Shown here piece by piece: positions 1-59,298 of a stretch of DNA of 59,298 nt (position 1 is its first letter; every line of letters begins with the position of its first letter). This stretch comes from Magnetococcales bacterium (GTDB taxonomy: Bacteria > Pseudomonadota > Magnetococcia > Magnetococcales > Magnetaquicoccaceae). Made by a program: the position numbers and the translations under genes. Location: positions 1-59,298 of the forward strand of contig JADFYM010000005.1 of NCBI GenBank assembly GCA_015233035.1, given 5' to 3'. The notes below the pieces were generated by a model. The model had not been told where the DNA came from and made no database searches. It worked only from the letters and a program-made list of their open reading frames with translations.

Positions 1-50
1 GTTGCCCCTGGACCCCACCGGGGGAGATAATCTCCCCCGGACCCCCATGA
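1..50. repeat. GC-rich hairpin repeat (family C)
   Basis: The palindrome CCGGGGGAGAT/ATCTCCCCCGG spans 18-40, flanked by ACCCC-type linkers. The same kind of module recurs at about ten intergenic sites in this window. It lies just past the ubiD stop codon, so it could act as a terminator or mRNA 3' hairpin, which is inference. Confidence 0.7.
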
Positions 51-105
51 ATGATAACAACTTGTTGCGATGTGTATAATCCGGGTCTGGGGAGGCAGTT
101 TGCAT

Positions 106-1944
106 CTATGGCACCGGTTCTCCCGCACCCGGCAACCCATACTCGGCCCACCGTCGTGTCACCTGTTCCACCATCTCCCCCTCCATCCGCAACACCCGCC
201 CCCAGACGCGCCCGGTGGCCGACTTGACGGTGGCATCCAACGCAAAACGACCCGTCTCCCGCTCAAGCACCATATCCCGGCCCGGATCGGCGCGGGTGGC
301 GATGGCCCAGAGCAGATCGGCCTGGGAGGCGGGATCAATATCGGTATCCACCACCCACAACTGATCGGCCCCCGCCCCGACGGGTGCCACCGCCTGGATG
401 CGGGCGATGGCCAGCCGTCCGGCCCCGGCGACGGCTCCATCCACCTGGGCGATGGCCATGCGCCCGCCGGGCAGGGGGTATATGCCCCGAATGCACGGCT
501 CCTGCGCACACAGGGGCGCAACCCAACTCCGGTCGGCCACCAGTGGGGCCAGGGGCGGGGCGGCCAGTTGTTCCGGGCCGATCTTGGTGGTGGCATCGAT
601 GCCCATTTTGCCTCCCAGACCGGCCAGGGGGGAGGCAAAATCCAGATAATCGATGGGGGTGTTGGTCATGATCTGCACATCCCGTCTTGCATGGACCTGC
701 TGGCTGATGGCCGCCAGGACCGCCGCCCAGGAGGTCACGTCCACCCCGGCATCCACGACAATGATCACCTTGGTATACAAGAATTGCCGGAGAAAGCCCC
801 AGACCCCCACCATGACCCGAAAGGCGTGGCCGGGATAGCCTTTTTTCAGAGATACCACCGCCATCCGGTAGGAACAGGCCTCCATGGGCAGGTGAAACCG
901 CTCGATTTCGGGAAATTGCTGGCGCAACAGGGGCACAAAGAGATGATTGAGGGCCAGAGCGAGGAGGGCCGGTTCATCCGGGGGGCGGCCCGTATAAGTG
1001 CTCAGGTAGAAGGGCTGGCGGCGCAGGGTGATGCACTGGACGGTAAAGACCGGAAACGATTCCACTTCGTTATAATAGCCGGTATGGTCGCCGAAAGGGC
1101 CTTCGGCGGCCAGGTCGGTCAGATCCACGAACCCTTCCAGGATCATTTCGGCGTGGGCCGGGACGGGCAAGGGGACGGTCAAGGCGGGGGCGGTCTCCAC
1201 CCGTTTTTCCCGCAACAAACCGGCAAAGGCATATTCGGAGAGGGTTTCCGGCACGGGGGTGACGGCGGCCAGGAGCAGGCCGGGATCGCACCCGATGGCC
1301 ACCGCCACCGGCATTCGGGTCCGATAGGCCTGGGCATGTTGGGCACCGCCCCGATGTTTGAGCCAGCGCATGATCAGACGGTTGCGTCCGATGACCTGCA
1401 TCCGATAAATGCCAATATTGATCGGTCCGCCTTGGGGGCCTTGGGTGATGACCAGGGGCCAGGTCACCAGGGGGGCGGCATCACCGGGCCAGCAGGTTTG
1501 AATAGGCAGGCGACGCAAGTCCACCTGATCGCCCTGCCAGACCACGGCCTGACAGGGGGGGTGGCGCATGGTGCGGGTCGGCATATGGCGGACTTGGCTC
1601 AGGCGGGCCAGCAGGCTGCCCGCTGTCTGTAGATCCCGTGGAGGCTCCGGTTGTTTGAGTTGGGACAGCAGGGTGCCCAGTTCGGCCAGCTCCGGCAGGG
1701 TGCGGCCAATGGCCAACCCCACCCGTTCCTGGGTGCCAAACAGGTTGGCCAGCACCGGCAGGGTGCTCCCCTTGACCCGTTCAAACAGCACTGCTGGTCC
1801 CCCGGCGGCCAGCAGGCGGCGGCAGATTTCGGTGATCTCCCAATGCGGGTCCACCTCCACCGCCACGCGGGCAAGCTGGCCGCAGGATTCCAGAAAGGCC
1901 ATAAAGGCCCGCAGGTCAACGAAAGATTTGGGAGACGTGGTCAT
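106..1944 (-). CDS. ubiD: UbiD-family prenylated-FMN decarboxylase
   Basis: Probable 4-hydroxy-3-polyprenylbenzoate decarboxylase of ubiquinone synthesis, or a relative acting on another aromatic acid. The 612-residue product carries UbiD landmarks: an N-terminal part matching the family (ending around AIGRTLPELA), the core block GDHTGYYNEVESFPVF, the PFYLSTYTGRPPDEP stretch, the YPGHAFRVMVGVWGF region and the C-terminal GGKMGIDATTKIGPE. It is longer than the roughly 490-residue E. coli enzyme, as in the longer UbiD/MenD-associated subgroup. The start is the first ATG. No clear Shine-Dalgarno precedes it, so the start is less certain than the family. It is the last gene of a minus-strand run after mntA-hepT-parA and lies in the same neighbourhood as ubiE-ubiJ-ubiB, which supports a quinone role. 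Confidence 0.9.
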   Translation of the reverse strand: MTTSPKSFVDLRAFMAFLESCGQLARVAVEVDPHWEITEICRRLLAAGGPAVLFERVKGSTLPVLANLFGTQERVGLAIGRTLPELAELGTLLSQLKQPEPPRDLQTAGSLLARLSQVRHMPTRTMRHPPCQAVVWQGDQVDLRRLPIQTCWPGDAAPLVTWPLVITQGPQGGPINIGIYRMQVIGRNRLIMRWLKHRGGAQHAQAYRTRMPVAVAIGCDPGLLLAAVTPVPETLSEYAFAGLLREKRVETAPALTVPLPVPAHAEMILEGFVDLTDLAAEGPFGDHTGYYNEVESFPVFTVQCITLRRQPFYLSTYTGRPPDEPALLALALNHLFVPLLRQQFPEIERFHLPMEACSYRMAVVSLKKGYPGHAFRVMVGVWGFLRQFLYTKVIIVVDAGVDVTSWAAVLAAISQQVHARRDVQIMTNTPIDYLDFASPLAGLGGKMGIDATTKIGPEQLAAPPLAPLVADRSWVAPLCAQEPCIRGIYPLPGGRMAIAQVDGAVAGAGRLAIARIQAVAPVGAGADQLWVVDTDIDPASQADLLWAIATRADPGRDMVLERETGRFALDATVKSATGRVWGRVLRMEGEMVEQVTRRWAEYGLPGAGEPVP

Positions 1945-1986
1945 GGGGTATCACCGTACATCTGTTCAAAAAAAGATCAAAGTTGT

Positions 1987-3051
1987 TCAAGGCATGATGG
2001 ATGTCACAAAATCGCGTATGTTCGGCTGTAGTTTGTCCAATTGCGACTGATTGACGATGCTTGGGGTGGCAGCACCAGGAATCACATGTTTGCCAGCCGC
2101 CAGGGTGGTGAGTGGGATGCCAAGGGAACTGGAAACGACAGATGCCGTATTGGCATCATTGATTTCAAATTGGAACATGTGATTGAAAGCAGATCGGGTC
2201 GCCGGGCTTCCTTGTCCAGGGGGATGGACAAAGAACACATTCGGGTTATTCTGCCAGACAGACCAGATTTCGTTGCCAATCTCTCTGACAACGGTTCTGA
2301 ATGCCTGGGCAGACTGCTTGAATTGCGTCAGTCTGTTGCCAACATAGAAATAAATTTTTGGAATTTGCAGGCGGGACTGCTGTGAATGCAGGTAGAATGG
2401 CGATTGCTGATTACCAGGCACACGGGTTATTCCATACAGGAGTGCCAGAACAGCGCGTACCGCCCGTTTCGACGAACCATCCGCAGAAAACGGAATGATC
2501 AGACCATCCGAGGCAGAAAGGGCCAGTTCTGTATAGATTGAAAAGCTGGGATTGCAATCAATAAAGACAGTGATATTCTTTTGGTTCCAAACCTTCTTGA
2601 CATCTTCAATCAGATCGCTGATCCAGATATGAACCATTCTCCAGGCGTCTGTTGGGCCGGGAGCCGCTGCGTTCAGAACACGCGACGACTGCATTTCGAG
2701 TTGTTCGTCACCAGGGAGGAGAAATAAATTTTCTGGAATATTTTTGTTGTACTGGGATGCCTGGATCAGAAAGGTGCCTCCGGTTGCCGGATTGATATAT
2801 GGGCTTAAAATGCGGCTCTCCATATATCCAGAGATGGTTTTTCTGGGTGCCTGGTTGCATAATTGGTCCAGGTTTTGGTCGCCCGGTCCCATGCCACCCA
2901 GCAACATACTGGAAGCATTGGCCTGTGGACAGAGGTCAATAACCAATACAGGCTGGTTCGAGTGTGTTTTGGCGTATTCACTGGCCACCTGGAAGGTGAG
3001 ATAGCTCTTTCCAACGCCGCTTTTATTGTTCCAGAATGCGTAAGTTGTCAT
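1987..3051 (-). CDS. Orphan ParA/MinD-like P-loop ATPase
   Basis: A ParA/SIMIBI-class ATPase of 354 residues. The deviant Walker A motif KSGVGKS lies at residues 10-16, preceded by hydrophobic strand residues. A Walker B-like VFIDCNPSF follows in the middle of the protein. Family members dimerise on ATP and position plasmids, chromosomes or large complexes. No parB gene or parS-like site is nearby, so it is not the chromosomal parAB locus. The start has GGAGA eight bases upstream. It follows the HEPN gene by 15 bp, so it is probably cotranscribed with the MNT/HEPN pair. The stretch PFSADGSSKRAVRAV suggests a divergent subfamily. Its cargo is unknown. Confidence 0.8.
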   Translation of the reverse strand: MTTYAFWNNKSGVGKSYLTFQVASEYAKTHSNQPVLVIDLCPQANASSMLLGGMGPGDQNLDQLCNQAPRKTISGYMESRILSPYINPATGGTFLIQASQYNKNIPENLFLLPGDEQLEMQSSRVLNAAAPGPTDAWRMVHIWISDLIEDVKKVWNQKNITVFIDCNPSFSIYTELALSASDGLIIPFSADGSSKRAVRAVLALLYGITRVPGNQQSPFYLHSQQSRLQIPKIYFYVGNRLTQFKQSAQAFRTVVREIGNEIWSVWQNNPNVFFVHPPGQGSPATRSAFNHMFQFEINDANTASVVSSSLGIPLTTLAAGKHVIPGAATPSIVNQSQLDKLQPNIRDFVTSIMP

Positions 3052-3066
3052 TTGCTGCGTCTCCAG

Positions 3067-3549
3067 TCATAAGTGAATATTTTTTTCCATCCAGGCGACC
3101 ATATGGGTATGGATCTCCAGCAACTGGGGGGTGTTGGCCACCAGGTTTCTGAGGTTGGTCATGACCCAGTCCGGTCGTTCCGGGTATTCATGTGCCGTCT
3201 GGTTGCGCAGTTTGCGCAGATCCACCCATTGGTCGGTTGAGGGGATCATCTCCCGTTTTTCCGCCCGATTGAGCGCGTCCAGGAAGGATTCACGCTCCTG
3301 CCAATCCAGGCCATATTGCAGCAAAGCGGGCAGCAGGCGTGTCCCCATGGCATCCTGCAACCGGCCAAAACGGAAGACCAGTTGATCCAGAATGCGCACC
3401 TCCGCTTCGGTCAATGCGTCCGGGGAGTTGCCTTGCAGGGCAGGCATAACGACGGCCTCTGCCCAGGCGGCTTGCAGTCGCCTGTGGTGTTTGGCACATT
3501 CATCCCTGGCCGCTTGTACTCGGGATTCAATAACTGCTTGCTCATTCAT
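3067..3549 (-). CDS. hepT: HEPN-domain protein, HepT-like toxin
   Basis: Predicted HEPN RNase of a MntA/HepT (type VII) toxin-antitoxin pair. The 160-residue, mostly helical protein has the family signature RX4HXY as R115-NQTA-H120-E-Y122. Arg and His are the catalytic residues of HEPN RNases, and the Tyr is the residue that MntA-type antitoxins AMPylate in studied members. It overlaps the upstream nucleotidyltransferase gene by 4 bp (ATGA), so the two are translationally coupled in antitoxin-toxin order. The alternative is a HEPN substrate-binding partner of the transferase without toxicity. Motif and pairing make the TA reading likely. Confidence 0.82.
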   Translation of the reverse strand: MNEQAVIESRVQAARDECAKHHRRLQAAWAEAVVMPALQGNSPDALTEAEVRILDQLVFRFGRLQDAMGTRLLPALLQYGLDWQERESFLDALNRAEKREMIPSTDQWVDLRKLRNQTAHEYPERPDWVMTNLRNLVANTPQLLEIHTHMVAWMEKNIHL

Positions 3550-3851
3550 AATAAAATACCTGTTTCTTCCGCCACGCGATGGATGAGGAGACGGGGTTGA
3601 TCGGGTGTGGGGGCCATCACCACGTCGATGCGCTGCTCACCCAGCTTGAGTTGTGCCAGAACCCAAAAGCGGTTGGCGGCCTGCTGTACCTCTGGCCCGG
3701 TTTGGCTGAATCCCGTGATATAGAGATCAATATCCCCGCCGCGCCGCTTGTCGTCGGTGCGCGAGCCGAACAGCCACACCTGGGCCTGCGGACCGAACAC
3801 CTCGGCAGCGATTTGTTTGAAGGTTTCAATCTGAAAAGGCGTCAGCCGCAT
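3546..3851 (-). CDS. mntA: MNT-type nucleotidyltransferase, MntA-like antitoxin
   Basis: Minimal nucleotidyltransferase of the DNA polymerase beta superfamily, 102 residues. The active site is G29-S30 followed nine residues later by D40-I-D42 (GSX9DXD), close to the GSX10DXD of characterised MntA antitoxins, which AMPylate the partner HEPN toxin. The reading frame stays open upstream to 3995, but that extension (NSNARRATRKAF and onward) does not look like this fold. The ATG at 3851 gives the usual MRLTPFQIETFK-type start, so I chose it. It overlaps hepT by 4 bp. A second paralogous domain is not present. Confidence 0.82.
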   Translation of the reverse strand: MRLTPFQIETFKQIAAEVFGPQAQVWLFGSRTDDKRRGGDIDLYITGFSQTGPEVQQAANRFWVLAQLKLGEQRIDVVMAPTPDQPRLLIHRVAEETGILL

Positions 3852-4008
3852 GGTGGTGCTCCCAATCCGGGTTGGGCAAGGCAGGGATGAGACAATATAG
3901 CGCAGGATTCGCCAAAAAACGAGCAAACCGCTGCGTCCGGTGTTAAACTTCGCCATGAAGGCTTTCCTCGTGGCGCGTCTGGCGTTAGAATTCATCTTGT
4001 TGCCCCCG

Positions 4009-4075
4009 GTCTCACCAGGGGCTCTGCCCCTGGACCCCGCCGGGGGGGATCATTCCCCCCGGACCCCCTTGGCCC
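4009..4075. repeat. GC-rich hairpin repeats (family C), two modules
   Basis: Two adjacent palindromes, CCAGGGGCTCTGCCCCTGG and a CCGGGGGGGAT/ATTCCCCCCGG-type stem, are joined by ACCCCG. They occupy the divergent gap between the mntA-hepT run and ubiE, just upstream of the ubiE ribosome-binding site. The rest of 3852-4100 shows no gene. Confidence 0.75.
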
Positions 4076-4100
4076 CAGTAGTGCTTTGCGGGAGATTGGC

Positions 4101-4850
4101 ATGACCCATCCTACCACGACCCACTTTGGCTTCAGCGAAGTGCCTTTTACCGAAAAAGTGGCCAAAGTCCAACGGGTGTTCGATTCGGTTGCCGGCAACT
4201 ATGACCTCATGAACGATCTGATGTCCCTGGGCATCCATCGCCTGTGGAAACAGTTTGCCATCCGTCGTCTGCGGCTCAAACCAGGGCAGCATATTCTGGA
4301 TGTGGCGGGCGGCACCGGCGATCTGGCGCGGTTGATGCACGCCAAACTGGACGGGCGCGGCATGATCACCATTTACGACATCAACGCGCTCATGCTGGAA
4401 CAGGGGCGGCAACGGCTGGTGGATGAAGGGCGTGTGCTTGGCTTGCACTGGGCGCAGGGCAATGCCGAGGAGTTGCCCTTCCCGGACAACACCTTTCACG
4501 CCGTGACCATCGGTTTTGGCATTCGCAACGTGACCCAGATCGACGCCGCCTTTCGGGAGATGGTGCGGGTGCTCCGTCCGGGTGGACAACTGCTCTGCCT
4601 GGAATTTTCCCACATCGCCATTCCTTTCCTGGAGTCGCTCTACGACACCTATTCATTCAAGGTGTTGCCGGAATTGGGGCACTGGGTGGCCAAAGACCGG
4701 GAAGCCTACCAATATCTGGCGGAATCCATCCGGCGGTTTCCCGCCCAGGAACAGGTGGTCAAATTGCTGGAAGAGTGTGGCCTGTTCGGCGTCCGTTATC
4801 ATAACCTCAGTGCGGGCATTGCTGCCGTACACCTTGGCAGAAAGGTTTGA
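4101..4850 (+). CDS. ubiE: UbiE/MenG C-methyltransferase
   Basis: SAM-dependent C-methyltransferase of ubiquinone and/or menaquinone synthesis, 249 residues. It shows the UbiE N-terminus with VFDSVAGNYDLMNDLMSLG, the SAM loop ILDVAGGTGDLA, the second motif GNAEELPFPDNTFHAVTIGFGIRNV and the LEFSH block. An upstream TTG at 4086 is in frame. The ATG at 4101 is preferred because GGGAGA lies seven bases before it. The gene starts a tight run with ubiJ (3 bp gap) and ubiB, the same order as ubiE-ubiJ-ubiB in enterobacteria. Whether it serves ubiquinone only or also menaquinone cannot be told from the sequence. Confidence 0.96.
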   Translation: MTHPTTTHFGFSEVPFTEKVAKVQRVFDSVAGNYDLMNDLMSLGIHRLWKQFAIRRLRLKPGQHILDVAGGTGDLARLMHAKLDGRGMITIYDINALMLEQGRQRLVDEGRVLGLHWAQGNAEELPFPDNTFHAVTIGFGIRNVTQIDAAFREMVRVLRPGGQLLCLEFSHIAIPFLESLYDTYSFKVLPELGHWVAKDREAYQYLAESIRRFPAQEQVVKLLEECGLFGVRYHNLSAGIAAVHLGRKV

Positions 4851-4853
4851 TCC

Positions 4854-5570
4854 ATGAAAACCTGGCTTTTTTCCCCCCTCAAATGGCTGCCACAGCCCCT
4901 GACGGCTGTGACCTTGAGTATCACCCTCAACCTGTTTTTCAAACGGTATCCCGACCTGCAAAATCGCCTGGCGGAGCTGTCGGGCAAAATTTTTCAATTT
5001 GATGTCGAAGATCTGGGGCAATCCTTTTTCATGCTGGTGGAGAGTGGGGGGGAGGTGCGCATTCACACCTATTCCGACCATGTTCCCCATGTCACCATGG
5101 CGGGCAGCAGTCAGGCCTTTCTGGCCCTGCTGTTCAACACGCGGGATCCCGATTCGCTCTTTTTTACCCGGGAACTGAAATTGTCCGGGGAGACCGATAC
5201 CGGCTTGCACTTCAAAAATATACTGGCCAATGTGGAAATTGACTGGGAAAAAGAGTTGACCGCCTGCCTGGGTACCCCGCTGGCCAAGGCAACCCTGCGC
5301 ACCGTTGCCCAGGTGCAGCGTGCCAAGGAACGGGTGTGGGACCAGACCGAGACCGAGGTGAACGAGTGGCTCACCAGACGCCAAATACCGCGCCAGGAGC
5401 ATTGGCATCCGTTCCAACAGGGGGTGGATGAGTTGGTCGGTCTGACCGCCCGTCTGGAGCGTACTGTGCTGCGCGTGGAACGCAAGCGTGCCGTCGCCCA
5501 GGCCGCTGCGGTGTCGCCGACCGCGTCGCCGACCGGGCTGGACCCCGCCACGCCCCCTGCGCAAGCCTGA
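4854..5570 (+). CDS. ubiJ: UbiJ-like SCP2-domain ubiquinone accessory factor
   Basis: Accessory protein of the ubiquinone-synthesis complex, 238 residues. UbiJ family members bind lipid intermediates through an SCP2 (sterol carrier) fold and help assemble the Ubi metabolon. The N-terminal two thirds fit the SCP2 pattern (LAELSGKIFQFDVEDLGQ, then a strand-rich region with VTMAGSSQAFLALL). A helical tail follows with WHPFQQGVDELVGLTARLERTV, and then a low-complexity Ala/Pro end. Sequence identity across this family is low, so position between ubiE and ubiB carries much of the assignment. It is probably translated in coupling with both neighbours. Confidence 0.85.
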   Translation: MKTWLFSPLKWLPQPLTAVTLSITLNLFFKRYPDLQNRLAELSGKIFQFDVEDLGQSFFMLVESGGEVRIHTYSDHVPHVTMAGSSQAFLALLFNTRDPDSLFFTRELKLSGETDTGLHFKNILANVEIDWEKELTACLGTPLAKATLRTVAQVQRAKERVWDQTETEVNEWLTRRQIPRQEHWHPFQQGVDELVGLTARLERTVLRVERKRAVAQAAAVSPTASPTGLDPATPPAQA

Positions 5571-5577
5571 TCCTTCC

Positions 5578-7212
5578 ATGCGGGGACATTATCGTTCGAT
5601 TGTGCGGTTGGTGGGGATTGGCAGAATTTTGGCCCGCTATAATGTGGAGCCGTTGTCGGAGTTTTCCTGGTCGTTTCGTCTGCTGACCTGGGTGATGGGT
5701 CTGCATCCGTCCGTGCGGCGGGCGCGGCGGCGGTCACCCCAGGTGCGGCTGCGCAAGGCCATGGAAGAGTTGGGACCAACCTTTATCAAATTTGGCCAGG
5801 CACTCTCCACCCACACCGAAATTTTGCCCGAGGCGTTCGGGGTGGAGATGAAAAAATTGCAGGATGAGGTGCCGCCTTTTTCCTATGCGCGGGTGGCGGA
5901 GATCATCCAGCGGGAGTTGGGGGGGCCGGTGGAACAATTTTTCCGGGCCTTTGATCCCAACCCGGTGGCCTCGGCCTCCATCGCCCAGGTACACCGCGCC
6001 ACCACCTTGGCCGGACGGGAGGTGGCAGTCAAGGTGATGCGGCCCAATATTACGGCCCTGGTGGAACTCGACATTCATCTGCTCTCGCTGCTGGCCAACC
6101 TGGTGGATACCTATCGGGTGGATTGGCGGCGGTTTCGGGCCAGGCAGGTCGTGGCCGAGTTTGCGGTCTCCATTCGCAATGAGATCAATTTTCAGATCGA
6201 GGCGTCACGCGCCCAGAAATTTCGGGAAAATTTCAAGAATGATCAGGAAATGCGGGTTCCAGCCGTCATCTGGCCCCTCTCCACCCGGCGGGTTTTGACC
6301 CTGGAGTGGATGGAAGGCATTCCCATCGACGAATTGACCCACCGTTTGCACCATACCCACCTGGATCCGGTCACCATCTCCCGGAATATTATTATCAGTT
6401 TTTTCAAGCAGGTTCTGCGCGACGGCTATTTTCATGCCGACCAGCATCCGGGCAATCTGTTTGTCCTGGCCGATGGCACCATTGCCCTGCTCGATTTCGG
6501 GATTATCGGTCGGGTCACGCAAGAGGATCGGCTGTTGTTGGCCCGCATCTTACAGGGGCTGCTGGCCCGCGATTATCGCCTGGTGGCACAGTTGCACATC
6601 GATGCCGGTTATGTCCCGCGCCACACCGATCTGGATGCCTTCGAGGAGGCGTGCCAGATGTTGACCGAGCCGGTTTTTGGGCAACCGCTCCGGGAAATTT
6701 CCATCGGCAAGCTGCTGGCCCAACTGTTCAAGGTGACCGAGCAGTTTGATATTGCCGTGCAACCCCATTTGCTGCTGTTGCAAAAGACCATGCTGGTCGT
6801 GGAGGGGGTGGGGCGGGAGATCAACCCGGATCTGAATGTCTGGGAGGTTTCCGGGCCATTGATCCGCGAATGGATGGCGGAGCATCTGGGGCCCAGGGGC
6901 ACACTGCACAACACCCAGGCCCGTCTCAAAAAACTGGCCGATGCCACTGTACTGCTGCCGGATGTGATGGTGGGTGGTCTGGAGCGGTGGAGTCAGGACA
7001 AGTTTCAACTGCGCATCCATCCCAGCGTTCTGGAAGGGTTGGAAAAGACCGTTGCCCAGGGCTTGCGCAGCCAGACCTGGGCCATCATCGGGGGAACCCT
7101 GTTCCTGGGCGGATCCGTGCTCGCCATGGGCGGGTTGTCGGCCTGGTGGTATGTCCCACCGCTGGGTGGGGCGGCGGTGAGTTATCTGCTGGGGATCCGT
7201 CGGTTGGTCTGA
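5578..7212 (+). CDS. ubiB: UbiB, ABC1/ADCK-family atypical kinase
   Basis: Membrane-anchored atypical kinase/ATPase needed for ubiquinone synthesis, 544 residues. It has the KxGQ motif in FIKFGQALSTHTEILP, the Ala-rich nucleotide loop ASASIAQVHRA, the invariant Lys in EVAVKVMRP, the catalytic GYFHADQHPGNLFVL and the metal-binding LLDFGIIG. Two hydrophobic segments at the extreme C-terminus (TWAIIGGTLFLGGSVLAMGG and WWYVPPLGGAAVSYLLGI) are the expected anchor. The frame is open upstream to 5488 inside ubiJ, but that extension is Arg/Pro-rich. The ATG at 5578, 7 bp after the ubiJ stop, gives the normal length. Confidence 0.96.
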   Translation: MRGHYRSIVRLVGIGRILARYNVEPLSEFSWSFRLLTWVMGLHPSVRRARRRSPQVRLRKAMEELGPTFIKFGQALSTHTEILPEAFGVEMKKLQDEVPPFSYARVAEIIQRELGGPVEQFFRAFDPNPVASASIAQVHRATTLAGREVAVKVMRPNITALVELDIHLLSLLANLVDTYRVDWRRFRARQVVAEFAVSIRNEINFQIEASRAQKFRENFKNDQEMRVPAVIWPLSTRRVLTLEWMEGIPIDELTHRLHHTHLDPVTISRNIIISFFKQVLRDGYFHADQHPGNLFVLADGTIALLDFGIIGRVTQEDRLLLARILQGLLARDYRLVAQLHIDAGYVPRHTDLDAFEEACQMLTEPVFGQPLREISIGKLLAQLFKVTEQFDIAVQPHLLLLQKTMLVVEGVGREINPDLNVWEVSGPLIREWMAEHLGPRGTLHNTQARLKKLADATVLLPDVMVGGLERWSQDKFQLRIHPSVLEGLEKTVAQGLRSQTWAIIGGTLFLGGSVLAMGGLSAWWYVPPLGGAAVSYLLGIRRLV

Positions 7213-7523
7213 AATGCCCGCCAGGGCCGCCAGGATGATCCAGGGCGGCCTGCCCGATGTGAAACGGTTTTACTGCGCTTGCGATATTTTCCAGTTATTC
7301 GTTTAATTGCTGTATTGCCAAAAAAACAGCCTAATTGTTACTCAAGCAACTCTGGTTGTAACGTAGAGTGACAAACTTAAACATATAAAAATATTACAGA
7401 AAATCTCTTGCGCTCCGGTGTGTAATGCAGTAGGGTTCCCCGTCTGTTTTGCCAATTAATACACGTTAATGTTGTATTTTGGTCGATGGCCCTGCCCGCT
7501 GACACTTTTGAAAGGATCACACC
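7213..7523 (+). other. AT-rich intergenic leader upstream of tpsA
   Basis: This 311-bp gap is clearly AT-richer than its surroundings between 7280 and 7400. No gene or known riboswitch pattern is visible. A promoter for the two-partner secretion genes must lie here or close by, but no -35/-10 pair stands out enough to call. AAAGGA at 7511-7516 is the ribosome-binding site of the next gene. Confidence 0.5.
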
Positions 7524-10500
7524 GTGAATCGTACCTGTCGACTTGCCTGGAACACTGCGTTGAACGCTCTGGATGCGGCTGCCGAAGGCGCAGAGGATCA
7601 CAGTCGAATGCGTCCGTGCCAACCTGGCCACAAGGCCGAAAAGATTGGTGTGCTTGCGCTGGCCATCTTGCTGGCTTCCGGTACCTCGACCGCCTTGGCA
7701 GTGGGGGCGGGCACCTTGCCTTCGGGATATCAGGTCACCGCTGGCACCGTTCACGTCAGCACGGTTGGCACCACCATGACGGTGCAGGAGTCCACCCAGC
7801 GCGCTGCGGTCAATTGGCAAAATTTTTCCATCGGCAGTGGTGCCACGGTCGATTTTCAGCAACCCAACAACTCGGCGGTCATTCTCAACCGGGTGGTGGG
7901 TACCGAGCAATCGGTGATTGATGGTGCGCTGAATGCCAACGGGCAGGTTTTTTTGCTGAACTCGAACGGTGTGCTCTTCAGCAAGGGAGCCAGCGTCAAT
8001 ACCGGTGGTCTGGTCGCCGCCACGCTCGATATCTCTGATGCGGATTTCATGGCGGGCAAATCGACCTTTACCGCCAATGGCCATGCGGCGAGTGTGATCA
8101 ACCTGGGCACTCTTAACGCGGCGGAGGGTGGCTATGTCGCCCTGCTGGGCAATCAGGTCTCGAATCAAGGCGTGATTGCGGCGCGTCTGGGGACGGCGAT
8201 TCTGGCGGCGGGAGACTCGGTCAGCCTCAACTTTAATGGCAATTCGCTGCTGGGGGTGACGATCAATCAGGGTACGCTCAATGCGCTGGTGGAGAACAAA
8301 CAGGCCATTTATGCCGACGGCGGGCAGGTGGTGCTCACCGCCCAGGGGGTCGATAGCGTCCTGGCCAGTGCCGTGAACAATACCGGCGAGGTCCGGGCCC
8401 AGACCATTGCCAACCGGGAGGGCAAAATTTATCTGCTGGGCGACATGCAGTCCGGTACCGTGCATGTGGACGGCACCCTGGATGCCAGTGCCCCCAACGG
8501 CGGCGATGGCGGCTTTGTCGAGACCTCGGCGGCCCACGTGAAAGTTGCCGATACCGCTCGGGTGAGCACGGCGGCGGCGCATGGGCTGACGGGTTCGTGG
8601 TTGCTTGACCCGAATGATTTCAACATTGCGGCATCCGGCGGCGACATCACCGGCCTGGCACTGAGCACAGCACTGGGGGCCGGAAATGTGACCATCACGA
8701 CCACGGCGGGTGCTGCTTCGTGCAGCGGTGCCACTTGTGCAACCGGCAGCAGCGGCAGTGGAAACATTAATGTTTACGATGCGACCAATCCAGTCACATG
8801 GAGTGCACATACGCTAACGCTGAGTGCCTATAACAACATCAATATCAACGTTTCCATGACTGGCAGTGGTACAGCAGGCCTGGCGTTGCTATACGGGCAA
8901 GGTGCTGTCGCAGCAAGCAATACCAGCACCTGCAATGTCAATGCACCCGTCAATCTTGCCAGTACCGGCAGCTTCAGTACCAAGCTGGGTTCTGATGGTA
9001 TAACGAAGAACTACACCATCATCAACAGCTTGGGCATTGTGGGGGATGCAACAACAGCACCGGGAACAATGACCTTGCAAGGGATGGCCGCTTCAACCAG
9101 TCTTGCTGGAAATTATGTCCTTGGTAGCAACATTGATGCGAGTGGTACCAGCACCTGGAACAGTAACGCAGGCTTTGCTCCGATTGGAAGTAACCCTACC
9201 AATTTCACCGGCATTTTTGACGGTCTTGGGCACACCATCACAGGTCTGACGATTAACCGGCCATCAGAAAATTTTGTTGGTTTATTTGGGTTCGTTGGCG
9301 CAAGTGGCGTGGTACGCAATGTTGGGTTGCTGGGAGGGTCTATAAATGGCGGCGGATCGTCAGTTGGCGAATTGGTCGGCCAAAATATTGGTGGTACAAT
9401 CAGCAACAGCTATGCAACGGGCAACGTGACGGGCAGCGGCACAGCCGTTGGCGGCTTGATCGGTTACAGTACTGGCACAATCAGCAACAGCCATGCAACG
9501 GGCAGCGTGACAGGCGTCCAAAACACTGGCGGCCTGGTCGGCCAAACGGGTGGTGGCACACTCAGCAACAGCTATGCAACGGGCAGCGTGTCCGGCTCAT
9601 CATCCTACATTGGCGGCTTGGTCGGCCAACTTTTTGGCACACTCAGCAACAGCTATGCAACGGGCAGCGTGAGCGGCGTTTATTACGTTGGCGGGCTGGT
9701 CGGCTCTATCAGTAGTGGCGGCACCATCAGCAACAGTTATGCAGTGGGCAACGTGCACGACAGCATGCTCAACCAGCCTCCCTGGGGTATTAGCTCTGTT
9801 GGTGGGCTGGTTGGTACCAACAATGGCACCATCAGCAACAGTTATGCAATGGGCAACGTGAGCGGCAGCATCAGCGGGGGGTCTTCCGATGGTCTCTATG
9901 CTGGCGGGCTGGTCGGCATCAATGCTGGTACCATCAGCAACACTTATGCAACGGGCGCAGTGAGTGGCAGCATCAGTGCTTCTGTCGGCTCCAACATCGC
10001 TGTTGGCGGGCTGGTCGGCGGCAATGATGGTCCCATCAGCAACAGTTTTTATGATAAAACCGTTAATCCAGCGATGGCTGGTATTAATGGTTCACCGGAT
10101 GTGGCTGGCACCGTTTGGGGTATGAGCACGGCTGACATGAAGGTGCAGGCAAACTTTGTCGGTGCAACGGCAGCAAACAATCCAGCAGAGGGTACTGTCA
10201 ACCCGAACTGGAATTTTACGACACCTGTCTGGAAGATCGGTCCTTCGTCAAACAATGGCTATCCTTGTTTGGCCTGGTCAGCCTCTTGCGTGTCCGCCAC
10301 GCCGGTCTATCTTGACTTTGTTACCGGCACCAGCGTCTATGGCAGCACGCCGAGCTTCGCCTATGTCTACGACACCTCACCTACCTATGGCTCCGGCACG
10401 GTGGTCACCGATGCCAGTCCAACGGGAACGGTGTCTTGGAGTGGCACATCCGGTGTACCCACTGCTACATCCAATGTCGGCACCTATAGCCTGACCTACA

Positions 10501-11717
10501 GTGGTCTCACGCTGGGGAACAGTGCGTATACGCTGGCTAATAATTCGGTCAATTGGTCTGTCAGTCAGGCTCCCTTGACAGTGACCGCCAACAGCACCAG
10601 CAAGACCTACGGGCAGACAGCGACGCTGACAGGTTTCACGTCGGTCGGTCTGAAAAACAGCGACGCCATCGACACTGTCACCGAAACCAGTACCGGTAAA
10701 GTGGCCACAGCCAGCGTACTGGGTGGTCCCTATGCCATCGTGCCCAGTGCCGCAACCGGCGAAACTTTCAACGCAAGCAACTACAGCATCACCTATGCCA
10801 ACGGCAGTCTGACCGTGAACCCTCTGGTGGTCTCGGTAGCGACCATCCCGAGTGCCACCCGCGTCTATGACGGCACCACGAGTGTGGCGGCAAACCTGCT
10901 GCGGGTGACCAACGCGGTCAACGAAGACAGCGTGACGCTGAGCGGTCAAGGCATCCTGGCGGGCAGTGCGGCGGGATCTGAGACTTTGAGCAGTCTGGCG
11001 GGGCTGAGCTTGAGCAACACCAATTATACATTGAACGGCGCGACACGTAGCGGCAGTGTGACCGTGACCCCCCGGCCGGTATCCGTGGCGACCATCGCGA
11101 ATGCCAACCGGGTGTATGACGGCACCACGGCTGCGGCCGCCAACCTGCTGCGGGTGACCAACCTGATCGGTGCGGACAGCGTGACGCTGAGCGGCATGGG
11201 TGTACTGACGGGTAGTGCGGCAGGCACCGAGGTACTGAGCAGCCTGAAGGGTCTGAGCCTGAACAATTCCAATTATACCCTGACCAATGGGACAGTCAGT
11301 GGCAGCGTGGTGGTCACAATGCCGGAGAGTGTCGTGGCGAACACGGTCGTGCCGGTGCCGCCGCCCGTTGCCACACCGACCCAGTCTACCGGATCGGTAA
11401 AGAGTATCGCGAATGTGGTCAATTCCTTGCCGCAAATCAGTGCCACTTTCGGCGGCAACACGTCGTTGTCCATCGTCTCATCGCCCGGCGCGAATGAGCC
11501 GACCCAGGTGGTGAGTCTCTCCGAAGCGCACAGCATGATGCAGCCTGTGACGACGGCGGGCAATATCTCTGGCGGAACCTCGACGGTGCAGGCGGGAGAT
11601 AGCGCATCGGATGTGCGGGTGCCCGTCAGCCGCAACTCTCTGGCCGACATCGTCAATGGCGGGGTCAAGCTCCCGGCCGGGGTCGAGCAGCAACTGTTTG
11701 TCGTCAAAGCCAACTAA
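7524..11717 (+). CDS. TpsA-type secreted exoprotein with GLUG and MBG/YDG repeats
   Basis: Large exoprotein of a two-partner secretion system, 1397 residues, probably an adhesin or matrix protein. The N-terminus has an extended signal peptide region (MNRTCRLAWNTALNA, then the hydrophobic core VLALAILLASGTSTALA near residue 60). The TPS secretion domain follows (AVNWQNFSIGSGATVDFQQP, LNSNGVLFSKGASVNTGG). A middle part, about residues 590-850, carries tandem GLUG repeats of the ISNSYATGNVTG / VGGLVG type. MBG and two near-identical YDG modules (RVYDGTTxxAANLLRVTN) sit at about 1100-1260, before an unrepeated tail. GTG was chosen as start because AAAGGA lies upstream and the signal region begins there. 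It pairs with the next gene, its cognate TpsB pore. The ligand is unknown. Confidence 0.92.
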   Translation: MNRTCRLAWNTALNALDAAAEGAEDHSRMRPCQPGHKAEKIGVLALAILLASGTSTALAVGAGTLPSGYQVTAGTVHVSTVGTTMTVQESTQRAAVNWQNFSIGSGATVDFQQPNNSAVILNRVVGTEQSVIDGALNANGQVFLLNSNGVLFSKGASVNTGGLVAATLDISDADFMAGKSTFTANGHAASVINLGTLNAAEGGYVALLGNQVSNQGVIAARLGTAILAAGDSVSLNFNGNSLLGVTINQGTLNALVENKQAIYADGGQVVLTAQGVDSVLASAVNNTGEVRAQTIANREGKIYLLGDMQSGTVHVDGTLDASAPNGGDGGFVETSAAHVKVADTARVSTAAAHGLTGSWLLDPNDFNIAASGGDITGLALSTALGAGNVTITTTAGAASCSGATCATGSSGSGNINVYDATNPVTWSAHTLTLSAYNNININVSMTGSGTAGLALLYGQGAVAASNTSTCNVNAPVNLASTGSFSTKLGSDGITKNYTIINSLGIVGDATTAPGTMTLQGMAASTSLAGNYVLGSNIDASGTSTWNSNAGFAPIGSNPTNFTGIFDGLGHTITGLTINRPSENFVGLFGFVGASGVVRNVGLLGGSINGGGSSVGELVGQNIGGTISNSYATGNVTGSGTAVGGLIGYSTGTISNSHATGSVTGVQNTGGLVGQTGGGTLSNSYATGSVSGSSSYIGGLVGQLFGTLSNSYATGSVSGVYYVGGLVGSISSGGTISNSYAVGNVHDSMLNQPPWGISSVGGLVGTNNGTISNSYAMGNVSGSISGGSSDGLYAGGLVGINAGTISNTYATGAVSGSISASVGSNIAVGGLVGGNDGPISNSFYDKTVNPAMAGINGSPDVAGTVWGMSTADMKVQANFVGATAANNPAEGTVNPNWNFTTPVWKIGPSSNNGYPCLAWSASCVSATPVYLDFVTGTSVYGSTPSFAYVYDTSPTYGSGTVVTDASPTGTVSWSGTSGVPTATSNVGTYSLTYSGLTLGNSAYTLANNSVNWSVSQAPLTVTANSTSKTYGQTATLTGFTSVGLKNSDAIDTVTETSTGKVATASVLGGPYAIVPSAATGETFNASNYSITYANGSLTVNPLVVSVATIPSATRVYDGTTSVAANLLRVTNAVNEDSVTLSGQGILAGSAAGSETLSSLAGLSLSNTNYTLNGATRSGSVTVTPRPVSVATIANANRVYDGTTAAAANLLRVTNLIGADSVTLSGMGVLTGSAAGTEVLSSLKGLSLNNSNYTLTNGTVSGSVVVTMPESVVANTVVPVPPPVATPTQSTGSVKSIANVVNSLPQISATFGGNTSLSIVSSPGANEPTQVVSLSEAHSMMQPVTTAGNISGGTSTVQAGDSASDVRVPVSRNSLADIVNGGVKLPAGVEQQLFVVKAN
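9391..10045 (+). repeat. Tandem GLUG-coding repeats inside tpsA
   Basis: About eight units of roughly 70-110 bp repeat the pattern ATCAGCAACAGCTATGCAAC followed by a GGCNGCGTGA(GC)-like stretch and GGCGGGCTGGTCGGC. Each encodes one ISNSYATG...VGGLVG motif. Such near-identical DNA units are prone to recombination, so copy number may vary between strains. Confidence 0.85.
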
Positions 11718-11745
11718 CCATCCAATGTATCATAAAGTGACTGAT

Positions 11746-13443
11746 ATGACTTTTAAATATATCCCGGCGGCCCTGGTCCTCTCCTTGGCGTGTATCGCTT
11801 CTGTCGCGCAGGCGGCTGCGCCCGCCACTGCGCCCAACATTGGTGATGCCTTGCGGCAGACCCAGCCCCCCGAGGTGCCGGTCAAACCGGCTCCTGCCTT
11901 GCCAGCGGTTGGCGGGGTGCAGATTGAAGCCCCGATGACGGCCTTGCCGACCGGCCCCAAGGTGGCGGTGAAGCAGTTGGAGATTGTCGGCAACCGGGTC
12001 ATCGACAGCGACACGCTGCTGGCCTTGGTGGCGGATGGTACCGGTCAGTCGTTGTCATTGCCTGAATTGGATGCCCTGGCCGTGCGCATCACCAAACACT
12101 ATCGGGCCAACGGCTATTTTGTGGCCCGTGCCTATATTCCGGCCCAGGAGGTCAGCGATGGCACCATCAAGATTCGGGTTGTGGAGGGCAACTATGGCCA
12201 GTTTCGTCTGAAGAACGCTTCGCTGGTCCACGACACCATTGTGCAGGGCATGTTGGATGATGTGAAAGAGGCCAATATTGTGTCGCTGGATACCCTCGAG
12301 CGGGCCATGCTCGTCGTCAACGATACGCCCGGTGTACAGGTGACCCGTGCGGACGTGCTGCCGGGTGCGGTTGTCGGCACCTCCGATTTTGCGGTCGAAA
12401 CAAAGGCGACTGCGCCCTATACGGGTTATCTCATGCTCGACAATTATGGGTCGGTTTATACCGGGAAAAACCGTATGAGTTTTGGTGCAGACGCCAACTC
12501 GGTGACCGGGCACGGCGATCGACTCTCGCTGAGTGGCATGGGGAGCGATGCCTGGGGGCAGGTCAATGGTCGTCTGGGGTACGCGCTGCCGCTGGCGGCC
12601 AATGGTTTGCGCGGCGAAGTGGCCTACAGCCAGACGCACTATCAACTGGGCAACACCTATTCCAGTCTGGATGCCACCGGAACGGCCAAAGGGGTGGATG
12701 CCACCTTGACCTATCCGCTCCGGCGCACGATGGCGCAGAGTATTGAGACCAACCTGAATGTGGCCTACAAGGATATGGAAGACAAAATTCAGTTGACCCA
12801 TACCACCACTCCCAAGACCTCCGCTGCGATCACCGGTGGGATCCTGCTGCGGGACGAGGCCATGTTGCTGGGTTCGTTCGGAAAAACCCAGGCCGGTCTC
12901 AACCTGACCTATGGCTCTCTGAGCATTGACGATCCGGCGGCGCGGGCTTTGGATGCCGCCGGGGCGCAGACCCGGGGGGGATACAACAAACTGGTCGCCA
13001 ATCTGAGTCGTGTCAGTCTGTTGCCGGCAGATTTTACGCTGACGGCCTCCCTGAAGGTACAGCATACGCTTGGCAACAAAAATCTGGACAGCAGCGAACG
13101 CATGGCGGTTTCCGGTTCCAGCGGTGTCATGGCCTACCCGTCGGGAGAGTTGATCGGCAGCGATGCCACCTTGGCGCGGCTGGAACTGTCCCGGCCTTTG
13201 CCTGCCCTGGACGCTTTGCGAAGCAACTGGCTGGTATTTACCGACTGGGGTAATGCCAAGGCCGCCAAGCCGTTGCCGACCGATGTTGACCGGCATATCA
13301 GCGATGTGGGTATCGGTTTGACGGCCAATTACAGTGGTGCCGTATTGCGCACCTATCTGGCGCATCGTCTGGAGGATGCCGTCCCGGTGAGCGAGCCGTT
13401 CCCCCGCGACAAGTTTCTGGTGCAGGTGGGCTGGGTGTTTTAA
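11746..13443 (+). CDS. TpsB outer-membrane transporter (ShlB/FhaC/HecB family)
   Basis: Outer-membrane beta-barrel that exports the TpsA partner, 565 residues. The signal peptide MTFKYIPAALVLSLACIASVAQA is cleaved near residue 23. A Pro-rich linker is followed by a POTRA_2 region (KQLEIVGNRVIDSDTLLALV through EVSDGTIKIRVVEGNYGQF). A ShlB-type barrel with alternating strands then runs to a C-terminal aromatic residue (VQVGWVF), the usual signal for barrel assembly. The frame is open upstream into tpsA; the ATG at 11746 was chosen because it begins the signal peptide. The 28-bp gap to tpsA suggests one operon. Confidence 0.94.
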   Translation: MTFKYIPAALVLSLACIASVAQAAAPATAPNIGDALRQTQPPEVPVKPAPALPAVGGVQIEAPMTALPTGPKVAVKQLEIVGNRVIDSDTLLALVADGTGQSLSLPELDALAVRITKHYRANGYFVARAYIPAQEVSDGTIKIRVVEGNYGQFRLKNASLVHDTIVQGMLDDVKEANIVSLDTLERAMLVVNDTPGVQVTRADVLPGAVVGTSDFAVETKATAPYTGYLMLDNYGSVYTGKNRMSFGADANSVTGHGDRLSLSGMGSDAWGQVNGRLGYALPLAANGLRGEVAYSQTHYQLGNTYSSLDATGTAKGVDATLTYPLRRTMAQSIETNLNVAYKDMEDKIQLTHTTTPKTSAAITGGILLRDEAMLLGSFGKTQAGLNLTYGSLSIDDPAARALDAAGAQTRGGYNKLVANLSRVSLLPADFTLTASLKVQHTLGNKNLDSSERMAVSGSSGVMAYPSGELIGSDATLARLELSRPLPALDALRSNWLVFTDWGNAKAAKPLPTDVDRHISDVGIGLTANYSGAVLRTYLAHRLEDAVPVSEPFPRDKFLVQVGWVF

Positions 13444-13465
13444 ACCAAACCCATTTTGGAATATA

Positions 13466-13605
13466 TATACTGCACGCGGTCATAAGTGGCATTTCCTGTT
13501 CCGTCATTCCCGCGCAGGCGGGAATCCATTGGGCTTGTTGGACCTCCTGGATTCCCGCCTGCGCGGGAATGACGATACGTGTCAATTGTGACCGTGCGCA
13601 GTATA
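13466..13605. mobile_element. MITE-like element, family A, copy 1
   Basis: A 140-bp noncoding element with imperfect 19-bp terminal inverted repeats (TATACTGCACGCGGTCATA on the left; the right end reads TATACTGCGCACGGTCACA in reverse complement). The centre holds two long palindromes of the ATTCCC-N8-GGGAAT type. A copy about 90% alike lies at 22226-22366. The ends are consistent with TA-targeted insertion. No transposase is inside, so it would need one in trans. Confidence 0.8.
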
Positions 13606-13640
13606 GTTCTGTGGGTCCAGGGGGATCATCTCCCTGGTGA

Positions 13641-13786
13641 GCCTTGATCATCGTTTCAGCCACGAACCCTCCTGGATGCCCGCCTTCGCGGGCAGGACGG
13701 GAATGGGAATGACCCGAAATGCGCAGGTCATGCCCGCGCAAGCGGGCATCCAAAGTCCGCTGACTGCATGAAACGATGATCAAGGC
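13641..13786. mobile_element. MITE-like element, family B, copy 1
   Basis: A 146-bp element with terminal inverted repeats (G)GCCTTGATCATCGTTTC and an internal pair of GC-rich hairpins. Four copies exist in the window. In this one the first G has changed and the possible 8-bp target duplication is decayed (CCCTGGTG versus GCCTGTTG, 6 of 8). A family C hairpin at about 13617-13637 separates it from the family A copy. With the Pho-box array below, this accounts for most of the 670-bp gap before pit; no gene is seen in the gap. Confidence 0.82.
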
Positions 13787-13885
13787 CGCCTGTTGGCACG
13801 CACCATTAACCGCAGAGACTGTCTGTTTCGCGTACCAAAACCAGTCGGCCAACCCGCCCGACTGTTCCCCGCATTCCCCGCCCAA

Positions 13886-13936
13886 TTGTAACGACTGTGT
13901 TACGAACAGGTAACGAAGAATTTACAGAACTGTAAC
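13886..13936 (+). promoter_or_regulatory. Array of five Pho-box-like direct repeats
   Basis: Five hexamers begin exactly 11 bp apart: TGTAAC at 13887, TGTTAC at 13898, GGTAAC at 13909, ATTTAC at 13920 and TGTAAC at 13931. PhoB binds tandem 11-bp units (CTGTCAT-like heptamer plus 4-bp spacer), so period and core both fit. The array lies about 180 bp upstream of pit and ahead of the DUF47, phoR and phoB genes. PhoB control of this block is inference from site and context. Confidence 0.72.
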
Positions 13937-14116
13937 TGCTTGTTCATGATTTTCATGTAATTTAGTTTCCATTTCGTGACAATAGCAGGTATCCTCTCGA
14001 CAGCTTTTTGAGCAATGACGGTTTGAGTTGTGGTCGTCACGGACAGAGAAGGGCAGGGGCTCGGTTGTTACCGGCATTTAACATTCAAACAGGACAGGGA
14101 AACCAAAGGGTGAAAC

Positions 14117-15166
14117 ATGGGTAGCGATATTATAACCAACTTAGCCATTGCCACGGTGGTGATCATCTTGATCTTCGACTACACCAACGGCTTTCACGAT
14201 GCCTCCAACATTATCGGCACCGTGGTCGCATCGCGGGCCATGACCCCCGTCCAATCGGTCATTGTGGTGGCCATCTTTGAGTTCATGGGGCCCATCTTTG
14301 GCGGTACCGCAGTTGCCAACACCATCGGCGGGGTGGTCAACATCAAAGATTTGGCCGCGACGGTTTCGATGACCGTCATCTTTTGCGGCATGATCGGCTC
14401 CATCTTCTGGAACCTGATCACCTGGTGGCTCGGTATTCCTTCCTCCTCCTCCCATGCCCTGGTGGGTGGCCTGATCGGTGCGGTTCTTTTCGCCGCCGGG
14501 GCTGACCATGTGGTCTGGGGTATGGAAATTCTGGTCATGCAGCACAAACTGGCCGGGGTGACCAAGGTGATCGCCGCCTTGATCATCTCTCCCCTTGCGG
14601 GCTTCTGGGTCGGGTTTTTGCTGCATCGTCTCATGCGTTTTTTGCTGGCCTCCGCCAAGCCGACGGTCAACGTTGTCCTGAAACGGGCGCAATTTGTCAC
14701 GACCGCCGCCTTGGCCTTTTCCCACGGTTCCAACGATGCCCAGAAGAGCATGGGGGTGGTTACGCTGATTCTGGTGCTGGGCGGGTTCATCCCCAAATTT
14801 GAAGTGCCGTTCTGGGTGATGCTGGCCTGCTCGATTGTCATCACCTTGGGCATTCTCTCCGGGGGTTGGCGTATCGTGCGGACGGTGGGTTTTGGTATCT
14901 ACAAGGTGCGCCCGTTGCACGCCATGGATTCCCAGTTGGCCTCCGCCTCTCTCATCATGGGGGCCTCCCAATTCGGTATGCCCGTTTCCACCACCCACGT
15001 GGTCAGCTCGACCATCATGGGCGTGGGTACCTCGGAGTTGCCCAAAGAGGTGCGTTGGAGCAAGGCGTCGGAAATTGTCAGCACCTGGTTGATCACCATC
15101 CCCGGTTCTGGCGTCGTGGGCGGGGTGTCGTACCTGTTTGTCCACTATGTGCTCGGCATCAGCTAG
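14117..15166 (+). CDS. pit: PiT-family inorganic phosphate transporter
   Basis: Inner-membrane low-affinity phosphate (metal-phosphate) symporter, 349 residues. Both copies of the inverted PiT signature are present: FDYTNGFHDASNIIGTVVAS near the N-terminus and AFSHGSNDAQKSMGVV in the second half. Around ten hydrophobic segments surround them. ATG is preceded by AAAGGGTGA. The next gene, a DUF47 protein, is the usual partner of this Pit type. A Pho-box-like array lies upstream, which suggests phosphate-responsive expression. Confidence 0.95.
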   Translation: MGSDIITNLAIATVVIILIFDYTNGFHDASNIIGTVVASRAMTPVQSVIVVAIFEFMGPIFGGTAVANTIGGVVNIKDLAATVSMTVIFCGMIGSIFWNLITWWLGIPSSSSHALVGGLIGAVLFAAGADHVVWGMEILVMQHKLAGVTKVIAALIISPLAGFWVGFLLHRLMRFLLASAKPTVNVVLKRAQFVTTAALAFSHGSNDAQKSMGVVTLILVLGGFIPKFEVPFWVMLACSIVITLGILSGGWRIVRTVGFGIYKVRPLHAMDSQLASASLIMGASQFGMPVSTTHVVSSTIMGVGTSELPKEVRWSKASEIVSTWLITIPGSGVVGGVSYLFVHYVLGIS

Positions 15167-15252
15167 ACCAGTTGACGTGCCACTTAAAACAATCTTGTTA
15201 ACAACACGGTCGCAGATTTGCGATGCCGGTACTACAAAAGGAGAAGTCAATC

Positions 15253-15951
15253 ATGGGCGGTAGCAATTCATTCATCAGCAGCGTGGCCAATTCCGTTTTC
15301 CCCCGGATGCCCAACTTTTATGGCATGATCATTGAGCAGTGCGACTTGCTCTCGCAGGTCTCGGATGCCTTGGTGGAATTTATGCAAACAGGCAGCAAGG
15401 CCGCCGCTGACCGGGTGATCCGGTTGGAAATGGAGGAAGATGCCATCCGGGATCGCAACCTGGAAGTGTTGGCCGACGCCTTCGCCACCCCGCTGGATCG
15501 GGAAGATCTGCAACGGGCCATCACCTCGGTGGGGGTGACCATGACCTACGCCGCGACCATCGTCGATGAGATGCAGACGTTGAACATTCCATCCAACGCC
15601 TTCACCACCGAAATGGCCATTCTGCTGCGGGAATCCAATGAGGCCTTGTGTCGCGGTTACAAAAAACTGGGCACCAAAGAGACCGCATTGGCCGAAAATG
15701 ATGCCAGCGTGGCCGTGCAGGCCAAGCACAAGCTGGACAAATGTTTCCGTCGGGCCCTGGCCGACCTGTTCGACACCAAGAATGTCATGGACAAGATCAA
15801 GGCCGATTCCCCGGATGCCAAGGTGGAGGCACTGGACTGTGTCCTGGATATTTTCAAACGGCGGGAGATTTACCGGCATCTGGTGGACTCTGCCATTGAT
15901 CTGTCCCGCGCAGGCAACTTTTTGCACGACATTGTGGTCAAAATTTCCTGA
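15253..15951 (+). CDS. DUF47/PhoU-like Pit accessory protein
   Basis: Cytoplasmic, all-helical PhoU-like protein of the DUF47 (TIGR00153) family, 232 residues, typically encoded next to pit genes and thought to modulate transport or signalling. Family-like segments include the N-terminal FPRMPNFYGMIIEQCDLL, the middle EDLQRAITSVGVTMTYAATIVDEM and the C-terminal RREIYRHLVDSAIDLSRAGNFLHDIVV. The ATG at 15253 has AAAGGAG nine bases upstream and is preferred to an in-frame ATG at 15223. It follows pit by 86 bp and is followed by hairpin repeats, then phoR. Confidence 0.92.
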   Translation: MGGSNSFISSVANSVFPRMPNFYGMIIEQCDLLSQVSDALVEFMQTGSKAAADRVIRLEMEEDAIRDRNLEVLADAFATPLDREDLQRAITSVGVTMTYAATIVDEMQTLNIPSNAFTTEMAILLRESNEALCRGYKKLGTKETALAENDASVAVQAKHKLDKCFRRALADLFDTKNVMDKIKADSPDAKVEALDCVLDIFKRREIYRHLVDSAIDLSRAGNFLHDIVVKIS

Positions 15952-15954
15952 AGT

Positions 15955-16055
15955 GGATCCCACCGGGGGGGGATAATCCCTCCCCGGCCCCCCCTTATAA
16001 TGATCAAAAAAAAAGGTGGAGGGGTCTGGGGAGGCGGTTTACCCGCCTCCCCAGG
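15955..16055. repeat. Family C hairpins with terminator-like stem
   Basis: An imperfect palindrome around ACCGGGGGGGGATAATCCCTCCCCGG is followed by the stem CTGGGGAGGCGG-TTTAC-CCGCCTCCCCAG (16026-16054). The second stem recurs downstream of the DUF1641 gene at 54151. The site between the DUF47 gene and phoR could terminate or attenuate transcription, but no clean T-run follows the stem on the plus strand. Confidence 0.6.
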
Positions 16056-16129
16056 AAGGGATCCAACACGCTCCATTGTCCCAGTAGACCCACTGAGAGT
16101 AAAGACAACGATTCTCTGGCAAGGCGCGT

Positions 16130-17896
16130 ATGACCCTCGATCTCCGTGGTAAATATATCTTTTCCTTCCTTCTGTTAGCCTTTGTTGCCATTCTGACGGC
16201 AGACATTTATCTGGAATATGCTCTGGAAGACTGGTTGGAGTCGCAACTGGTGGCGGAACTGCGTCGTCATGCGAACGTGGGGCGCGTCCTGGTTGAAACG
16301 CGGGAAAAGGCGTTGACCATGGAGGATCTGGACATATTGGCCCACCGCATCGGCCAGGATCCCGATTTGCGCGTCACCCTGATTGCGGCGGATGGGCAGG
16401 TGTTGGGGGATTCGCAACGGGAGGGCAAGGATCTCCGTGCCATGGAAAATCATGCGCAAAGGCCGGAATTTTTGGCCGCCCTGCGCGATGGATTTGGCCA
16501 GGGCAAACATTATTCCGCCACCCTGTCCCAATACATGCTGTATGTGGCGGTGCCGTTTCATCACCCCCAGGGGTTGAGTGGCGTGGTGCGGGTGGCCATG
16601 GTCATGGAAGGTTTGCACTCCGCCAAAGGTCACTTGCGCCTGGCGATTGTGGTGGCGGGTCTCATCGCCATCATGACCTCCGTCTCCCTGAGTGGTTTTG
16701 TCGCCCACTGGGCCACCCGCAGCCAGCGACATCTCATTGCCGGTGCCCGCAATATGGCCCAATCGATTCACGCACCCCGCATTGAGGTCAATGCCAACGA
16801 TGCCCTGGCGGGCCTGGCGGGTTTTCTGAATCTCCTGGCGAAAGAAAAGAGTGAGACCCTGGTCCAGTTGTCCGAACAGCGCGTGCAGATGGACACCGTG
16901 TTGCAAAGCATGAGTGAGGGGTTGATTGCCCTGGATGGCGAGCGGTGCATCACCCTGATGAATCGCTCGGTGTTGGAACTCCTGTACTTGCCACAAGCCG
17001 CCATCGGGCAGACCGTGACCGCTTGTTTGCCCCCTCAGGCCGTGGCCGGACTGGGACTGGATCGGGATCCCCTGCCGATGCAACCATTCAGTGCCGAGTT
17101 TGACCTGGACGGACCCACGACCCGCCGGGTGCTGGGGGTGGTGACCCCTTTGTATGAACAGACGGGTCATGTCATCGTGCTGCGGGATGTGACGGAAAAA
17201 CGCCGTCTGGATCTGATCCGGCGCGACTTTGTCGCCAATGTCTCCCATGAATTGCGCACACCGGTCAGCGTCATCCAGGCCAATGCGCAAACCCTGCTCG
17301 ATGGTGCCCTGAACGATCAACGCTACAGTCGGGTGTTGATCGATGCCATGGAACGCAATGCCAGTCGTCTGGGCCGCATTATTTCGGACCTGCTGGATCT
17401 CTCCCGCCTGGAGGCGGATCAATTTTTTATGGAACGGCACCCTCTCCTCTTGTTGCCCATCGTGCAGGAGGTGGTGGAACTGGTGCGGGTGGAGGCCAAT
17501 CGTAAACAGATTGTCGTGCAGGTGGCGGTCGCGTCGGATGCACCCATCCAGGCCGATGCCGAGGCGTTGCGGCGCATCCTGACCAATCTGCTCGACAATG
17601 CGGTCAAATATATTCCCAATCAATCCCAGATTATCGTGCGCACCCGCACCTACCAGGGGCGGTTGCGTCTGGAAGTGGTGGACAATGGACCGGGTATCGC
17701 ACCCCCGCACCGGGATCGTCTGTTCGAGCGATTTTATCGGGTGGATTCCGGTCGTTCCCGCAAGATGGGCGGCACGGGACTGGGGCTTGCCATTGTCAAA
17801 CATCTGGCCGAAAAGATGGGGGAAACAGTCGGCATGGAGGCCGTCGAACCCCAGGGCTCCCTCTTCTGGGTCACCTTGTCCCATCCGCCTGCCTGA
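16130..17896 (+). CDS. phoR: PhoR-like phosphate sensor histidine kinase
   Basis: Membrane sensor kinase that would phosphorylate PhoB, 588 residues. Order of parts: TM1 (about 9-28), a periplasmic segment of about 135 residues, TM2 (about 168-195), a HAMP/linker, a PAS domain (about 250-355, starting QMDTVLQSMSEGLIALDG), then HisKA with phospho-acceptor H373 in VSHELRTPVS. The ATPase boxes are NLLDNAVKY, VVDNGPGI and GGTGLGLAIVKHL. The large periplasmic domain differs from the short-loop E. coli PhoR but is common in other phyla. The PhoR call rests on the pit-DUF47-kinase-PhoB context. The MITE at 17976-18106 separates it from phoB. Confidence 0.88.
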   Translation: MTLDLRGKYIFSFLLLAFVAILTADIYLEYALEDWLESQLVAELRRHANVGRVLVETREKALTMEDLDILAHRIGQDPDLRVTLIAADGQVLGDSQREGKDLRAMENHAQRPEFLAALRDGFGQGKHYSATLSQYMLYVAVPFHHPQGLSGVVRVAMVMEGLHSAKGHLRLAIVVAGLIAIMTSVSLSGFVAHWATRSQRHLIAGARNMAQSIHAPRIEVNANDALAGLAGFLNLLAKEKSETLVQLSEQRVQMDTVLQSMSEGLIALDGERCITLMNRSVLELLYLPQAAIGQTVTACLPPQAVAGLGLDRDPLPMQPFSAEFDLDGPTTRRVLGVVTPLYEQTGHVIVLRDVTEKRRLDLIRRDFVANVSHELRTPVSVIQANAQTLLDGALNDQRYSRVLIDAMERNASRLGRIISDLLDLSRLEADQFFMERHPLLLLPIVQEVVELVRVEANRKQIVVQVAVASDAPIQADAEALRRILTNLLDNAVKYIPNQSQIIVRTRTYQGRLRLEVVDNGPGIAPPHRDRLFERFYRVDSGRSRKMGGTGLGLAIVKHLAEKMGETVGMEAVEPQGSLFWVTLSHPPA

Positions 17897-17975
17897 AGCG
17901 AATACCAGCCAAAAAATGATCCTGCCTTCGGCTTGACTTGCTGTTTGGCCTCTGAATGAGGGAGAATGCCGTGTC

Positions 17976-18106
17976 GGCCTTCACGAACCCTCCTGGATGC
18001 CCGCCTTCGCGGGCATGACGGGAATGGGTATGACACGAAATTCGCTCGTCATTCCCGCGCAAGCGGGAATCCAGAGTTCGGCATGGACGAAACGATGATC
18101 AAGGCC
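17976..18106. mobile_element. MITE-like element, family B, copy 2
   Basis: A 131-bp copy with an intact right end (GAAACGATGATCAAGGCC) and a deletion of about 15 bp just inside the left end, where GGCCTT joins directly to CACGAACCC. The possible target duplication is weak (5 of 8). It splits phoR from phoB and explains most of the 270-bp gap between them. Confidence 0.8.
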
Positions 18107-18166
18107 ACCCCGTCAGACACTGGGATTGCTCACTTTTCCGTTGCAGCGCAGGGATAACGACCCGAA

Positions 18167-18928
18167 ATGGCCGATATTTTAATCATTGAGGACGAGGAAG
18201 ATCTGTTGATGACCCTGGAATATAACCTGAAAAATGAGGGATATCAGGTTTATCCGTTTCCCAGTGGCGAGGAGGGGCTGGATTGGGCCATTCAGCAGGG
18301 CCCGCCGGACCTGGTCATACTGGACATCATGTTGCCCGGCATGTCTGGCATAGAAGTCTGTCACCGTCTGCGCACCCACGCCCGGACCCGTGCCACCCCC
18401 ATCCTGTTTCTCAGTGCCAAAGGCGAAGGGGCCGACCGGGTGGTCGGCTTTGAGTTGGGTGCGGACGATTATGTGGTCAAACCGTTTAATGTGCGGGAAC
18501 TGCTGTTGCGTGTGCGGGCCATTTTGCGCCGCAGTGGCGCATCGGCCCAACTGGCAGATGATTCGTTGGTCGAGTTTGGCACCCTCAAGATGGATCGCAA
18601 AAAACATCGGGTTTGGGTGGCGGGACAAGAGCTTTCCCTGACCGCCATGGAGTTCAAACTGCTGGATCTGCTCTTGACCAACAAGGGATGGGTGCAATCC
18701 CGCGACACCTTGTTGACCAAGGTGTGGAATGTACACAACACCACCATTCAGACGCGCACGGTGGATGTCCACGTCAAACGGCTGCGGGAAAAACTGGGCA
18801 GTGTCGGTGAGGCGATTGAGACTGTCCGCAATATTGGCTATCGGTTCCGGGAACACCCGGTCGAAGAGGTCGTTGAGACCGGGCGCAGCATGGGATACCG
18901 GTTCCGGGATCGTGCGCCAGAGGAGTGA
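18167..18928 (+). CDS. phoB: PhoB-like OmpR-family response regulator
   Basis: Transcription factor of the phosphate regulon, 253 residues. The receiver domain has the acidic pair in IIEDEED, phospho-acceptor D53 (VILDIMLPGMSG), the SAK loop (FLSAKGEGADRVVGF) and K in VVKPF. The winged-helix DNA-binding domain (about 133-235) includes LTAMEFKLLDLLLTN, the recognition helix region TIQTRTVDVHVKRLREKLG and the terminal hairpin VRNIGYRFR. The usual end at this hairpin is followed by a second, diverged copy of the last 19 residues (VETGRSMGYRFRD), so the protein is about 20 residues longer than typical PhoB (about 230). Confidence 0.92.
   Translation: MADILIIEDEEDLLMTLEYNLKNEGYQVYPFPSGEEGLDWAIQQGPPDLVILDIMLPGMSGIEVCHRLRTHARTRATPILFLSAKGEGADRVVGFELGADDYVVKPFNVRELLLRVRAILRRSGASAQLADDSLVEFGTLKMDRKKHRVWVAGQELSLTAMEFKLLDLLLTNKGWVQSRDTLLTKVWNVHNTTIQTRTVDVHVKRLREKLGSVGEAIETVRNIGYRFREHPVEEVVETGRSMGYRFRDRAPEE
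18809..18922 (+). repeat. 57-bp tandem duplication inside phoB
   Basis: Two adjacent 57-bp units (18809-18865 and 18866-18922) share about 70% of their bases. They keep frame and encode EAIETVRNIGYRFREHPVE and EVVETGRSMGYRFRDRAPE. The repeated part is the C-terminal hairpin of the DNA-binding wing. The divergence suggests an old duplication that has been retained. Confidence 0.85.
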
Positions 18929-19024
18929 CCGCGATATTCCAGGCACCGCGCGTTTTTAAGGATGATTCTCGAGGGGGATCGTGATAAACTGACACCAGTC
19001 GGAGTTTATCCAGGAGAGTCTGCC

Positions 19025-19288
19025 ATGTCCCATTCCATCGCCTTTGATACGCTTTCCAGCATGAGACGGCTGCGGGAAGCCGGGTTTACCGAGCAGCAGG
19101 CGGAAGTGCAAACGCGCATCATCGCGGAACTGGTCGATGACCGGTTGGCGACCAAGCAGGACTTGAAGGAACTGGAACTGCGCATCGAATTGCGTATGAC
19201 AGCCGAACTGGCCCCCCTCAAGTGGAGTGCAGCGGTGACGGTGGCTGGTATCGTGGCACTGATTCTCAAGACCTTTTTTCCGCACTGA
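19025..19288 (+). CDS. Small coiled-coil membrane protein, DUF1640/CCDC90-like
   Basis: An 87-residue protein of the type FDTLSSMRRLREAGFTEQQAEV, followed by an acidic/basic helix ATKQDLKELELRIELRMTAEL and a C-terminal hydrophobic helix (AVTVAGIVALILKTFF). This layout matches small bacterial DUF1640/CCDC90-like proteins, whose role is unknown; their eukaryotic relatives include the mitochondrial calcium uniporter regulator. The ATG at 19025 has AGGAGA seven bases upstream. The frame is open to 18962, but that part lacks family features. It stands alone between phoB and a convergent hybrid kinase. Confidence 0.8.
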   Translation: MSHSIAFDTLSSMRRLREAGFTEQQAEVQTRIIAELVDDRLATKQDLKELELRIELRMTAELAPLKWSAAVTVAGIVALILKTFFPH

Positions 19289-19322
19289 CACTGCACGGCG
19301 TCTCCCCCCTCGTTCCGTCTGC

Positions 19323-22076
19323 TCAGGCGGGATGCGGCACGTTCGCTATTTCCAATATCTCCGCCAACACCGCCAGGGCGTCGTGTGCCTCCCGGAAATG
19401 ATATTGATCCAGGTGTGCCCCCAACTGTCCCAACTGTTCGTCGATGGACAACGAGACATCCAGCAAAAGCCGACTGAGTTGCTCGAACGTCTCCTGGGCC
19501 TGGGCATCCTGGGCCACCAGATAGCCCGCCAATTGTTGCAGGATGGGGGCAACCTGCTCTTTATCCAGTGGCAGCCGTGGCGGCCGCTCTTGCCGTTCCG
19601 TGCCCACCCCATGCGGCGGCGGCGGCAAGGTTTCAATCGAGGTCAATACCCGTTGCAGAGCCAGGGAAAATGCCCGCAGCAACGGGGACCACGCCTCGCG
19701 TTGTTCATTGCGGATCACCTCTTCCAACTGTTTGGCCGCCGCAAACAGTTCCATGGCGGCCAGGTTGCCCGCAATACCCTTCACGGTATGGACCAGCCGT
19801 TCGGCCTGTTTTTGATCATCCCGTCGCTTGTTGTTGCCCAAAGCCATGAAAAGCTGTCCGGCAGTGGAAGCAAAATCCCGGTGAAACTCCCACAGCAGGG
19901 ACAACAATACCCGTCGATTGCCATGCAATCGCCGCAGGGCGGCAACCAGGTCAATGCCCGGCAGGGTGTCGGGCAGGTCGGGCATCTCTTCCGCCACGGT
20001 CGATGAGGACAGGGGGATCACCCAAGGGGTCGGGGGCCGCTCTCTGGGTTTGATCCAGTGCAGCAGGGCGGCATACAACGCATCATTGTCAATCGGTTTG
20101 GTAATATGCGCATTCATGCCAGACGCCAGGCTCTTCTCCCGATCCCCATCCAACGCATGGGCCGTCATGGCAATAATGGGCAATGTTTGACAACGCCGAT
20201 CTTGCCGAATCAGTTGGGTGGCAGTAATGCCATCCATGATCGGCATCTGAATATCCATCAAGATCGCATCATACTGGGTCTTGCCGACCATCCAGATCGC
20301 TTCCTGGCCATTGTGGGCCTCTTCCACCTGAATGCCGATCTGTTCCAGGATACCCCGTGCCACCTCGCGGTTGATGCTGTTGTCTTCGACCAGCAGCACC
20401 CGGGAACCCCCGATGCGCTGCATGGTGTCCGCAATATCGGTCAGCTCTTCGCGCTTGTGGCGGTGTATTTTGGCATCATGGCGGCCAAAAACTTCCATGA
20501 TGGCGTTGAACAGTTCGGAACTGCCAATGGGTTTTTGCAATAATCTGTCCACGCCCGCCACGCCCGCCTGTTTTTTGAGATCGTCGCTGTGAAAGGCGGT
20601 CAACATGATCATCTTGGGCAGAGGCTGGGGCGGGGAGAGCGGGCGGACAGTGGAGGACGCATCGTCCGCCGATAACAGATGGACAATGTGTTGCACGGTT
20701 TCGAGACCATTCATTTCCGGCATCCGATGATCCACAAACAGCAGATCGAACGGTATCCCCTTCGCGCAGGCGGCCTGCACCTCGGCCAGGGCCTGCCGAC
20801 CGGATTCCACCACAGTGGGGCGGATTTGAAAGCCACGCAAATATTCCCACAGGATGAGTCGGGCGGTTTCATTGTCATCGACCACCAGAATGCGCAGTGC
20901 CTGCAACTCCTTGGGCGGTGTCAACTCGGGGAGGGGGGCGGCTTCCTGAATGCCCATCACCACCGAGAAAAAAAAGATGCTGCCCCGTCCCAGGGTGCTT
21001 TCTGCCTCAATCCGGCCCCCCATCATCTCCACCAGCCGCTTGCAAATGCTCAGTCCCAGTCCGGTACCGCCATGCTTGCGGGTGGTGGAACTGTCGGCCT
21101 GGACAAACGGTTCAAACAGACCCGTCATTTGCTCCTGGGAGAGGCCAATGCCGGTATCGCGTACCGAACAGACCAGGCGCAATTGATCCTGTGTCTTGTC
21201 CATGGCCACGGCACGGACATCAATCTCGCCATTTTCCGTAAACTTGATGGCATTGCTGATCAGGTTGACCAGAATTTGCTCAATGCGGGCATCGTCACCG
21301 ACCAGACAGGTGGGCACCGTGGCCACAATGGACAGATTCAGTTCCACCCCTTTATCGGCTGCCGGTTGCCGAAAGAGATCGCCCAGATTGTCAAACAGGG
21401 CGTGCAGACTGAAAGGCACCGGATCCAGGGCCAGCTTGCCCGCCTCTATCTTGGAAAAATCCAGAATATCGTTGAGAATGCGCAACAATGCCCGTGAGGC
21501 ATGCAATACCTTGGAGAGATGTCCCTCCAGTTTGGGGGAAGGCCGCATGTGGAGGGCCAGGTCCGTCAGGCCGATGATGGCATTCATCGGGGTGCGGATT
21601 TCATGGCTCATGTTGGCCAAAAATTCGCTCTTGGCCCGGTTGGCGGCCTCGGCCTCCTCCTTGGCCTGGTTCAAGTCGTGGGTGCGTTGGGCAACCCGCT
21701 CCTCCAGCAGGAGACTTTCCTGCTCTTTGTCCTGGAGCAGCGTGTGGATCGCGTCATGGATCCAGAGAATTTCCTGACTGGTGCCGGGTTCCGGTTGCAA
21801 CCAGGTGTGGGTCGTCCGGTTGGTGTGCCAGGTGCGCAAGGTGACGGCCAACTGTTGCACGGGGTGCAACAGGGCCCGCAACACCAGCCACACCAGCAGG
21901 GTCAACCCACCGCTGATCAGGCCGATGAGGGTCCACAAGGTGGTTGTGTCGGGCAACAGTCTGGGTTCGCCACCTACCCAGAAGAGCAGCAGGATGAAGA
22001 CCAGGATGACGCCCTGAAAGAGCAGCAGAATACGATTCAACAACCGTTGCGGTACCAGGAGCGGAGGGAGATTCAT
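19323..22076 (-). CDS. Hybrid sensor kinase with two receivers and Hpt domain
   Basis: A 917-residue phosphorelay protein. Two membrane helices at about 16-34 and 47-69 enclose only a short periplasmic loop, so sensing is probably within or near the membrane. A linker and coiled coil (about 113-150) lead to HisKA with H158 ([12 protein letters not shown]) and the ATPase domain ([26 protein letters not shown]). Receiver 1 has D449 in a [10 protein letters not shown] context, receiver 2 D608 ([11 protein letters not shown]), and the Hpt domain H763 ([11 protein letters not shown]). The frame is open upstream through a MITE, but the ATG at 22076 begins the first hydrophobic helix. The input signal and target are unknown. 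It follows the diguanylate cyclase gene on the same strand. Confidence 0.92.
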
Positions 22077-22225
22077 CTGGCAACCTGGGAAAAAATGGCC
22101 AACAACAGGGCCACCAGAAAAAACGGGCCCTGCTCGCCGCCCCAGAAACGGCCGCCAGGATGATCGAGACCAGAAACGGCAACGGGCATTGGGCAATGAC
22201 CTCTTTGACCAGGAAAAAGGGGCGT

Positions 22226-22366
22226 TATACTGCACGCGGTCATAAGCGACACATCCTGCTTTCGTCATTCCCGCGAAAGCGGGAATCCATTTGGCTTGTT
22301 GGACCTCCTGGATTCCCGCCTGCGCGGGAATGACGATACTCGTCAACTGTGACCGTGCGCAGTATA
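22226..22366. mobile_element. MITE-like element, family A, copy 2
   Basis: A 141-bp copy of the element at 13466, with the same imperfect inverted ends and paired ATTCCC-N8-GGGAAT palindromes. Its right end overlaps the 3' end of the diguanylate cyclase gene and provides that gene's last codons and stop. Flanking TA dinucleotides fit TA-targeted insertion. Confidence 0.82.
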
Positions 22367-24127
22367 TGACAACGGCGGTTCTGCTTCGGCCACCGGTTCG
22401 GCCGCCGGTTCGGCTTCCGGTTCGGCTTCCGGTTCGGCCACACAATACCGGTTGCGACCGGTTCGTTTGGCGAGATACAACGCCGCATCGGCGGCCTTTT
22501 GTAACGCCTCTGGATCGGGACCAACCAGGGGATAGATGGCCACGCCCACGCTGATGGTCACCTGCAACCCGTTCACCGCCATCTGTTCCACCCCGGAGCG
22601 CAGCCGTTCCGCCATCCGTTTGGCACCCTCCAGGGAGGTGCTGGGCAGAATGAGGCAAAACTCTTCGCCGCCATAGCGACAGGGAAAGTCCACATCCCGA
22701 CAGGAGCTTTGTATCACATCGGCCACCGCTTGCAACACCCGGTCGCCTTGATCGTGGCCATGCTCGTCGTTGAACCGCTTGAAATGGTCCACATCCAGCA
22801 TCAGCACGGCCATATCCTGCTGATAGCGTTTGGCCCGACTGAATTCATCGTTGATGATTTCGTCCAGACGGCGTCGGTTGTGCAAGCCGGTCAAGGCATC
22901 GGTGTTGGAAAGGGTTCTTAACTGCTTTTCCAGTTGTTTTTCTTCGGTAATATCCCGGAAAAGTGCCGCCGAACCGACCAGGATGTCATCGGGGGTATGG
23001 ATGGTGCTGGCATAGACGCTCAACACCCGATTCTGGTAGAGCACGGTGGAGGGCATGTCCACCCCGGATTGGTCCAGATAGGCGCGCAAATATTCCGGGT
23101 CGTCCAGCAGATTCAAAAACCCCTCGTGCATGATTTGGGCGGCACTCTTTTGCAGCAGGCGTTCCGCCGCCGGGTTGATCAGCACCACCTCGCCTTGCCG
23201 GTCGGTGACCACAATCCCCTCCTGGGCGGCCACAATGATGGTGGTCAGTTTGTCCCGTTCATCTTGCAGCCCGGAGTGGATCCGGTCCAGCTCTTCCGTC
23301 ATGCGATTGAAGGAGGTTCTCATGCGACTGAGTTCATCCACATTCTGGCTGGCCACCCGCTGCTTGAGGTTGCCGTTCGCCACCTGCTCGATGGCCGCCG
23401 TCATTTGGGTGATGGGTCGGATCACCCGGTTGCGTACCACAAAGAAGGAGATCGGCAGCACCACCAACCCCAGGCCGAGCAGAGCCCAGGCCACCTGGTT
23501 GGTCTCTTCGGCAAACCAGGCCTCGTCCCGCTTGCCCGCCTGTTTGACCAGACGTTGTACGTGCTGGCTGACCGCATCCGACAGCCGATCGGTCTCCTCG
23601 CTGGTGGCGGAATCCAGGTCGATGACCATATTGTCCGCCGCATGGGCCATCTCGCGCTCCGAGGCCGGGGTGCCCAATTGGTCGATAAAGCGTTGCAGCG
23701 CGGCCCGGTAACGCACGTCCAGGGCATGGTGCTGCTCTTGCAGGTCGTTCACCTGTTGCAGAATGGGGCGATCCAGCCCCAATCGCTGGAACTGGCCAGG
23801 CAATTGCCGCAAAAGATCTTGCACCAACTGACCTTTTGTCTCGAACATCTGCACATATTTGGTCCGCTGATTCGGATCGGTGCCGCGCAGCAAAATATTT
23901 TTCCAGGCCTGGATCTGGGATTTGGACTGGCATTTAATGTCATCGATCAGATCGATGGTTTGTACCCCCAGGCTGAGTTGTTCACGGTCTTGACGCGCCA
24001 CATCCTGGTTGTCCCGGATGGTCATCAACCCCTTGAAGCCAGCCGCCAGAACACCAAACCAGAGGATGCCGGGCATGACCAGCAGGAGCAGAAAGAGTTT
24101 GGGTTTGGGCAAGGGCTTGTGTGGCAT
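22343..24127 (-). CDS. Membrane diguanylate cyclase (HAMP-PAS-GGDEF)
   Basis: Predicted c-di-GMP synthase, 594 residues. TM1 (about 9-32) and TM2 (about 205-228) flank a helical periplasmic sensor. HAMP ([21 protein letters not shown]), a PAS domain ([20 protein letters not shown]) and GGDEF follow. The active site is GGEEF near residue 486, with an I-site RDVD exactly five residues before it, so feedback inhibition is expected. The ATG at 24127 has AGGA upstream. The C-terminus is odd: a run of EAEP repeats and then YTAHGHS, of which the last residues and the TGA come from the family A MITE. The original end has been replaced. Confidence 0.92.
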
Positions 24128-24507
24128 GGGCAGATCCTGAAATTCTTGTAGCGTATGATGCCTCGGTTGTCTTCCCAATTACGCAAAAGGAAGACCATAA
24201 ACGAATCCCCTTGATTGTGAAAATTTTTGTTGGTCAGCACAAGTAAAAAATGAACGATGGCAGATAACCCCGACCGATTTTAATGGATCTGTTGCCATTT
24301 GCAACGAGTTGATTTGCATTGGTGCATGGGGAACACCCATCAGGGCGATGCAGAGGCCGCAGTGTGCGATGAGATTTGTGCCATAATGCGCCGTTGCGTT
24401 ACATTCTGTTGCAGTATAATGATCAAAAAGCGGAACATAAAATCAAGCCCCCCTCCCCGGTGGGGGAGAGGGGCTTGGCTACCGGCATGGGGCGACGTGT
24501 ACACCCC
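24128..24507. other. 380-bp intergenic region without a visible gene
   Basis: This region separates ppk2 (ending at 24508) from the start of the cyclase gene, both on the minus strand. It is moderately AT-rich near 24180-24260, where a promoter for the cyclase would lie. No RNA gene, repeat-family copy or ORF with coding features was recognised apart from the hairpin at 24445-24476. Confidence 0.5.
24445..24476 (-). terminator. Terminator-like hairpin downstream of ppk2
   Basis: A strong GC stem with arms AAGCCCCCCTCCCC and GGGGGAGAGGGGCTT and a very short loop lies about 30 bp past the ppk2 stop. On the minus strand it is followed by a T-rich stretch (TGATTTTATG), so a rho-independent terminator is plausible. 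Confidence 0.55.
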
Positions 24508-25344
24508 TTAATCAATACCGAGTTCTTCGCTGACGGTGCGAATAATGCGCGGGTCATAGTTCAGCAGTTCGGTGTTTTTATCCTGATAATCGATCTGGCT
24601 GAGAAAATAGCGGATACTTTCAATCCGGGCCCGTTTTTTATCGACCGATTTGACAATAGTCCAGGGGCAGCTTTCTGTGGAAGAATAAAAAAACATATCC
24701 TCCTTGGCCTTGGTATAATCCTCCCATTTATTCTGGGATTCCTTGTCCACCGGGCTGAGTTTCCATTGTTTGAGCGGATCGGCCAGGCGGCTGTCAAAGC
24801 GACGTTTTTGTTCCTGCTTGTTCACCGAAAAATAAAACTTGAACAGCAGAATGCCCGAGTTGACCAGCATCCGTTCAAATTCCGGGACGGCACGGAGAAA
24901 TTCACGGACCTCCTCTTTGCTGCAAAAGCCCATGACCCGTTCCACACCGGCGCGGTTATACCAACTGCGGTCACAGAGGACAATTTCGCCCGCCGCAGGC
25001 AAATGTTGGACATAGCGTTGAAAATACCACTGTGTTCTCTCTTCGTCGGTGGGTTTTTCCAAGGCCACCACCCGGCAACTGCGGGGATTCATGTGTTCGA
25101 TAAACCGCTTGATGGTGCCCCCTTTTCCCGAGGCATCCCGCCCTTCAAACAGGGCCACAATGCGCAGGCCATGCTCTTTGACCCAGTTTTGCATTTTGAC
25201 CAGTTCAATGTGCAGGGGGGCAATCTGTTCCAGATAATCGGCTTCTTTCAAACGCTCGACTTTGGGTTGTTCGGCGCGTTTGGCCTTCAGGGATCCCCGG
25301 CCAAGCACCACTTCAGCCGATCCGGCCTCTTTATTGTCCGTCAT
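24508..25344 (-). CDS. ppk2: Polyphosphate kinase 2
   Basis: PPK2-family enzyme that moves phosphate between polyphosphate and nucleotides, 278 residues. The P-loop is FEGRDASGKGGTIKRF, the second nucleotide/Mg site is VLCDRSWYNRAGVERVMGF and the family block KFYFSVNKQEQKRRFDSR follows. It is a one-domain PPK2; direction and nucleotide preference (ADP/ATP or GDP/GTP) cannot be decided here. The ATG has GGGAGA upstream. It lies within 10 kb of the phosphate uptake and PhoRB genes, which fits a role in phosphate storage, but no Pho-box-like array is seen before it. Confidence 0.95.
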   Translation of the reverse strand: MTDNKEAGSAEVVLGRGSLKAKRAEQPKVERLKEADYLEQIAPLHIELVKMQNWVKEHGLRIVALFEGRDASGKGGTIKRFIEHMNPRSCRVVALEKPTDEERTQWYFQRYVQHLPAAGEIVLCDRSWYNRAGVERVMGFCSKEEVREFLRAVPEFERMLVNSGILLFKFYFSVNKQEQKRRFDSRLADPLKQWKLSPVDKESQNKWEDYTKAKEDMFFYSSTESCPWTIVKSVDKKRARIESIRYFLSQIDYQDKNTELLNYDPRIIRTVSEELGID

Positions 25345-25410
25345 TTTTTATCTCCCGATCTTGATGAATACCACTCCATTTTGAGGATCCCAGAGGGAAA
25401 CTTCCCGACC

Positions 25411-25438
25411 ACCAGGGGGATGATCCCCCTGGACCCGC
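25411..25438. repeat. GC-rich hairpin repeat (family C), single module
   Basis: The palindrome CCAGGGGGAT-G-ATCCCCCTGG spans 25412-25432 between the hslU stop and the ppk2 start. It may terminate hslVU transcription. Confidence 0.75.
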
Positions 25439-25449
25439 AAAACCGCATA

Positions 25450-26850
25450 TCAGAGGATGAACCGCGACAAATCCTCATTATTGGCCAATGCCTTCAACTG
25501 TGTCCGGACATAGTCGGCCGTGATCTCCACCGCCTCCCCATGCCGTTCCGTTGCGGTAAAGGACAATTCGTCAAGCAATTTTTCCAACACGGTGTGCAAC
25601 CGTCGGGCCCCAATATTTTCCGTGGTCTCATTGACCTGGGCGGCAATTTCGGCAATGGCGCGGATGGACTCCTCGCTGAACGACAGATGGATCCCCTCGG
25701 TGGCCAGCAGCGCGCTGTATTGACGGGTCAGGGCATTTTCCGGCTCGGAAAGAATGCGGACAAACTCCTCCACCCCCAGACTTTTCAATTCCACCCGAAT
25801 CGGCAGGCGTCCCTGCAACTCCGGCAACAGGTCCGAGGGCTTGGCCAACTGAAAGGCCCCGGAGGCGATAAACAGGATATGGTCGGTGCGGACCATGCCA
25901 TGCTTGGTGGAGACCGTGGTCCCCTCCACCAGGGGCAAAAGATCGCGTTGCACCCCCTCGCGGGAGACATCCGACCCGCCCCGCCCACTCTCAAACCGAT
26001 TGCATACCTTGTCCAGTTCGTCGAGAAAGACAATACCCGACTGTTCCACCCGCTCGACCGCCTCTTTTTTGGACTTTTCCCGGTCCACCAGCTTGCTGGC
26101 CTCCTCATCGGTCAGCATGGCCAGGGCCTCTTTGACGGTGGTCCGATGTTTTTGCGGCTTGCCGCCGCCAAACATGCCCCCCAGCACATCCTGGATACTG
26201 ATGCCCATCCCCTCCATGCCCTGGGGGGTGAACACCTCCAGGGTGGGAGCGGCGCGCGGCTCGCGGGTCTCAATCTCCACCTCCCGCGTATCCAGTCGAC
26301 CATCCCGCAACAGACGGCGAAATTTTTGCCGGGTGCTGGAATCGGCGGGCGAGGCGGTCTCCGTACCTGTTTCCGAGGCATGTTGACCAAAAATGCCCAG
26401 CGGATATTCCTTTTCGGTTTGCGGTGCATTCGGCGGGTGGGGCAGGAGAATATCCAGTATCCGGTCCTCCGCCTGCTCTTCTGCCTTGCGCCGCACCTCG
26501 CGCTTGGACCGTTCCACGCCGGTCTTGACCGCCAGATCGGTCAAATCCCGGATGATGGACTCTACGTCGCGCCCGACATAACCCACTTCGGTAAACTTGG
26601 TGGCCTCCACCTTGATGAATGGCGCATCCGACAACTTGGCCAAACGCCGGGCAATTTCCGTCTTGCCCACCCCGGTGGGACCGATCATGAGAATATTTTT
26701 GGGATAGACCTCCTCCCGCATCCCCGGTTCCAGTTGCTGCCTGCGCCAACGGTTGCGCAAGGCAACCGCAACCGCCCGTTTGGCCTCTGTTTGGCCGATA
26801 ATATAGCGGTCCAGTTCTGAAACCGTTTCGCGTGGGGTGAATTCAGCCAT
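25450..26850 (-). CDS. hslU: HslU, ATPase subunit of the HslVU protease
   Basis: AAA+ unfoldase that feeds substrates to HslV, 466 residues. Features: the N-terminal [33 protein letters not shown], Walker A GPTGVGKT (about 57-64), the [14 protein letters not shown] pore block, a variable I-domain (about 110-250) rich in charge and Pro, Walker [11 protein letters not shown] and the C-terminal sensor region [16 protein letters not shown]. The end DLSRFIL is the typical tail that docks into HslV. Its ATG directly follows the hslV TAA, so the two are tightly coupled. Confidence 0.97.
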
Positions 26851-27378
26851 TTACAACTCTTCTATGATTATGTTATTATTGGTGTAAATACAGATATTGG
26901 CAGCGATTTCCATGGCTTTCTCCGCAATGGTCCGCAGCGGGAGGTCGGTATTTTGCAGGAGGGCCAGGGCCGCCGACTGGGCGAAGGCTCCCCCGGAACC
27001 GATGGCAATGATGCCGTGTTCCGGTTCCAGGACATCGCCGGTGCCGCTGATGAGCAGGCTGGCCCCCCGGTCGGCGACGATGAGCATGGCCTCCAGACGG
27101 CGCAACATGCGATCCATCCGCCAATCCTTGGCCAATTCGACTGCGGATCGGGTAAGATGGCCGCTGTGTTTGGCCAGTTTTTCCTCGAACCGCTCAAAGA
27201 GGGTGAAGGCGTCGGCGGTGGAGCCGGCAAAACCGGCCAATATTTTGCCGTCGGACATGGAGCGAATTTTGCGGGCATTGGCTTTGATCACCTGGTTGCC
27301 CAGGGTGACTTGGCCGTCTCCCGCCATCACCAGGGAGTCGTTGCGTCGTACCAACAGGATGGTAGTGCCTTTGAACAT
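26851..27378 (-). CDS. hslV: HslV, peptidase subunit of the HslVU protease
   Basis: Threonine peptidase with a proteasome beta-type fold, 175 residues. The N-terminus [12 protein letters not shown] places the catalytic Thr after a short MFKG propeptide. [48 protein letters not shown] and [14 protein letters not shown] are family blocks. The frame is open to 27771, but the ATG at 27378 gives the normal length and the GGAG at a workable distance. It is the first gene of hslVU and is divergent from bpt with a 141-bp shared upstream region. Confidence 0.97.
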
Positions 27379-27519
27379 GAACCCGTTTTCTCCCATTGTT
27401 GTCAGCCAGAAGGCTATCCGGGCATCCGGGCGGGTGGTCTGCCCTGACGCCCTTGGCCATGGTGCCGTTTTTGTCCCCGGATTGCAAGGCTCCAAACAAC
27501 CTCGTCGACCGGTTCTGCC

Positions 27520-28329
27520 ATGAATACCATTTCTGCCAAGCCGTGGGACAATCCCGCGATGAATCTGTTTTTGAGCCGACCCCATGCGTGTGGCTATCTG
27601 CCTGACCGGCAGGCGGCCACCCTGTTTGTCGATCCCGAAGTGGCCATGAATGATACCCTCTACGGCTTTCTGGTGGAACGGGGCTTCCGGCGGAGTGGTG
27701 GCCATGTCTATTGCCATTATTGTCCCAGTTGCAAAGCCTGCCAGGCGGTACGGGTTCCGGTGGCCGATCATCTCCCCAGTCGCAGTCTGCGCCGGGTCTG
27801 GCAGCGCAACCAGGATCTCACCGTGCGTGTGCTGCCCGCCGATTTTACGGCGGAACGGTTTGCGTTATACCAGGAGTATATTGCCAGCCGGCACCAGGAC
27901 GGTCCCATGGCCAGCCCCACCCCGGAAGATTTCAGCGATTATCTGACCGCTCCCTGGTCCACGACCCGCTTTGTCGAGTTTCGCCAGGGTCGGCACCTGC
28001 GCATGGTGGCGGTGGTGGATATTTTGCCGACGGGTCTTTCGGCGGTGTATACCTTTTTTGCCCCCGACGAGACGGCCCGCAGTCTGGGCACCTACGCCAT
28101 CCTCTGGCAGATTCGCGAAACGCTGGGCCTGGACAAAAGTTACCTCTACATGGGCTACTGGATTGCCGATTGCCAAAAAATGCACTATAAATCCCGTTTT
28201 CGGCCCCTGGAACTGTATCGGGGGCAGCAATGGGTCCGATTTTTGCGTGATGACCCCGTTACCCCTGTCAATGGCCTGTCGGTTGTGCCATCCTCCCTGG
28301 TGGACGGGGGTGCCCATGAGCACCATTGA
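27520..28329 (+). CDS. bpt: Bpt, leucyl/arginyl-tRNA-protein transferase
   Basis: Aminoacyl-tRNA-protein transferase of the bacterial N-end-rule pathway, 269 residues. Bpt enzymes attach Leu to N-terminal Asp/Glu and so mark proteins for ClpAP. The ATE N-terminal cysteine cluster [20 protein letters not shown] and the C-terminal domain with [13 protein letters not shown] and [25 protein letters not shown] are clear. It overlaps recX by 14 bp in a different frame and is divergent from hslV, so this block groups two protein-turnover systems. Confidence 0.95.
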
Positions 28330-28795
28330 GGAAAGCGGTCAACAGGCCTACGATCAAGCGATTCGCTGGCTGGCCCGGCGCGGTTATGGCGCATGGGAGT
28401 TGCAGCAGCGGTTGATGCAGGTCGGAGTGCCGGAGGCGGTGGTGGCGCAGGTGTGTGGTCGTTGTCAGGAACTGGGCTACCTGGATGATGCCGCCTTTGC
28501 CTTGTCCCGTGCCCGCTACCGGTTGCACCACGGGCATTATGGCCCCCGGCGGGTCTGGGCGGAGTTGCGCGCCTTGCGGGTCGCCGATGAATACATTCAG
28601 CGCGCCCTGGATCTTTTGTTGGCGGAGACCGATGCTGTCTCTCTGGCCGCCGCCGCCCTGGCCAAACGGTTCGGGACGGAGGACCGTTCTGCGGGAGAAG
28701 AGCGGGATGAGGGGCGGCGGGAGTCAAAACGACGCTATGATTTTTTGTCACGGCGTGGGTTTAACGATGAGGCCATTTGGCAGGTTTTGGAATAG
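28316..28795 (+). CDS. recX: RecX-family regulator of RecA
   Basis: Small helical regulator that modulates RecA filaments, 159 residues. The RecX three-helix repeats are visible: AIRWLARRGYGAWELQQRL, VVAQVCGRCQELGYLDDAAFALSRARYR with HYGPRRVWAELRALRV, and a C-terminal RYDFLSRRGFNDEAIWQVLE. A charged insert (TEDRSAGEERDEGRRESKR) breaks the third repeat. The ATG at 28316 overlaps the bpt end; the open frame continues far upstream without RecX features. alaS starts 7 bp after the stop. No recA is in the window, although recX usually sits next to it; recA, recX and alaS are often close in proteobacteria. Confidence 0.88.
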   Translation: MSTIEESGQQAYDQAIRWLARRGYGAWELQQRLMQVGVPEAVVAQVCGRCQELGYLDDAAFALSRARYRLHHGHYGPRRVWAELRALRVADEYIQRALDLLLAETDAVSLAAAALAKRFGTEDRSAGEERDEGRRESKRRYDFLSRRGFNDEAIWQVLE

Positions 28796-28801
28796 GAAAA
28801 G

Positions 28802-31438
28802 ATGAACGGGAATGAAATACGCGACCGGTTTTTGACGTTTTTCCAACGTCACGACCATGCCATGGTGGCCTCTTCCAGTCTGGTACCGCAGAACGATCCG
28901 ACTCTGTTGTTCACCAATGCGGGCATGAACCAATTCAAGGGTCTGTTTCTGGGCGAGGAACGACCGCCTTATCGGCGGGCGGTCAGTGTGCAAAAATGTG
29001 TGCGGGCGGGTGGCAAGCATAATGACCTGGAAAATGTCGGGCGCACGGCACGACACCACACCTTTTTTGAAATGCTGGGCAATTTTTCCTTTGGCGATTA
29101 TTTCAAGGAAGAGGCAATCACTCTGGCCTGGACCTTCGTGACCCAGGATCTGTCGTTGCCGGTCGAACGGTTGCTGGTGACCGTCTATGCCACGGATGAG
29201 GAGGCGTTTCGCATCTGGCGGGATGTGGTGGGTCTGCCGGAGGAAAAAATTATCCGCATTGCCGGCAGCGACAATTTTTGGTCCATGGGACCGGTGGGTC
29301 CATGTGGGCCGTGCTCCGAAATTTTTTACGATCATGGCGAACTCTTGCCGGGGGGGCCGCCCGGTTCGGCAGAGGCGGATGGGGATCGTTTTGTGGAGAT
29401 CTGGAATCTGGTCTTCATGCAGTTTGATCGCCGTTCCGATGGTTCCCTGGCGGAGCTGCCCAGCCCCTGCATTGACACCGGGGCCGGGTTGGAGCGGTTG
29501 GCGGCCATTTTGCAGGGCAAGAGCAACAACTATGACACCGATCTGTTTGTGCCGCTGATCCGGGAGGCGGCCCGCCTGGCCGGGTTGGAGGCTTCGCAGG
29601 CGGAACATCTGGTCTCCCTGCGGGTCATTGCCGACCATGTGCGGGCGATGGCCTTTTTGATCGTCGATGGCGTGTTGCCCAGCAATGAGGGGCGGGGGTA
29701 TGTCTTGCGCCGCATCATGCGCCGTGCCATGCGGCATGGTCGGTTGCTGGGGCTGGAACAGCCCTTTCTGGCCCAATTGATTCCCACGCTGGTTCAGACC
29801 ATGGGGGGCTTTTTCCCGGAGATGGTCTCCCAGGGCAAAACGCTGGTGCTGGTGATCGAGAATGAGGAGCGACGGTTTGCCGCCACCCTGGACAGTGGCC
29901 TGAAAATTGTCGAGGAGGCGGTGGCCCGGCTGCCAGCAGGTGGCCAGTTGGACGGGCTTACCCTGTTCACTCTGTATGACACCTATGGTTTTCCTGTTGA
30001 TTTGACGGGGGATATTTTGCGGGACCGGGGTATTTCCCTGGATATGGAGGGGTTCAACCGCCACATGACCGAGCAGCGGCAGCGGGCGCGGGCGGCCTGG
30101 GCCGGTTCCGGGGATGAAAAAGTGGCGGCGGTCTTTCACTGGGTGCGGGACAAGGTGGGAGCCAGTGAATTTTTGGGCTATCACTGTGAGCAGGCGCAGG
30201 GCACCGTGCAGGCCATTGTGGTGGGGGGGGAGTCGGTGAAGGTCTTGCATCCGGGTGAAGAGGGGATGTTGATCAGCAACCAGACCCCTTTTTATGCCGA
30301 GTCGGGTGGGCAGGTGGGGGATACCGGTTTGATCCGCCAGCAGTCGGCTGGGGGGGGTGTTTTTCAGGTGCGGGATACCCGCAAGCCGGTGCCGGATCTG
30401 ATTGTCCATCTGGGGCAGGTGGAGCGGGGGGAATGGCATGTGGGCGACAGTATCAGCCTGGAGGTGGACGGGTCGCGGCGGCAGGATATTCGTCTGCACC
30501 ATTCGGCGACCCATTTGTTGCACCATGCGTTGCGTGTTGTGCTGGGAGCCCATGTCAAACAGGCCGGTTCGCAGGTGGGACCGACGCGGTTGCGCTTTGA
30601 TTTCAGCCATTTCCAGGCCATGACCCCGGAGGAGTTGGTCCAGGTGGAGGTGCTTTGCAACGCGGCCATTCGTGCCAACCACCGCCAGGAGACCACGGTC
30701 ATGACCCCGGCGGTGGCGGTGCAGGCCGGGGCGATGGCTCTGTTTGGCGAAAAATATGGGGATGAGGTACGGGTAGTGCGGCTGGGCGACAGCATGGAAC
30801 TGTGTGGGGGGACGCATGTCCACCGCACCGGGGATATTGGGCTGTTGCGTATTGTCTCGGAAGGGGCGGTGGCGGCCGGGGTGCGTCGTATCGAGGCGGT
30901 GTGCGGGCATACGGCCCGGGAGAGTTATCGGGAAGAGACCGCCATTTTGCGTGAGGCGGCGGGTTTGCTCAAGGCGCGGCCCGACCAGGTGGCGCAGGGG
31001 GTGGAAAAATTGTTTGAGCGGATTCGGGTTCTGGAGCAGGCCCTGGACAAGGCCAAGACCGCCGTGTCCGGTGCCCTGGTGGCCGAGTTGGTGGTGCAGC
31101 GGCGGCAGGTGGGGGCCATTCCGTTGTTGGCGGCCCGGGTGGTGGGGGTGGATACCAAGACGTTGCGGGAGTTGGTGGATCTGCTCAAGGAAAAATTGGG
31201 TTCGGCGGTGATTTTGTTGGGTGTGCCGGAGGTGGACAAGGTGAGCCTGATTGCGGGGGTGACCGCTGATCTGCATCGGCGGGTGAAGGCGGGCGATCTG
31301 ATGGGGTTTGTCGCGCCGGTGGTGGGTGGCAAGGGGGGGGGGCGACCGGATATGGCCATGGGGGGGGGAACCCGTCCCGAGCAGTTGACCGAGGCACTGG
31401 CGGCGGCCACCCAGTGGGTCAAGGAAAGATCGACCTAG
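28802..31438 (+). CDS. alaS: Alanyl-tRNA synthetase
   Basis: Class II aminoacyl-tRNA synthetase, 878 residues, the usual full length. The catalytic core has FTNAGMNQFKGLFLG and SVQKCVRAGGKHNDLENVG and the RTARHHTFFEMLGNFSFGDYFK block. The editing domain has the zinc-binding HSATHLLHHAL (about residue 566) and CGGTHVHRTG (about residue 667). The C-Ala domain ends in VGGKGGGRPDMAMGGGT. It lies 7 bp after recX and 54 bp before the PilZ gene. Confidence 0.98.
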   Translation: MNGNEIRDRFLTFFQRHDHAMVASSSLVPQNDPTLLFTNAGMNQFKGLFLGEERPPYRRAVSVQKCVRAGGKHNDLENVGRTARHHTFFEMLGNFSFGDYFKEEAITLAWTFVTQDLSLPVERLLVTVYATDEEAFRIWRDVVGLPEEKIIRIAGSDNFWSMGPVGPCGPCSEIFYDHGELLPGGPPGSAEADGDRFVEIWNLVFMQFDRRSDGSLAELPSPCIDTGAGLERLAAILQGKSNNYDTDLFVPLIREAARLAGLEASQAEHLVSLRVIADHVRAMAFLIVDGVLPSNEGRGYVLRRIMRRAMRHGRLLGLEQPFLAQLIPTLVQTMGGFFPEMVSQGKTLVLVIENEERRFAATLDSGLKIVEEAVARLPAGGQLDGLTLFTLYDTYGFPVDLTGDILRDRGISLDMEGFNRHMTEQRQRARAAWAGSGDEKVAAVFHWVRDKVGASEFLGYHCEQAQGTVQAIVVGGESVKVLHPGEEGMLISNQTPFYAESGGQVGDTGLIRQQSAGGGVFQVRDTRKPVPDLIVHLGQVERGEWHVGDSISLEVDGSRRQDIRLHHSATHLLHHALRVVLGAHVKQAGSQVGPTRLRFDFSHFQAMTPEELVQVEVLCNAAIRANHRQETTVMTPAVAVQAGAMALFGEKYGDEVRVVRLGDSMELCGGTHVHRTGDIGLLRIVSEGAVAAGVRRIEAVCGHTARESYREETAILREAAGLLKARPDQVAQGVEKLFERIRVLEQALDKAKTAVSGALVAELVVQRRQVGAIPLLAARVVGVDTKTLRELVDLLKEKLGSAVILLGVPEVDKVSLIAGVTADLHRRVKAGDLMGFVAPVVGGKGGGRPDMAMGGGTRPEQLTEALAAATQWVKERST

Positions 31439-31492
31439 GCGTTGTGCCATTACCTCGAATAATATTTTGGACGGTTCAAAGGAGAGAAAACC

Positions 31493-31768
31493 ATGCCTGG
31501 TGGCAGCGAGAAACGGCAGGAACAACGTCTGGTCAGATCGGATCCGGCTGTCATGATCCTGGCCGATGGAAGCAGGGTCAATGGCTTGATTGGCAATATG
31601 AGTCTGGGTGGTCTGTTGTTTTTGGCGGACGGCACCGTGCCCATTGTGGCACAGAATGCCTTTGTTGACATTGTGATCAGCCTGTACGGGCGGGATTCGC
31701 AATTTACCTGCACGATGACGCATCAGCAGGACAACCAGTTCGGCTTGAAACTGCACCGCAGTGAATGA
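31493..31768 (+). CDS. PilZ-domain protein, predicted c-di-GMP receptor
   Basis: A single-domain PilZ protein of 91 residues. It has the RxxxR motif (R8-QEQ-R12) and the NxSxxG motif (N35-M-S37-LG-G40) that bind c-di-GMP in characterised members. The remaining strands (VDIVISLYGRDSQFTCTM, NQFGLKL) fit the PilZ barrel. AAAGGAG precedes the ATG. It is placed between alaS and dnaA. Its partner is unknown; the window also encodes one active-type and one degenerate GGDEF protein. Confidence 0.88.
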   Translation: MPGGSEKRQEQRLVRSDPAVMILADGSRVNGLIGNMSLGGLLFLADGTVPIVAQNAFVDIVISLYGRDSQFTCTMTHQQDNQFGLKLHRSE

Positions 31769-31804
31769 GAGGCCTTGGGGCGTGTGGATGTTGACCAGGA
31801 CGCG

Positions 31805-33142
31805 ATGAAGGAACTTTGGGCAGACACCTTGGAAGTGATCAAGGGGCAGGTGTCACCGCAGGTGTTTAACGTGTGGTTCAGGTCCTTGTGTCCGGGGGCG
31901 GAATGGCCGGATGGCCGGGTGGAAATTTTAACCAGAAACCAATTGTCGGCGGACTATGTCCGCAGCCATTATGGGGCCTTGTTGGAATCCACCCTGTCCG
32001 AGCGGGCGGGGCGCACGGTACGGGTGACTTTTCGTCTGGATCCGCAGGCCGAAGGGGAGGAGGCTCCGGCCCTGGTGGTGGAGCCGCTGGCCCTGCTGCC
32101 GAACGGTCTGGTGCCGGGCCGCACCGGCCTGGATGCGCGGTATACCTTCGACTCTTTTGTGGTGGGTGGGTGCAATCAGTTTGCCCATGCGGCGGCGGCT
32201 CGGGTGGCGGATGCCCCCTCTTCGGCTTACAACCCCCTGTTTATCCATGGCGGGGTGGGTTTGGGCAAGACCCATCTGCTCCATGCCATTGGCAACCATT
32301 TGCTGGAAACCCGCCCTGCCCTGAAGGTGCAGTATATCTCTTCCGAAAGTTTTATGACCCAAATGATTGATTCATTGCGGTTTCAGCGGGTGCACGATTT
32401 CAAGGATCTGTTTCGTTCGGTGGATGTGTTGCTGGTGGATGATATTCAGTTTATTGCGGGCAAAAAGGCCACCCAGGAAGAATTTTTTCATACTTTCAAT
32501 GCGTTGTATGAGGCCAATCACCAGATTGTCCTGTCGTCGGACCGTTTTCCAGCGGAGATGGAATTTTTGGAAGAGCGGTTGCGGTCCCGTTTTGGTTGGG
32601 GGTTGGTGGCGGATATTCACGCGCCTGATCTGGAGACGCGGGTGGCCATTCTCAAGAAGAAAGCGGCGGCGGAGGGGATGGATCTCCAGGATGATGTGGC
32701 CTTTTTTCTCGCCGATGCCATTCAGACCAACGTGCGCGAGTTGGAGGGGGCCCTGATCCGGGTCTTTGCCATGGCCTCCATGGAAAAAGAGCCGGTGACG
32801 ATGGCCCTGGTGGTGGAATCGTTGCGCAATATTGTCCGTTCCCCGGATCGGCGGCAGGTCAATGTGGAGGATATTCAGAAAAAGGTGGCCGATTATTACC
32901 AAATCCGCCTCCTGGATCTGCGGTCGGCCAAACGGGCGCGGCAGTTCAGCCATCCCCGGCAGATTGCCATGTATTTATGCAAACAATTGACAAAGCACTC
33001 TTTTCCAGAGATAGGCCGCCATTTTGGGGATCGGGATCACACGACGGTGATGCATGCGGTACGCAAGGTGGATGAACGACAGATGGTCGATCTGGAATTG
33101 GCCGGTGAGTTGCGCATTTTGACCAGTATGTTGCGCAAGTAG
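31805..33142 (+). CDS. dnaA: DnaA, chromosomal replication initiator
   Basis: AAA+ initiator protein. Domain I is ELWADTLEVIKGQVSPQVFNVWFRSL, the linker is short, and domain III has Walker A GGVGLGKTHLLHAIGN (about residue 150), Walker B VLLVDDIQFIAGK and the LRSRFGWGLVADI box. Domain IV ends with the DnaA-box-binding signature GDRDHTTVMHAVRKV. Three in-frame starts compete: TTG 31775, GTG 31784 and ATG 31805. I chose the ATG (445 residues) because it begins right at domain I and has AGGA four bases upstream; GTG 31784 is the main alternative. dnaN and recF follow, but with a 610-bp repeat-filled gap. Confidence 0.96.
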   Translation: MKELWADTLEVIKGQVSPQVFNVWFRSLCPGAEWPDGRVEILTRNQLSADYVRSHYGALLESTLSERAGRTVRVTFRLDPQAEGEEAPALVVEPLALLPNGLVPGRTGLDARYTFDSFVVGGCNQFAHAAAARVADAPSSAYNPLFIHGGVGLGKTHLLHAIGNHLLETRPALKVQYISSESFMTQMIDSLRFQRVHDFKDLFRSVDVLLVDDIQFIAGKKATQEEFFHTFNALYEANHQIVLSSDRFPAEMEFLEERLRSRFGWGLVADIHAPDLETRVAILKKKAAAEGMDLQDDVAFFLADAIQTNVRELEGALIRVFAMASMEKEPVTMALVVESLRNIVRSPDRRQVNVEDIQKKVADYYQIRLLDLRSAKRARQFSHPRQIAMYLCKQLTKHSFPEIGRHFGDRDHTTVMHAVRKVDERQMVDLELAGELRILTSMLRK

Positions 33143-33170
33143 CCATACTGAATCAGCTTGTACAGGGATA

Positions 33171-33290
33171 GGGGTCCAGGGGGATTATCCCCCTGGCGGG
33201 TCCAGGGCAGAGCCCTGGTGGGGTTCGGGGCGAAGCCCCGGAAGGGGTAGGTGCCTTACCCCGCCAGGGGAGATCATTTCCTCTGGATTC
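33171..33290. repeat. Family C hairpin cluster downstream of dnaA
   Basis: At least five palindromic modules lie in tandem: CCAGGGGGATTATCCCCCTGG, CCAGGGCAGAGCCCTGG, CGGGGCGAAGCCCCG, GGGGTAGGTGCCTTACCCC and a CCAGGGGAGATCATTTCCTCTGG-like stem. No DnaA box (TTATCCACA-like) is seen here, so this is not an evident replication origin. Confidence 0.8.
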
Positions 33291-33371
33291 CATAGGATTG
33301 TACCCGTCAAATCACGTTGACTGAACCAGTCAGGTGGTGGGGATGGGGTTTGGATGATTGTGGTGAGCAGA

Positions 33372-33522
33372 GGCCTTGATCATTGTTTCATCCACGAACT
33401 CTCCTGGATGCCCGCTTTCGCGGGCATGACGGGAATGGGTGTGACACGAAATTTGCTCGTCATTCCCGCGAAGGCGGGAATCCAAGGTTCTGACTGGGAT
33501 GGCCGAAACGATGATCAAGGCC
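33372..33522. mobile_element. MITE-like element, family B, copy 3, with 8-bp target duplication
   Basis: A 151-bp element with ends GGCCTTGATCATTGTTTC and GAAACGATGATCAAGGCC (reverse complement on the right, one mismatch). It is flanked on both sides by the perfect 8-bp direct repeat TGAGCAGA (33364-33371 and 33523-33530), the mark of transposition. It lies between dnaA and dnaN. Confidence 0.9.
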
Positions 33523-33540
33523 TGAGCAGAGGGAGGCGGG

Positions 33541-33627
33541 GTTTGACCAGGGGCTTTGCCCCTGGACCCCACCAGGGGCTTTGCCCCTGGACCCCACCAG
33601 GGGGATGATCCCCCTGGACCCGCAATA
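33541..33627. repeat. Family C hairpin cluster upstream of dnaN
   Basis: Two near-identical CCAGGGGCTTTGCCCCTGG modules and one CCAGGGGGATGATCCCCCTGG module are joined by ACCC linkers. With the cluster at 33171 and the MITE at 33372 they fill most of the dnaA-dnaN gap; the remainder up to 33752 is AT-rich and likely holds the dnaN promoter, though none is called. Confidence 0.8.
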
Positions 33628-33752
33628 ATAAAAAAATATGCAAAAAATGGCTGAGGGGACAGGTGCTCCGCCCCTCGGCAAAGACCGCCCATCCGCATAG
33701 GGCGCAAAGATATATTCATGACGTTCAATTCTAAACAGAAAAGAGACCGACG

Positions 33753-34883
33753 ATGGAATTTCAGGTGGCGCGCAATCCCTTCTTGAAGGCACTGTACCGG
33801 GTACAGTCGCTGGTTGACCGACACAACATCAAGCCGATACTGAGCAATGCCCTCCTGGAGACCCAGGAGGGTTATCTCAAGATTGAGGCGACCAATCTGG
33901 AAGTGTCGTTGCGCACCCGTTGCGCGGTGGACATCATCGAGCCAGGCTCGATCACCATCAATGCCAAGACCTTGTTCGAGGTGGTGAGCGAGTTGCCGGA
34001 GACCGAGATGGTGGTTTTGCGCACGGATGCGCGGGGTCGGGTGCGTCTGAGTTGTGGACGGGCCAAGTTTGAACTGGCCTGCCTGCCCAGCGAGCAGTTT
34101 CCGGTGATTCCCCAGGCGGATGGAGCCTATCGGTTTGTCCTGGATCCCGCTTTGCTGTCGGAAATGCTGGCCAAAACCCATTTTGCCATGTCAGAGGATG
34201 AAACCCGGTACGCGCTGAATGGGGTGTTTTTCCAGGTTGTCCCCTTTGCCGGTGAGGGGGAGGGGGAAGGGATGATTCGGGTGGTGGCCACCGACAGCCA
34301 TCGGTTGGCGATGGTGCAGCGGTCGGTGGCCGCATTGCCCGCAGAGGCGCGGGAGGTGATTGTGCCCAGGAAGGCTGTGCAAGAGGTGCGCCGTCTGTTG
34401 GAGGAGGATGCCCAGCCGGTGGAGGTGATTGTGGATGACAATTATATCCAGATGGTGCGCCCGGAGGTCATGCTGGTGGCCAAACTGGTGGAAGGACGTT
34501 TTCCCGATTATCGCCGGGTGATTCCGCAGCAACATCCGCTGCATTTGATGGTCAACCGGGAACAACTGTTGCGGGTGGTGCGGCGCATGTCGGCCCTCTC
34601 CCATGAAAAATCGACGGGCATTCGCCTGGAGATCGAGGGGGGGCAGATGCGTTTCAACTCCAACAATCCCGAACAGGAAGAGGCCGAGGAGGAGATGCAG
34701 GTTTCTTTGGAGGGGGGGGATACCTTGATGGTGGGCTTCAATGCCCGCTATCTGCGGGAATTTCTCTCGGTCATGGAAGGGGAGGATGTCAGTTTTTTCA
34801 TGAGCAGCGAGGCGGCCCCGGTGTTGCTGACGGATCCGTTGCAGCGGGGGACGCAATTTGTGCTGATGCCCATGAGCACCTAG
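33753..34883 (+). CDS. dnaN: DNA polymerase III beta sliding clamp
   Basis: Ring-shaped processivity clamp, 376 residues, normal length. Family segments: the N-terminal MEFQVARNPFLKALYRVQSLVDRHNIKPILSN, the middle FPVIPQADGAYRFVLDPALLSEMLAKTHFAMSEDETRYALNG, RVVATDSHRLAMVQ, and the C-terminal GDTLMVGFNARYLREFL with the conserved end QFVLMPMST, close to the usual VVMPMRL. A short acidic insert (NPEQEEAEEEMQ) sits in domain 3. recF follows after 7 bp. Confidence 0.98.
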   Translation: MEFQVARNPFLKALYRVQSLVDRHNIKPILSNALLETQEGYLKIEATNLEVSLRTRCAVDIIEPGSITINAKTLFEVVSELPETEMVVLRTDARGRVRLSCGRAKFELACLPSEQFPVIPQADGAYRFVLDPALLSEMLAKTHFAMSEDETRYALNGVFFQVVPFAGEGEGEGMIRVVATDSHRLAMVQRSVAALPAEAREVIVPRKAVQEVRRLLEEDAQPVEVIVDDNYIQMVRPEVMLVAKLVEGRFPDYRRVIPQQHPLHLMVNREQLLRVVRRMSALSHEKSTGIRLEIEGGQMRFNSNNPEQEEAEEEMQVSLEGGDTLMVGFNARYLREFLSVMEGEDVSFFMSSEAAPVLLTDPLQRGTQFVLMPMST

Positions 34884-34890
34884 TGTTGCC

Positions 34891-36012
34891 ATGGTATTGG
34901 AGCGGTTGCGTATCCAGGATTTTCGCAACATTGCGCTGGCCGTTCTGGAATGGGATGCCGGGCTGAATGGGGTGGTGGGGGGCAATGGGCAGGGCAAGAC
35001 CAATCTGCTGGAGGCGATTGGTTTGTTGGCCAGCGGTCGTTCTTTTCGGCGTGCCCCGTCGGCGGCTTTGCGTCGGCATGGTCAGGCGGGTTTTTATCTC
35101 CATGCGGAGGTGACCAGCTTTGGTCTGCGGCACGATCTGGAATTGACCGCCCTGGGGGCGCATGTCTCGGTGCGTCTCAATGGCAAGGGGATCACCACGG
35201 CGTCGGCCATGGGGCAGGTGTTGGCGGCCATTGTCCTCACCCCGGACGCGCCCGCCCTCATGCGCGGGGCCCCGGAGGAGCGGCGGAGTTATCTGGATTG
35301 GATCCTGTTTTGTCACGAGCGCAGTTATGCCGGTGTGGTCCGCGATTATCAGGTGGCTTTGCGGGCCCGCAATCATCTCCTGCGCACCCAGTGCGGGGAT
35401 GGGCGGCAGTTTGATGCCTGGGAGGCGCGCCTGGCCGTGCTGGGGGCGCAGATCACCCGGCAACGCCAGCAGATGCTGCACCGGGTCGGCGAGCGGTTGC
35501 AGCCGTTTCTGGAGGCCATGGCCTTGGATCCCAACGGCTATTTGTGGCAGATGCGCATCCAGCCGGGGGATCTCCAGGAGGCGGGGGCCGATGCGGTGGC
35601 CTCTTTGGCCGCAGGCTATCGGACCTTGTTGGCGCGCAGTCGCCTGCCGGATCAACGCAGTGGCAGTACCAGCGTGGGTCCGCACCGGGATGATCCCGCG
35701 TTTGTGCAAAACGGGCGCGCCCTGGCCCGGTTTGGCTCGCGGGGGCAGCAAAAACGTTTCTTGTTGGCCCTCAAGCTGACGGAGGCCGATTTGTTGCGGG
35801 AACGGTTGGGCGAGGCCCCGGTGTTGTTGTTGGATGATCCCATGACCGAACTCGACCCGGAGGGGATGGCCCGCCTGCTGCGCTTGTTGGCGGCGGGGAG
35901 CAGCCAAATTTTTCTGGCCACCTGTGCGGCGGAGCAGATCCAGTGGCCTTCCGCACGACCGGTGCGCTGTGTTGCGGTGGAGGAGGGGGTGTTTCGGGCG
36001 GTAGACTGTTGA
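34891..36012 (+). CDS. recF: RecF recombination mediator
   Basis: SMC-like ABC ATPase that helps load RecA at gapped DNA, 373 residues. Walker A is GGNGQGKTNLLEAI (residues 30-43) after the RecF start LERLRIQDFRNI. The signature region is SVGPHRDDPAF and ARFGSRGQQKRFLLALKLTEADLL, and Walker B is VLLLDDPMTELDPEG. The 7-bp distance to dnaN indicates one transcript. The next gene, the kinase at 36028, follows only 15 bp later, so it may be read from the same messenger. Confidence 0.97.
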   Translation: MVLERLRIQDFRNIALAVLEWDAGLNGVVGGNGQGKTNLLEAIGLLASGRSFRRAPSAALRRHGQAGFYLHAEVTSFGLRHDLELTALGAHVSVRLNGKGITTASAMGQVLAAIVLTPDAPALMRGAPEERRSYLDWILFCHERSYAGVVRDYQVALRARNHLLRTQCGDGRQFDAWEARLAVLGAQITRQRQQMLHRVGERLQPFLEAMALDPNGYLWQMRIQPGDLQEAGADAVASLAAGYRTLLARSRLPDQRSGSTSVGPHRDDPAFVQNGRALARFGSRGQQKRFLLALKLTEADLLRERLGEAPVLLLDDPMTELDPEGMARLLRLLAAGSSQIFLATCAAEQIQWPSARPVRCVAVEEGVFRAVDC

Positions 36013-36027
36013 TTTTGAGGAAGATGT

Positions 36028-36960
36028 ATGCCGGGACATGAACAACAGGTCACGGAGGTCATCGATATAACCGGGTGGCATCCAGATGACCGATTCCCAG
36101 TTTATCCTGAGGGGTCTCGGGCAAAATCCTTGTGGATCAGCCCTCATCCTCCATCCATGCCGTTCCTGATTGGCGGGCATCGTTATCTGTTCAAACATGC
36201 CGCACAAAATTATCCGACTCAATTCTGGTGCGAGGTGATCGCCTACCGCATTGGCTGTCTGATGGGCATTCCGGTCCCTCCGGCTTATGCTGCGTGGAGG
36301 GCTGGTGACCAAAAATCTGCTGCCCTGATTGAATGGTTCTATCGTCAGGATGAGGGGGTGTGCTACGAGTCGGGTACCGTCCATATGCAAAGGCTGATTC
36401 CCGATTTCGATGTCAAAAAGGGCCGTCAACACAATATTGAAACTGTACTGGCCATTCTTGCAGAAATGGATGCCCGCTTGATCCAAGACATGGTACGGAT
36501 TCTTGTTTTCGATGCGCTGATCGGTAACACCGACCGGCATCAGGAAAACTGGGGAATTTTATGGAGAGGAACTCCAGTACGACCAGAACTGGCTCCGGCT
36601 TTTGACAATGGCACAAGCCTTGGTTATGAAATGACGGATGACGGGATTGCCCAATTTATGGCAAACCCGGTTGAGCAAACGGAACGCTATATTGACAGAG
36701 GGCGGCACCATATGCGTTGGAACCCAACCGGGGCAAAATACGGTCATTTCGAGCTGGTTGCATATTTGCTTGCCAAGTATCCAGAATTCAGACAAAATAT
36801 TGCCGATTGTCTTTCGTTTGACAGGAATGTCCTGTATGCCTGGATGCATCTTCTGCCCCGTTTTCCTGTACCAGCGGCTCCCACGCCGGTACGAATCCAA
36901 TGGATCGAACGGTTGCTCCAACTCCGAATGAAGCGGTTGCATTCGGTTCTTGATATGTAG
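36028..36960 (+). CDS. HipA/HipT-like kinase lacking the N-subdomain
   Basis: Predicted Ser/Thr-type kinase of the HipA C-terminal superfamily, 310 residues. A nucleotide-binding Lys is likely K56 in YLFKHA. The catalytic loop is ALIGNTDRHQENWGIL with D169 and N174, and the metal-binding Asp is D193 in LAPAFDNGTSLG. Full-length HipA toxins have an extra N-terminal subdomain of about 100 residues; here it is absent, as in the kinase of split HipBST systems. The next gene appears to carry that part. No HipB-like DNA-binding antitoxin gene is adjacent. AGG-rich bases precede the ATG, and 15 bp separate it from recF. It could be a toxin or phage-defence kinase; its substrate is unknown. Confidence 0.8.
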   Translation: MPGHEQQVTEVIDITGWHPDDRFPVYPEGSRAKSLWISPHPPSMPFLIGGHRYLFKHAAQNYPTQFWCEVIAYRIGCLMGIPVPPAYAAWRAGDQKSAALIEWFYRQDEGVCYESGTVHMQRLIPDFDVKKGRQHNIETVLAILAEMDARLIQDMVRILVFDALIGNTDRHQENWGILWRGTPVRPELAPAFDNGTSLGYEMTDDGIAQFMANPVEQTERYIDRGRHHMRWNPTGAKYGHFELVAYLLAKYPEFRQNIADCLSFDRNVLYAWMHLLPRFPVPAAPTPVRIQWIERLLQLRMKRLHSVLDM

Positions 36961-36971
36961 GAGTTTAAGTT

Positions 36972-37742
36972 ATGAACCGAACGATTTTGCATGTTGTTGA
37001 GCCAGAGCATCTGTTGTTGGCTTGGCAAGCCCCGGATGCTACACCGCACGGTCGAACCCGGAGAAAGGTGGCGGAAATCGCTGCCGACGCAACCGGTACC
37101 ATTGGTTTGCGCTATCTGAAGGGAACGGAAGATTTTGCTGCCGCCCTGTCCGCCGGGTTTCTGGGCTATCCAGCCTTTCCTCTGGACCAGGATTACTATA
37201 CGTCTGGCATTGTGGAAACGTTCATGCGGCGTATGCCCCCCAAGAGAAGGCGGGATTATGATGATTTCCTGCGCTTTTGGCGACTCGATCCTGCTCTGTC
37301 AATCAGTCCCTTGGCTTTGTTGGGTTATGTGGGTGCGCAGTTGCCTGGAGATGGATTTTCCCTGGTTCATCCGTTTGATACGGCAAAACCGCCGTTTGAA
37401 TTTCTGGAGCAAGTGGCTGGATTTCGTTATATGCCGGATGCCCAAGAAATCTGTGCATTACTCCATGAGGGGCAGGAGGTTTATTTGCGGCCAGATCCAG
37501 ACAATACCCATGATCCCTTGGCGATTCGAATCGAATTGGCAGATAATCGTCCGATCGGTTTTGTCAACAAATTACAGGCCCCTGGTCTGCATCGCTGGTT
37601 GGATATTCCCGGGGTGCGCGGTTTCATTGACCGCATCAATGGTAGCGAGTCTCGACCATTGATTTACGTGTTTCTTGAAGTCGGTGGAACATCATGCGAA
37701 AAAACTGGATCGCAGCTTGACGGTCCTCAGGCCCAGGAATAA
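36972..37742 (+). CDS. HIRAN-domain protein with HipA N-subdomain-like region
   Basis: A 256-residue partner of the upstream kinase. The C-terminal part (about 143-240) fits a HIRAN domain: VAGFRYMPDAQEICALLHEGQEV, LRPDPDNTHDPLAIRI and PIGFVNKLQAPGL; HIRAN domains bind 3' DNA ends or act in DNA-repair proteins. The first 135 residues resemble the HipA N-subdomain in layout: a strand-rich start, GYPAFPLDQDYYTSG where HipA has SPAFPLS-type text, and PLALLGYVGAQLPGDGF where HipA has LLGAxGxDCAGA-type text. That similarity is my reading of pattern, not an alignment. The Shine-Dalgarno AGGAG overlaps the upstream TAG, so translation is coupled. I infer a regulator or DNA-targeting subunit. Confidence 0.72.
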   Translation: MNRTILHVVEPEHLLLAWQAPDATPHGRTRRKVAEIAADATGTIGLRYLKGTEDFAAALSAGFLGYPAFPLDQDYYTSGIVETFMRRMPPKRRRDYDDFLRFWRLDPALSISPLALLGYVGAQLPGDGFSLVHPFDTAKPPFEFLEQVAGFRYMPDAQEICALLHEGQEVYLRPDPDNTHDPLAIRIELADNRPIGFVNKLQAPGLHRWLDIPGVRGFIDRINGSESRPLIYVFLEVGGTSCEKTGSQLDGPQAQE

Positions 37743-37775
37743 CGGATCCACTTTTTACACGTCGGGGGTACGGAC

Positions 37776-38258
37776 ATGGAACCGGATGTATTGTGTCAAA
37801 AGATTGGGCAATGGTTCAATACCCACAAGGATGAGGAGCCGTTTGCCTTTGGCGAGGTTCACCTGCTGACCGGTGAGCCGGGGGCCGATATCTGGCTGAT
37901 CATCGGCAAGATTGCCAAGGAGACGCCGGATCGGCGAGCCTACGAGAAACAGTGGGAAAACACCCTGTATGACCATCCCGTGACCTGGATCTGGCAAAAA
38001 CTGGCCGATGGGGAGGCCGATGCCTGGTTGCGCCTTATCTACGAAAACCGGTTGCACGACAAGAAACGGCAAATGCTGCAAGCCCTGTTGGAACTGGCCC
38101 GGTTGATCGAAAATAATGGCTATGAAATCGAGTGGGAGGCGGAAACGGAAGGGGTATGGCTGACCGAGATTCCCATCCGGCGGACGACAGAAAAAAATAC
38201 CTATGAAGCCGACCGTTGGCAGGAGTTGCTGGCAGAACTGGGCGTGGATGCGGTATAA
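37776..38258 (+). CDS. Uncharacterised acidic protein
   Basis: A 160-residue soluble protein that I do not recognise. It is acidic, rich in Trp, Glu and Asp, and mostly helical by eye, with segments such as GEVHLLTGEPGADIWLIIGKIA, HPVTWIWQKLADGEADAWLRL and KRQMLQALLELARLIENNGYEIEW. No signal peptide or membrane helix is seen. It follows the HIRAN gene by 33 bp on the same strand, so it may be the third gene of that cassette, or simply a housekeeping neighbour of the GGDEF gene 45 bp downstream. Confidence 0.7.
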   Translation: MEPDVLCQKIGQWFNTHKDEEPFAFGEVHLLTGEPGADIWLIIGKIAKETPDRRAYEKQWENTLYDHPVTWIWQKLADGEADAWLRLIYENRLHDKKRQMLQALLELARLIENNGYEIEWEAETEGVWLTEIPIRRTTEKNTYEADRWQELLAELGVDAV

Positions 38259-38303
38259 TCACCCCGTGCAGGTGTTTGTTTCTCCCATGACAGAGGAACT
38301 GCC

Positions 38304-39404
38304 ATGAACAATCGTGATCAGTCTGGCCGCTCTTTGGGTCGAGAGGTGGACGCTGACCCGGCGGAGGGGTCGACAGCGGATTATCAACATTTGGCCCATC
38401 TGAATCTCCTGCTGCGGGACATGGTGCAGATCATCCTGTCCCAGGCGGATTTTGGTGCGGTGGTCGGGCACTTTCTGGCGTTGGCCAAGCCCTTGCTGCC
38501 TGTTGTCAATCTGGAATTTTATCTCCTGATGGAGCCGGGAAAGCCCCTGCATCTGGCCCCGGAAACCGGTTTTCGGGGAACCCGTGCCGATCCGCCAGAG
38601 GCCTGTCGTGCCCTGCTGGGGCTGCATCGCCTGTCATGGCAGGCACACGGCGGTGCACAAACCGCTCTGCGCATCCCCTGTCCCGCCAGGTCGGGAGAGC
38701 CCCCCGGTGTGCCAGGTCTGGTCTGGCCACTCTTTGCCCCCCCGCATGACCAGGCCCGCGCCCTGGTCATTCTGCATCTGGCGGAAGAGGTGGTGCTGGA
38801 TGCAAGCCTGATGGCGGTGCTGAACCAGTTGAGCTGGCCATTGGGCGTGGCGGTGGAGCGGGAAGCCCTCTTCTGGATCCTGGATGCGGAACGGCAACAG
38901 ACCTATGAGCGTTCCATCCGCGATACCCTGACCGGCTTGTATACCCCGTATTACATGCAAGAGGCCATCCTCCGTTTATGCCAGGTCCACAATCGGGATC
39001 CCAACGCCACCATTGTCGTGGCAGCCTTTGATGTGGACTGTTTCAAAGCGATCAACGAGCGGTATGGCCATGCCCAGGGGGATGTGGTGTTGCGCCAAGT
39101 GGCGCGCATTTTGATGGACAGCAGTCGCAGTGTGGATCTGCCGGTGCGGCTGGGTGGTGATGCGTTCATGCTGTTTATTATTGGTGCCCCGCGCACGGTG
39201 GCCTTGCATATTACCGAGCGGATTCGGTTGCGGGTTTCGCAGCAGGTATTGGCGGTTCCGATGCAGGAGGAGACCGTGACCATCAGCGGTGGTGTGGCCT
39301 TTCGCGCGGTGCAGGAACCGATCGCTCAGGCGATGGAACGGGCCGACCTGGCCCTGTATCAGGCCAAGAAGGGCGGTCGCAACCGGGTGGTTATCGGATC
39401 TTGA
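38304..39404 (+). CDS. Degenerate GGDEF protein with intact I-site
   Basis: A soluble 366-residue protein. Residues about 30-190 look like a GAF-type sensor region, followed by a helix and a GGDEF domain (about 203-364). The active-site motif reads GGDAF (284-288), losing the Glu required for catalysis, and the LTGLYNRR-type motif reads LTGLYTPYY, losing the substrate-binding Asn. The inhibitory site RxxD (R275-S-V-D278) is intact exactly five residues before the motif. It is therefore more likely a c-di-GMP-binding effector than a cyclase. The ATG has GAGGAA upstream. A response regulator and a hybrid kinase follow on the same strand. Confidence 0.86.
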   Translation: MNNRDQSGRSLGREVDADPAEGSTADYQHLAHLNLLLRDMVQIILSQADFGAVVGHFLALAKPLLPVVNLEFYLLMEPGKPLHLAPETGFRGTRADPPEACRALLGLHRLSWQAHGGAQTALRIPCPARSGEPPGVPGLVWPLFAPPHDQARALVILHLAEEVVLDASLMAVLNQLSWPLGVAVEREALFWILDAERQQTYERSIRDTLTGLYTPYYMQEAILRLCQVHNRDPNATIVVAAFDVDCFKAINERYGHAQGDVVLRQVARILMDSSRSVDLPVRLGGDAFMLFIIGAPRTVALHITERIRLRVSQQVLAVPMQEETVTISGGVAFRAVQEPIAQAMERADLALYQAKKGGRNRVVIGS

Positions 39405-39446
39405 CCCCATGCGGCGGTCGGGGGGTGCATGCTTGAGGAGACAGGG

Positions 39447-39848
39447 ATGAAAATTCTTATTGCGGACGATCAGATAATTTACAGAAAAACATTAGAGGTC
39501 ATGTTGCGACCGTATGGAGAATGTGTCCTGGTCGAAGATGGTCTATCGGCGGTCCAGGTGTTCGCCGAGGCCTTGCGGGCTGGTGCGCCGTTCAAGTTGG
39601 TGATGTTGGACATTCAGATGCCCAACATGGATGGTCAGGAGGCCTTGTTGCGCATTCGTCAGATGGAAAAGCAGGCGTACCATGCGACCCTGCATGGCAA
39701 CGAATATGCGATTATCCTGATGCAAACCAGTCTGGAAGAGCCGGCCCAGTTGGTCAAGGCTTTCAAGGAGGGGCATTGCAACGGTTATATCAACAAACCC
39801 GTTGACGAAGAGGAGTTGCTGGCCAGGTTGAGAAAATATCACCTTATA
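39447..39848 (+). CDS. Single-domain response regulator
   Basis: CheY-like receiver without output domain, 133 residues. It has IADDQ at the N-terminus, phospho-acceptor D55 (LVMLDIQMPNMDG), ILMQTSLEE in the beta-4 region and K in YINKPVDEEEL. An extra segment MEKQAYHATLHGNEYAIIL lengthens the alpha-3/beta-4 part, a variation seen in some stand-alone receivers. The ATG at 39447 has GAGGAG six bases upstream and was preferred to an in-frame ATG at 39429. The stop is TAA at 39849-39851. It is likely a partner of the hybrid kinase that starts 26 bp downstream. Confidence 0.88.
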
Positions 39849-39876
39849 TAAAGTTGTTTTTTGGGGAGCGTTATCC

Positions 39877-42786
39877 ATGGCCGATTCGCCCGCAGACGCT
39901 CGTATCGCCATTTTGCTGGTCGATGATCAACCGGTCAGCAAAGTTTTGCTGGGGCGCATGTTGGCCACCCAGGGTGGAGAAAACATGGTGCTCCACTATG
40001 TGTCGGACCCGCTGATGGCGGAAGAACGGGTGCAGGAGATGCAGCCGACGGTCATTCTGTTGGACCTGATGATGCCGGGCCTGGACGGCCTGGACCTGTT
40101 GCGCCGTTTCCGCCAGCAGGCCGCGACGCAGGATGTGCCCATCGTCATGCTCTCTGCGGTCGAGGATCCTCAACAAAAGGCGGCGGCTTTCGCCCTGGGA
40201 GCCAATGACTTTGTGCTCAAACTGCCCGACCGGGTGGAGATGCTGGCCCGTCTGCGCCATCATGCCAGTGTCCGCCTGGCGCAACTTCGCCAGCAGCAGT
40301 CCGAACGGGCGTTGGCCTTGCATCGCAACCGTCTGGAGGAGATGGTCAAGGAACGCACGCTGGAACTGTTCACTCTCCTGGCCACACACAAAGAGCAGGA
40401 GGCCTATTCGCGGGCCATTCTGGAGAATGCCCTGGATGCCATCATCAGCGTGGATGCGCAAGGGTTGGTGGTGGATTTTAATCCTGCTGCCGAGGTGCTC
40501 TTTGGTTATACAGCGGCGGAGGTGGTGGGGCATCAGTTGGATCGGTTGATCGTCTCACCCGAATGGCGCGCAAATCACCAAACCGCCCTGGCGCATCATG
40601 CGGAGTCTACCGACCATCCCCAGCCATTTCGACGGCGGGTCGATTTGTCCGGGCGGTGCAAGGATGGCCAGGTTGTGGATCTGGAGGCGGCATTGACTCT
40701 GACACACAGCAAAGGCCAACTCTATTTTACCGGCTTTTTGCATGACATTACCCGTCGCAAACAATTGCTGAAATCTCTGGAAGAGACCCTGACTGTGGCG
40801 CAATCCGCCAACCGGATCAAGGGCGAATTTATTGCCAATATCAGTCATGAAATTCGCACCCCCATGAACGCCATCATTGGTTTCACGGAATTGGCCCTCA
40901 AAGACGACTTGTCGTCCAAGTTGAGAAGTTATCTGGGGCGGGTGCGGGACGCCTCGCACGCGCTGATGGGGCTCATCAACGATATTCTGGATTTTTCCAA
41001 ACTGGGATCCGGCAAATTCCGCCTGGATCCGGTGGAATTTGTGTTGTCTGATCTGTTCGACCATCTGGCGGGTCTGTTCAGCAAGCAGGTGGCTGACCGG
41101 GGGATTGAACTGCTGTTTGTGCTCCCCCCCGAGTATGATGAGATCCTGTTCGGGGACGATCAGCGGTTGCGCCAGGTGTTGATCAATCTGATCGGCAATG
41201 CGCTCAAATTTACGGAGAGCGGCACGGTTGTGGTGCGCCTGGCGTCTGCCAGTGATCGACCCAACCCGGAGTGGCACTTTTCCGTGCAGGATACCGGCAT
41301 TGGTATTGATCCGCAGCGTCTGCCGCAACTGTTTGAACCGTTTGTGCAGGCCGATGGTTCCACCACCCGGAAATATGGGGGGACGGGGATCGGTTTGACC
41401 ATTTCCAAACAACTGGTGGAGATGATGGGCGGGCGCATCCGAGCGGAAAGTGTGCTGGGGAAAGGGAGTGTGTTTCATTTTACGGTGCCATTGGCACGTC
41501 GGACCCAGGAAGGCAACCGGCAGTGGATCTCGCCCGCCCACCTGCAAGGGCAAAAAGTTTTGATTGTGGATGACAATCCGCTTGTGCGGGAGATGGTGCG
41601 GGCGTCGTGTGCGGCCTGGGCCTTGTGCCCGACGGCGGTGGGTTCCTGGGAGGATGCCCTGACGGAGTTGATGGAGGGCCATCGGACCAGTCAACCCTAC
41701 ACGCTGGCCCTCCTGGATTGGCGACTGCCCGACATGGATGGCATCACGCTCGCCCGCAAGATGGTGGCGGGACTCTCGGCAGAATCACCGTCCGCGCCCC
41801 AGGCGAAGGTGATCATGATGGTCGATTTTGGTTGGGAGTCCCTCCGCAAGGGGGCGCAGCAGGCCGGGGTGGATCTTTTTCTCGACAAACCCTTTACCTG
41901 TGCCCTGTTGTTGCAAGTCATCCAGGAGGTGCTCCGGGCAGGCGATCTGCCGCGCAATCAAACATCCCGGATTCTGGTCAACGAGACAGCCGCGATGGAG
42001 AGGCTCTGTGGTGCCCGCATTCTGGTGGTGGATGACAATGTCATCAACCAGGAGATTGCCTCCGCGTTGCTGACCCAGGTTGGTTTGCGGGTTGTTGTTG
42101 TCAACGATGGTGTGGAGGCGGTGGCCAGGGTGCAGCAGGAGTCATTCGATGGGATTTTGATGGATGTGCAAATGCCCAGGATGAATGGCTATGAAGCCAC
42201 GCGGCGTATTCGCGCACAGGCCCGCTGCCGGGATCTGCCTATCATTGCCATGACGGCCCATGCCATTGAGGAAGAACAGGAAAACTGTCTGCAAGCGGGC
42301 ATGAACGCCTGTCTGGTCAAGCCCATGCGCCCGGAACGGCTGTATGGATTGCTGATCCAGTGGATTGGTCCGGGGTACCAGCCCGCCCCGTGTGTTGCGC
42401 CGTCGGAGGAAGAGGGGGGGCCAGATCTGGCGGGGATTGATGTGGCCCATCAAACAACACTCCCGCCTTCGTGCAATATCTGCAGGGCCATCTGGGTGGT
42501 TGGTTTGTCCAGCATCGCCTGGGTTGTTTCCTGCTCCGGGGTCTCTTTTGCACTCGTCTGCCGTCCGAACAGGGTCTGCAGGAAGGTACCCAGCAACCCC
42601 ATTTTGACCTGTACCTGCTCGTTTGACAGCAAGGTTGCCGGGTGCGATACGCTGATTGGACCGGCCAGTCGGGCACGGGCGGCCGGGGAGATGTCCACCA
42701 CATCGCTGCGCTCAGCAACCAGGGCGAGGGCATCGGTGTCTGTGGTGGCCGGGCGACTGCCCGCTGCGGTGGTCGAGCCGACATAG
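39877..42786 (+). CDS. Soluble hybrid kinase (REC-PAS-HK-REC-REC) with broken 3' end
   Basis: A phosphorelay kinase without membrane helices. Order: receiver 1 with D63 (ILLDLMMPGLDG), coiled coil (about 130-170), PAS (about 178-295), HisKA with H324 ([12 protein letters not shown]), ATPase (NLIGNALKF, VQDTGIGI, GGTGIGLTI), receiver 2 with D614 (ALLDWRLPDMDG) and receiver 3 with D763 (ILMDVQMPRMNG). After receiver 3 comes PDLAGIDVAH (to residue 858), which matches the start of an Hpt domain as in the other hybrid kinase here ([10 protein letters not shown]). There homology ends at 42450; the frame then runs 111 more codons antisense through the whole neighbouring gene. The Hpt domain was most likely lost by deletion, so the true protein has a nonsense tail or is partly degraded. 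Confidence 0.88.
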   Translation: MADSPADARIAILLVDDQPVSKVLLGRMLATQGGENMVLHYVSDPLMAEERVQEMQPTVILLDLMMPGLDGLDLLRRFRQQAATQDVPIVMLSAVEDPQQKAAAFALGANDFVLKLPDRVEMLARLRHHASVRLAQLRQQQSERALALHRNRLEEMVKERTLELFTLLATHKEQEAYSRAILENALDAIISVDAQGLVVDFNPAAEVLFGYTAAEVVGHQLDRLIVSPEWRANHQTALAHHAESTDHPQPFRRRVDLSGRCKDGQVVDLEAALTLTHSKGQLYFTGFLHDITRRKQLLKSLEETLTVAQSANRIKGEFIANISHEIRTPMNAIIGFTELALKDDLSSKLRSYLGRVRDASHALMGLINDILDFSKLGSGKFRLDPVEFVLSDLFDHLAGLFSKQVADRGIELLFVLPPEYDEILFGDDQRLRQVLINLIGNALKFTESGTVVVRLASASDRPNPEWHFSVQDTGIGIDPQRLPQLFEPFVQADGSTTRKYGGTGIGLTISKQLVEMMGGRIRAESVLGKGSVFHFTVPLARRTQEGNRQWISPAHLQGQKVLIVDDNPLVREMVRASCAAWALCPTAVGSWEDALTELMEGHRTSQPYTLALLDWRLPDMDGITLARKMVAGLSAESPSAPQAKVIMMVDFGWESLRKGAQQAGVDLFLDKPFTCALLLQVIQEVLRAGDLPRNQTSRILVNETAAMERLCGARILVVDDNVINQEIASALLTQVGLRVVVVNDGVEAVARVQQESFDGILMDVQMPRMNGYEATRRIRAQARCRDLPIIAMTAHAIEEEQENCLQAGMNACLVKPMRPERLYGLLIQWIGPGYQPAPCVAPSEEEGGPDLAGIDVAHQTTLPPSCNICRAIWVVGLSSIAWVVSCSGVSFALVCRPNRVCRKVPSNPILTCTCSFDSKVAGCDTLIGPASRARAAGEMSTTSLRSATRARASVSVVAGRLPAAVVEPT

Positions 42787-42797
42787 GATACCTTCAT
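42450..42797 (-). CDS. Small unknown protein, convergent with the hybrid kinase
   Basis: A 115-residue protein that I do not recognise. It starts MKVSYVGSTTAAGSRPATTD, has VVDISPAARARLAGP (a phrase shared with some FlgM-like and flagellar-associated proteins, though the rest does not match FlgM) and then a helix VKMGLLGTFLQTLFGRQTSAKE. It lacks a signal peptide. The frame is open further upstream to 42989, but the ATG at 42797 begins the plausible part and has a GGGG-type site before it. It lies entirely within the antisense of the kinase's open frame, and its TGA sits exactly at the kinase breakpoint. Confidence 0.6.
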   Translation of the reverse strand: MKVSYVGSTTAAGSRPATTDTDALALVAERSDVVDISPAARARLAGPISVSHPATLLSNEQVQVKMGLLGTFLQTLFGRQTSAKETPEQETTQAMLDKPTTQMALQILHEGGSVV

Positions 42798-42964
42798 GGT
42801 GAAAATCCCCTTTTTCTGTAACCGATACTTGTGGAGCCGTGGCTGCGAGGCTACTATCCCCCTGTTGACTCTCTTATCGGACCTTTTTGGCCAAAACTGA
42901 AACCGGAAATAGCCTTTTCCCGTTATGACCCGGCTGAATTTCTTAGGACAGAGGAAGATATGCG

Positions 42965-44728
42965 GTGGAGAACCATCCCATGTTGCCATCCTGGTATCGC
43001 CAACTGGTCGCCACCTTCCGGGTCAACGAGCACATTGTGCTGTCGGTGGTGGCGGTTTTTATCGGTTTGCTGGTCGGCTATGGGGCCATCTTTTTTCGGA
43101 CGCTGATCAGTTTGTTCCAGATGCTGTTCATGGGCAATGGTCATGAAGGGGTGGTGGCGATTGTCCAATCGCTGCCTGGCTGGCACATTCTCCTGATGCC
43201 CATGCTCGGCGGCCTCATCGTGGGCGGGCTGGTCCATTTTTTTCTGGCCCATGCCCGGAATGGCGGGGTGCCGGAGGTCATGGAAGCGGTGGCCCTGTTG
43301 AGCGGCAAACTGAAACTGCGCGACGGCCTGTTGAAAATGGTCGCCAGTGCCCTGTCCATTGGTTGCGGAGCTTCGGTCGGCCGGGAAGGGCCGGTGATCC
43401 ATCTGGGAGCCACCCTGGCCTCGGTCGTGGGGCGCAAATTGCGCATGTCTTCCCGCCATATGCGCACCATGGTGGGGTGTGGGGCGGCAGCCGGGATTGC
43501 CGCCTCGTTCAACGCGCCCATCGCCGGTGTCATGTTCGCGCTGGAAGTGATCCTGGCCGACTATGGATTGGCCACCTTTTCGCCCATCGTGCTGTCCGCC
43601 GTGATTGCCACGGTGGTGGCCCGGATGCATCTGGGCGATTATCCGGCCTTCATCGTGCCCCATTATACCCTGGTGTCGGCATGGGAAATACCCGCCTATG
43701 TGGGGTTGGGGTTGTTGTGTGGACTGACCGGTATCCTCTTCATGTTCACCCTGTTCAAGATGGAAGACTGGGTGGCGCGGGTTGCCATACCCCGTTACTG
43801 GAAACCGGTTCTGGGTGGTTTGGGTGTCGGCTGTATTGCCTTGTTGTTTCCCCAGGTGATGGGGGTCGGCTATGACACCATGAACCTGGCCCTGCTGGAG
43901 GAGATGAGCGGTACACTATTGTTTTCATTGTTGTTTGCCAAAATTGCAGCCACCGTCATCGCCCTGGGCAGCGGGTTTGTGGGGGGTGAGTTTACCCCCG
44001 TACTGTTTCTGGGGGCGATGCTGGGCGGCAGTTTTGGCACCTTTGTCCATACGCTGTTTCCCGATTTGTCTGCGGCATCCGGTGCCTATGCCCTGGTGGG
44101 GATGGGATCCATGGTCGCAGCGGTGTTGGGCGCGCCCCTTACCTCCATCCTCATTCTGTTTGAACTGACCAACGATTATCGCATCATGCTGGCCCTCATG
44201 CTCTCTTCCATCGTGGCCAGTCTGCTCGTCAACCAGGTCTATCGGGATTCGGTCTATACCCGCGTCTTGCGACGCAAAAATATTAATCTCTGGTCGGGAC
44301 GGGAGTCGGGTTTGTTGAACCAGATTCCGGTCGCTACCGTCATGCAACGGGATTGCGAACGTCTGGTCGAGACCATGACCATTCCGCAGGTGCGCGAAAA
44401 AATCCGCCAATCCAGAGAGGACAATTATCTGGTGGTGGATGATGAAGGTCGACTCAAGGGAATTGTTTCCGCGCAGGATATTTATGCCTATGAGGGCGGG
44501 CGGGGGGATTGGATCCTGTTGCGGGATATTACCACCCATTCGGCGGTCACGGTGACCGATGAGGAAAATCTGTACAATGCCTTTCGGCGCATGGGCGCAG
44601 CCAATGTGGAGGAACTGCCTGTGGTGTCCGCCCAACAATTGGACAGGGCCGTCGGCATGATCACCGACCATGATATTATACGGGCTTACAACAAGGCGTT
44701 GATGGAACGGGAGACGGGTCGTTTATGA
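42965..44728 (+). CDS. ClC-family chloride channel/transporter with CBS pair
   Basis: Inner-membrane anion transporter, 587 residues. ClC signature regions: N99-GGVPE104 where E. coli ClC has GSGIPE, GCGASVGREGPVIHLG with gating Glu E141, GAAAGIAASFNAPIAGVMFALEVI with the internal proton Glu E194, and GFVGGEFTPVLFLG (GxFxP). Both Glu residues argue for Cl-/H+ exchange rather than a passive channel; the Ser-to-Gly change in the first motif may alter anion preference. A CBS pair (about 440-580: TVMQRDCERLVETMTI, NYLVVDDEGRLKGIVS, LPVVSAQQ) likely binds nucleotides. GTG is the start, with GAGGAAG seven bases before it. Confidence 0.94.
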   Translation: MENHPMLPSWYRQLVATFRVNEHIVLSVVAVFIGLLVGYGAIFFRTLISLFQMLFMGNGHEGVVAIVQSLPGWHILLMPMLGGLIVGGLVHFFLAHARNGGVPEVMEAVALLSGKLKLRDGLLKMVASALSIGCGASVGREGPVIHLGATLASVVGRKLRMSSRHMRTMVGCGAAAGIAASFNAPIAGVMFALEVILADYGLATFSPIVLSAVIATVVARMHLGDYPAFIVPHYTLVSAWEIPAYVGLGLLCGLTGILFMFTLFKMEDWVARVAIPRYWKPVLGGLGVGCIALLFPQVMGVGYDTMNLALLEEMSGTLLFSLLFAKIAATVIALGSGFVGGEFTPVLFLGAMLGGSFGTFVHTLFPDLSAASGAYALVGMGSMVAAVLGAPLTSILILFELTNDYRIMLALMLSSIVASLLVNQVYRDSVYTRVLRRKNINLWSGRESGLLNQIPVATVMQRDCERLVETMTIPQVREKIRQSREDNYLVVDDEGRLKGIVSAQDIYAYEGGRGDWILLRDITTHSAVTVTDEENLYNAFRRMGAANVEELPVVSAQQLDRAVGMITDHDIIRAYNKALMERETGRL

Positions 44729-44737
44729 CCAGATGGC

Positions 44738-44990
44738 AGGGGTCCAGGGGGATTATCCCCCTGGTGGGGTCCCTACCCTATACACATAACTTGATGCTGA
44801 TAAAAAATCCGAAGCATATTGTGCAGTTACAGGGGTCCAGGGGGATTATCCCCCTGGTGGGGTCCAGGGGCAAAGCCCCTGGTGGGGTCTGGGGCGAAGC
44901 CCCGCGAGGCATACCATATCAACCCGTTGGGGGCTTTGCCCCCAAACCCCCACCGGGGACCGTGACGGTCCCTGGACCCCTGCAAAAGAT
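44738..44990. repeat. Family C hairpin cluster
   Basis: Two CCAGGGGGATTATCCCCCTGG modules, one CCAGGGGCAAAGCCCCTGG, one GGGGCGAAGCCCC, one GGGGGCTTTGCCCCC and one GGGACCGTGACGGTCCC stem, most joined by GGGGT linkers. A roughly 55-bp unique stretch (44774-44830) separates the first module from the rest. This opens a 960-bp gene-free block before the helicase gene. Confidence 0.8.
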
Positions 44991-45001
44991 GTGTGCATAG
45001 G

Positions 45002-45223
45002 GTAGTAGACGAGGGCAGAAGAGTCTCCACAGATTGACCTCTGTCCCGGCAGACCCATGCAGGATGCGCTTGGCTGCGTGAACTGTGGACTTGATTGTGC
45101 CGTTGGATAGTAGTAGACGAGGGCAGAAGAGTCTCCACAGATTGACCTCTGTCCCGGCAGACCCATGCAGGATGCGCTTGGCTGCGTGAACTGTGGACTT
45201 GATTGTGCCGTTGGATAGTAGTG
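45002..45223. repeat. 108-bp tandem duplication in noncoding DNA
   Basis: Two identical-looking 108-bp units (period set by GTAGTAGACGAGGGCAGAAG at 45002 and 45110) follow each other, with a short third start (GTAGT) at the end. The unit is a multiple of three and stays open on the minus strand, but the translation has no protein-like features. The function is unknown; it lies between repeat clusters. Confidence 0.85.
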
Positions 45224-45225
45224 GG

Positions 45226-45435
45226 TCAACCAACCTGATTTGACAGGTAGAGTTCTATGGGGTCCAGGGGAGATTATCTCCCCTGGCGGGGTGCAGGGGC
45301 AGAGCCCCTGCGAGGTGTGTATCCCTTCCGGGGCTTTGCCCCGAACCCCACCAGGGCTCTGCCCTGGACCCGCCAGGGGGATGATCCCCCTGGACCCGCA
45401 ACCATTTTCAGAACCTGTCAAATCAGGTTGGTTGA
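45226..45435. repeat. Inverted-repeat element enclosing family C hairpins
   Basis: A perfect 23-bp inverted repeat (left arm starting TCAACCAACCTGATTTGACA at 45226, right arm ending at 45435) encloses about 164 bp filled with five family C modules. It could be a MITE of a third kind or a target into which family C modules grew. Sequence resembling the right arm occurs downstream of dnaA at about 33306-33330. Confidence 0.75.
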
Positions 45436-45572
45436 GCCAGTAGGGTGGGGTCCAGTGGGGTTCGGGGCGAAGCCCCGCAGGATGCACCCTGTCCCGTTTT
45501 TGGGGATCTTGCCGCCAGAACACCGATGGGGATTGCGCTGCTCCCTGGATTCCTGCAAATGTTTGGGCAGCC

Positions 45573-45655
45573 TCCACCAGGGGCGTTGCCCCTGGACCCC
45601 ACCAGGGGCGTTGCCCCTGGACCCCACCAGGGGGATGATCCCCCTGGACCCGCAA
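45573..45655. repeat. Family C hairpin cluster upstream of the helicase
   Basis: Two identical CCAGGGGCGTTGCCCCTGG modules and one CCAGGGGGATGATCCCCCTGG are joined by ACCC linkers. The 140-bp stretch before it (45436-45572) shows one more CGGGGCGAAGCCCCG stem and otherwise unique sequence without a gene. Confidence 0.8.
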
Positions 45656-45688
45656 TAGATTAATATTATGACTGGCAGGATAAAAATA

Positions 45689-47659
45689 ATGAAAGAGCAT
45701 GACCTTTTGGACGACTTGAACCCCCCGCAACGCGAGGCCGTCATCGCCCAGCGCGGTGCAGTCATGGTGCTGGCCGGTGCGGGCTCGGGCAAAACCCGTG
45801 TACTCACCCGCCGTCTGGCCCACCTGTTGCGCACGGGTGAGATCGCGCCGGATCGGATCCTGGCCGTCACCTTTACCAACAAGGCCGCCCGGGAAATGCG
45901 CGAACGGGTGACCGAATTGTTGCAGTTGGAGGCTGCGGTCGTCCAACGGCTCTGGATTGGCACCTTTCACGGCATGGGGGCACGCATCCTGCGCCAGTAT
46001 GCCGGATATCTGCATTATAACGCGGATTTCTTGATTCTCGACAGCGATGAGCAGTTGCAGGTCATCAAAAAAATAGTGACCCGCCTGGGCTTTGAGCATC
46101 TGTATTGGACCCCCAAGCGGTTGGTCGGCACCTTCTCCCGCTGGAAGGATGATGGCCTGCGCCCGGAAAACATCGGCCCGGAGCAACTCCGCAAAGAGGC
46201 CGACCGCGCCAAAGTGATCGATCTCTTTGTCGAGTACCAGGCCGAATTGCGCCGTCTCAATGCCATGGATTTTGGCGATCTGCTCACCAACTGTCTCGCC
46301 CTGTGGCAGGAACATCCCGAGGTGCTGGACAGCTATCGCCACCGTTTTTTGCATATTCTGGTCGATGAATATCAGGATACCAATGCGGTGCAGTATGAGT
46401 GGATCAAACGGTTGGCCAGCCTGCACGGCAATGTGTGCGTGGTGGGGGATGACGACCAGTCCATCTACAGTTGGCGGGGTGCCCGTCTCGATAACATGCT
46501 GCGGTTCAAGGAGGATTTTCCCGATGTGCAATTGATCCGCCTGGAGCAGAATTATCGCTCCACGGCCAATATTTTGCGGGCGGCCAGCCATCTGATCGAC
46601 CACAACACGGAGCGCATGGGCAAGACACTCTGGACGCAAGGCGAGTCGGGTGCCCGGTTGCAGCGTTTTCTGGCCGAGGATGGGGCCGACGAGGCCCGTT
46701 TTGTGGCCGCCGAGGCGGCCCGTCTCTGCACGGACGGGCAATTTACGCGGGTGGCTGTCCTGGTGCGCACGGCCTATCAAACCCGCGCCCTGGAAGAGGC
46801 CATGCAGCATCAAAGTCTTCCCTATCAGATTGTGGGGGGGTTGCGCTTTATGGACCGGGCGGAAATTCGCGATGCCGTGGCCTATTTGCGGCTGGTGTAC
46901 ATCTCGCGGGATGATATCGCCTTTGAACGGGTGTTCAACGTGCCCAGTCGCAAGCTGGGACCGACTGCACTGGCCGCCCTGCGGGAGGTGGCCACGGTAC
47001 GGGGCGTCACCCTGCTGGAGGGGGCCCGCGAGGTGGTGGCGACCGGCGGGTTGGGGCCTGCGGCACGCAAAAGTCTGGAGGGCTTTGTCCAGGTGATTGA
47101 TGCCGGTCGTCTGCTGGCCGAGTCGGCCCCCGCCGAGGCGGTTTTGCAACACCTGTTGGACGCTTCCGGTTACATGGAATCGTTGGTCGGGGGGGAACGT
47201 GAGGAGGAAAAACGCGAAAACATCCGGGAATTGCGTGCCTTTTTGGTCCAGACCGGCGATTTGCTGACCTTTCTGGAACAGGCGGCCCTGGAGTCCGATC
47301 CGCCCCGACCAGGCGGGCAGAATGACCACAATCGCATCATTATTTCCACCCTTCATGCGGCCAAAGGGCTCGAATTTCCGGTGGTATTTCTGGTGGGACT
47401 GGAGGAGGGGTTGTTGCCGCACAAGTTGGCCGTGGATGCAGGGGGATTGGAAGAGGAGCGGCGTCTGGTCTATGTGGGCATGACGCGGGCCAAAGAGCGG
47501 TTGTATCTGTGCCATGCCCGGCGGCGGATCATGATGAACCATTGGGAACAGACCATTGCCTCCCGTTTTCTGAAAGAACTGCCCCCGGATGTGGTGGAGA
47601 CGCGGGGGATGCAAACATCGGTGCGCAAGCCGTTTGGAGGGGGCTGGAAACGGCGATGA
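45689..47659 (+). CDS. uvrD: UvrD/PcrA/Rep-type DNA helicase
   Basis: Superfamily 1A 3'-5' DNA helicase, 656 residues, for repair or fork restart. Helicase motifs in order: Q-motif LNPPQREAV, motif I AGAGSGKTRVLTRR (residues 29-42), Ia VTFTNKAAREMRERV, WIGTFHGMGARIL, II LVDEYQDTNAVQ, III VVGDDDQSIYSWRGA, IV LEQNYRST, V STLHAAKGLEFPVVFLVGLEEG and VI EERRLVYVGMTRAKERL. It is shorter than E. coli UvrD (720) because the C-terminal tail is brief, ending GGGWKRR, so it lacks the usual RNA-polymerase-binding extension; Rep and UvrD cannot be separated with certainty. The ATG at 45689 has CAGGA eight bases upstream; an in-frame ATG at 45668 is less well placed. Confidence 0.93.
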   Translation: MKEHDLLDDLNPPQREAVIAQRGAVMVLAGAGSGKTRVLTRRLAHLLRTGEIAPDRILAVTFTNKAAREMRERVTELLQLEAAVVQRLWIGTFHGMGARILRQYAGYLHYNADFLILDSDEQLQVIKKIVTRLGFEHLYWTPKRLVGTFSRWKDDGLRPENIGPEQLRKEADRAKVIDLFVEYQAELRRLNAMDFGDLLTNCLALWQEHPEVLDSYRHRFLHILVDEYQDTNAVQYEWIKRLASLHGNVCVVGDDDQSIYSWRGARLDNMLRFKEDFPDVQLIRLEQNYRSTANILRAASHLIDHNTERMGKTLWTQGESGARLQRFLAEDGADEARFVAAEAARLCTDGQFTRVAVLVRTAYQTRALEEAMQHQSLPYQIVGGLRFMDRAEIRDAVAYLRLVYISRDDIAFERVFNVPSRKLGPTALAALREVATVRGVTLLEGAREVVATGGLGPAARKSLEGFVQVIDAGRLLAESAPAEAVLQHLLDASGYMESLVGGEREEEKRENIRELRAFLVQTGDLLTFLEQAALESDPPRPGGQNDHNRIIISTLHAAKGLEFPVVFLVGLEEGLLPHKLAVDAGGLEEERRLVYVGMTRAKERLYLCHARRRIMMNHWEQTIASRFLKELPPDVVETRGMQTSVRKPFGGGWKRR

Positions 47660-47674
47660 GTTGCGGGAGAAACA

Positions 47675-48040
47675 TTAACCGAACATTTTTTTGATAACGC
47701 CGAGGAGTTGTTCCGAATGGAACGGTTTGACAACCCATCCTGTCGCACCGGCAGCTTTTCCCTCTTGTTTGCGGTCTGAGTGGAATTCAGTTGTCTGAAT
47801 GATGATGGGTATAAATTTAAAGGCTGGCAATCGCCGCAGTTCCCGGATCAAGGTGATGCCATCCATGTTAGGCATATTGATGTCGGTAATAACCATGTCG
47901 ATGGCGGTTTCACCCGCTTTGCGGAGGGCATCCTTGCCATCGATTGCTTCTACCACCTGATATCCCTCATCTCTCAGGAAGAGACTGATCGCCTGTCGGG
48001 CACTGAAAGAGTCGTCTACAATCATGATTGTTTTAGCCAT
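47675..48040 (-). CDS. CheY-like response regulator
   Basis: Single receiver domain of 121 residues. It has IMIVDDSFSARQA, phospho-acceptor D53 (VITDINMPNMDG), the Thr in IIIQTTEFHSD and K in WVVKPFHSEQL. Such CheY-like proteins act on flagellar motors or in phosphorelays. No chemotaxis gene is adjacent. It follows the TPR-like gene by 48 bp on the minus strand and converges with the helicase gene. Confidence 0.92.
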   Translation of the reverse strand: MAKTIMIVDDSFSARQAISLFLRDEGYQVVEAIDGKDALRKAGETAIDMVITDINMPNMDGITLIRELRRLPAFKFIPIIIQTTEFHSDRKQEGKAAGATGWVVKPFHSEQLLGVIKKMFG

Positions 48041-48088
48041 TGGTTGCCTGCTCCTGTCCGAAGTATGATACCCCCATTACCCCTGCGG

Positions 48089-49687
48089 TCAATGCCCCCG
48101 TAACTCCCGTGCTGCCCCCTGCCACCCCCGTTCCTCCAATAAGCGCGCCGCTGCCAGGCGGGGCTCTTCGGGCAAATAACGATCCTCTTCCGGCTTGGCG
48201 TGGGGCGTCACCACCAGACTGAGCAACTCAACCAGGGCACGGTCGGTTGCCCCCTCCGCCACCCACAGCCGCGTCTGATGAAACGCCAGGGCGCGTTGGA
48301 CATCCCGCGTCTGGGGCAGGGCCACGGCCAACTGCTCCCGCAGGCGCGCCATCAGTTCCTGCTTGCCCTGGGTGGTCAACAAAAACAATGCCTTGATTGC
48401 CCTGGATTTCAATGCGTCCGACCACTCTGTTCCCTTGGCCAGACGATCCAGCACCGCTGCAATGGCCGACTTGTCTGTCCTGGCACAGGCTGCCAGCAAC
48501 AACAACCGTTGACCATCGGCCTCGGCCGTCGTCAAGCCCTCCAGCCACTGCCAGGCCTGCGCCATCTCGCCCCGATTCCGGTCATACTCCGCATACGCAA
48601 TCCGAAATGTTTCCGGCATTCCATCCGGCCACAACCCCTCCGGTTGCAAGATGCCCCCTTCCTCCACCAACCCCAACCGCTCTTGTGCCTCTTGCCGCAA
48701 CAATCCTTCCAGTTGGGCCAACCGCTCTGGTCCCCCATCCGACCCGGCCCCTGGATGCAGCAGCAACCGCAAGCCGTTCATGCGTTGTTCCGCCGCATGC
48801 CGTACCGCCTCCGGCAAGGCGTGCTGCTCACCCGTCACGGCACCGCTCTCCTTGCTCGCCAGCCATTGCCGCAGTAATTGGGTGTGCAAGCGCAGCAGAC
48901 GGGGCATGGGCCCCTCTTGCCGCAAGCCGCTCTCCACCCAGGCGATGGCCGTATTCCAGTGTTTTTGGCGCGCCTCCCATTGGGCCAGTGCCACGAGGCG
49001 CGCCCGGCGCGCCAACGGGTCGGACGGCACGCTCATGGCCGCCACCTCCGCCATCAACCGGTTTTCCTCCGGCAACATGCCTTTGCGCCGTGCCAGTTCC
49101 GCCAACCCGATTGGCAACAGGGGATCCGACTTGGGTCGGTCCGGATCCTGTTCATAAAGGTGCAATTGCAACTCTGCCTCATCCAGGGCATTGTTTTCCA
49201 GGGCACACAGGCCGATGCCCAATTGGGCCTGAAAGCGTTTGGAATGCTGGGGTTGGGCCATCAGAAAGGCCGCATACAGCCGCCTGGCCTCCGTGCAAGA
49301 GCCATTTTCCCGCTGACTGATGGCCAACAGCAAGGTCAGATCGGGATAGGCCGTCATGGCCTCCTCTGGCATCTCCCGCAGCAGTTCCTGGACTGTGGCA
49401 AACTGATCCAGCATCAGCAGGGCTTCCACTTTGATGCGCAACCAGTCGGCCACCGCCAGCGGCGCACCGCCCCGACTGAGCACCTCATCGGCCACCCGCA
49501 ACACCAACCGGGCGTTTCCCCCGGCCAACAACCGTCGGGCCAACCCCACCGACAATAACGGCTGCGCCCCCACCTGTTCCTGTCCAGACAGCGATTCTTC
49601 ATGCACCAGTTCAGGTGGTACCGGCTCGGCCATCGCCAACGACAGGCTGGCCATCCACAGCGCGAGCACTCGGAAAAAAAATTTCAT
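48089..49687 (-). CDS. Exported TPR-like repeat protein
   Basis: A 532-residue protein with a clear signal peptide (MKFFFRVLALWMASLSLAMA, cleaved near residue 20). The rest is rich in Ala, Leu, Glu and Arg and reads as stacked helix pairs of TPR type: LSVGLARRLLAGGNARLVLRVADEVL, EARRLYAAFLMAQPQ, DEAELQLHLYEQDP and KHWNTAIAWVESGLRQE. It is thus probably periplasmic and a protein-binding scaffold. I cannot assign a pathway. GAGAGG is six bases before the ATG. It may be cotranscribed with the CheY-like gene. Confidence 0.75.
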   Translation of the reverse strand: MKFFFRVLALWMASLSLAMAEPVPPELVHEESLSGQEQVGAQPLLSVGLARRLLAGGNARLVLRVADEVLSRGGAPLAVADWLRIKVEALLMLDQFATVQELLREMPEEAMTAYPDLTLLLAISQRENGSCTEARRLYAAFLMAQPQHSKRFQAQLGIGLCALENNALDEAELQLHLYEQDPDRPKSDPLLPIGLAELARRKGMLPEENRLMAEVAAMSVPSDPLARRARLVALAQWEARQKHWNTAIAWVESGLRQEGPMPRLLRLHTQLLRQWLASKESGAVTGEQHALPEAVRHAAEQRMNGLRLLLHPGAGSDGGPERLAQLEGLLRQEAQERLGLVEEGGILQPEGLWPDGMPETFRIAYAEYDRNRGEMAQAWQWLEGLTTAEADGQRLLLLAACARTDKSAIAAVLDRLAKGTEWSDALKSRAIKALFLLTTQGKQELMARLREQLAVALPQTRDVQRALAFHQTRLWVAEGATDRALVELLSLVVTPHAKPEEDRYLPEEPRLAAARLLEERGWQGAARELRGH

Positions 49688-49863
49688 CTATTACCTCTCT
49701 TGCCATACGGAACCACGTTCAAACTGAGAATGGTCCTGCCATTCACCCATCATAAAGGGTGCGCGCAATTGTTCAAGGGGTGGTCCAGAACGGTCGACAC
49801 AATATGGCCATGTCCCATCAGGGCTGCCGCAGAGCATCAAAAAACTGCCGGATGATCGTAAAG

Positions 49864-51360
49864 TCATGTTCCCAATTCCTGGGAGACCGCTTTCTGCCAT
49901 TCGGCCAGGCCAATCGCCAGGGAACTGTCCAGCCACTCATCAAATCGCCTTTCGACACTCTCCATTGGTTCCACATAGTTGAATTGGAAAAAGTCCGGGG
50001 AGGCGCGATGCAGGCCGATCACATCGGTTTTTTCTGGATCCCCTTCCCTTGGAATACGGAAGAGGGTAAAGCTTGAGGCCGCCATGATTCCCCGGTGCAC
50101 AGGACCCAGCCCGTGGAAGGCCACAACAAACTGAAAATGGTTCAGGGACTTAATGGCCAGAGATGCCCAACCACAGTGTTTGTTGAGATTGGCAAAGTAG
50201 CCGTGTTTGGCGGCAATTGTTGTGATTTGACTGCGAAAATAATCGCGTTTTTCCGACCTGTTTCCATCGGACAAGCTGTATATATTGTATTGCATTGCGT
50301 CTGGAAGGGAAATTTCAGCAAACTCTTTTTGATACTCCTGGACAATGAGATCCAACTGCTCGTTTGTCTTGACGCGCAGTCTTTCCGCCATGTTGAATAC
50401 CTCATCCATGCGGCCCGTTTCGGCCTTGAAGCGGTTCTTGAGCAATTGGAGACCAGAATTCAGGACCGTTCTGGCATGACGCGCCTGTTGAACGCTTTGC
50501 TCAATGCTGAAGGCCGCCAGAATGGATTTTTTCTGATTGCGGGCAAAGAGGTCGCAGAGCGATTTCAGGTTTCCTCCATCCGCCCCCTCCAGGGCGTCGA
50601 TATACTCCGTTCTTTCAGAATCTCGGATGACCAGGGGGAACAGGCCGTGTTTCAGGAAAACGATGCTTGCCAGTGCACGGGCCACTCTGCCATTGCCGTC
50701 CTGAAACGGGTGGATCTGAGTGAATCGATGATGAAGAAATGCTGATAAAACCTCCGGTTTTTCCCGTTTTTTCTCCAACCCATCAAACCAACTGACCAGG
50801 TGTTGCATCTCCTGTTGGACATGTTCTGGCGGGCAGTAGCTGTGTAAAGACCCATCCTTGCGCAGGGGATTGTTCGGATGTTTCTTGTACTGGCCTTTCA
50901 AAAGTGAGACTTCCATCCATTGCCCATCTGCCGTTTGTGCCATAATGGCATCCTGATGCGTGGTGAATTCCGCATGAAGTTGGCGTATGTAGTGCTCGGT
51001 AAGGGGTTGTTCGTTTTTGACGAAGGAAAAAAGCCCTTCCACAACATTTTCCTGGCTCTGGATGATCGCCGCCACTGTTTCCGCTTGGTGGCGGGGCATT
51101 CCCCCGCGATGGGTAATGAGCGTTGCTTCGATGCCCTGTTCGATCAGCACCTCGGTCACGCCACGATCCCACGTATAGAGCCTTTCGATGATACCTGTCT
51201 CGATGGCCCATTCCCGTTCCAATTTTTTATTGAATTCCTGATATTCCCCACTCTCCACCAACCCCTTTCTGCGCTCACGCCAAATCTCGGCCAGCGCATC
51301 CAACTCGGGATTTCTCAGTGTTGCCGTGTTGTCATATAAACCACTTATAAAATTGTACAT
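49864..51360 (-). CDS. Fic-domain protein (predicted AMP transferase)
   Basis: A 498-residue Fic protein. The active-site loop is H217-PFQDGNGRVA-R228, a full HxFx(D/E)GNGRxxR match, so it is probably catalytic for AMPylation. About 160 residues before it, AIETGIIERLYTW resembles the inhibitory helix motif (S/T)xxxE(G/N), with T55 and E59 but Arg in the last position, which suggests an autoinhibited class II type. A C-terminal region of about 200 residues has unknown function. ATG 51360 has GGAAG eight bases upstream; an in-frame ATG at 51375 lacks one. The gene stands alone. A MITE lies upstream. It could be a stress, toxin-like or defence factor. Confidence 0.9.
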   Translation of the reverse strand: MYNFISGLYDNTATLRNPELDALAEIWRERRKGLVESGEYQEFNKKLEREWAIETGIIERLYTWDRGVTEVLIEQGIEATLITHRGGMPRHQAETVAAIIQSQENVVEGLFSFVKNEQPLTEHYIRQLHAEFTTHQDAIMAQTADGQWMEVSLLKGQYKKHPNNPLRKDGSLHSYCPPEHVQQEMQHLVSWFDGLEKKREKPEVLSAFLHHRFTQIHPFQDGNGRVARALASIVFLKHGLFPLVIRDSERTEYIDALEGADGGNLKSLCDLFARNQKKSILAAFSIEQSVQQARHARTVLNSGLQLLKNRFKAETGRMDEVFNMAERLRVKTNEQLDLIVQEYQKEFAEISLPDAMQYNIYSLSDGNRSEKRDYFRSQITTIAAKHGYFANLNKHCGWASLAIKSLNHFQFVVAFHGLGPVHRGIMAASSFTLFRIPREGDPEKTDVIGLHRASPDFFQFNYVEPMESVERRFDEWLDSSLAIGLAEWQKAVSQELGT

Positions 51361-51489
51361 TTCTGTGTCTTCCATTCAGTCGTCGATTAAGCCATTAAAC
51401 AACTTAAGGCGAGGACAATCATGCTGAATTTGTTACAGTCAGTCAAGAGGAAATGGGGCGATGTCGCATGCTGTCCTGTTCCAGCAGAA

Positions 51490-51637
51490 GGCCTTGATCA
51501 TCGTTTCGTCCACGAACTCTCCTGGATGCCCGCCTTCGCGGGCATGACGGGAATGGGGACACGAAATTCGCTCGTCATTCCCGCGAAGGCGGGAATCTAG
51601 GGTTCTGACTGGAATGGCCGCAACGATGATCAAGGCC
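51490..51637. mobile_element. MITE-like element, family B, copy 4, with 8-bp target duplication
   Basis: A 148-bp element with ends GGCCTTGATCATCGTTTC and its near inverse. It is flanked by the perfect 8-bp direct repeat CAGCAGAA (51482-51489 and 51638-51645). It occupies the middle of the 400-bp divergent gap between the fic gene and the sulfur operon; the rest of that gap holds no gene I can see. Confidence 0.9.
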
Positions 51638-51769
51638 CAGCAGAACGTGGCGTTTCAAATGCGATTGCCTTGATGTCCCATTCCACGACATTGACAAGAA
51701 AAGGTACGGAGTATAGGGTAGGCGGTTCCCAGGAAACCACCAGAAAATCCGGCAAGGATCGTTCAGACC

Positions 51770-52168
51770 ATGAGCAGTGTACCCCTTTTCATCCTTTTAT
51801 GTTCGGGTGAACACGAAAAGATTCAAATGGCGGCCATGATGGCCTCCGTCGGTGCGGTTTCCGACCGCAAGGTTTATGTGCTCGTCAGCATGGGGGCCAT
51901 TCTGGCCTTTGCCAAAGATTGTCCCGCCGAAACCCGCTATCAGGGGGGGGCCACCTCTGCTCTCATGCAGCAAAAAAAAGTCCCGGACGCCATCCAACTG
52001 TTCCGCCAAGGCAAGGAATTGGGCGATTTGACCATGAAGGTCTGTCCCATGGTCATGGATATCCACGGGTGGGAGTTGGACCACCTGGTGGACGATCTGT
52101 TCGATGGCTTCACCGGTCTGACCTCCTTTCTGGGAGCGGCGGAAGCGGGCCAACTGGTTACCCTCTGA
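51770..52168 (+). CDS. DsrE-family sulfur-relay-type protein
   Basis: A 132-residue DsrE/DsrF-like protein, first gene of a sulfur operon. It has the family start PLFILLCSGEHEKIQMAAMMA, a Rossmann-like alternation, and Cys92 in MKVCPMVMDIHG, the position of the persulfide-carrying Cys in DsrE-type sulfur carriers. C11 and C51 are also present. Such proteins pass sulfur atoms to TusA-type partners, and tusA follows 11 bp later. The exact subfamily is uncertain. Confidence 0.86.
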   Translation: MSSVPLFILLCSGEHEKIQMAAMMASVGAVSDRKVYVLVSMGAILAFAKDCPAETRYQGGATSALMQQKKVPDAIQLFRQGKELGDLTMKVCPMVMDIHGWELDHLVDDLFDGFTGLTSFLGAAEAGQLVTL

Positions 52169-52179
52169 AGGAGGTCAAG

Positions 52180-52410
52180 ATGAGCGAACGCAAGGTGGTG
52201 GATGCCCGGGATTCCTTTTGTCCCGGCCCGTTGATGGAGTTGATTGCCAACATTCGACTGATTGAGGTCGGGAGCGAATTGGAACTGCTCTCGAAAGACA
52301 AAGGCTCCGCAGAAGAGGTACCCGCCTGGTTGACCAAGGTGGGACACCAGCACATCAGCACGGAAAAAAGGGGCGACCATTGGAGCATTGTGGTCAAAAG
52401 AGTGAAATAA
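52180..52410 (+). CDS. tusA: TusA-family sulfur carrier
   Basis: TusA/SirA-like persulfide carrier, 76 residues. The active-site motif is C14-PGPLMEL in VVDARDSFCPGPLMEL; the C-terminal half follows the TusA pattern (EEVPAWLTKVGHQ, WSIVVKRVK). AAGGAGG precedes the ATG. The E. coli motif is CPxPxMxxK; here the last position differs, as is common in TusA proteins of sulfur-oxidation gene clusters. Position between a DsrE-like gene and SQR supports a role in moving sulfane sulfur rather than tRNA thiolation. Confidence 0.9.
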   Translation: MSERKVVDARDSFCPGPLMELIANIRLIEVGSELELLSKDKGSAEEVPAWLTKVGHQHISTEKRGDHWSIVVKRVK

Positions 52411-52432
52411 GCCAGCCACAGGAGTGCGTTGG

Positions 52433-53572
52433 GTGAGCAAACATATTCTGGTTGTCGGTGGTGGATTGGCTGGCACCATGGTTGCCAATGGTCTGTGTCG
52501 CCGCCTGGGGAACGAACTGCGTGCCGGACAGGTGCAGATCACCCTGTTGGGTACATCGGATCGCCACCTTTACCAACCGGCTTTGCTCTTTGTCCCCTTC
52601 GGCCTGGCGGGCGAGGAAAATCTGTTCAGGAGTCAACGCCAGGTTTTGGATCGTCGGGTCGTGTTTCATGTGGATCCGGCCAGACAGATTGAGGCGGTCA
52701 CCAAAAAGGTTACGACTGAAGCAGGCCGGGTGTTTGACTACGACTATCTGATTCTGGCAACGGGTTCACGCCTCATGCCGGAGACCGTGCCCGGCATGGT
52801 GGAGGGTGCTCACTGGTTTTATGATCTGGCCGGGGCCCGCAAGTTGCGCAGCGCGTTGCAGGCTTTTACGGGTGGCCGGATTGTGGTCAACATCAACGTG
52901 CCGCACAAATGTCCCGTCGCCCCGCTCGAAATGACCCTTATGCTGCACGATTATCTGACCAAACGGGGTCTCATCGACCGGACGACCCTCACCTACACCT
53001 ATCCCATTGGTCGTCTCCATGCCCTGGAACCGGTGGCCCACTGGTGCAAGCCGGTGCTGGAGCAGCGGGGCATCCAGTCGGAGACCTTTTTTAATACCGA
53101 ATGGATCGACCCGGTCAACCAGCGCATCACCTCCATGGAAGGGGTGACGCTGGATTATGATCTGCTGATCACCATTCCGCCCCATGCGGGCATGGAGGTC
53201 GTCAGCACCTCCAACCTGGGCAGAGGGGGCTGGGCCACCACCGACCCCAAGACCCTGCTGCATACGGTACACAAAGAAATTTTTGTGATCGGCGACACCA
53301 CCAACATTCCCATCTCCAAGGCGGGCTCGACGGCCCACTTTGAGACAGAAACGGTCATTGCCAACATAACCGCCCTGATTCAGGAAGGATGCTGGTCGCA
53401 CGACTATGATGGCAAGGTGTTCTGTTTTTTGGAAACCGGGATGGAGGAAGGCACCTATACCTGGTTCAACTATGTCACGCCACCCCGTCTGGGTCCGCCG
53501 TCGCAGATGATCCACTGGTTTCGGTTGGCTTATAATCGCCTGTATTGGCTCTCTGTCAAAGGTCTGCTGTAA
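52433..53572 (+). CDS. sqr: Sulfide:quinone oxidoreductase-like flavoprotein
   Basis: FAD enzyme that oxidises sulfide and reduces membrane quinone, 379 residues. The FAD-binding start is HILVVGGGLAGTMVANG, with TSDRHLYQPALLFVPFG and the second FAD motif KEIFVIGDTTNIP. Two redox Cys positions known from SQRs are present: C160 in NVPHKCPVAPLE and C331 in VFCFLETGMEEG. The third Cys of some types is missing. The C-terminal amphipathic end (HWFRLAYNRLYWLSVKGLL) would bind the membrane. GTG at 52433 has GGAG eight bases upstream. Electron acceptor quinone could come from the Ubi genes at the other end of the window. Confidence 0.92.
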   Translation: MSKHILVVGGGLAGTMVANGLCRRLGNELRAGQVQITLLGTSDRHLYQPALLFVPFGLAGEENLFRSQRQVLDRRVVFHVDPARQIEAVTKKVTTEAGRVFDYDYLILATGSRLMPETVPGMVEGAHWFYDLAGARKLRSALQAFTGGRIVVNINVPHKCPVAPLEMTLMLHDYLTKRGLIDRTTLTYTYPIGRLHALEPVAHWCKPVLEQRGIQSETFFNTEWIDPVNQRITSMEGVTLDYDLLITIPPHAGMEVVSTSNLGRGGWATTDPKTLLHTVHKEIFVIGDTTNIPISKAGSTAHFETETVIANITALIQEGCWSHDYDGKVFCFLETGMEEGTYTWFNYVTPPRLGPPSQMIHWFRLAYNRLYWLSVKGLL

Positions 53573-53584
53573 GGAGATGACCGC

Positions 53585-54130
53585 ATGAACGATACAGACG
53601 GTACAGACGGCGATCAAAATACCGTGGGGCCCGATCTCCTGCGTGTGGTCGGTGCGGCCACGGCGGCCCTGTCCGACCCGATGGTGGACCGTCTGGCCGC
53701 TTTGGCGGGTGGCCTGCTGGAAATGGCCGATCAATTGAATCGGCCCGAGACCAGAGAAGCCCTCTCTTACACTCTGGAACGGCTGACCGATCTGCATCGT
53801 GTCGGGGCCATCGAGACGGTGTTTGCGCTGTTGGAGACGGTGCATTGTGCCCGCATGGCCATGACCGATCCCATCATCAACCGGTTGTCGGGTCTGGCCG
53901 AACATGTGATCAGCAATCTGGGCAACGAGGAGATGGTGACGCTGTTGGGCGAGGTGTTTGCCGCCGTACAGGATGCGGTGGTGGCCACCCGCGCACGACC
54001 GCAGGGCGAAGAGGGGTTGTTCGCCACCCTCAAGCTGTTGACCAAACCGGAAACGCAACAGACCTTGCGGTTTGTGTTGACCGTGGCGGAAAAGATTCAG
54101 GAGCGGAGCAGGGCGACCGGGCTGCTTTGA
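53585..54130 (+). CDS. DUF1641-domain protein linked to SQR
   Basis: A 181-residue helical protein of the DUF1641 type: LLRVVGAATAALSDPMVDRLAALAGGLLEMADQLNRPETREAL, then DPIINRLSGLAEHVISNLG and LLTKPETQQTLRFVLTVAEKI. DUF1641 proteins are commonly encoded beside SQR-like or formate dehydrogenase genes; their function is not known, and an accessory or membrane-assembly role is guessed. It follows sqr by 12 bp with AAGGAG, and ends the operon before a strong hairpin. Confidence 0.86.
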   Translation: MNDTDGTDGDQNTVGPDLLRVVGAATAALSDPMVDRLAALAGGLLEMADQLNRPETREALSYTLERLTDLHRVGAIETVFALLETVHCARMAMTDPIINRLSGLAEHVISNLGNEEMVTLLGEVFAAVQDAVVATRARPQGEEGLFATLKLLTKPETQQTLRFVLTVAEKIQERSRATGLL

Positions 54131-54150
54131 GGGGGGGGGGGATCCCTTTT

Positions 54151-54178
54151 CTGGGGAGGCGGAGAACCGCCTCCCCAG
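54151..54178 (+). terminator. Terminator-like stem after the sulfur operon
   Basis: The perfect 12-bp stem CTGGGGAGGCGG-AGAA-CCGCCTCCCCAG is followed, about 12 bases on, by a run of eight T. The tract distance is longer than in a standard intrinsic terminator, but the position just after the last gene fits. The same stem occurs at 16026. Confidence 0.6.
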
Positions 54179-54233
54179 ACCCCTCCACCCTTTTTTTTCA
54201 ATCATGATCAAGGGGGCCAGGGGAGATTGTTTC

Positions 54234-55337
54234 TCAATCAGGTTGCCCTTTTTTCACACAATAGATGCCACCCTCCTTGAGACCCGGTCTGAAACAGCCG
54301 TTGCAGGATCGACATTCGGAGCGCACCTCTTCTCCCCTCTGCCATCTGGCCGCCAGATCCGGCTCGCGGATGAACGGACGCGCCATGGATACATAGTCTG
54401 CAACACCCGTTGCCAAGGTTTCCTCAACCATCTCCCGGCTGCGAAAGCCGCCCACCACCATTACCGGACAACGCACATTGGCCTTGATCCGCCGGGCGAG
54501 ATCGCGATGATAGCCCTCCTCGGCGGGCGACTTGGCCCGCCCCCGTACCGGTGTCCGCTCCCCGGAGGCCGACGTACCCCCACTGACCTCAATGGCATCC
54601 ATCCCCGCTGCATCCAGAGACTGCGCCGCCGCCAGAGCCTCCTCCCAGGGCAGGCCGTCGGCCATAAAATCATCGCCATTCAGTTTGATGAGCACCGGAT
54701 AGTCGGCACCCACCGCCTGCCGCACCGCCGCATACACCTCCAGCAAAAATCGCCGCCGCTTTTCTGCACTGCCGCCATATCCATCGGTGCGTTGGTTGGT
54801 CTGGGGTGATAAAAACTGATGGATCAAATAGCCGTGGGCACCATGCAACTGCACGGCATCAAAGCCATACGTCTTGGCCCGCTGAGCCGCTTGTGCAAAG
54901 GCCGCCACAATGGCATCTATATCGTCCTGCGTCATGGCGACCGGCTGGACGGGAAACTGCACCGAGTCGATTGCGGACGGGGCCAATGGCGGATGACCCA
55001 GGTCAGCGGTATCGGCCTTGCCCCCCGTATGCACCAGTTGCATGGCAATGGCTCCCCCCTCCGCATGTACCGCCTCCGTCAGTTGTGGCATCACGTCGGC
55101 AAATGCATCCGTATGAATGCCCAGGGTGCCAGGCAACTGGCGGCCATCGCGCCGCACGAAGGCATACCCGGTCACGATCAATCCCACCCCGCCGCGTGCC
55201 AGGGCCCGATAACAGGCCACCAACCGTTCCGTCGGTCGGCCATCCTCAGCACACATCCCCTCCCAGGTGGCCGAACGCACCAGACGGTTTGCCAACACCA
55301 TGCCATTGATCTGGGTTCTTTCAAAAATATGGCTCAT
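54234..55337 (-). CDS. Old Yellow Enzyme-family NADH:flavin oxidoreductase
   Basis: FMN-dependent ene-reductase of the OYE TIM-barrel family, 367 residues. It has the N-terminal NGMVLANRLVRSATWEGM, QLVHTGGKA, the core block DAVQLHGAHGYLIHQFLSPQTNQRTDGYGGSAEKRRRF, EVSGGTSASGE and VVGGFRSREMVEE with DYVSMARPFIREPDL at the end of the barrel. After the barrel comes ECRSCNGCFRPGLKEGGIYC: four Cys that resemble the Fe-S motif of 2,4-dienoyl-CoA reductase-type members, but the large C-terminal flavin/NAD domain is absent. The ATG at 55337 has AAAGGGG upstream. Substrate unknown. Confidence 0.92.
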   Translation of the reverse strand: MSHIFERTQINGMVLANRLVRSATWEGMCAEDGRPTERLVACYRALARGGVGLIVTGYAFVRRDGRQLPGTLGIHTDAFADVMPQLTEAVHAEGGAIAMQLVHTGGKADTADLGHPPLAPSAIDSVQFPVQPVAMTQDDIDAIVAAFAQAAQRAKTYGFDAVQLHGAHGYLIHQFLSPQTNQRTDGYGGSAEKRRRFLLEVYAAVRQAVGADYPVLIKLNGDDFMADGLPWEEALAAAQSLDAAGMDAIEVSGGTSASGERTPVRGRAKSPAEEGYHRDLARRIKANVRCPVMVVGGFRSREMVEETLATGVADYVSMARPFIREPDLAARWQRGEEVRSECRSCNGCFRPGLKEGGIYCVKKGQPD

Positions 55338-55570
55338 CGTGTCACCCCTTTCTTGCAACCGCAGCAGTCAGATCCCGAGTGTCGGTCCATCACCCACACC
55401 TGCTTGTCATGTTACCAGCCTGCGTGGTCCAAAGGAAATCAGAAAAATTCTGTTGCGTAATACCGCAAAAAACGGCACAATACCCGCTTGATAAGTTATT
55501 TTTTGGCATCAAATTTGCTGTGGTGTTTTGTTCGTATCCCAAAGAACTCTTATGGCTGAGGACCACTGAT

Positions 55571-56884
55571 ATGGCACTGCCCTTTTTCTATCCAGACAAA
55601 CGCTTCAAGAAAAGTTGGAACTTTGCTATTTTCCTGGGAGTTTTCTGGTATGCGTTGATCGTGCCCATCAAGATTGCCATGCCGGAAACCATCTTTTCGG
55701 ACTGGGTGTCGTGGGTGGATAATCTCTTTTCCGTGCTGTTCATCCTCGATATTTTTATCAACATGCGGACCGCCGTCTATGTGGCTGGCGAACCGGTCAC
55801 CAGTCAAAAATTTTTGTTGGAAAATTATCTGAAGGGTTGGTTCCTGATTGACCTGCTCTCCGCGATACCCTTTCATCTCATCGCCGAATCGGTGGGCTAT
55901 ACCTATGCGGCCCCCCTGTTTAAAATGTTGCGCCTGTTGCGGCTGCCCAAAGTCTCCCACCTGCTCAAGGAATCGGGCAGCTTTTTGCCGATGGGCACCT
56001 TTGAACGGGCCGCCATCATGTTGTTCTGGCTGATCGTGGTCATCAATGCCGTCGGCACCATATGGGCCATGACCTACCCGAACGATGGCACCCAGGATGG
56101 CATCACCTTTTTCAACAAGGCCCTCTACTGGAGCGTCACGACCCTCTCCTCGACCGGGTATGGCGACATCACCCCCACCACCAACGAAGGACGTATCGTC
56201 GCCTCCGTTGTCATGCTGCTTGGGGTGCTCTTCAATGGTTTTATCATTGCCAGTATCTCCTCCATCGTGCTCCATGCCAATGCCTATCGCCTGAAGCAGC
56301 AGGAAAAACTGGTCAATCTGGCCTCCTTTTTCAACCAGTTCGGGGTTCCGCAAGAGTTGCAGAACGCCATTTTCAGCTATTACGCCCACTCCGCCAGCGA
56401 AAAGGCCGTCAACAGCAAGGAGATTATCGAAAGTCTGCCCGATGCCTTCCAGAAACAGGTGCTGCACCGGATCAACATGCACATGATCGAACAGGTGCCG
56501 CTGTTCAAAGGCACCTCCAGTGATTGTCTGTCGGCCTTTGCCAGTGTCCTGATTTCGGAAATATTCAATCCCGGTCAGGATATTATTGAGTTTGGCACCA
56601 TCGGCCAGGAGATGTATTTTCTCCAGCATGGCATTGTGGAGGTGTTGACTGCGGAAGGGTATCCCCTGACGCGCTTGCGCAACAACAGCTTTTTTGGCGA
56701 AATGGCCCTGCTGGGCGGCATCAAACGGACCGCCACCATTCGTGCCATCACCGTGTGCGACATCTACAAGCTGGAAAAGACCGACTTTGATCGGATCATG
56801 GAACAATTTCCGGATGTCAAAAATCGTTTGATGGCCCAGAGCAACCAGCGCAAGGCACCGCCAGCGGCCCATCCCAACGACTGA
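55571..56884 (+). CDS. Voltage-sensor K+ channel with cyclic-nucleotide-binding domain
   Basis: Six-helix potassium channel, 437 residues. S1-S4 occupy about 18-135; S4 has the regular charge spacing K118, R121, R124, K127 (KMLRLLRLPK). The pore region carries the selectivity filter STGYGD (194-199). A C-linker (about 235-310) leads to a CNBD with FGTIGQEMYFLQHGIVEV and the phosphate-binding cassette FFGEMALLGGIKRTATIRA, including the Arg expected to bind cyclic nucleotide. The layout is that of HCN/KCNH and MlotiK-type channels. ATG 55571 begins the mature start; an upstream open frame to 55379 lacks features. Divergent from the OYE gene. Confidence 0.94.
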   Translation: MALPFFYPDKRFKKSWNFAIFLGVFWYALIVPIKIAMPETIFSDWVSWVDNLFSVLFILDIFINMRTAVYVAGEPVTSQKFLLENYLKGWFLIDLLSAIPFHLIAESVGYTYAAPLFKMLRLLRLPKVSHLLKESGSFLPMGTFERAAIMLFWLIVVINAVGTIWAMTYPNDGTQDGITFFNKALYWSVTTLSSTGYGDITPTTNEGRIVASVVMLLGVLFNGFIIASISSIVLHANAYRLKQQEKLVNLASFFNQFGVPQELQNAIFSYYAHSASEKAVNSKEIIESLPDAFQKQVLHRINMHMIEQVPLFKGTSSDCLSAFASVLISEIFNPGQDIIEFGTIGQEMYFLQHGIVEVLTAEGYPLTRLRNNSFFGEMALLGGIKRTATIRAITVCDIYKLEKTDFDRIMEQFPDVKNRLMAQSNQRKAPPAAHPND

Positions 56885-56890
56885 CTGCGG

Positions 56891-56914
56891 CGGGGGGCGG
56901 CACACCGCCCCCCG
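56891..56914 (+). terminator. Terminator-like hairpin after the channel gene
   Basis: A perfect 10-bp stem CGGGGGGCGG-CACA-CCGCCCCCCG starts 6 bp after the stop. No T-run follows directly, so termination by it alone is uncertain. Confidence 0.45.
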
Positions 56915-56960
56915 ACCCGCACCCTGCCAGAATAAAATTTTCCAGAGAAAAATTAACGCA

Positions 56961-57467
56961 ATGAATGCCCATTTTTTCACCTTTCTCGCCAACCTGAATC
57001 ATTGGCACTGGGGCTTTCTGGCCATCGGGCTGACCTTGTTGGAGTGGGTGGTGCCGCAGGCTTTTTTTCTGTGGTTGGGGGTGGCCGCTGGCACGGTCAG
57101 CGGAGTGCAATTTTTGTTGCCTGCCATGGGCTGGAAATTTCAATTGCTTTTGTTTTTATTGCTTGCGCTGGTTGCCGTGGGTCTCTCTCTCCGGGGGGGG
57201 GCTGTCTCACCCGTGCGTCGTGTTCGTCCGCCGGTTCGCGCCCATTCTCCCGCTGTTACCCATCGTGCCAGTCAGTATGTGGGACGATTGTTTACCTTGA
57301 CGGAGCCTGTTCAGGATGGCGTTGGCTCGCTGCAAATAGGCCATACCGTCTGGACCATTTATGGGCTGGATATGGCGGCGGGGACGCAAGTCAAGGTGGT
57401 TGGATTTGAAGAGTCGATTTTGGCCGTGGAGGCCATGGAACAGCAGACGACGGATCCGGTTGAGTAG
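56961..57467 (+). CDS. NfeD-like membrane protein
   Basis: A 168-residue NfeD/YbbK-family protein. Two hydrophobic stretches (about 16-45: WHWGFLAIGLTLLEWVVPQAFFLWLGVAAG, and 58-77: WKFQLLLFLLLALVAVGLSL) form the membrane part. A basic Pro/Arg linker leads to an OB-fold domain (QYVGRLFTLTEPVQDGVGSLQIGHTVWTIYG and AAGTQVKVVGFEESILAVEA). NfeD proteins usually pair with stomatin/SPFH partners and a membrane protease; no such gene is adjacent here. Confidence 0.85.
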   Translation: MNAHFFTFLANLNHWHWGFLAIGLTLLEWVVPQAFFLWLGVAAGTVSGVQFLLPAMGWKFQLLLFLLLALVAVGLSLRGGAVSPVRRVRPPVRAHSPAVTHRASQYVGRLFTLTEPVQDGVGSLQIGHTVWTIYGLDMAAGTQVKVVGFEESILAVEAMEQQTTDPVE

Positions 57468-57477
57468 GCGGTCCTGC

Positions 57478-57554
57478 GGGTCCAGGGGGATCATCCCCCT
57501 GGTGGGGTCCAGGGGCAAAGCCCCTGGTGGGGTCAGGGGCAAAGCCCCTGTGGT
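57478..57554. repeat. Family C hairpin cluster between nfeD-like gene and bioD
   Basis: CCAGGGGGATCATCCCCCTGG, CCAGGGGCAAAGCCCCTGG and a CAGGGGCAAAGCCCCTG module in tandem, in the convergent gap between the two genes, where a bidirectional terminator would sit. Confidence 0.8.
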
Positions 57555-57569
57555 GGCCGTCATTTCCCC

Positions 57570-58199
57570 TCAAGCATTCCCAGGCACCCGCAACAAAGCC
57601 TCCCGATCCAGGGGTTGCAACAGGGGAATATCTGCCAGAATGGTCACTTGCCCATAATGGCTGATGGCTTGCCGGTTTTCGGCATCCGGCACCCCGTTGA
57701 GGATGACTCCGGCGATCGTCAAACCGCGCTGCCGCAGACAGGCCAGGCTCAACAAGGTATGGTTGATGGTCCCCAGCGTGGTCCTGGCCACCAGGATGAC
57801 TGGCAGTCCCAGTTGCGTCATCAGATCCAGCATCAAGTCTGTACCGTTCAGCGGCACCAGAATGCCGCCCGCCCCCTCCACCACCCATGGCCGCCGCGCT
57901 ACAGGCAGTTGCAACCGTTCCAGACGGATGACCACCCCCTCTTTCCGGGCCGCCTCATGGGGCGAACGCGGCAAGGCCAGGGTGTAGGCCGACGGATAAA
58001 ATCGCTCTTCCGACAGACCACTCAGGCGATGCACAAAGGCGGTATCGGTCTCTTCCCCCGACCCGGCTCCTGCCTGCACCGGTTTCCAATACTGTCCCCC
58101 AAAATGGTGCAACAACCAGGTGGAGGCGACACTCTTGCCCACACCGGTGTCGGTACCCGTCACAAAAAAACCGGCTGGTGCTGTTTGTTCCGTTGTCAT
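57570..58199 (-). CDS. bioD: Dethiobiotin synthetase
   Basis: ATP-dependent enzyme that closes the ureido ring of dethiobiotin in biotin synthesis, 209 residues. The P-loop is FFVTGTDTGVGKS (12-24), followed by YWKPVQAG, the acidic ETDTAF region and VVEGAGGILVPLNGT, the BioD signature. VILVARTTLGTINHTLLSLACLRQRGL and VILNG complete the family pattern. No other bio gene is in the window. It converges with the NfeD-like gene. Confidence 0.96.
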   Translation of the reverse strand: MTTEQTAPAGFFVTGTDTGVGKSVASTWLLHHFGGQYWKPVQAGAGSGEETDTAFVHRLSGLSEERFYPSAYTLALPRSPHEAARKEGVVIRLERLQLPVARRPWVVEGAGGILVPLNGTDLMLDLMTQLGLPVILVARTTLGTINHTLLSLACLRQRGLTIAGVILNGVPDAENRQAISHYGQVTILADIPLLQPLDREALLRVPGNA

Positions 58200-58314
58200 C
58201 TACCGCTTACGCCACTGGGAGAAAGAAAAATTGCCGGTACAGGGTGCCTTGATTTAAACCATATCCATCTTGTTGTTTCCGTTGGACGGCGACTGGCTTG
58301 ACAGGGGGGCGGAA

Positions 58315-58473
58315 TCACCTGCCGTCTGTCTTGCCTCCCGGTTGAGTTGGCTTGGCCACTCCAACAGAAACACCCTCCTTGATCAGCCGTAATAGTGGCG
58401 GGGGTGGTGGCGGGGGGGGTGGATTGGGCAACGTCAACTTTTGCAGTTGGTCGATCTTGGGTTGGTCTGGCAT
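58315..58473 (-). CDS. Polyproline micro-protein
   Basis: A 52-residue ORF with an unusually strong ribosome-binding site (GGAGGAAAT immediately before the ATG), which is the main reason to call it. The sequence MPDQPKIDQLQKLTLPN is followed by nine consecutive Pro and then LLRLIKEGVSVGVAKPTQPG. Nine prolines in a row would stall ribosomes and need EF-P. The run is a GGN-type microsatellite on the plus strand, so length may vary. No function can be given. It lies between bioD and the Cys-rich gene, both on the same strand. Confidence 0.6.
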   Translation of the reverse strand: MPDQPKIDQLQKLTLPNPPPPPPPPPLLRLIKEGVSVGVAKPTQPGGKTDGR

Positions 58474-58580
58474 ATTTCCTCCAGTGAGTGTAATAGTGGG
58501 GTGTCCAAAAACGGCCTCCACGGTCCAAATTTATTGCCCAGGATCTGGGCCTCGTCAGCAGATACCTCACTGCCCCCCAT

Positions 58581-58886
58581 TCAATATTTTGGGACATTGA
58601 CCGGATTTTCAGCATAGTCCCTGTACTCTTCTGGAGACCAGAAGTCACGGCATGCTTGGCAGGTTTCCCAGGGGCCTGAATGGCCATCGATGTAGTGGGA
58701 ATAGCACAACCCAAATCGTTCGTGCCCGTACTGACATCTTCCTCCACCTCGAATCGACACAAAAGCCGTATCACAGCAGATCCACTGGTCACAGCACGGC
58801 GTCTTTACCAGCGGCACCGATGAGCTACCGCAAAATCTGCAATGTTCTCCAGGAATTTTCTTGGCTTCCATCCGATTGTTACTCAC
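58581..58886 (-). CDS. Small Cys/His-rich protein, probable zinc binding
   Basis: A 101-residue protein of unknown function. Its middle is packed with CxxC-type pairs: HCRFCG, TPCCDQWICCD, RCQYGHERFGLCYSHYIDGH and WETCQACRDFW, which suggests two or more zinc sites. GTG at 58886 is the start, with AGGAA six bases upstream. It is divergent from the transposase-like gene at 58966, and the two share a symmetric leader. I do not know a characterised homologue. Confidence 0.7.
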   Translation of the reverse strand: MSNNRMEAKKIPGEHCRFCGSSSVPLVKTPCCDQWICCDTAFVSIRGGGRCQYGHERFGLCYSHYIDGHSGPWETCQACRDFWSPEEYRDYAENPVNVPKY

Positions 58887-58890
58887 AATA

Positions 58891-58960
58891 ATTCCTCATG
58901 CCGTGGTTGTGGATACTGCACCGCCCACTGCCATCGGTGGGCACCATGACCATGAGGAAT
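58891..58960. promoter_or_regulatory. Symmetric divergent leader with inverted repeats
   Basis: The 79-bp gap between two divergent genes contains a perfect 10-bp inverted repeat (ATTCCTCATG at 58891-58900, CATGAGGAAT at 58951-58960), each arm holding the Shine-Dalgarno of one gene, and an inner GCCCAC/GTGGGC pair (58923-58928, 58937-58942). It may be an operator or an inverted-repeat end; which one is not decided. Confidence 0.55.
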
Positions 58961-58965
58961 GAGCG

Positions 58966-59298
58966 ATGAGCCAACAGTCTAAGTTCAAGGCAGGCCGAGA
59001 TAAATGGCGGAGCAAGGCAAGCGTGCGTGCGATTGACAACAGCTACTTGCGCAAACAACTCGTCAGAACCAAGGCAGAACGCGATCAGTATCGCAACGCG
59101 CTAAAAGAAAGCAAAAAACTCTTGCTCCAACAAACGACTCAGCAATCTGGCCTGACATGTCTTCCAAAGGTCGATCTGGTCTTGTTGGCCATCACCCTGT
59201 TTACTGCAACTCGCATTGGATTCCGTGCAATATCAAGAGTTTTAAGCGTATTCGCTGACACGCTCGGTATCAAAAAAGTGCCGTGTCCCCAGACCATC
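58966..59298 (+). CDS. Probable transposase, N-terminal part (leaves window)
   Basis: An open frame of 111 codons starting at an ATG with GAGGAA about seven bases upstream and running off the window. It begins MSQQSKFKAGRDKWRSKA, has a basic coiled-coil region (NSYLRKQLVRTKAERDQYRNALKESKKLL), then LLAITLFTATRIGFRAISRV and LGIKKVPCPQTI. The basic helix followed by a helix-turn-helix-like stretch resembles N-termini of some transposases, from memory only. The family is not identified and the gene is incomplete. Confidence 0.45.
   Translation, partial: MSQQSKFKAGRDKWRSKASVRAIDNSYLRKQLVRTKAERDQYRNALKESKKLLLQQTTQQSGLTCLPKVDLVLLAITLFTATRIGFRAISRVLSVFADTLGIKKVPCPQTI

Follow-up and report, generated by a model that had tools for sequence, protein, structure and literature searches.

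HIRAN is a domain known from eukaryotic repair proteins that binds DNA ends rather than reading sequence. The closest described relatives of the locus considered here are systems in which the parts of a HipA-type kinase are encoded by separate genes. In hipBST (E. coli O127, Legionella), the core kinase HipT is accompanied by HipB and by HipS, a separate protein that resembles N-subdomain-1 and has no HIRAN domain; the gene order is B-S-T, and inhibition of HipT by HipS is experimentally established, Trp65 in the inhibitory loop of HipS blocking HipT (PMC10627512). A further split arrangement was named hipIN, and its fused form hipL, by Gerdes, Baerentsen and Brodersen (2021); it comprises a short core kinase, HipI (279-321 aa, with four core motifs), that lacks N-subdomain-1, followed by a gene for a protein with a HipS-like N-terminal domain and a C-terminal HIRAN domain, HipN, without HipB (PMC8262856). 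These authors proposed that HIRAN, on sensing ends of phage DNA or intermediates, releases the kinase and so brings about abortive infection, with neutralization of HipI by HipN given as putative; they also report that the duplex-binding Phe of HLTF is missing from most bacterial HIRAN domains and that HipI mostly carries Ser/Thr near the Gly-rich loop (PMC8262856). Roughly a third of diDNase genes have a HIRAN-HipA gene pair next to them, and a defence prediction is mentioned for these pairs (PMC11706625). PADLOC-DB contains an adjacent pair of families, PDC-M03A and PDC-M03B, as a candidate defence label only. A literature search turned up neither experimental work on a hipIN or hipL system nor paper text on PDC-M03. 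If the published hypothesis is true, such genes would place a growth-arresting kinase under the control of a DNA-end-binding domain, as a system for defence or for the response to damage.

The window is the whole stretch of 59,298 nucleotides analysed here, from a Magnetococcales bacterium. Its forward strand carries hipI (36028-36960; 310 aa) and hipN (36972-37742; 256 aa), both at the positions given in a preliminary description of this DNA, which was also right that the kinase gene comes first, the reverse of the HipBST order, and that no HipB gene is present at the locus. The neighbours, which lie outside the module, are recF on the left (34891-36012, forward strand) and an unrelated conserved gene on the right (37776-38258, forward strand; 160 aa, no Pfam family). 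The hipI stop codon (36958-36960) and the hipN ATG at 36972 leave two open reading frames with an 11-nt gap and a plausible ribosome site before hipN. In relatives the two genes overlap or are spaced by a few bases, and distant homologues show overlap or fusion. The preliminary description had called the genes translationally coupled, which was too strong for two genes 11 nt apart; coupling in the window is possible.

HipI has the features of a HipA-type core Ser/Thr kinase, with matches to Pfam HipA_C (1.5e-14), PADLOC PDC-M03A (6.2e-45) and PHROG 26212 (5.5e-45), a single family of 547 positions that spans HipI and HipN together; a profile of the HipI family matches CtkA and Legionella HipT in the PDB. 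The Gly-rich loop, Y26-P-E-G-S-R-A-K33 (36103-36126), lies at the very N-terminus and N-subdomain-1 is absent, as expected from the earlier proposal of a HipA C-terminal-type core that lacks its N-subdomain. In an alignment of 27 kinases (A4) the consensus of this loop is Y/F-P-x-G-A-R-x-K, P27, G29 and R31 being present in every sequence and K33 in 26. The catalytic loop, N167-T-D169-R-H-Q-E-N174-W175 (36526-36552), and the metal site at D193, on which that proposal was based, are likewise conserved in the 27 homologues: N167, D169, R170, H171, Q172, N174 and W175 are invariant, and the metal-binding D193-N194-G195 (36604-36612; 27/27) belongs to a D193-N-G-T-S motif that is invariant or nearly so. 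Equivalences between HipI or HipN and HipT, HipS or HLTF are based on alignment by motif; with the Gly-rich loops matched in this way, HipI has no Ser at the positions of the HipT phosphoserines S57 and S59.

HipN matches PADLOC PDC-M03B (4.5e-25) and, over residues 147-214, Pfam HIRAN (5.6e-7). A Foldseek search of the PDB with its AlphaFold model (37 sequences; pLDDT 93.2, pTM 0.87) gave HLTF HIRAN-DNA structures (1.3e-6) and the bacterial protein lp_0118 as best matches, followed by weaker matches to HipA (3tpd, probability 0.84; 3tpt, probability 0.92 over 124 columns). HMM comparison of the HIRAN half also matched HLTF and lp_0118. The partner had been described as the missing kinase N-subdomain joined to a HIRAN domain, with a predicted structure offered as a check; the model does contain a HipA N-subdomain-1-like, or HipS-like, fold in residues ~1-135 (36972-37376), with HIRAN at residues ~142-237 (37395-37682). 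The N-terminal half of the window HipN has no Pfam match by itself. Couple_hipA, the Pfam family of the HipA N-terminal domain, matches 14 of 37 HipN homologues (best 2e-4) and is, besides HIRAN, the only family that recurs widely among them; in Escherichia phage 899, where kinase and HIRAN are fused, a stretch that separates them (residues 315-409) scores above the Pfam cut-off for Couple_hipA. Alignment of the HipN N-terminal part with HipA N-domains by hhalign gave a weak match that is not decisive (E 0.011; shuffles gave 0.19-0.73, but the HIRAN half gave 0.031). The natural fusion L130, modelled from a small clean alignment (A10) at moderate quality (pLDDT 79, pTM 0.65), matches CtkA, HipA, HipT and HIRAN.

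The HipN loop that aligns with the inhibitory loop of HipS reads R87-M-P-P-K-R-R93-R-D95 in the window and R-L-P-P-R-x-R-x-D as the consensus of 37 proteins, in which R87, R93 and D95 are invariant; by motif alignment, none of the 37 has a Trp at the position of HipS Trp65, which is variable. HipN shares with the HIRAN domain of HLTF the fold and the area of the DNA-contact motif (G-x-R-Y ... D-x-N-x-x-D): R152 is kept in 34 of the 37 proteins, N178 in 35 and D181 in 34, the window copy having all three, and position 153 is Tyr or His. The HIRAN domain of HLTF, in contrast, is attached to a helicase, and its loop residues differ.

From its sequence the window pair is a member of hipIN and of PDC-M03, with adjacent matches to M03A and M03B, a 310-aa kinase with the four core motifs and no N-subdomain-1, and a downstream gene for a HipS-like N-terminal domain and a C-terminal HIRAN domain, without HipB. 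It differs from the published account of hipIN in that its branch has no conserved Ser/Thr at the positions of HipT autophosphorylation. The three domains have the same order as in hipL, but hipL is one chain (here L130 and Escherichia phage 899) whereas the window has two open reading frames. With HipBST the pair shares a core kinase and a separate N-subdomain-1-like protein, but membership of that group was ruled out, as there is no HipB and no Trp65-type residue. The module had been presented as not yet described; both the arrangement and the idea of a trigger by DNA ends or phage were in fact already published (PMC8262856), and PADLOC holds the pair as PDC-M03. The window copy is thus one more hipIN member, and what is added here is its acquisition at the site, counts of pairing, repeated loss of the kinase only, copies located within a restriction operon or next to CRISPR genes, and the non-conservation of the HipS Trp and the HipT serines; the kinase-only loss, the invariant Arg/Asp loop in place of Trp, the absence of a conserved autophosphorylation serine and these neighbourhoods are testable points.

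We consider it fairly probable that this horizontally acquired hipIN pair is a toxin-antitoxin-like defence module with a DNA-gated kinase toxin, with HipN as both inhibitor and sensor and with DNA ends freeing the kinase to cause arrest. HipN would hold HipI off through its HipS-like domain, seated in the place of HipA N-subdomain-1, while its HIRAN domain would bind single-stranded DNA or DNA ends. A build-up of such ends, or of replication intermediates, during phage infection or DNA damage would engage HIRAN and thereby alter the contact between HipN and HipI, and the freed kinase would phosphorylate a translation target or another essential target, arresting the cell. This reading joins observed parts (domain make-up, pairing and fusion, loss of the kinase with HipN kept, acquisition at the site, and the defence neighbourhoods of some relatives) with parts that we infer, namely the inhibition of HipI, the triggering by DNA, the target and the outcome. 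It is supported by the domain families and fold, constant pairing and fusion, parallel divergence and kinase-only loss, as well as by the cas, restriction-modification and integrase settings of some copies and the experimental inhibition of HipT by HipS (PMC10627512). Against it, Trp65 has no counterpart in HipN, so that inhibition through the same contact as in HipS is not established; the window copy lies among housekeeping genes; and the duplex-binding Phe is missing from most bacterial HIRAN domains (PMC8262856). A more specific version, in which the kinase switch is gated by phage DNA ends or single strands through a contact unlike that of the HipS Trp, without phosphoserine control of the HipT type, and leads to abortive infection, is put forward tentatively, as somewhat less likely than not.

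Relatives were drawn from Magnetococcales, a phylum sample, a second order, named genomes, viral contigs, and phage and plasmid records. Recurrence of the pair in other genomes, which had been suggested as a check, was found: about 24 of the genomic loci examined have an intact adjacent pair with the kinase first, and viral contigs, in which a scan with a single protein gave nothing and an alignment-based scan found the loci, add 11 loci, all with both parts and one of them (L130) a fusion. HipN lies immediately downstream at all examined loci with an intact kinase, and in the phylum sample every strong HipI match is adjoined by HipN. In Escherichia phage 899 the two parts form one chain, and in C. 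difficile phage phiCDKH02 the pair lies beside a phage integrase. Across 27 loci the distance matrices of HipI and HipN are correlated at r=0.94, whereas 1000 permutations reached 0.41 at most; dN/dS values of 0.07-0.23 show purifying selection on both genes. Constant pairing and fusion in one chain also fit an obligate complex, as in the main rival to the inhibitor reading: HipN may be an activator, HipI being inactive alone and HipN bringing it to the ends of DNA, with activity arising in the DNA-bound complex. The missing inhibitory Trp, and the absence, among the loci examined, of any intact kinase whose HipN is missing or broken, agree with this; we nevertheless regard it as unlikely, given that the homologous HipS inhibits HipT (PMC10627512) and given the pattern of gene loss.

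At six loci (L099, L100, L108, L109, L111 and L119) the kinase has been deleted, truncated or interrupted and a full HipN is kept; at L109 only the last few kinase codons remain before HipN. The dN/dS of HipN after kinase loss is 0.10-0.19, and thus not raised, and such retention in several lineages is not predicted for an obligate activator. A harmful kinase, as under inhibition by HipN, would be expected to be the part that is lost while HipN stays. That all six losses fall on the kinase side has a chance of ~0.016 under equal loss of either gene, a figure that is supportive only, since most of the cases stem from searching with HipN, the seed of the named-genome scan, and L100 and L119 may be sequencing errors. 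Both genes are degenerate at three other loci (L123, L124 and L143), and a few loci run off their contigs. A disrupted copy in another genome (G014; L059, 6485-7937) has a partial hipN start, a 97-aa open reading frame and the end of hipI, followed by a complete hipN.

In the window, hipI starts 15 nt past recF, a gap from which we judge that hipIN is probably transcribed from the dnaN-recF transcript. This spacing agrees with a reading of the pair as a host DNA-damage checkpoint tied to the dnaN-recF operon, which is nonetheless very improbable: in four genomes of the same genus (G002, G003, G004 and G006) the site is empty, recF and the right-flank gene being 0-26 nt apart; homologues lie elsewhere in other genomes, with no conserved hipIN-recF linkage seen in other lineages; and the composition is foreign, GC3 being 0.51 in hipI and 0.50 in hipN against 0.75-0.76 in dnaN and recF and 0.68-0.70 in downstream genes. 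The position directly behind dnaN-recF was correctly pointed out in the preliminary description but is not a conserved linkage; because of the empty sites and the foreign GC3 the pair is taken as acquired here, its proximity to dnaN-recF is incidental, and a functional link to these genes was ruled out. Judged by composition and empty sites, just these two genes were inserted in the window, by horizontal acquisition; no integrase gene lies between recF and the right-flank gene. The right-flank gene was considered as a third module gene and rejected, as it is conserved without hipIN: it is found in 17 of 31 relatives, including most genomes of the family, directly after recF within the genus and elsewhere unlinked to hipIN. 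Between dnaA and dnaN, at 33172-33621, a pair of 29-nt inverted repeats (93%) lies ~390 nt apart and encloses a 25-nt tandem duplication; this may belong to the origin region or constitute a small element.

The window copy is set among housekeeping genes, with no defence island. Some relatives lie in defence loci, and the other loci have ordinary neighbours. In three Halomonadaceae loci (roughly positions 6.9-12.3 kb of each), cas3 of type I CRISPR lies ~1 kb from hipN; a WYL-domain gene separates the two in L110 and in L111, and in L112 cse1 lies beyond cas3. These copies are hipIN or, in L111, HipN with a decayed kinase. At L119 HsdR is ~1.5 kb away, and on Rhodococcus plasmid NZ_CP088976.1 (L137, 1-6260) the order hsdR-hsdS-hipI-hipN-hsdM places the pair inside a type I restriction-modification operon. 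The cas and restriction-modification neighbourhoods of some copies are an association, not an enrichment. They suit defence better than a plain toxin-antitoxin addiction pair that holds mobile DNA and has no phage trigger, its HIRAN domain serving only to bind DNA or for autoregulation. Such a pair would accord with the patchy distribution, the insertion of foreign GC3 and the copies on phages and a plasmid, but HIRAN binds ends rather than reading sequence, and the bare two-gene insertion in the window has no island to stabilise; we think this explanation quite improbable.

Proteins with only some of these domains were also seen. At L050 (139-2731; genome G346) a 295-aa HipA-type kinase is followed by a 573-aa protein with a clear HipA N-terminal domain (Couple_hipA, 4.6e-10) that has a weak HTH and a long, unassigned C-terminus in place of HIRAN, possibly a variant with the sensor part swapped. 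At L035-L046, many short HIRAN proteins (~120-210 aa) lack the HipS-like part, and their match to PDC-M03B is confined to its HIRAN half.
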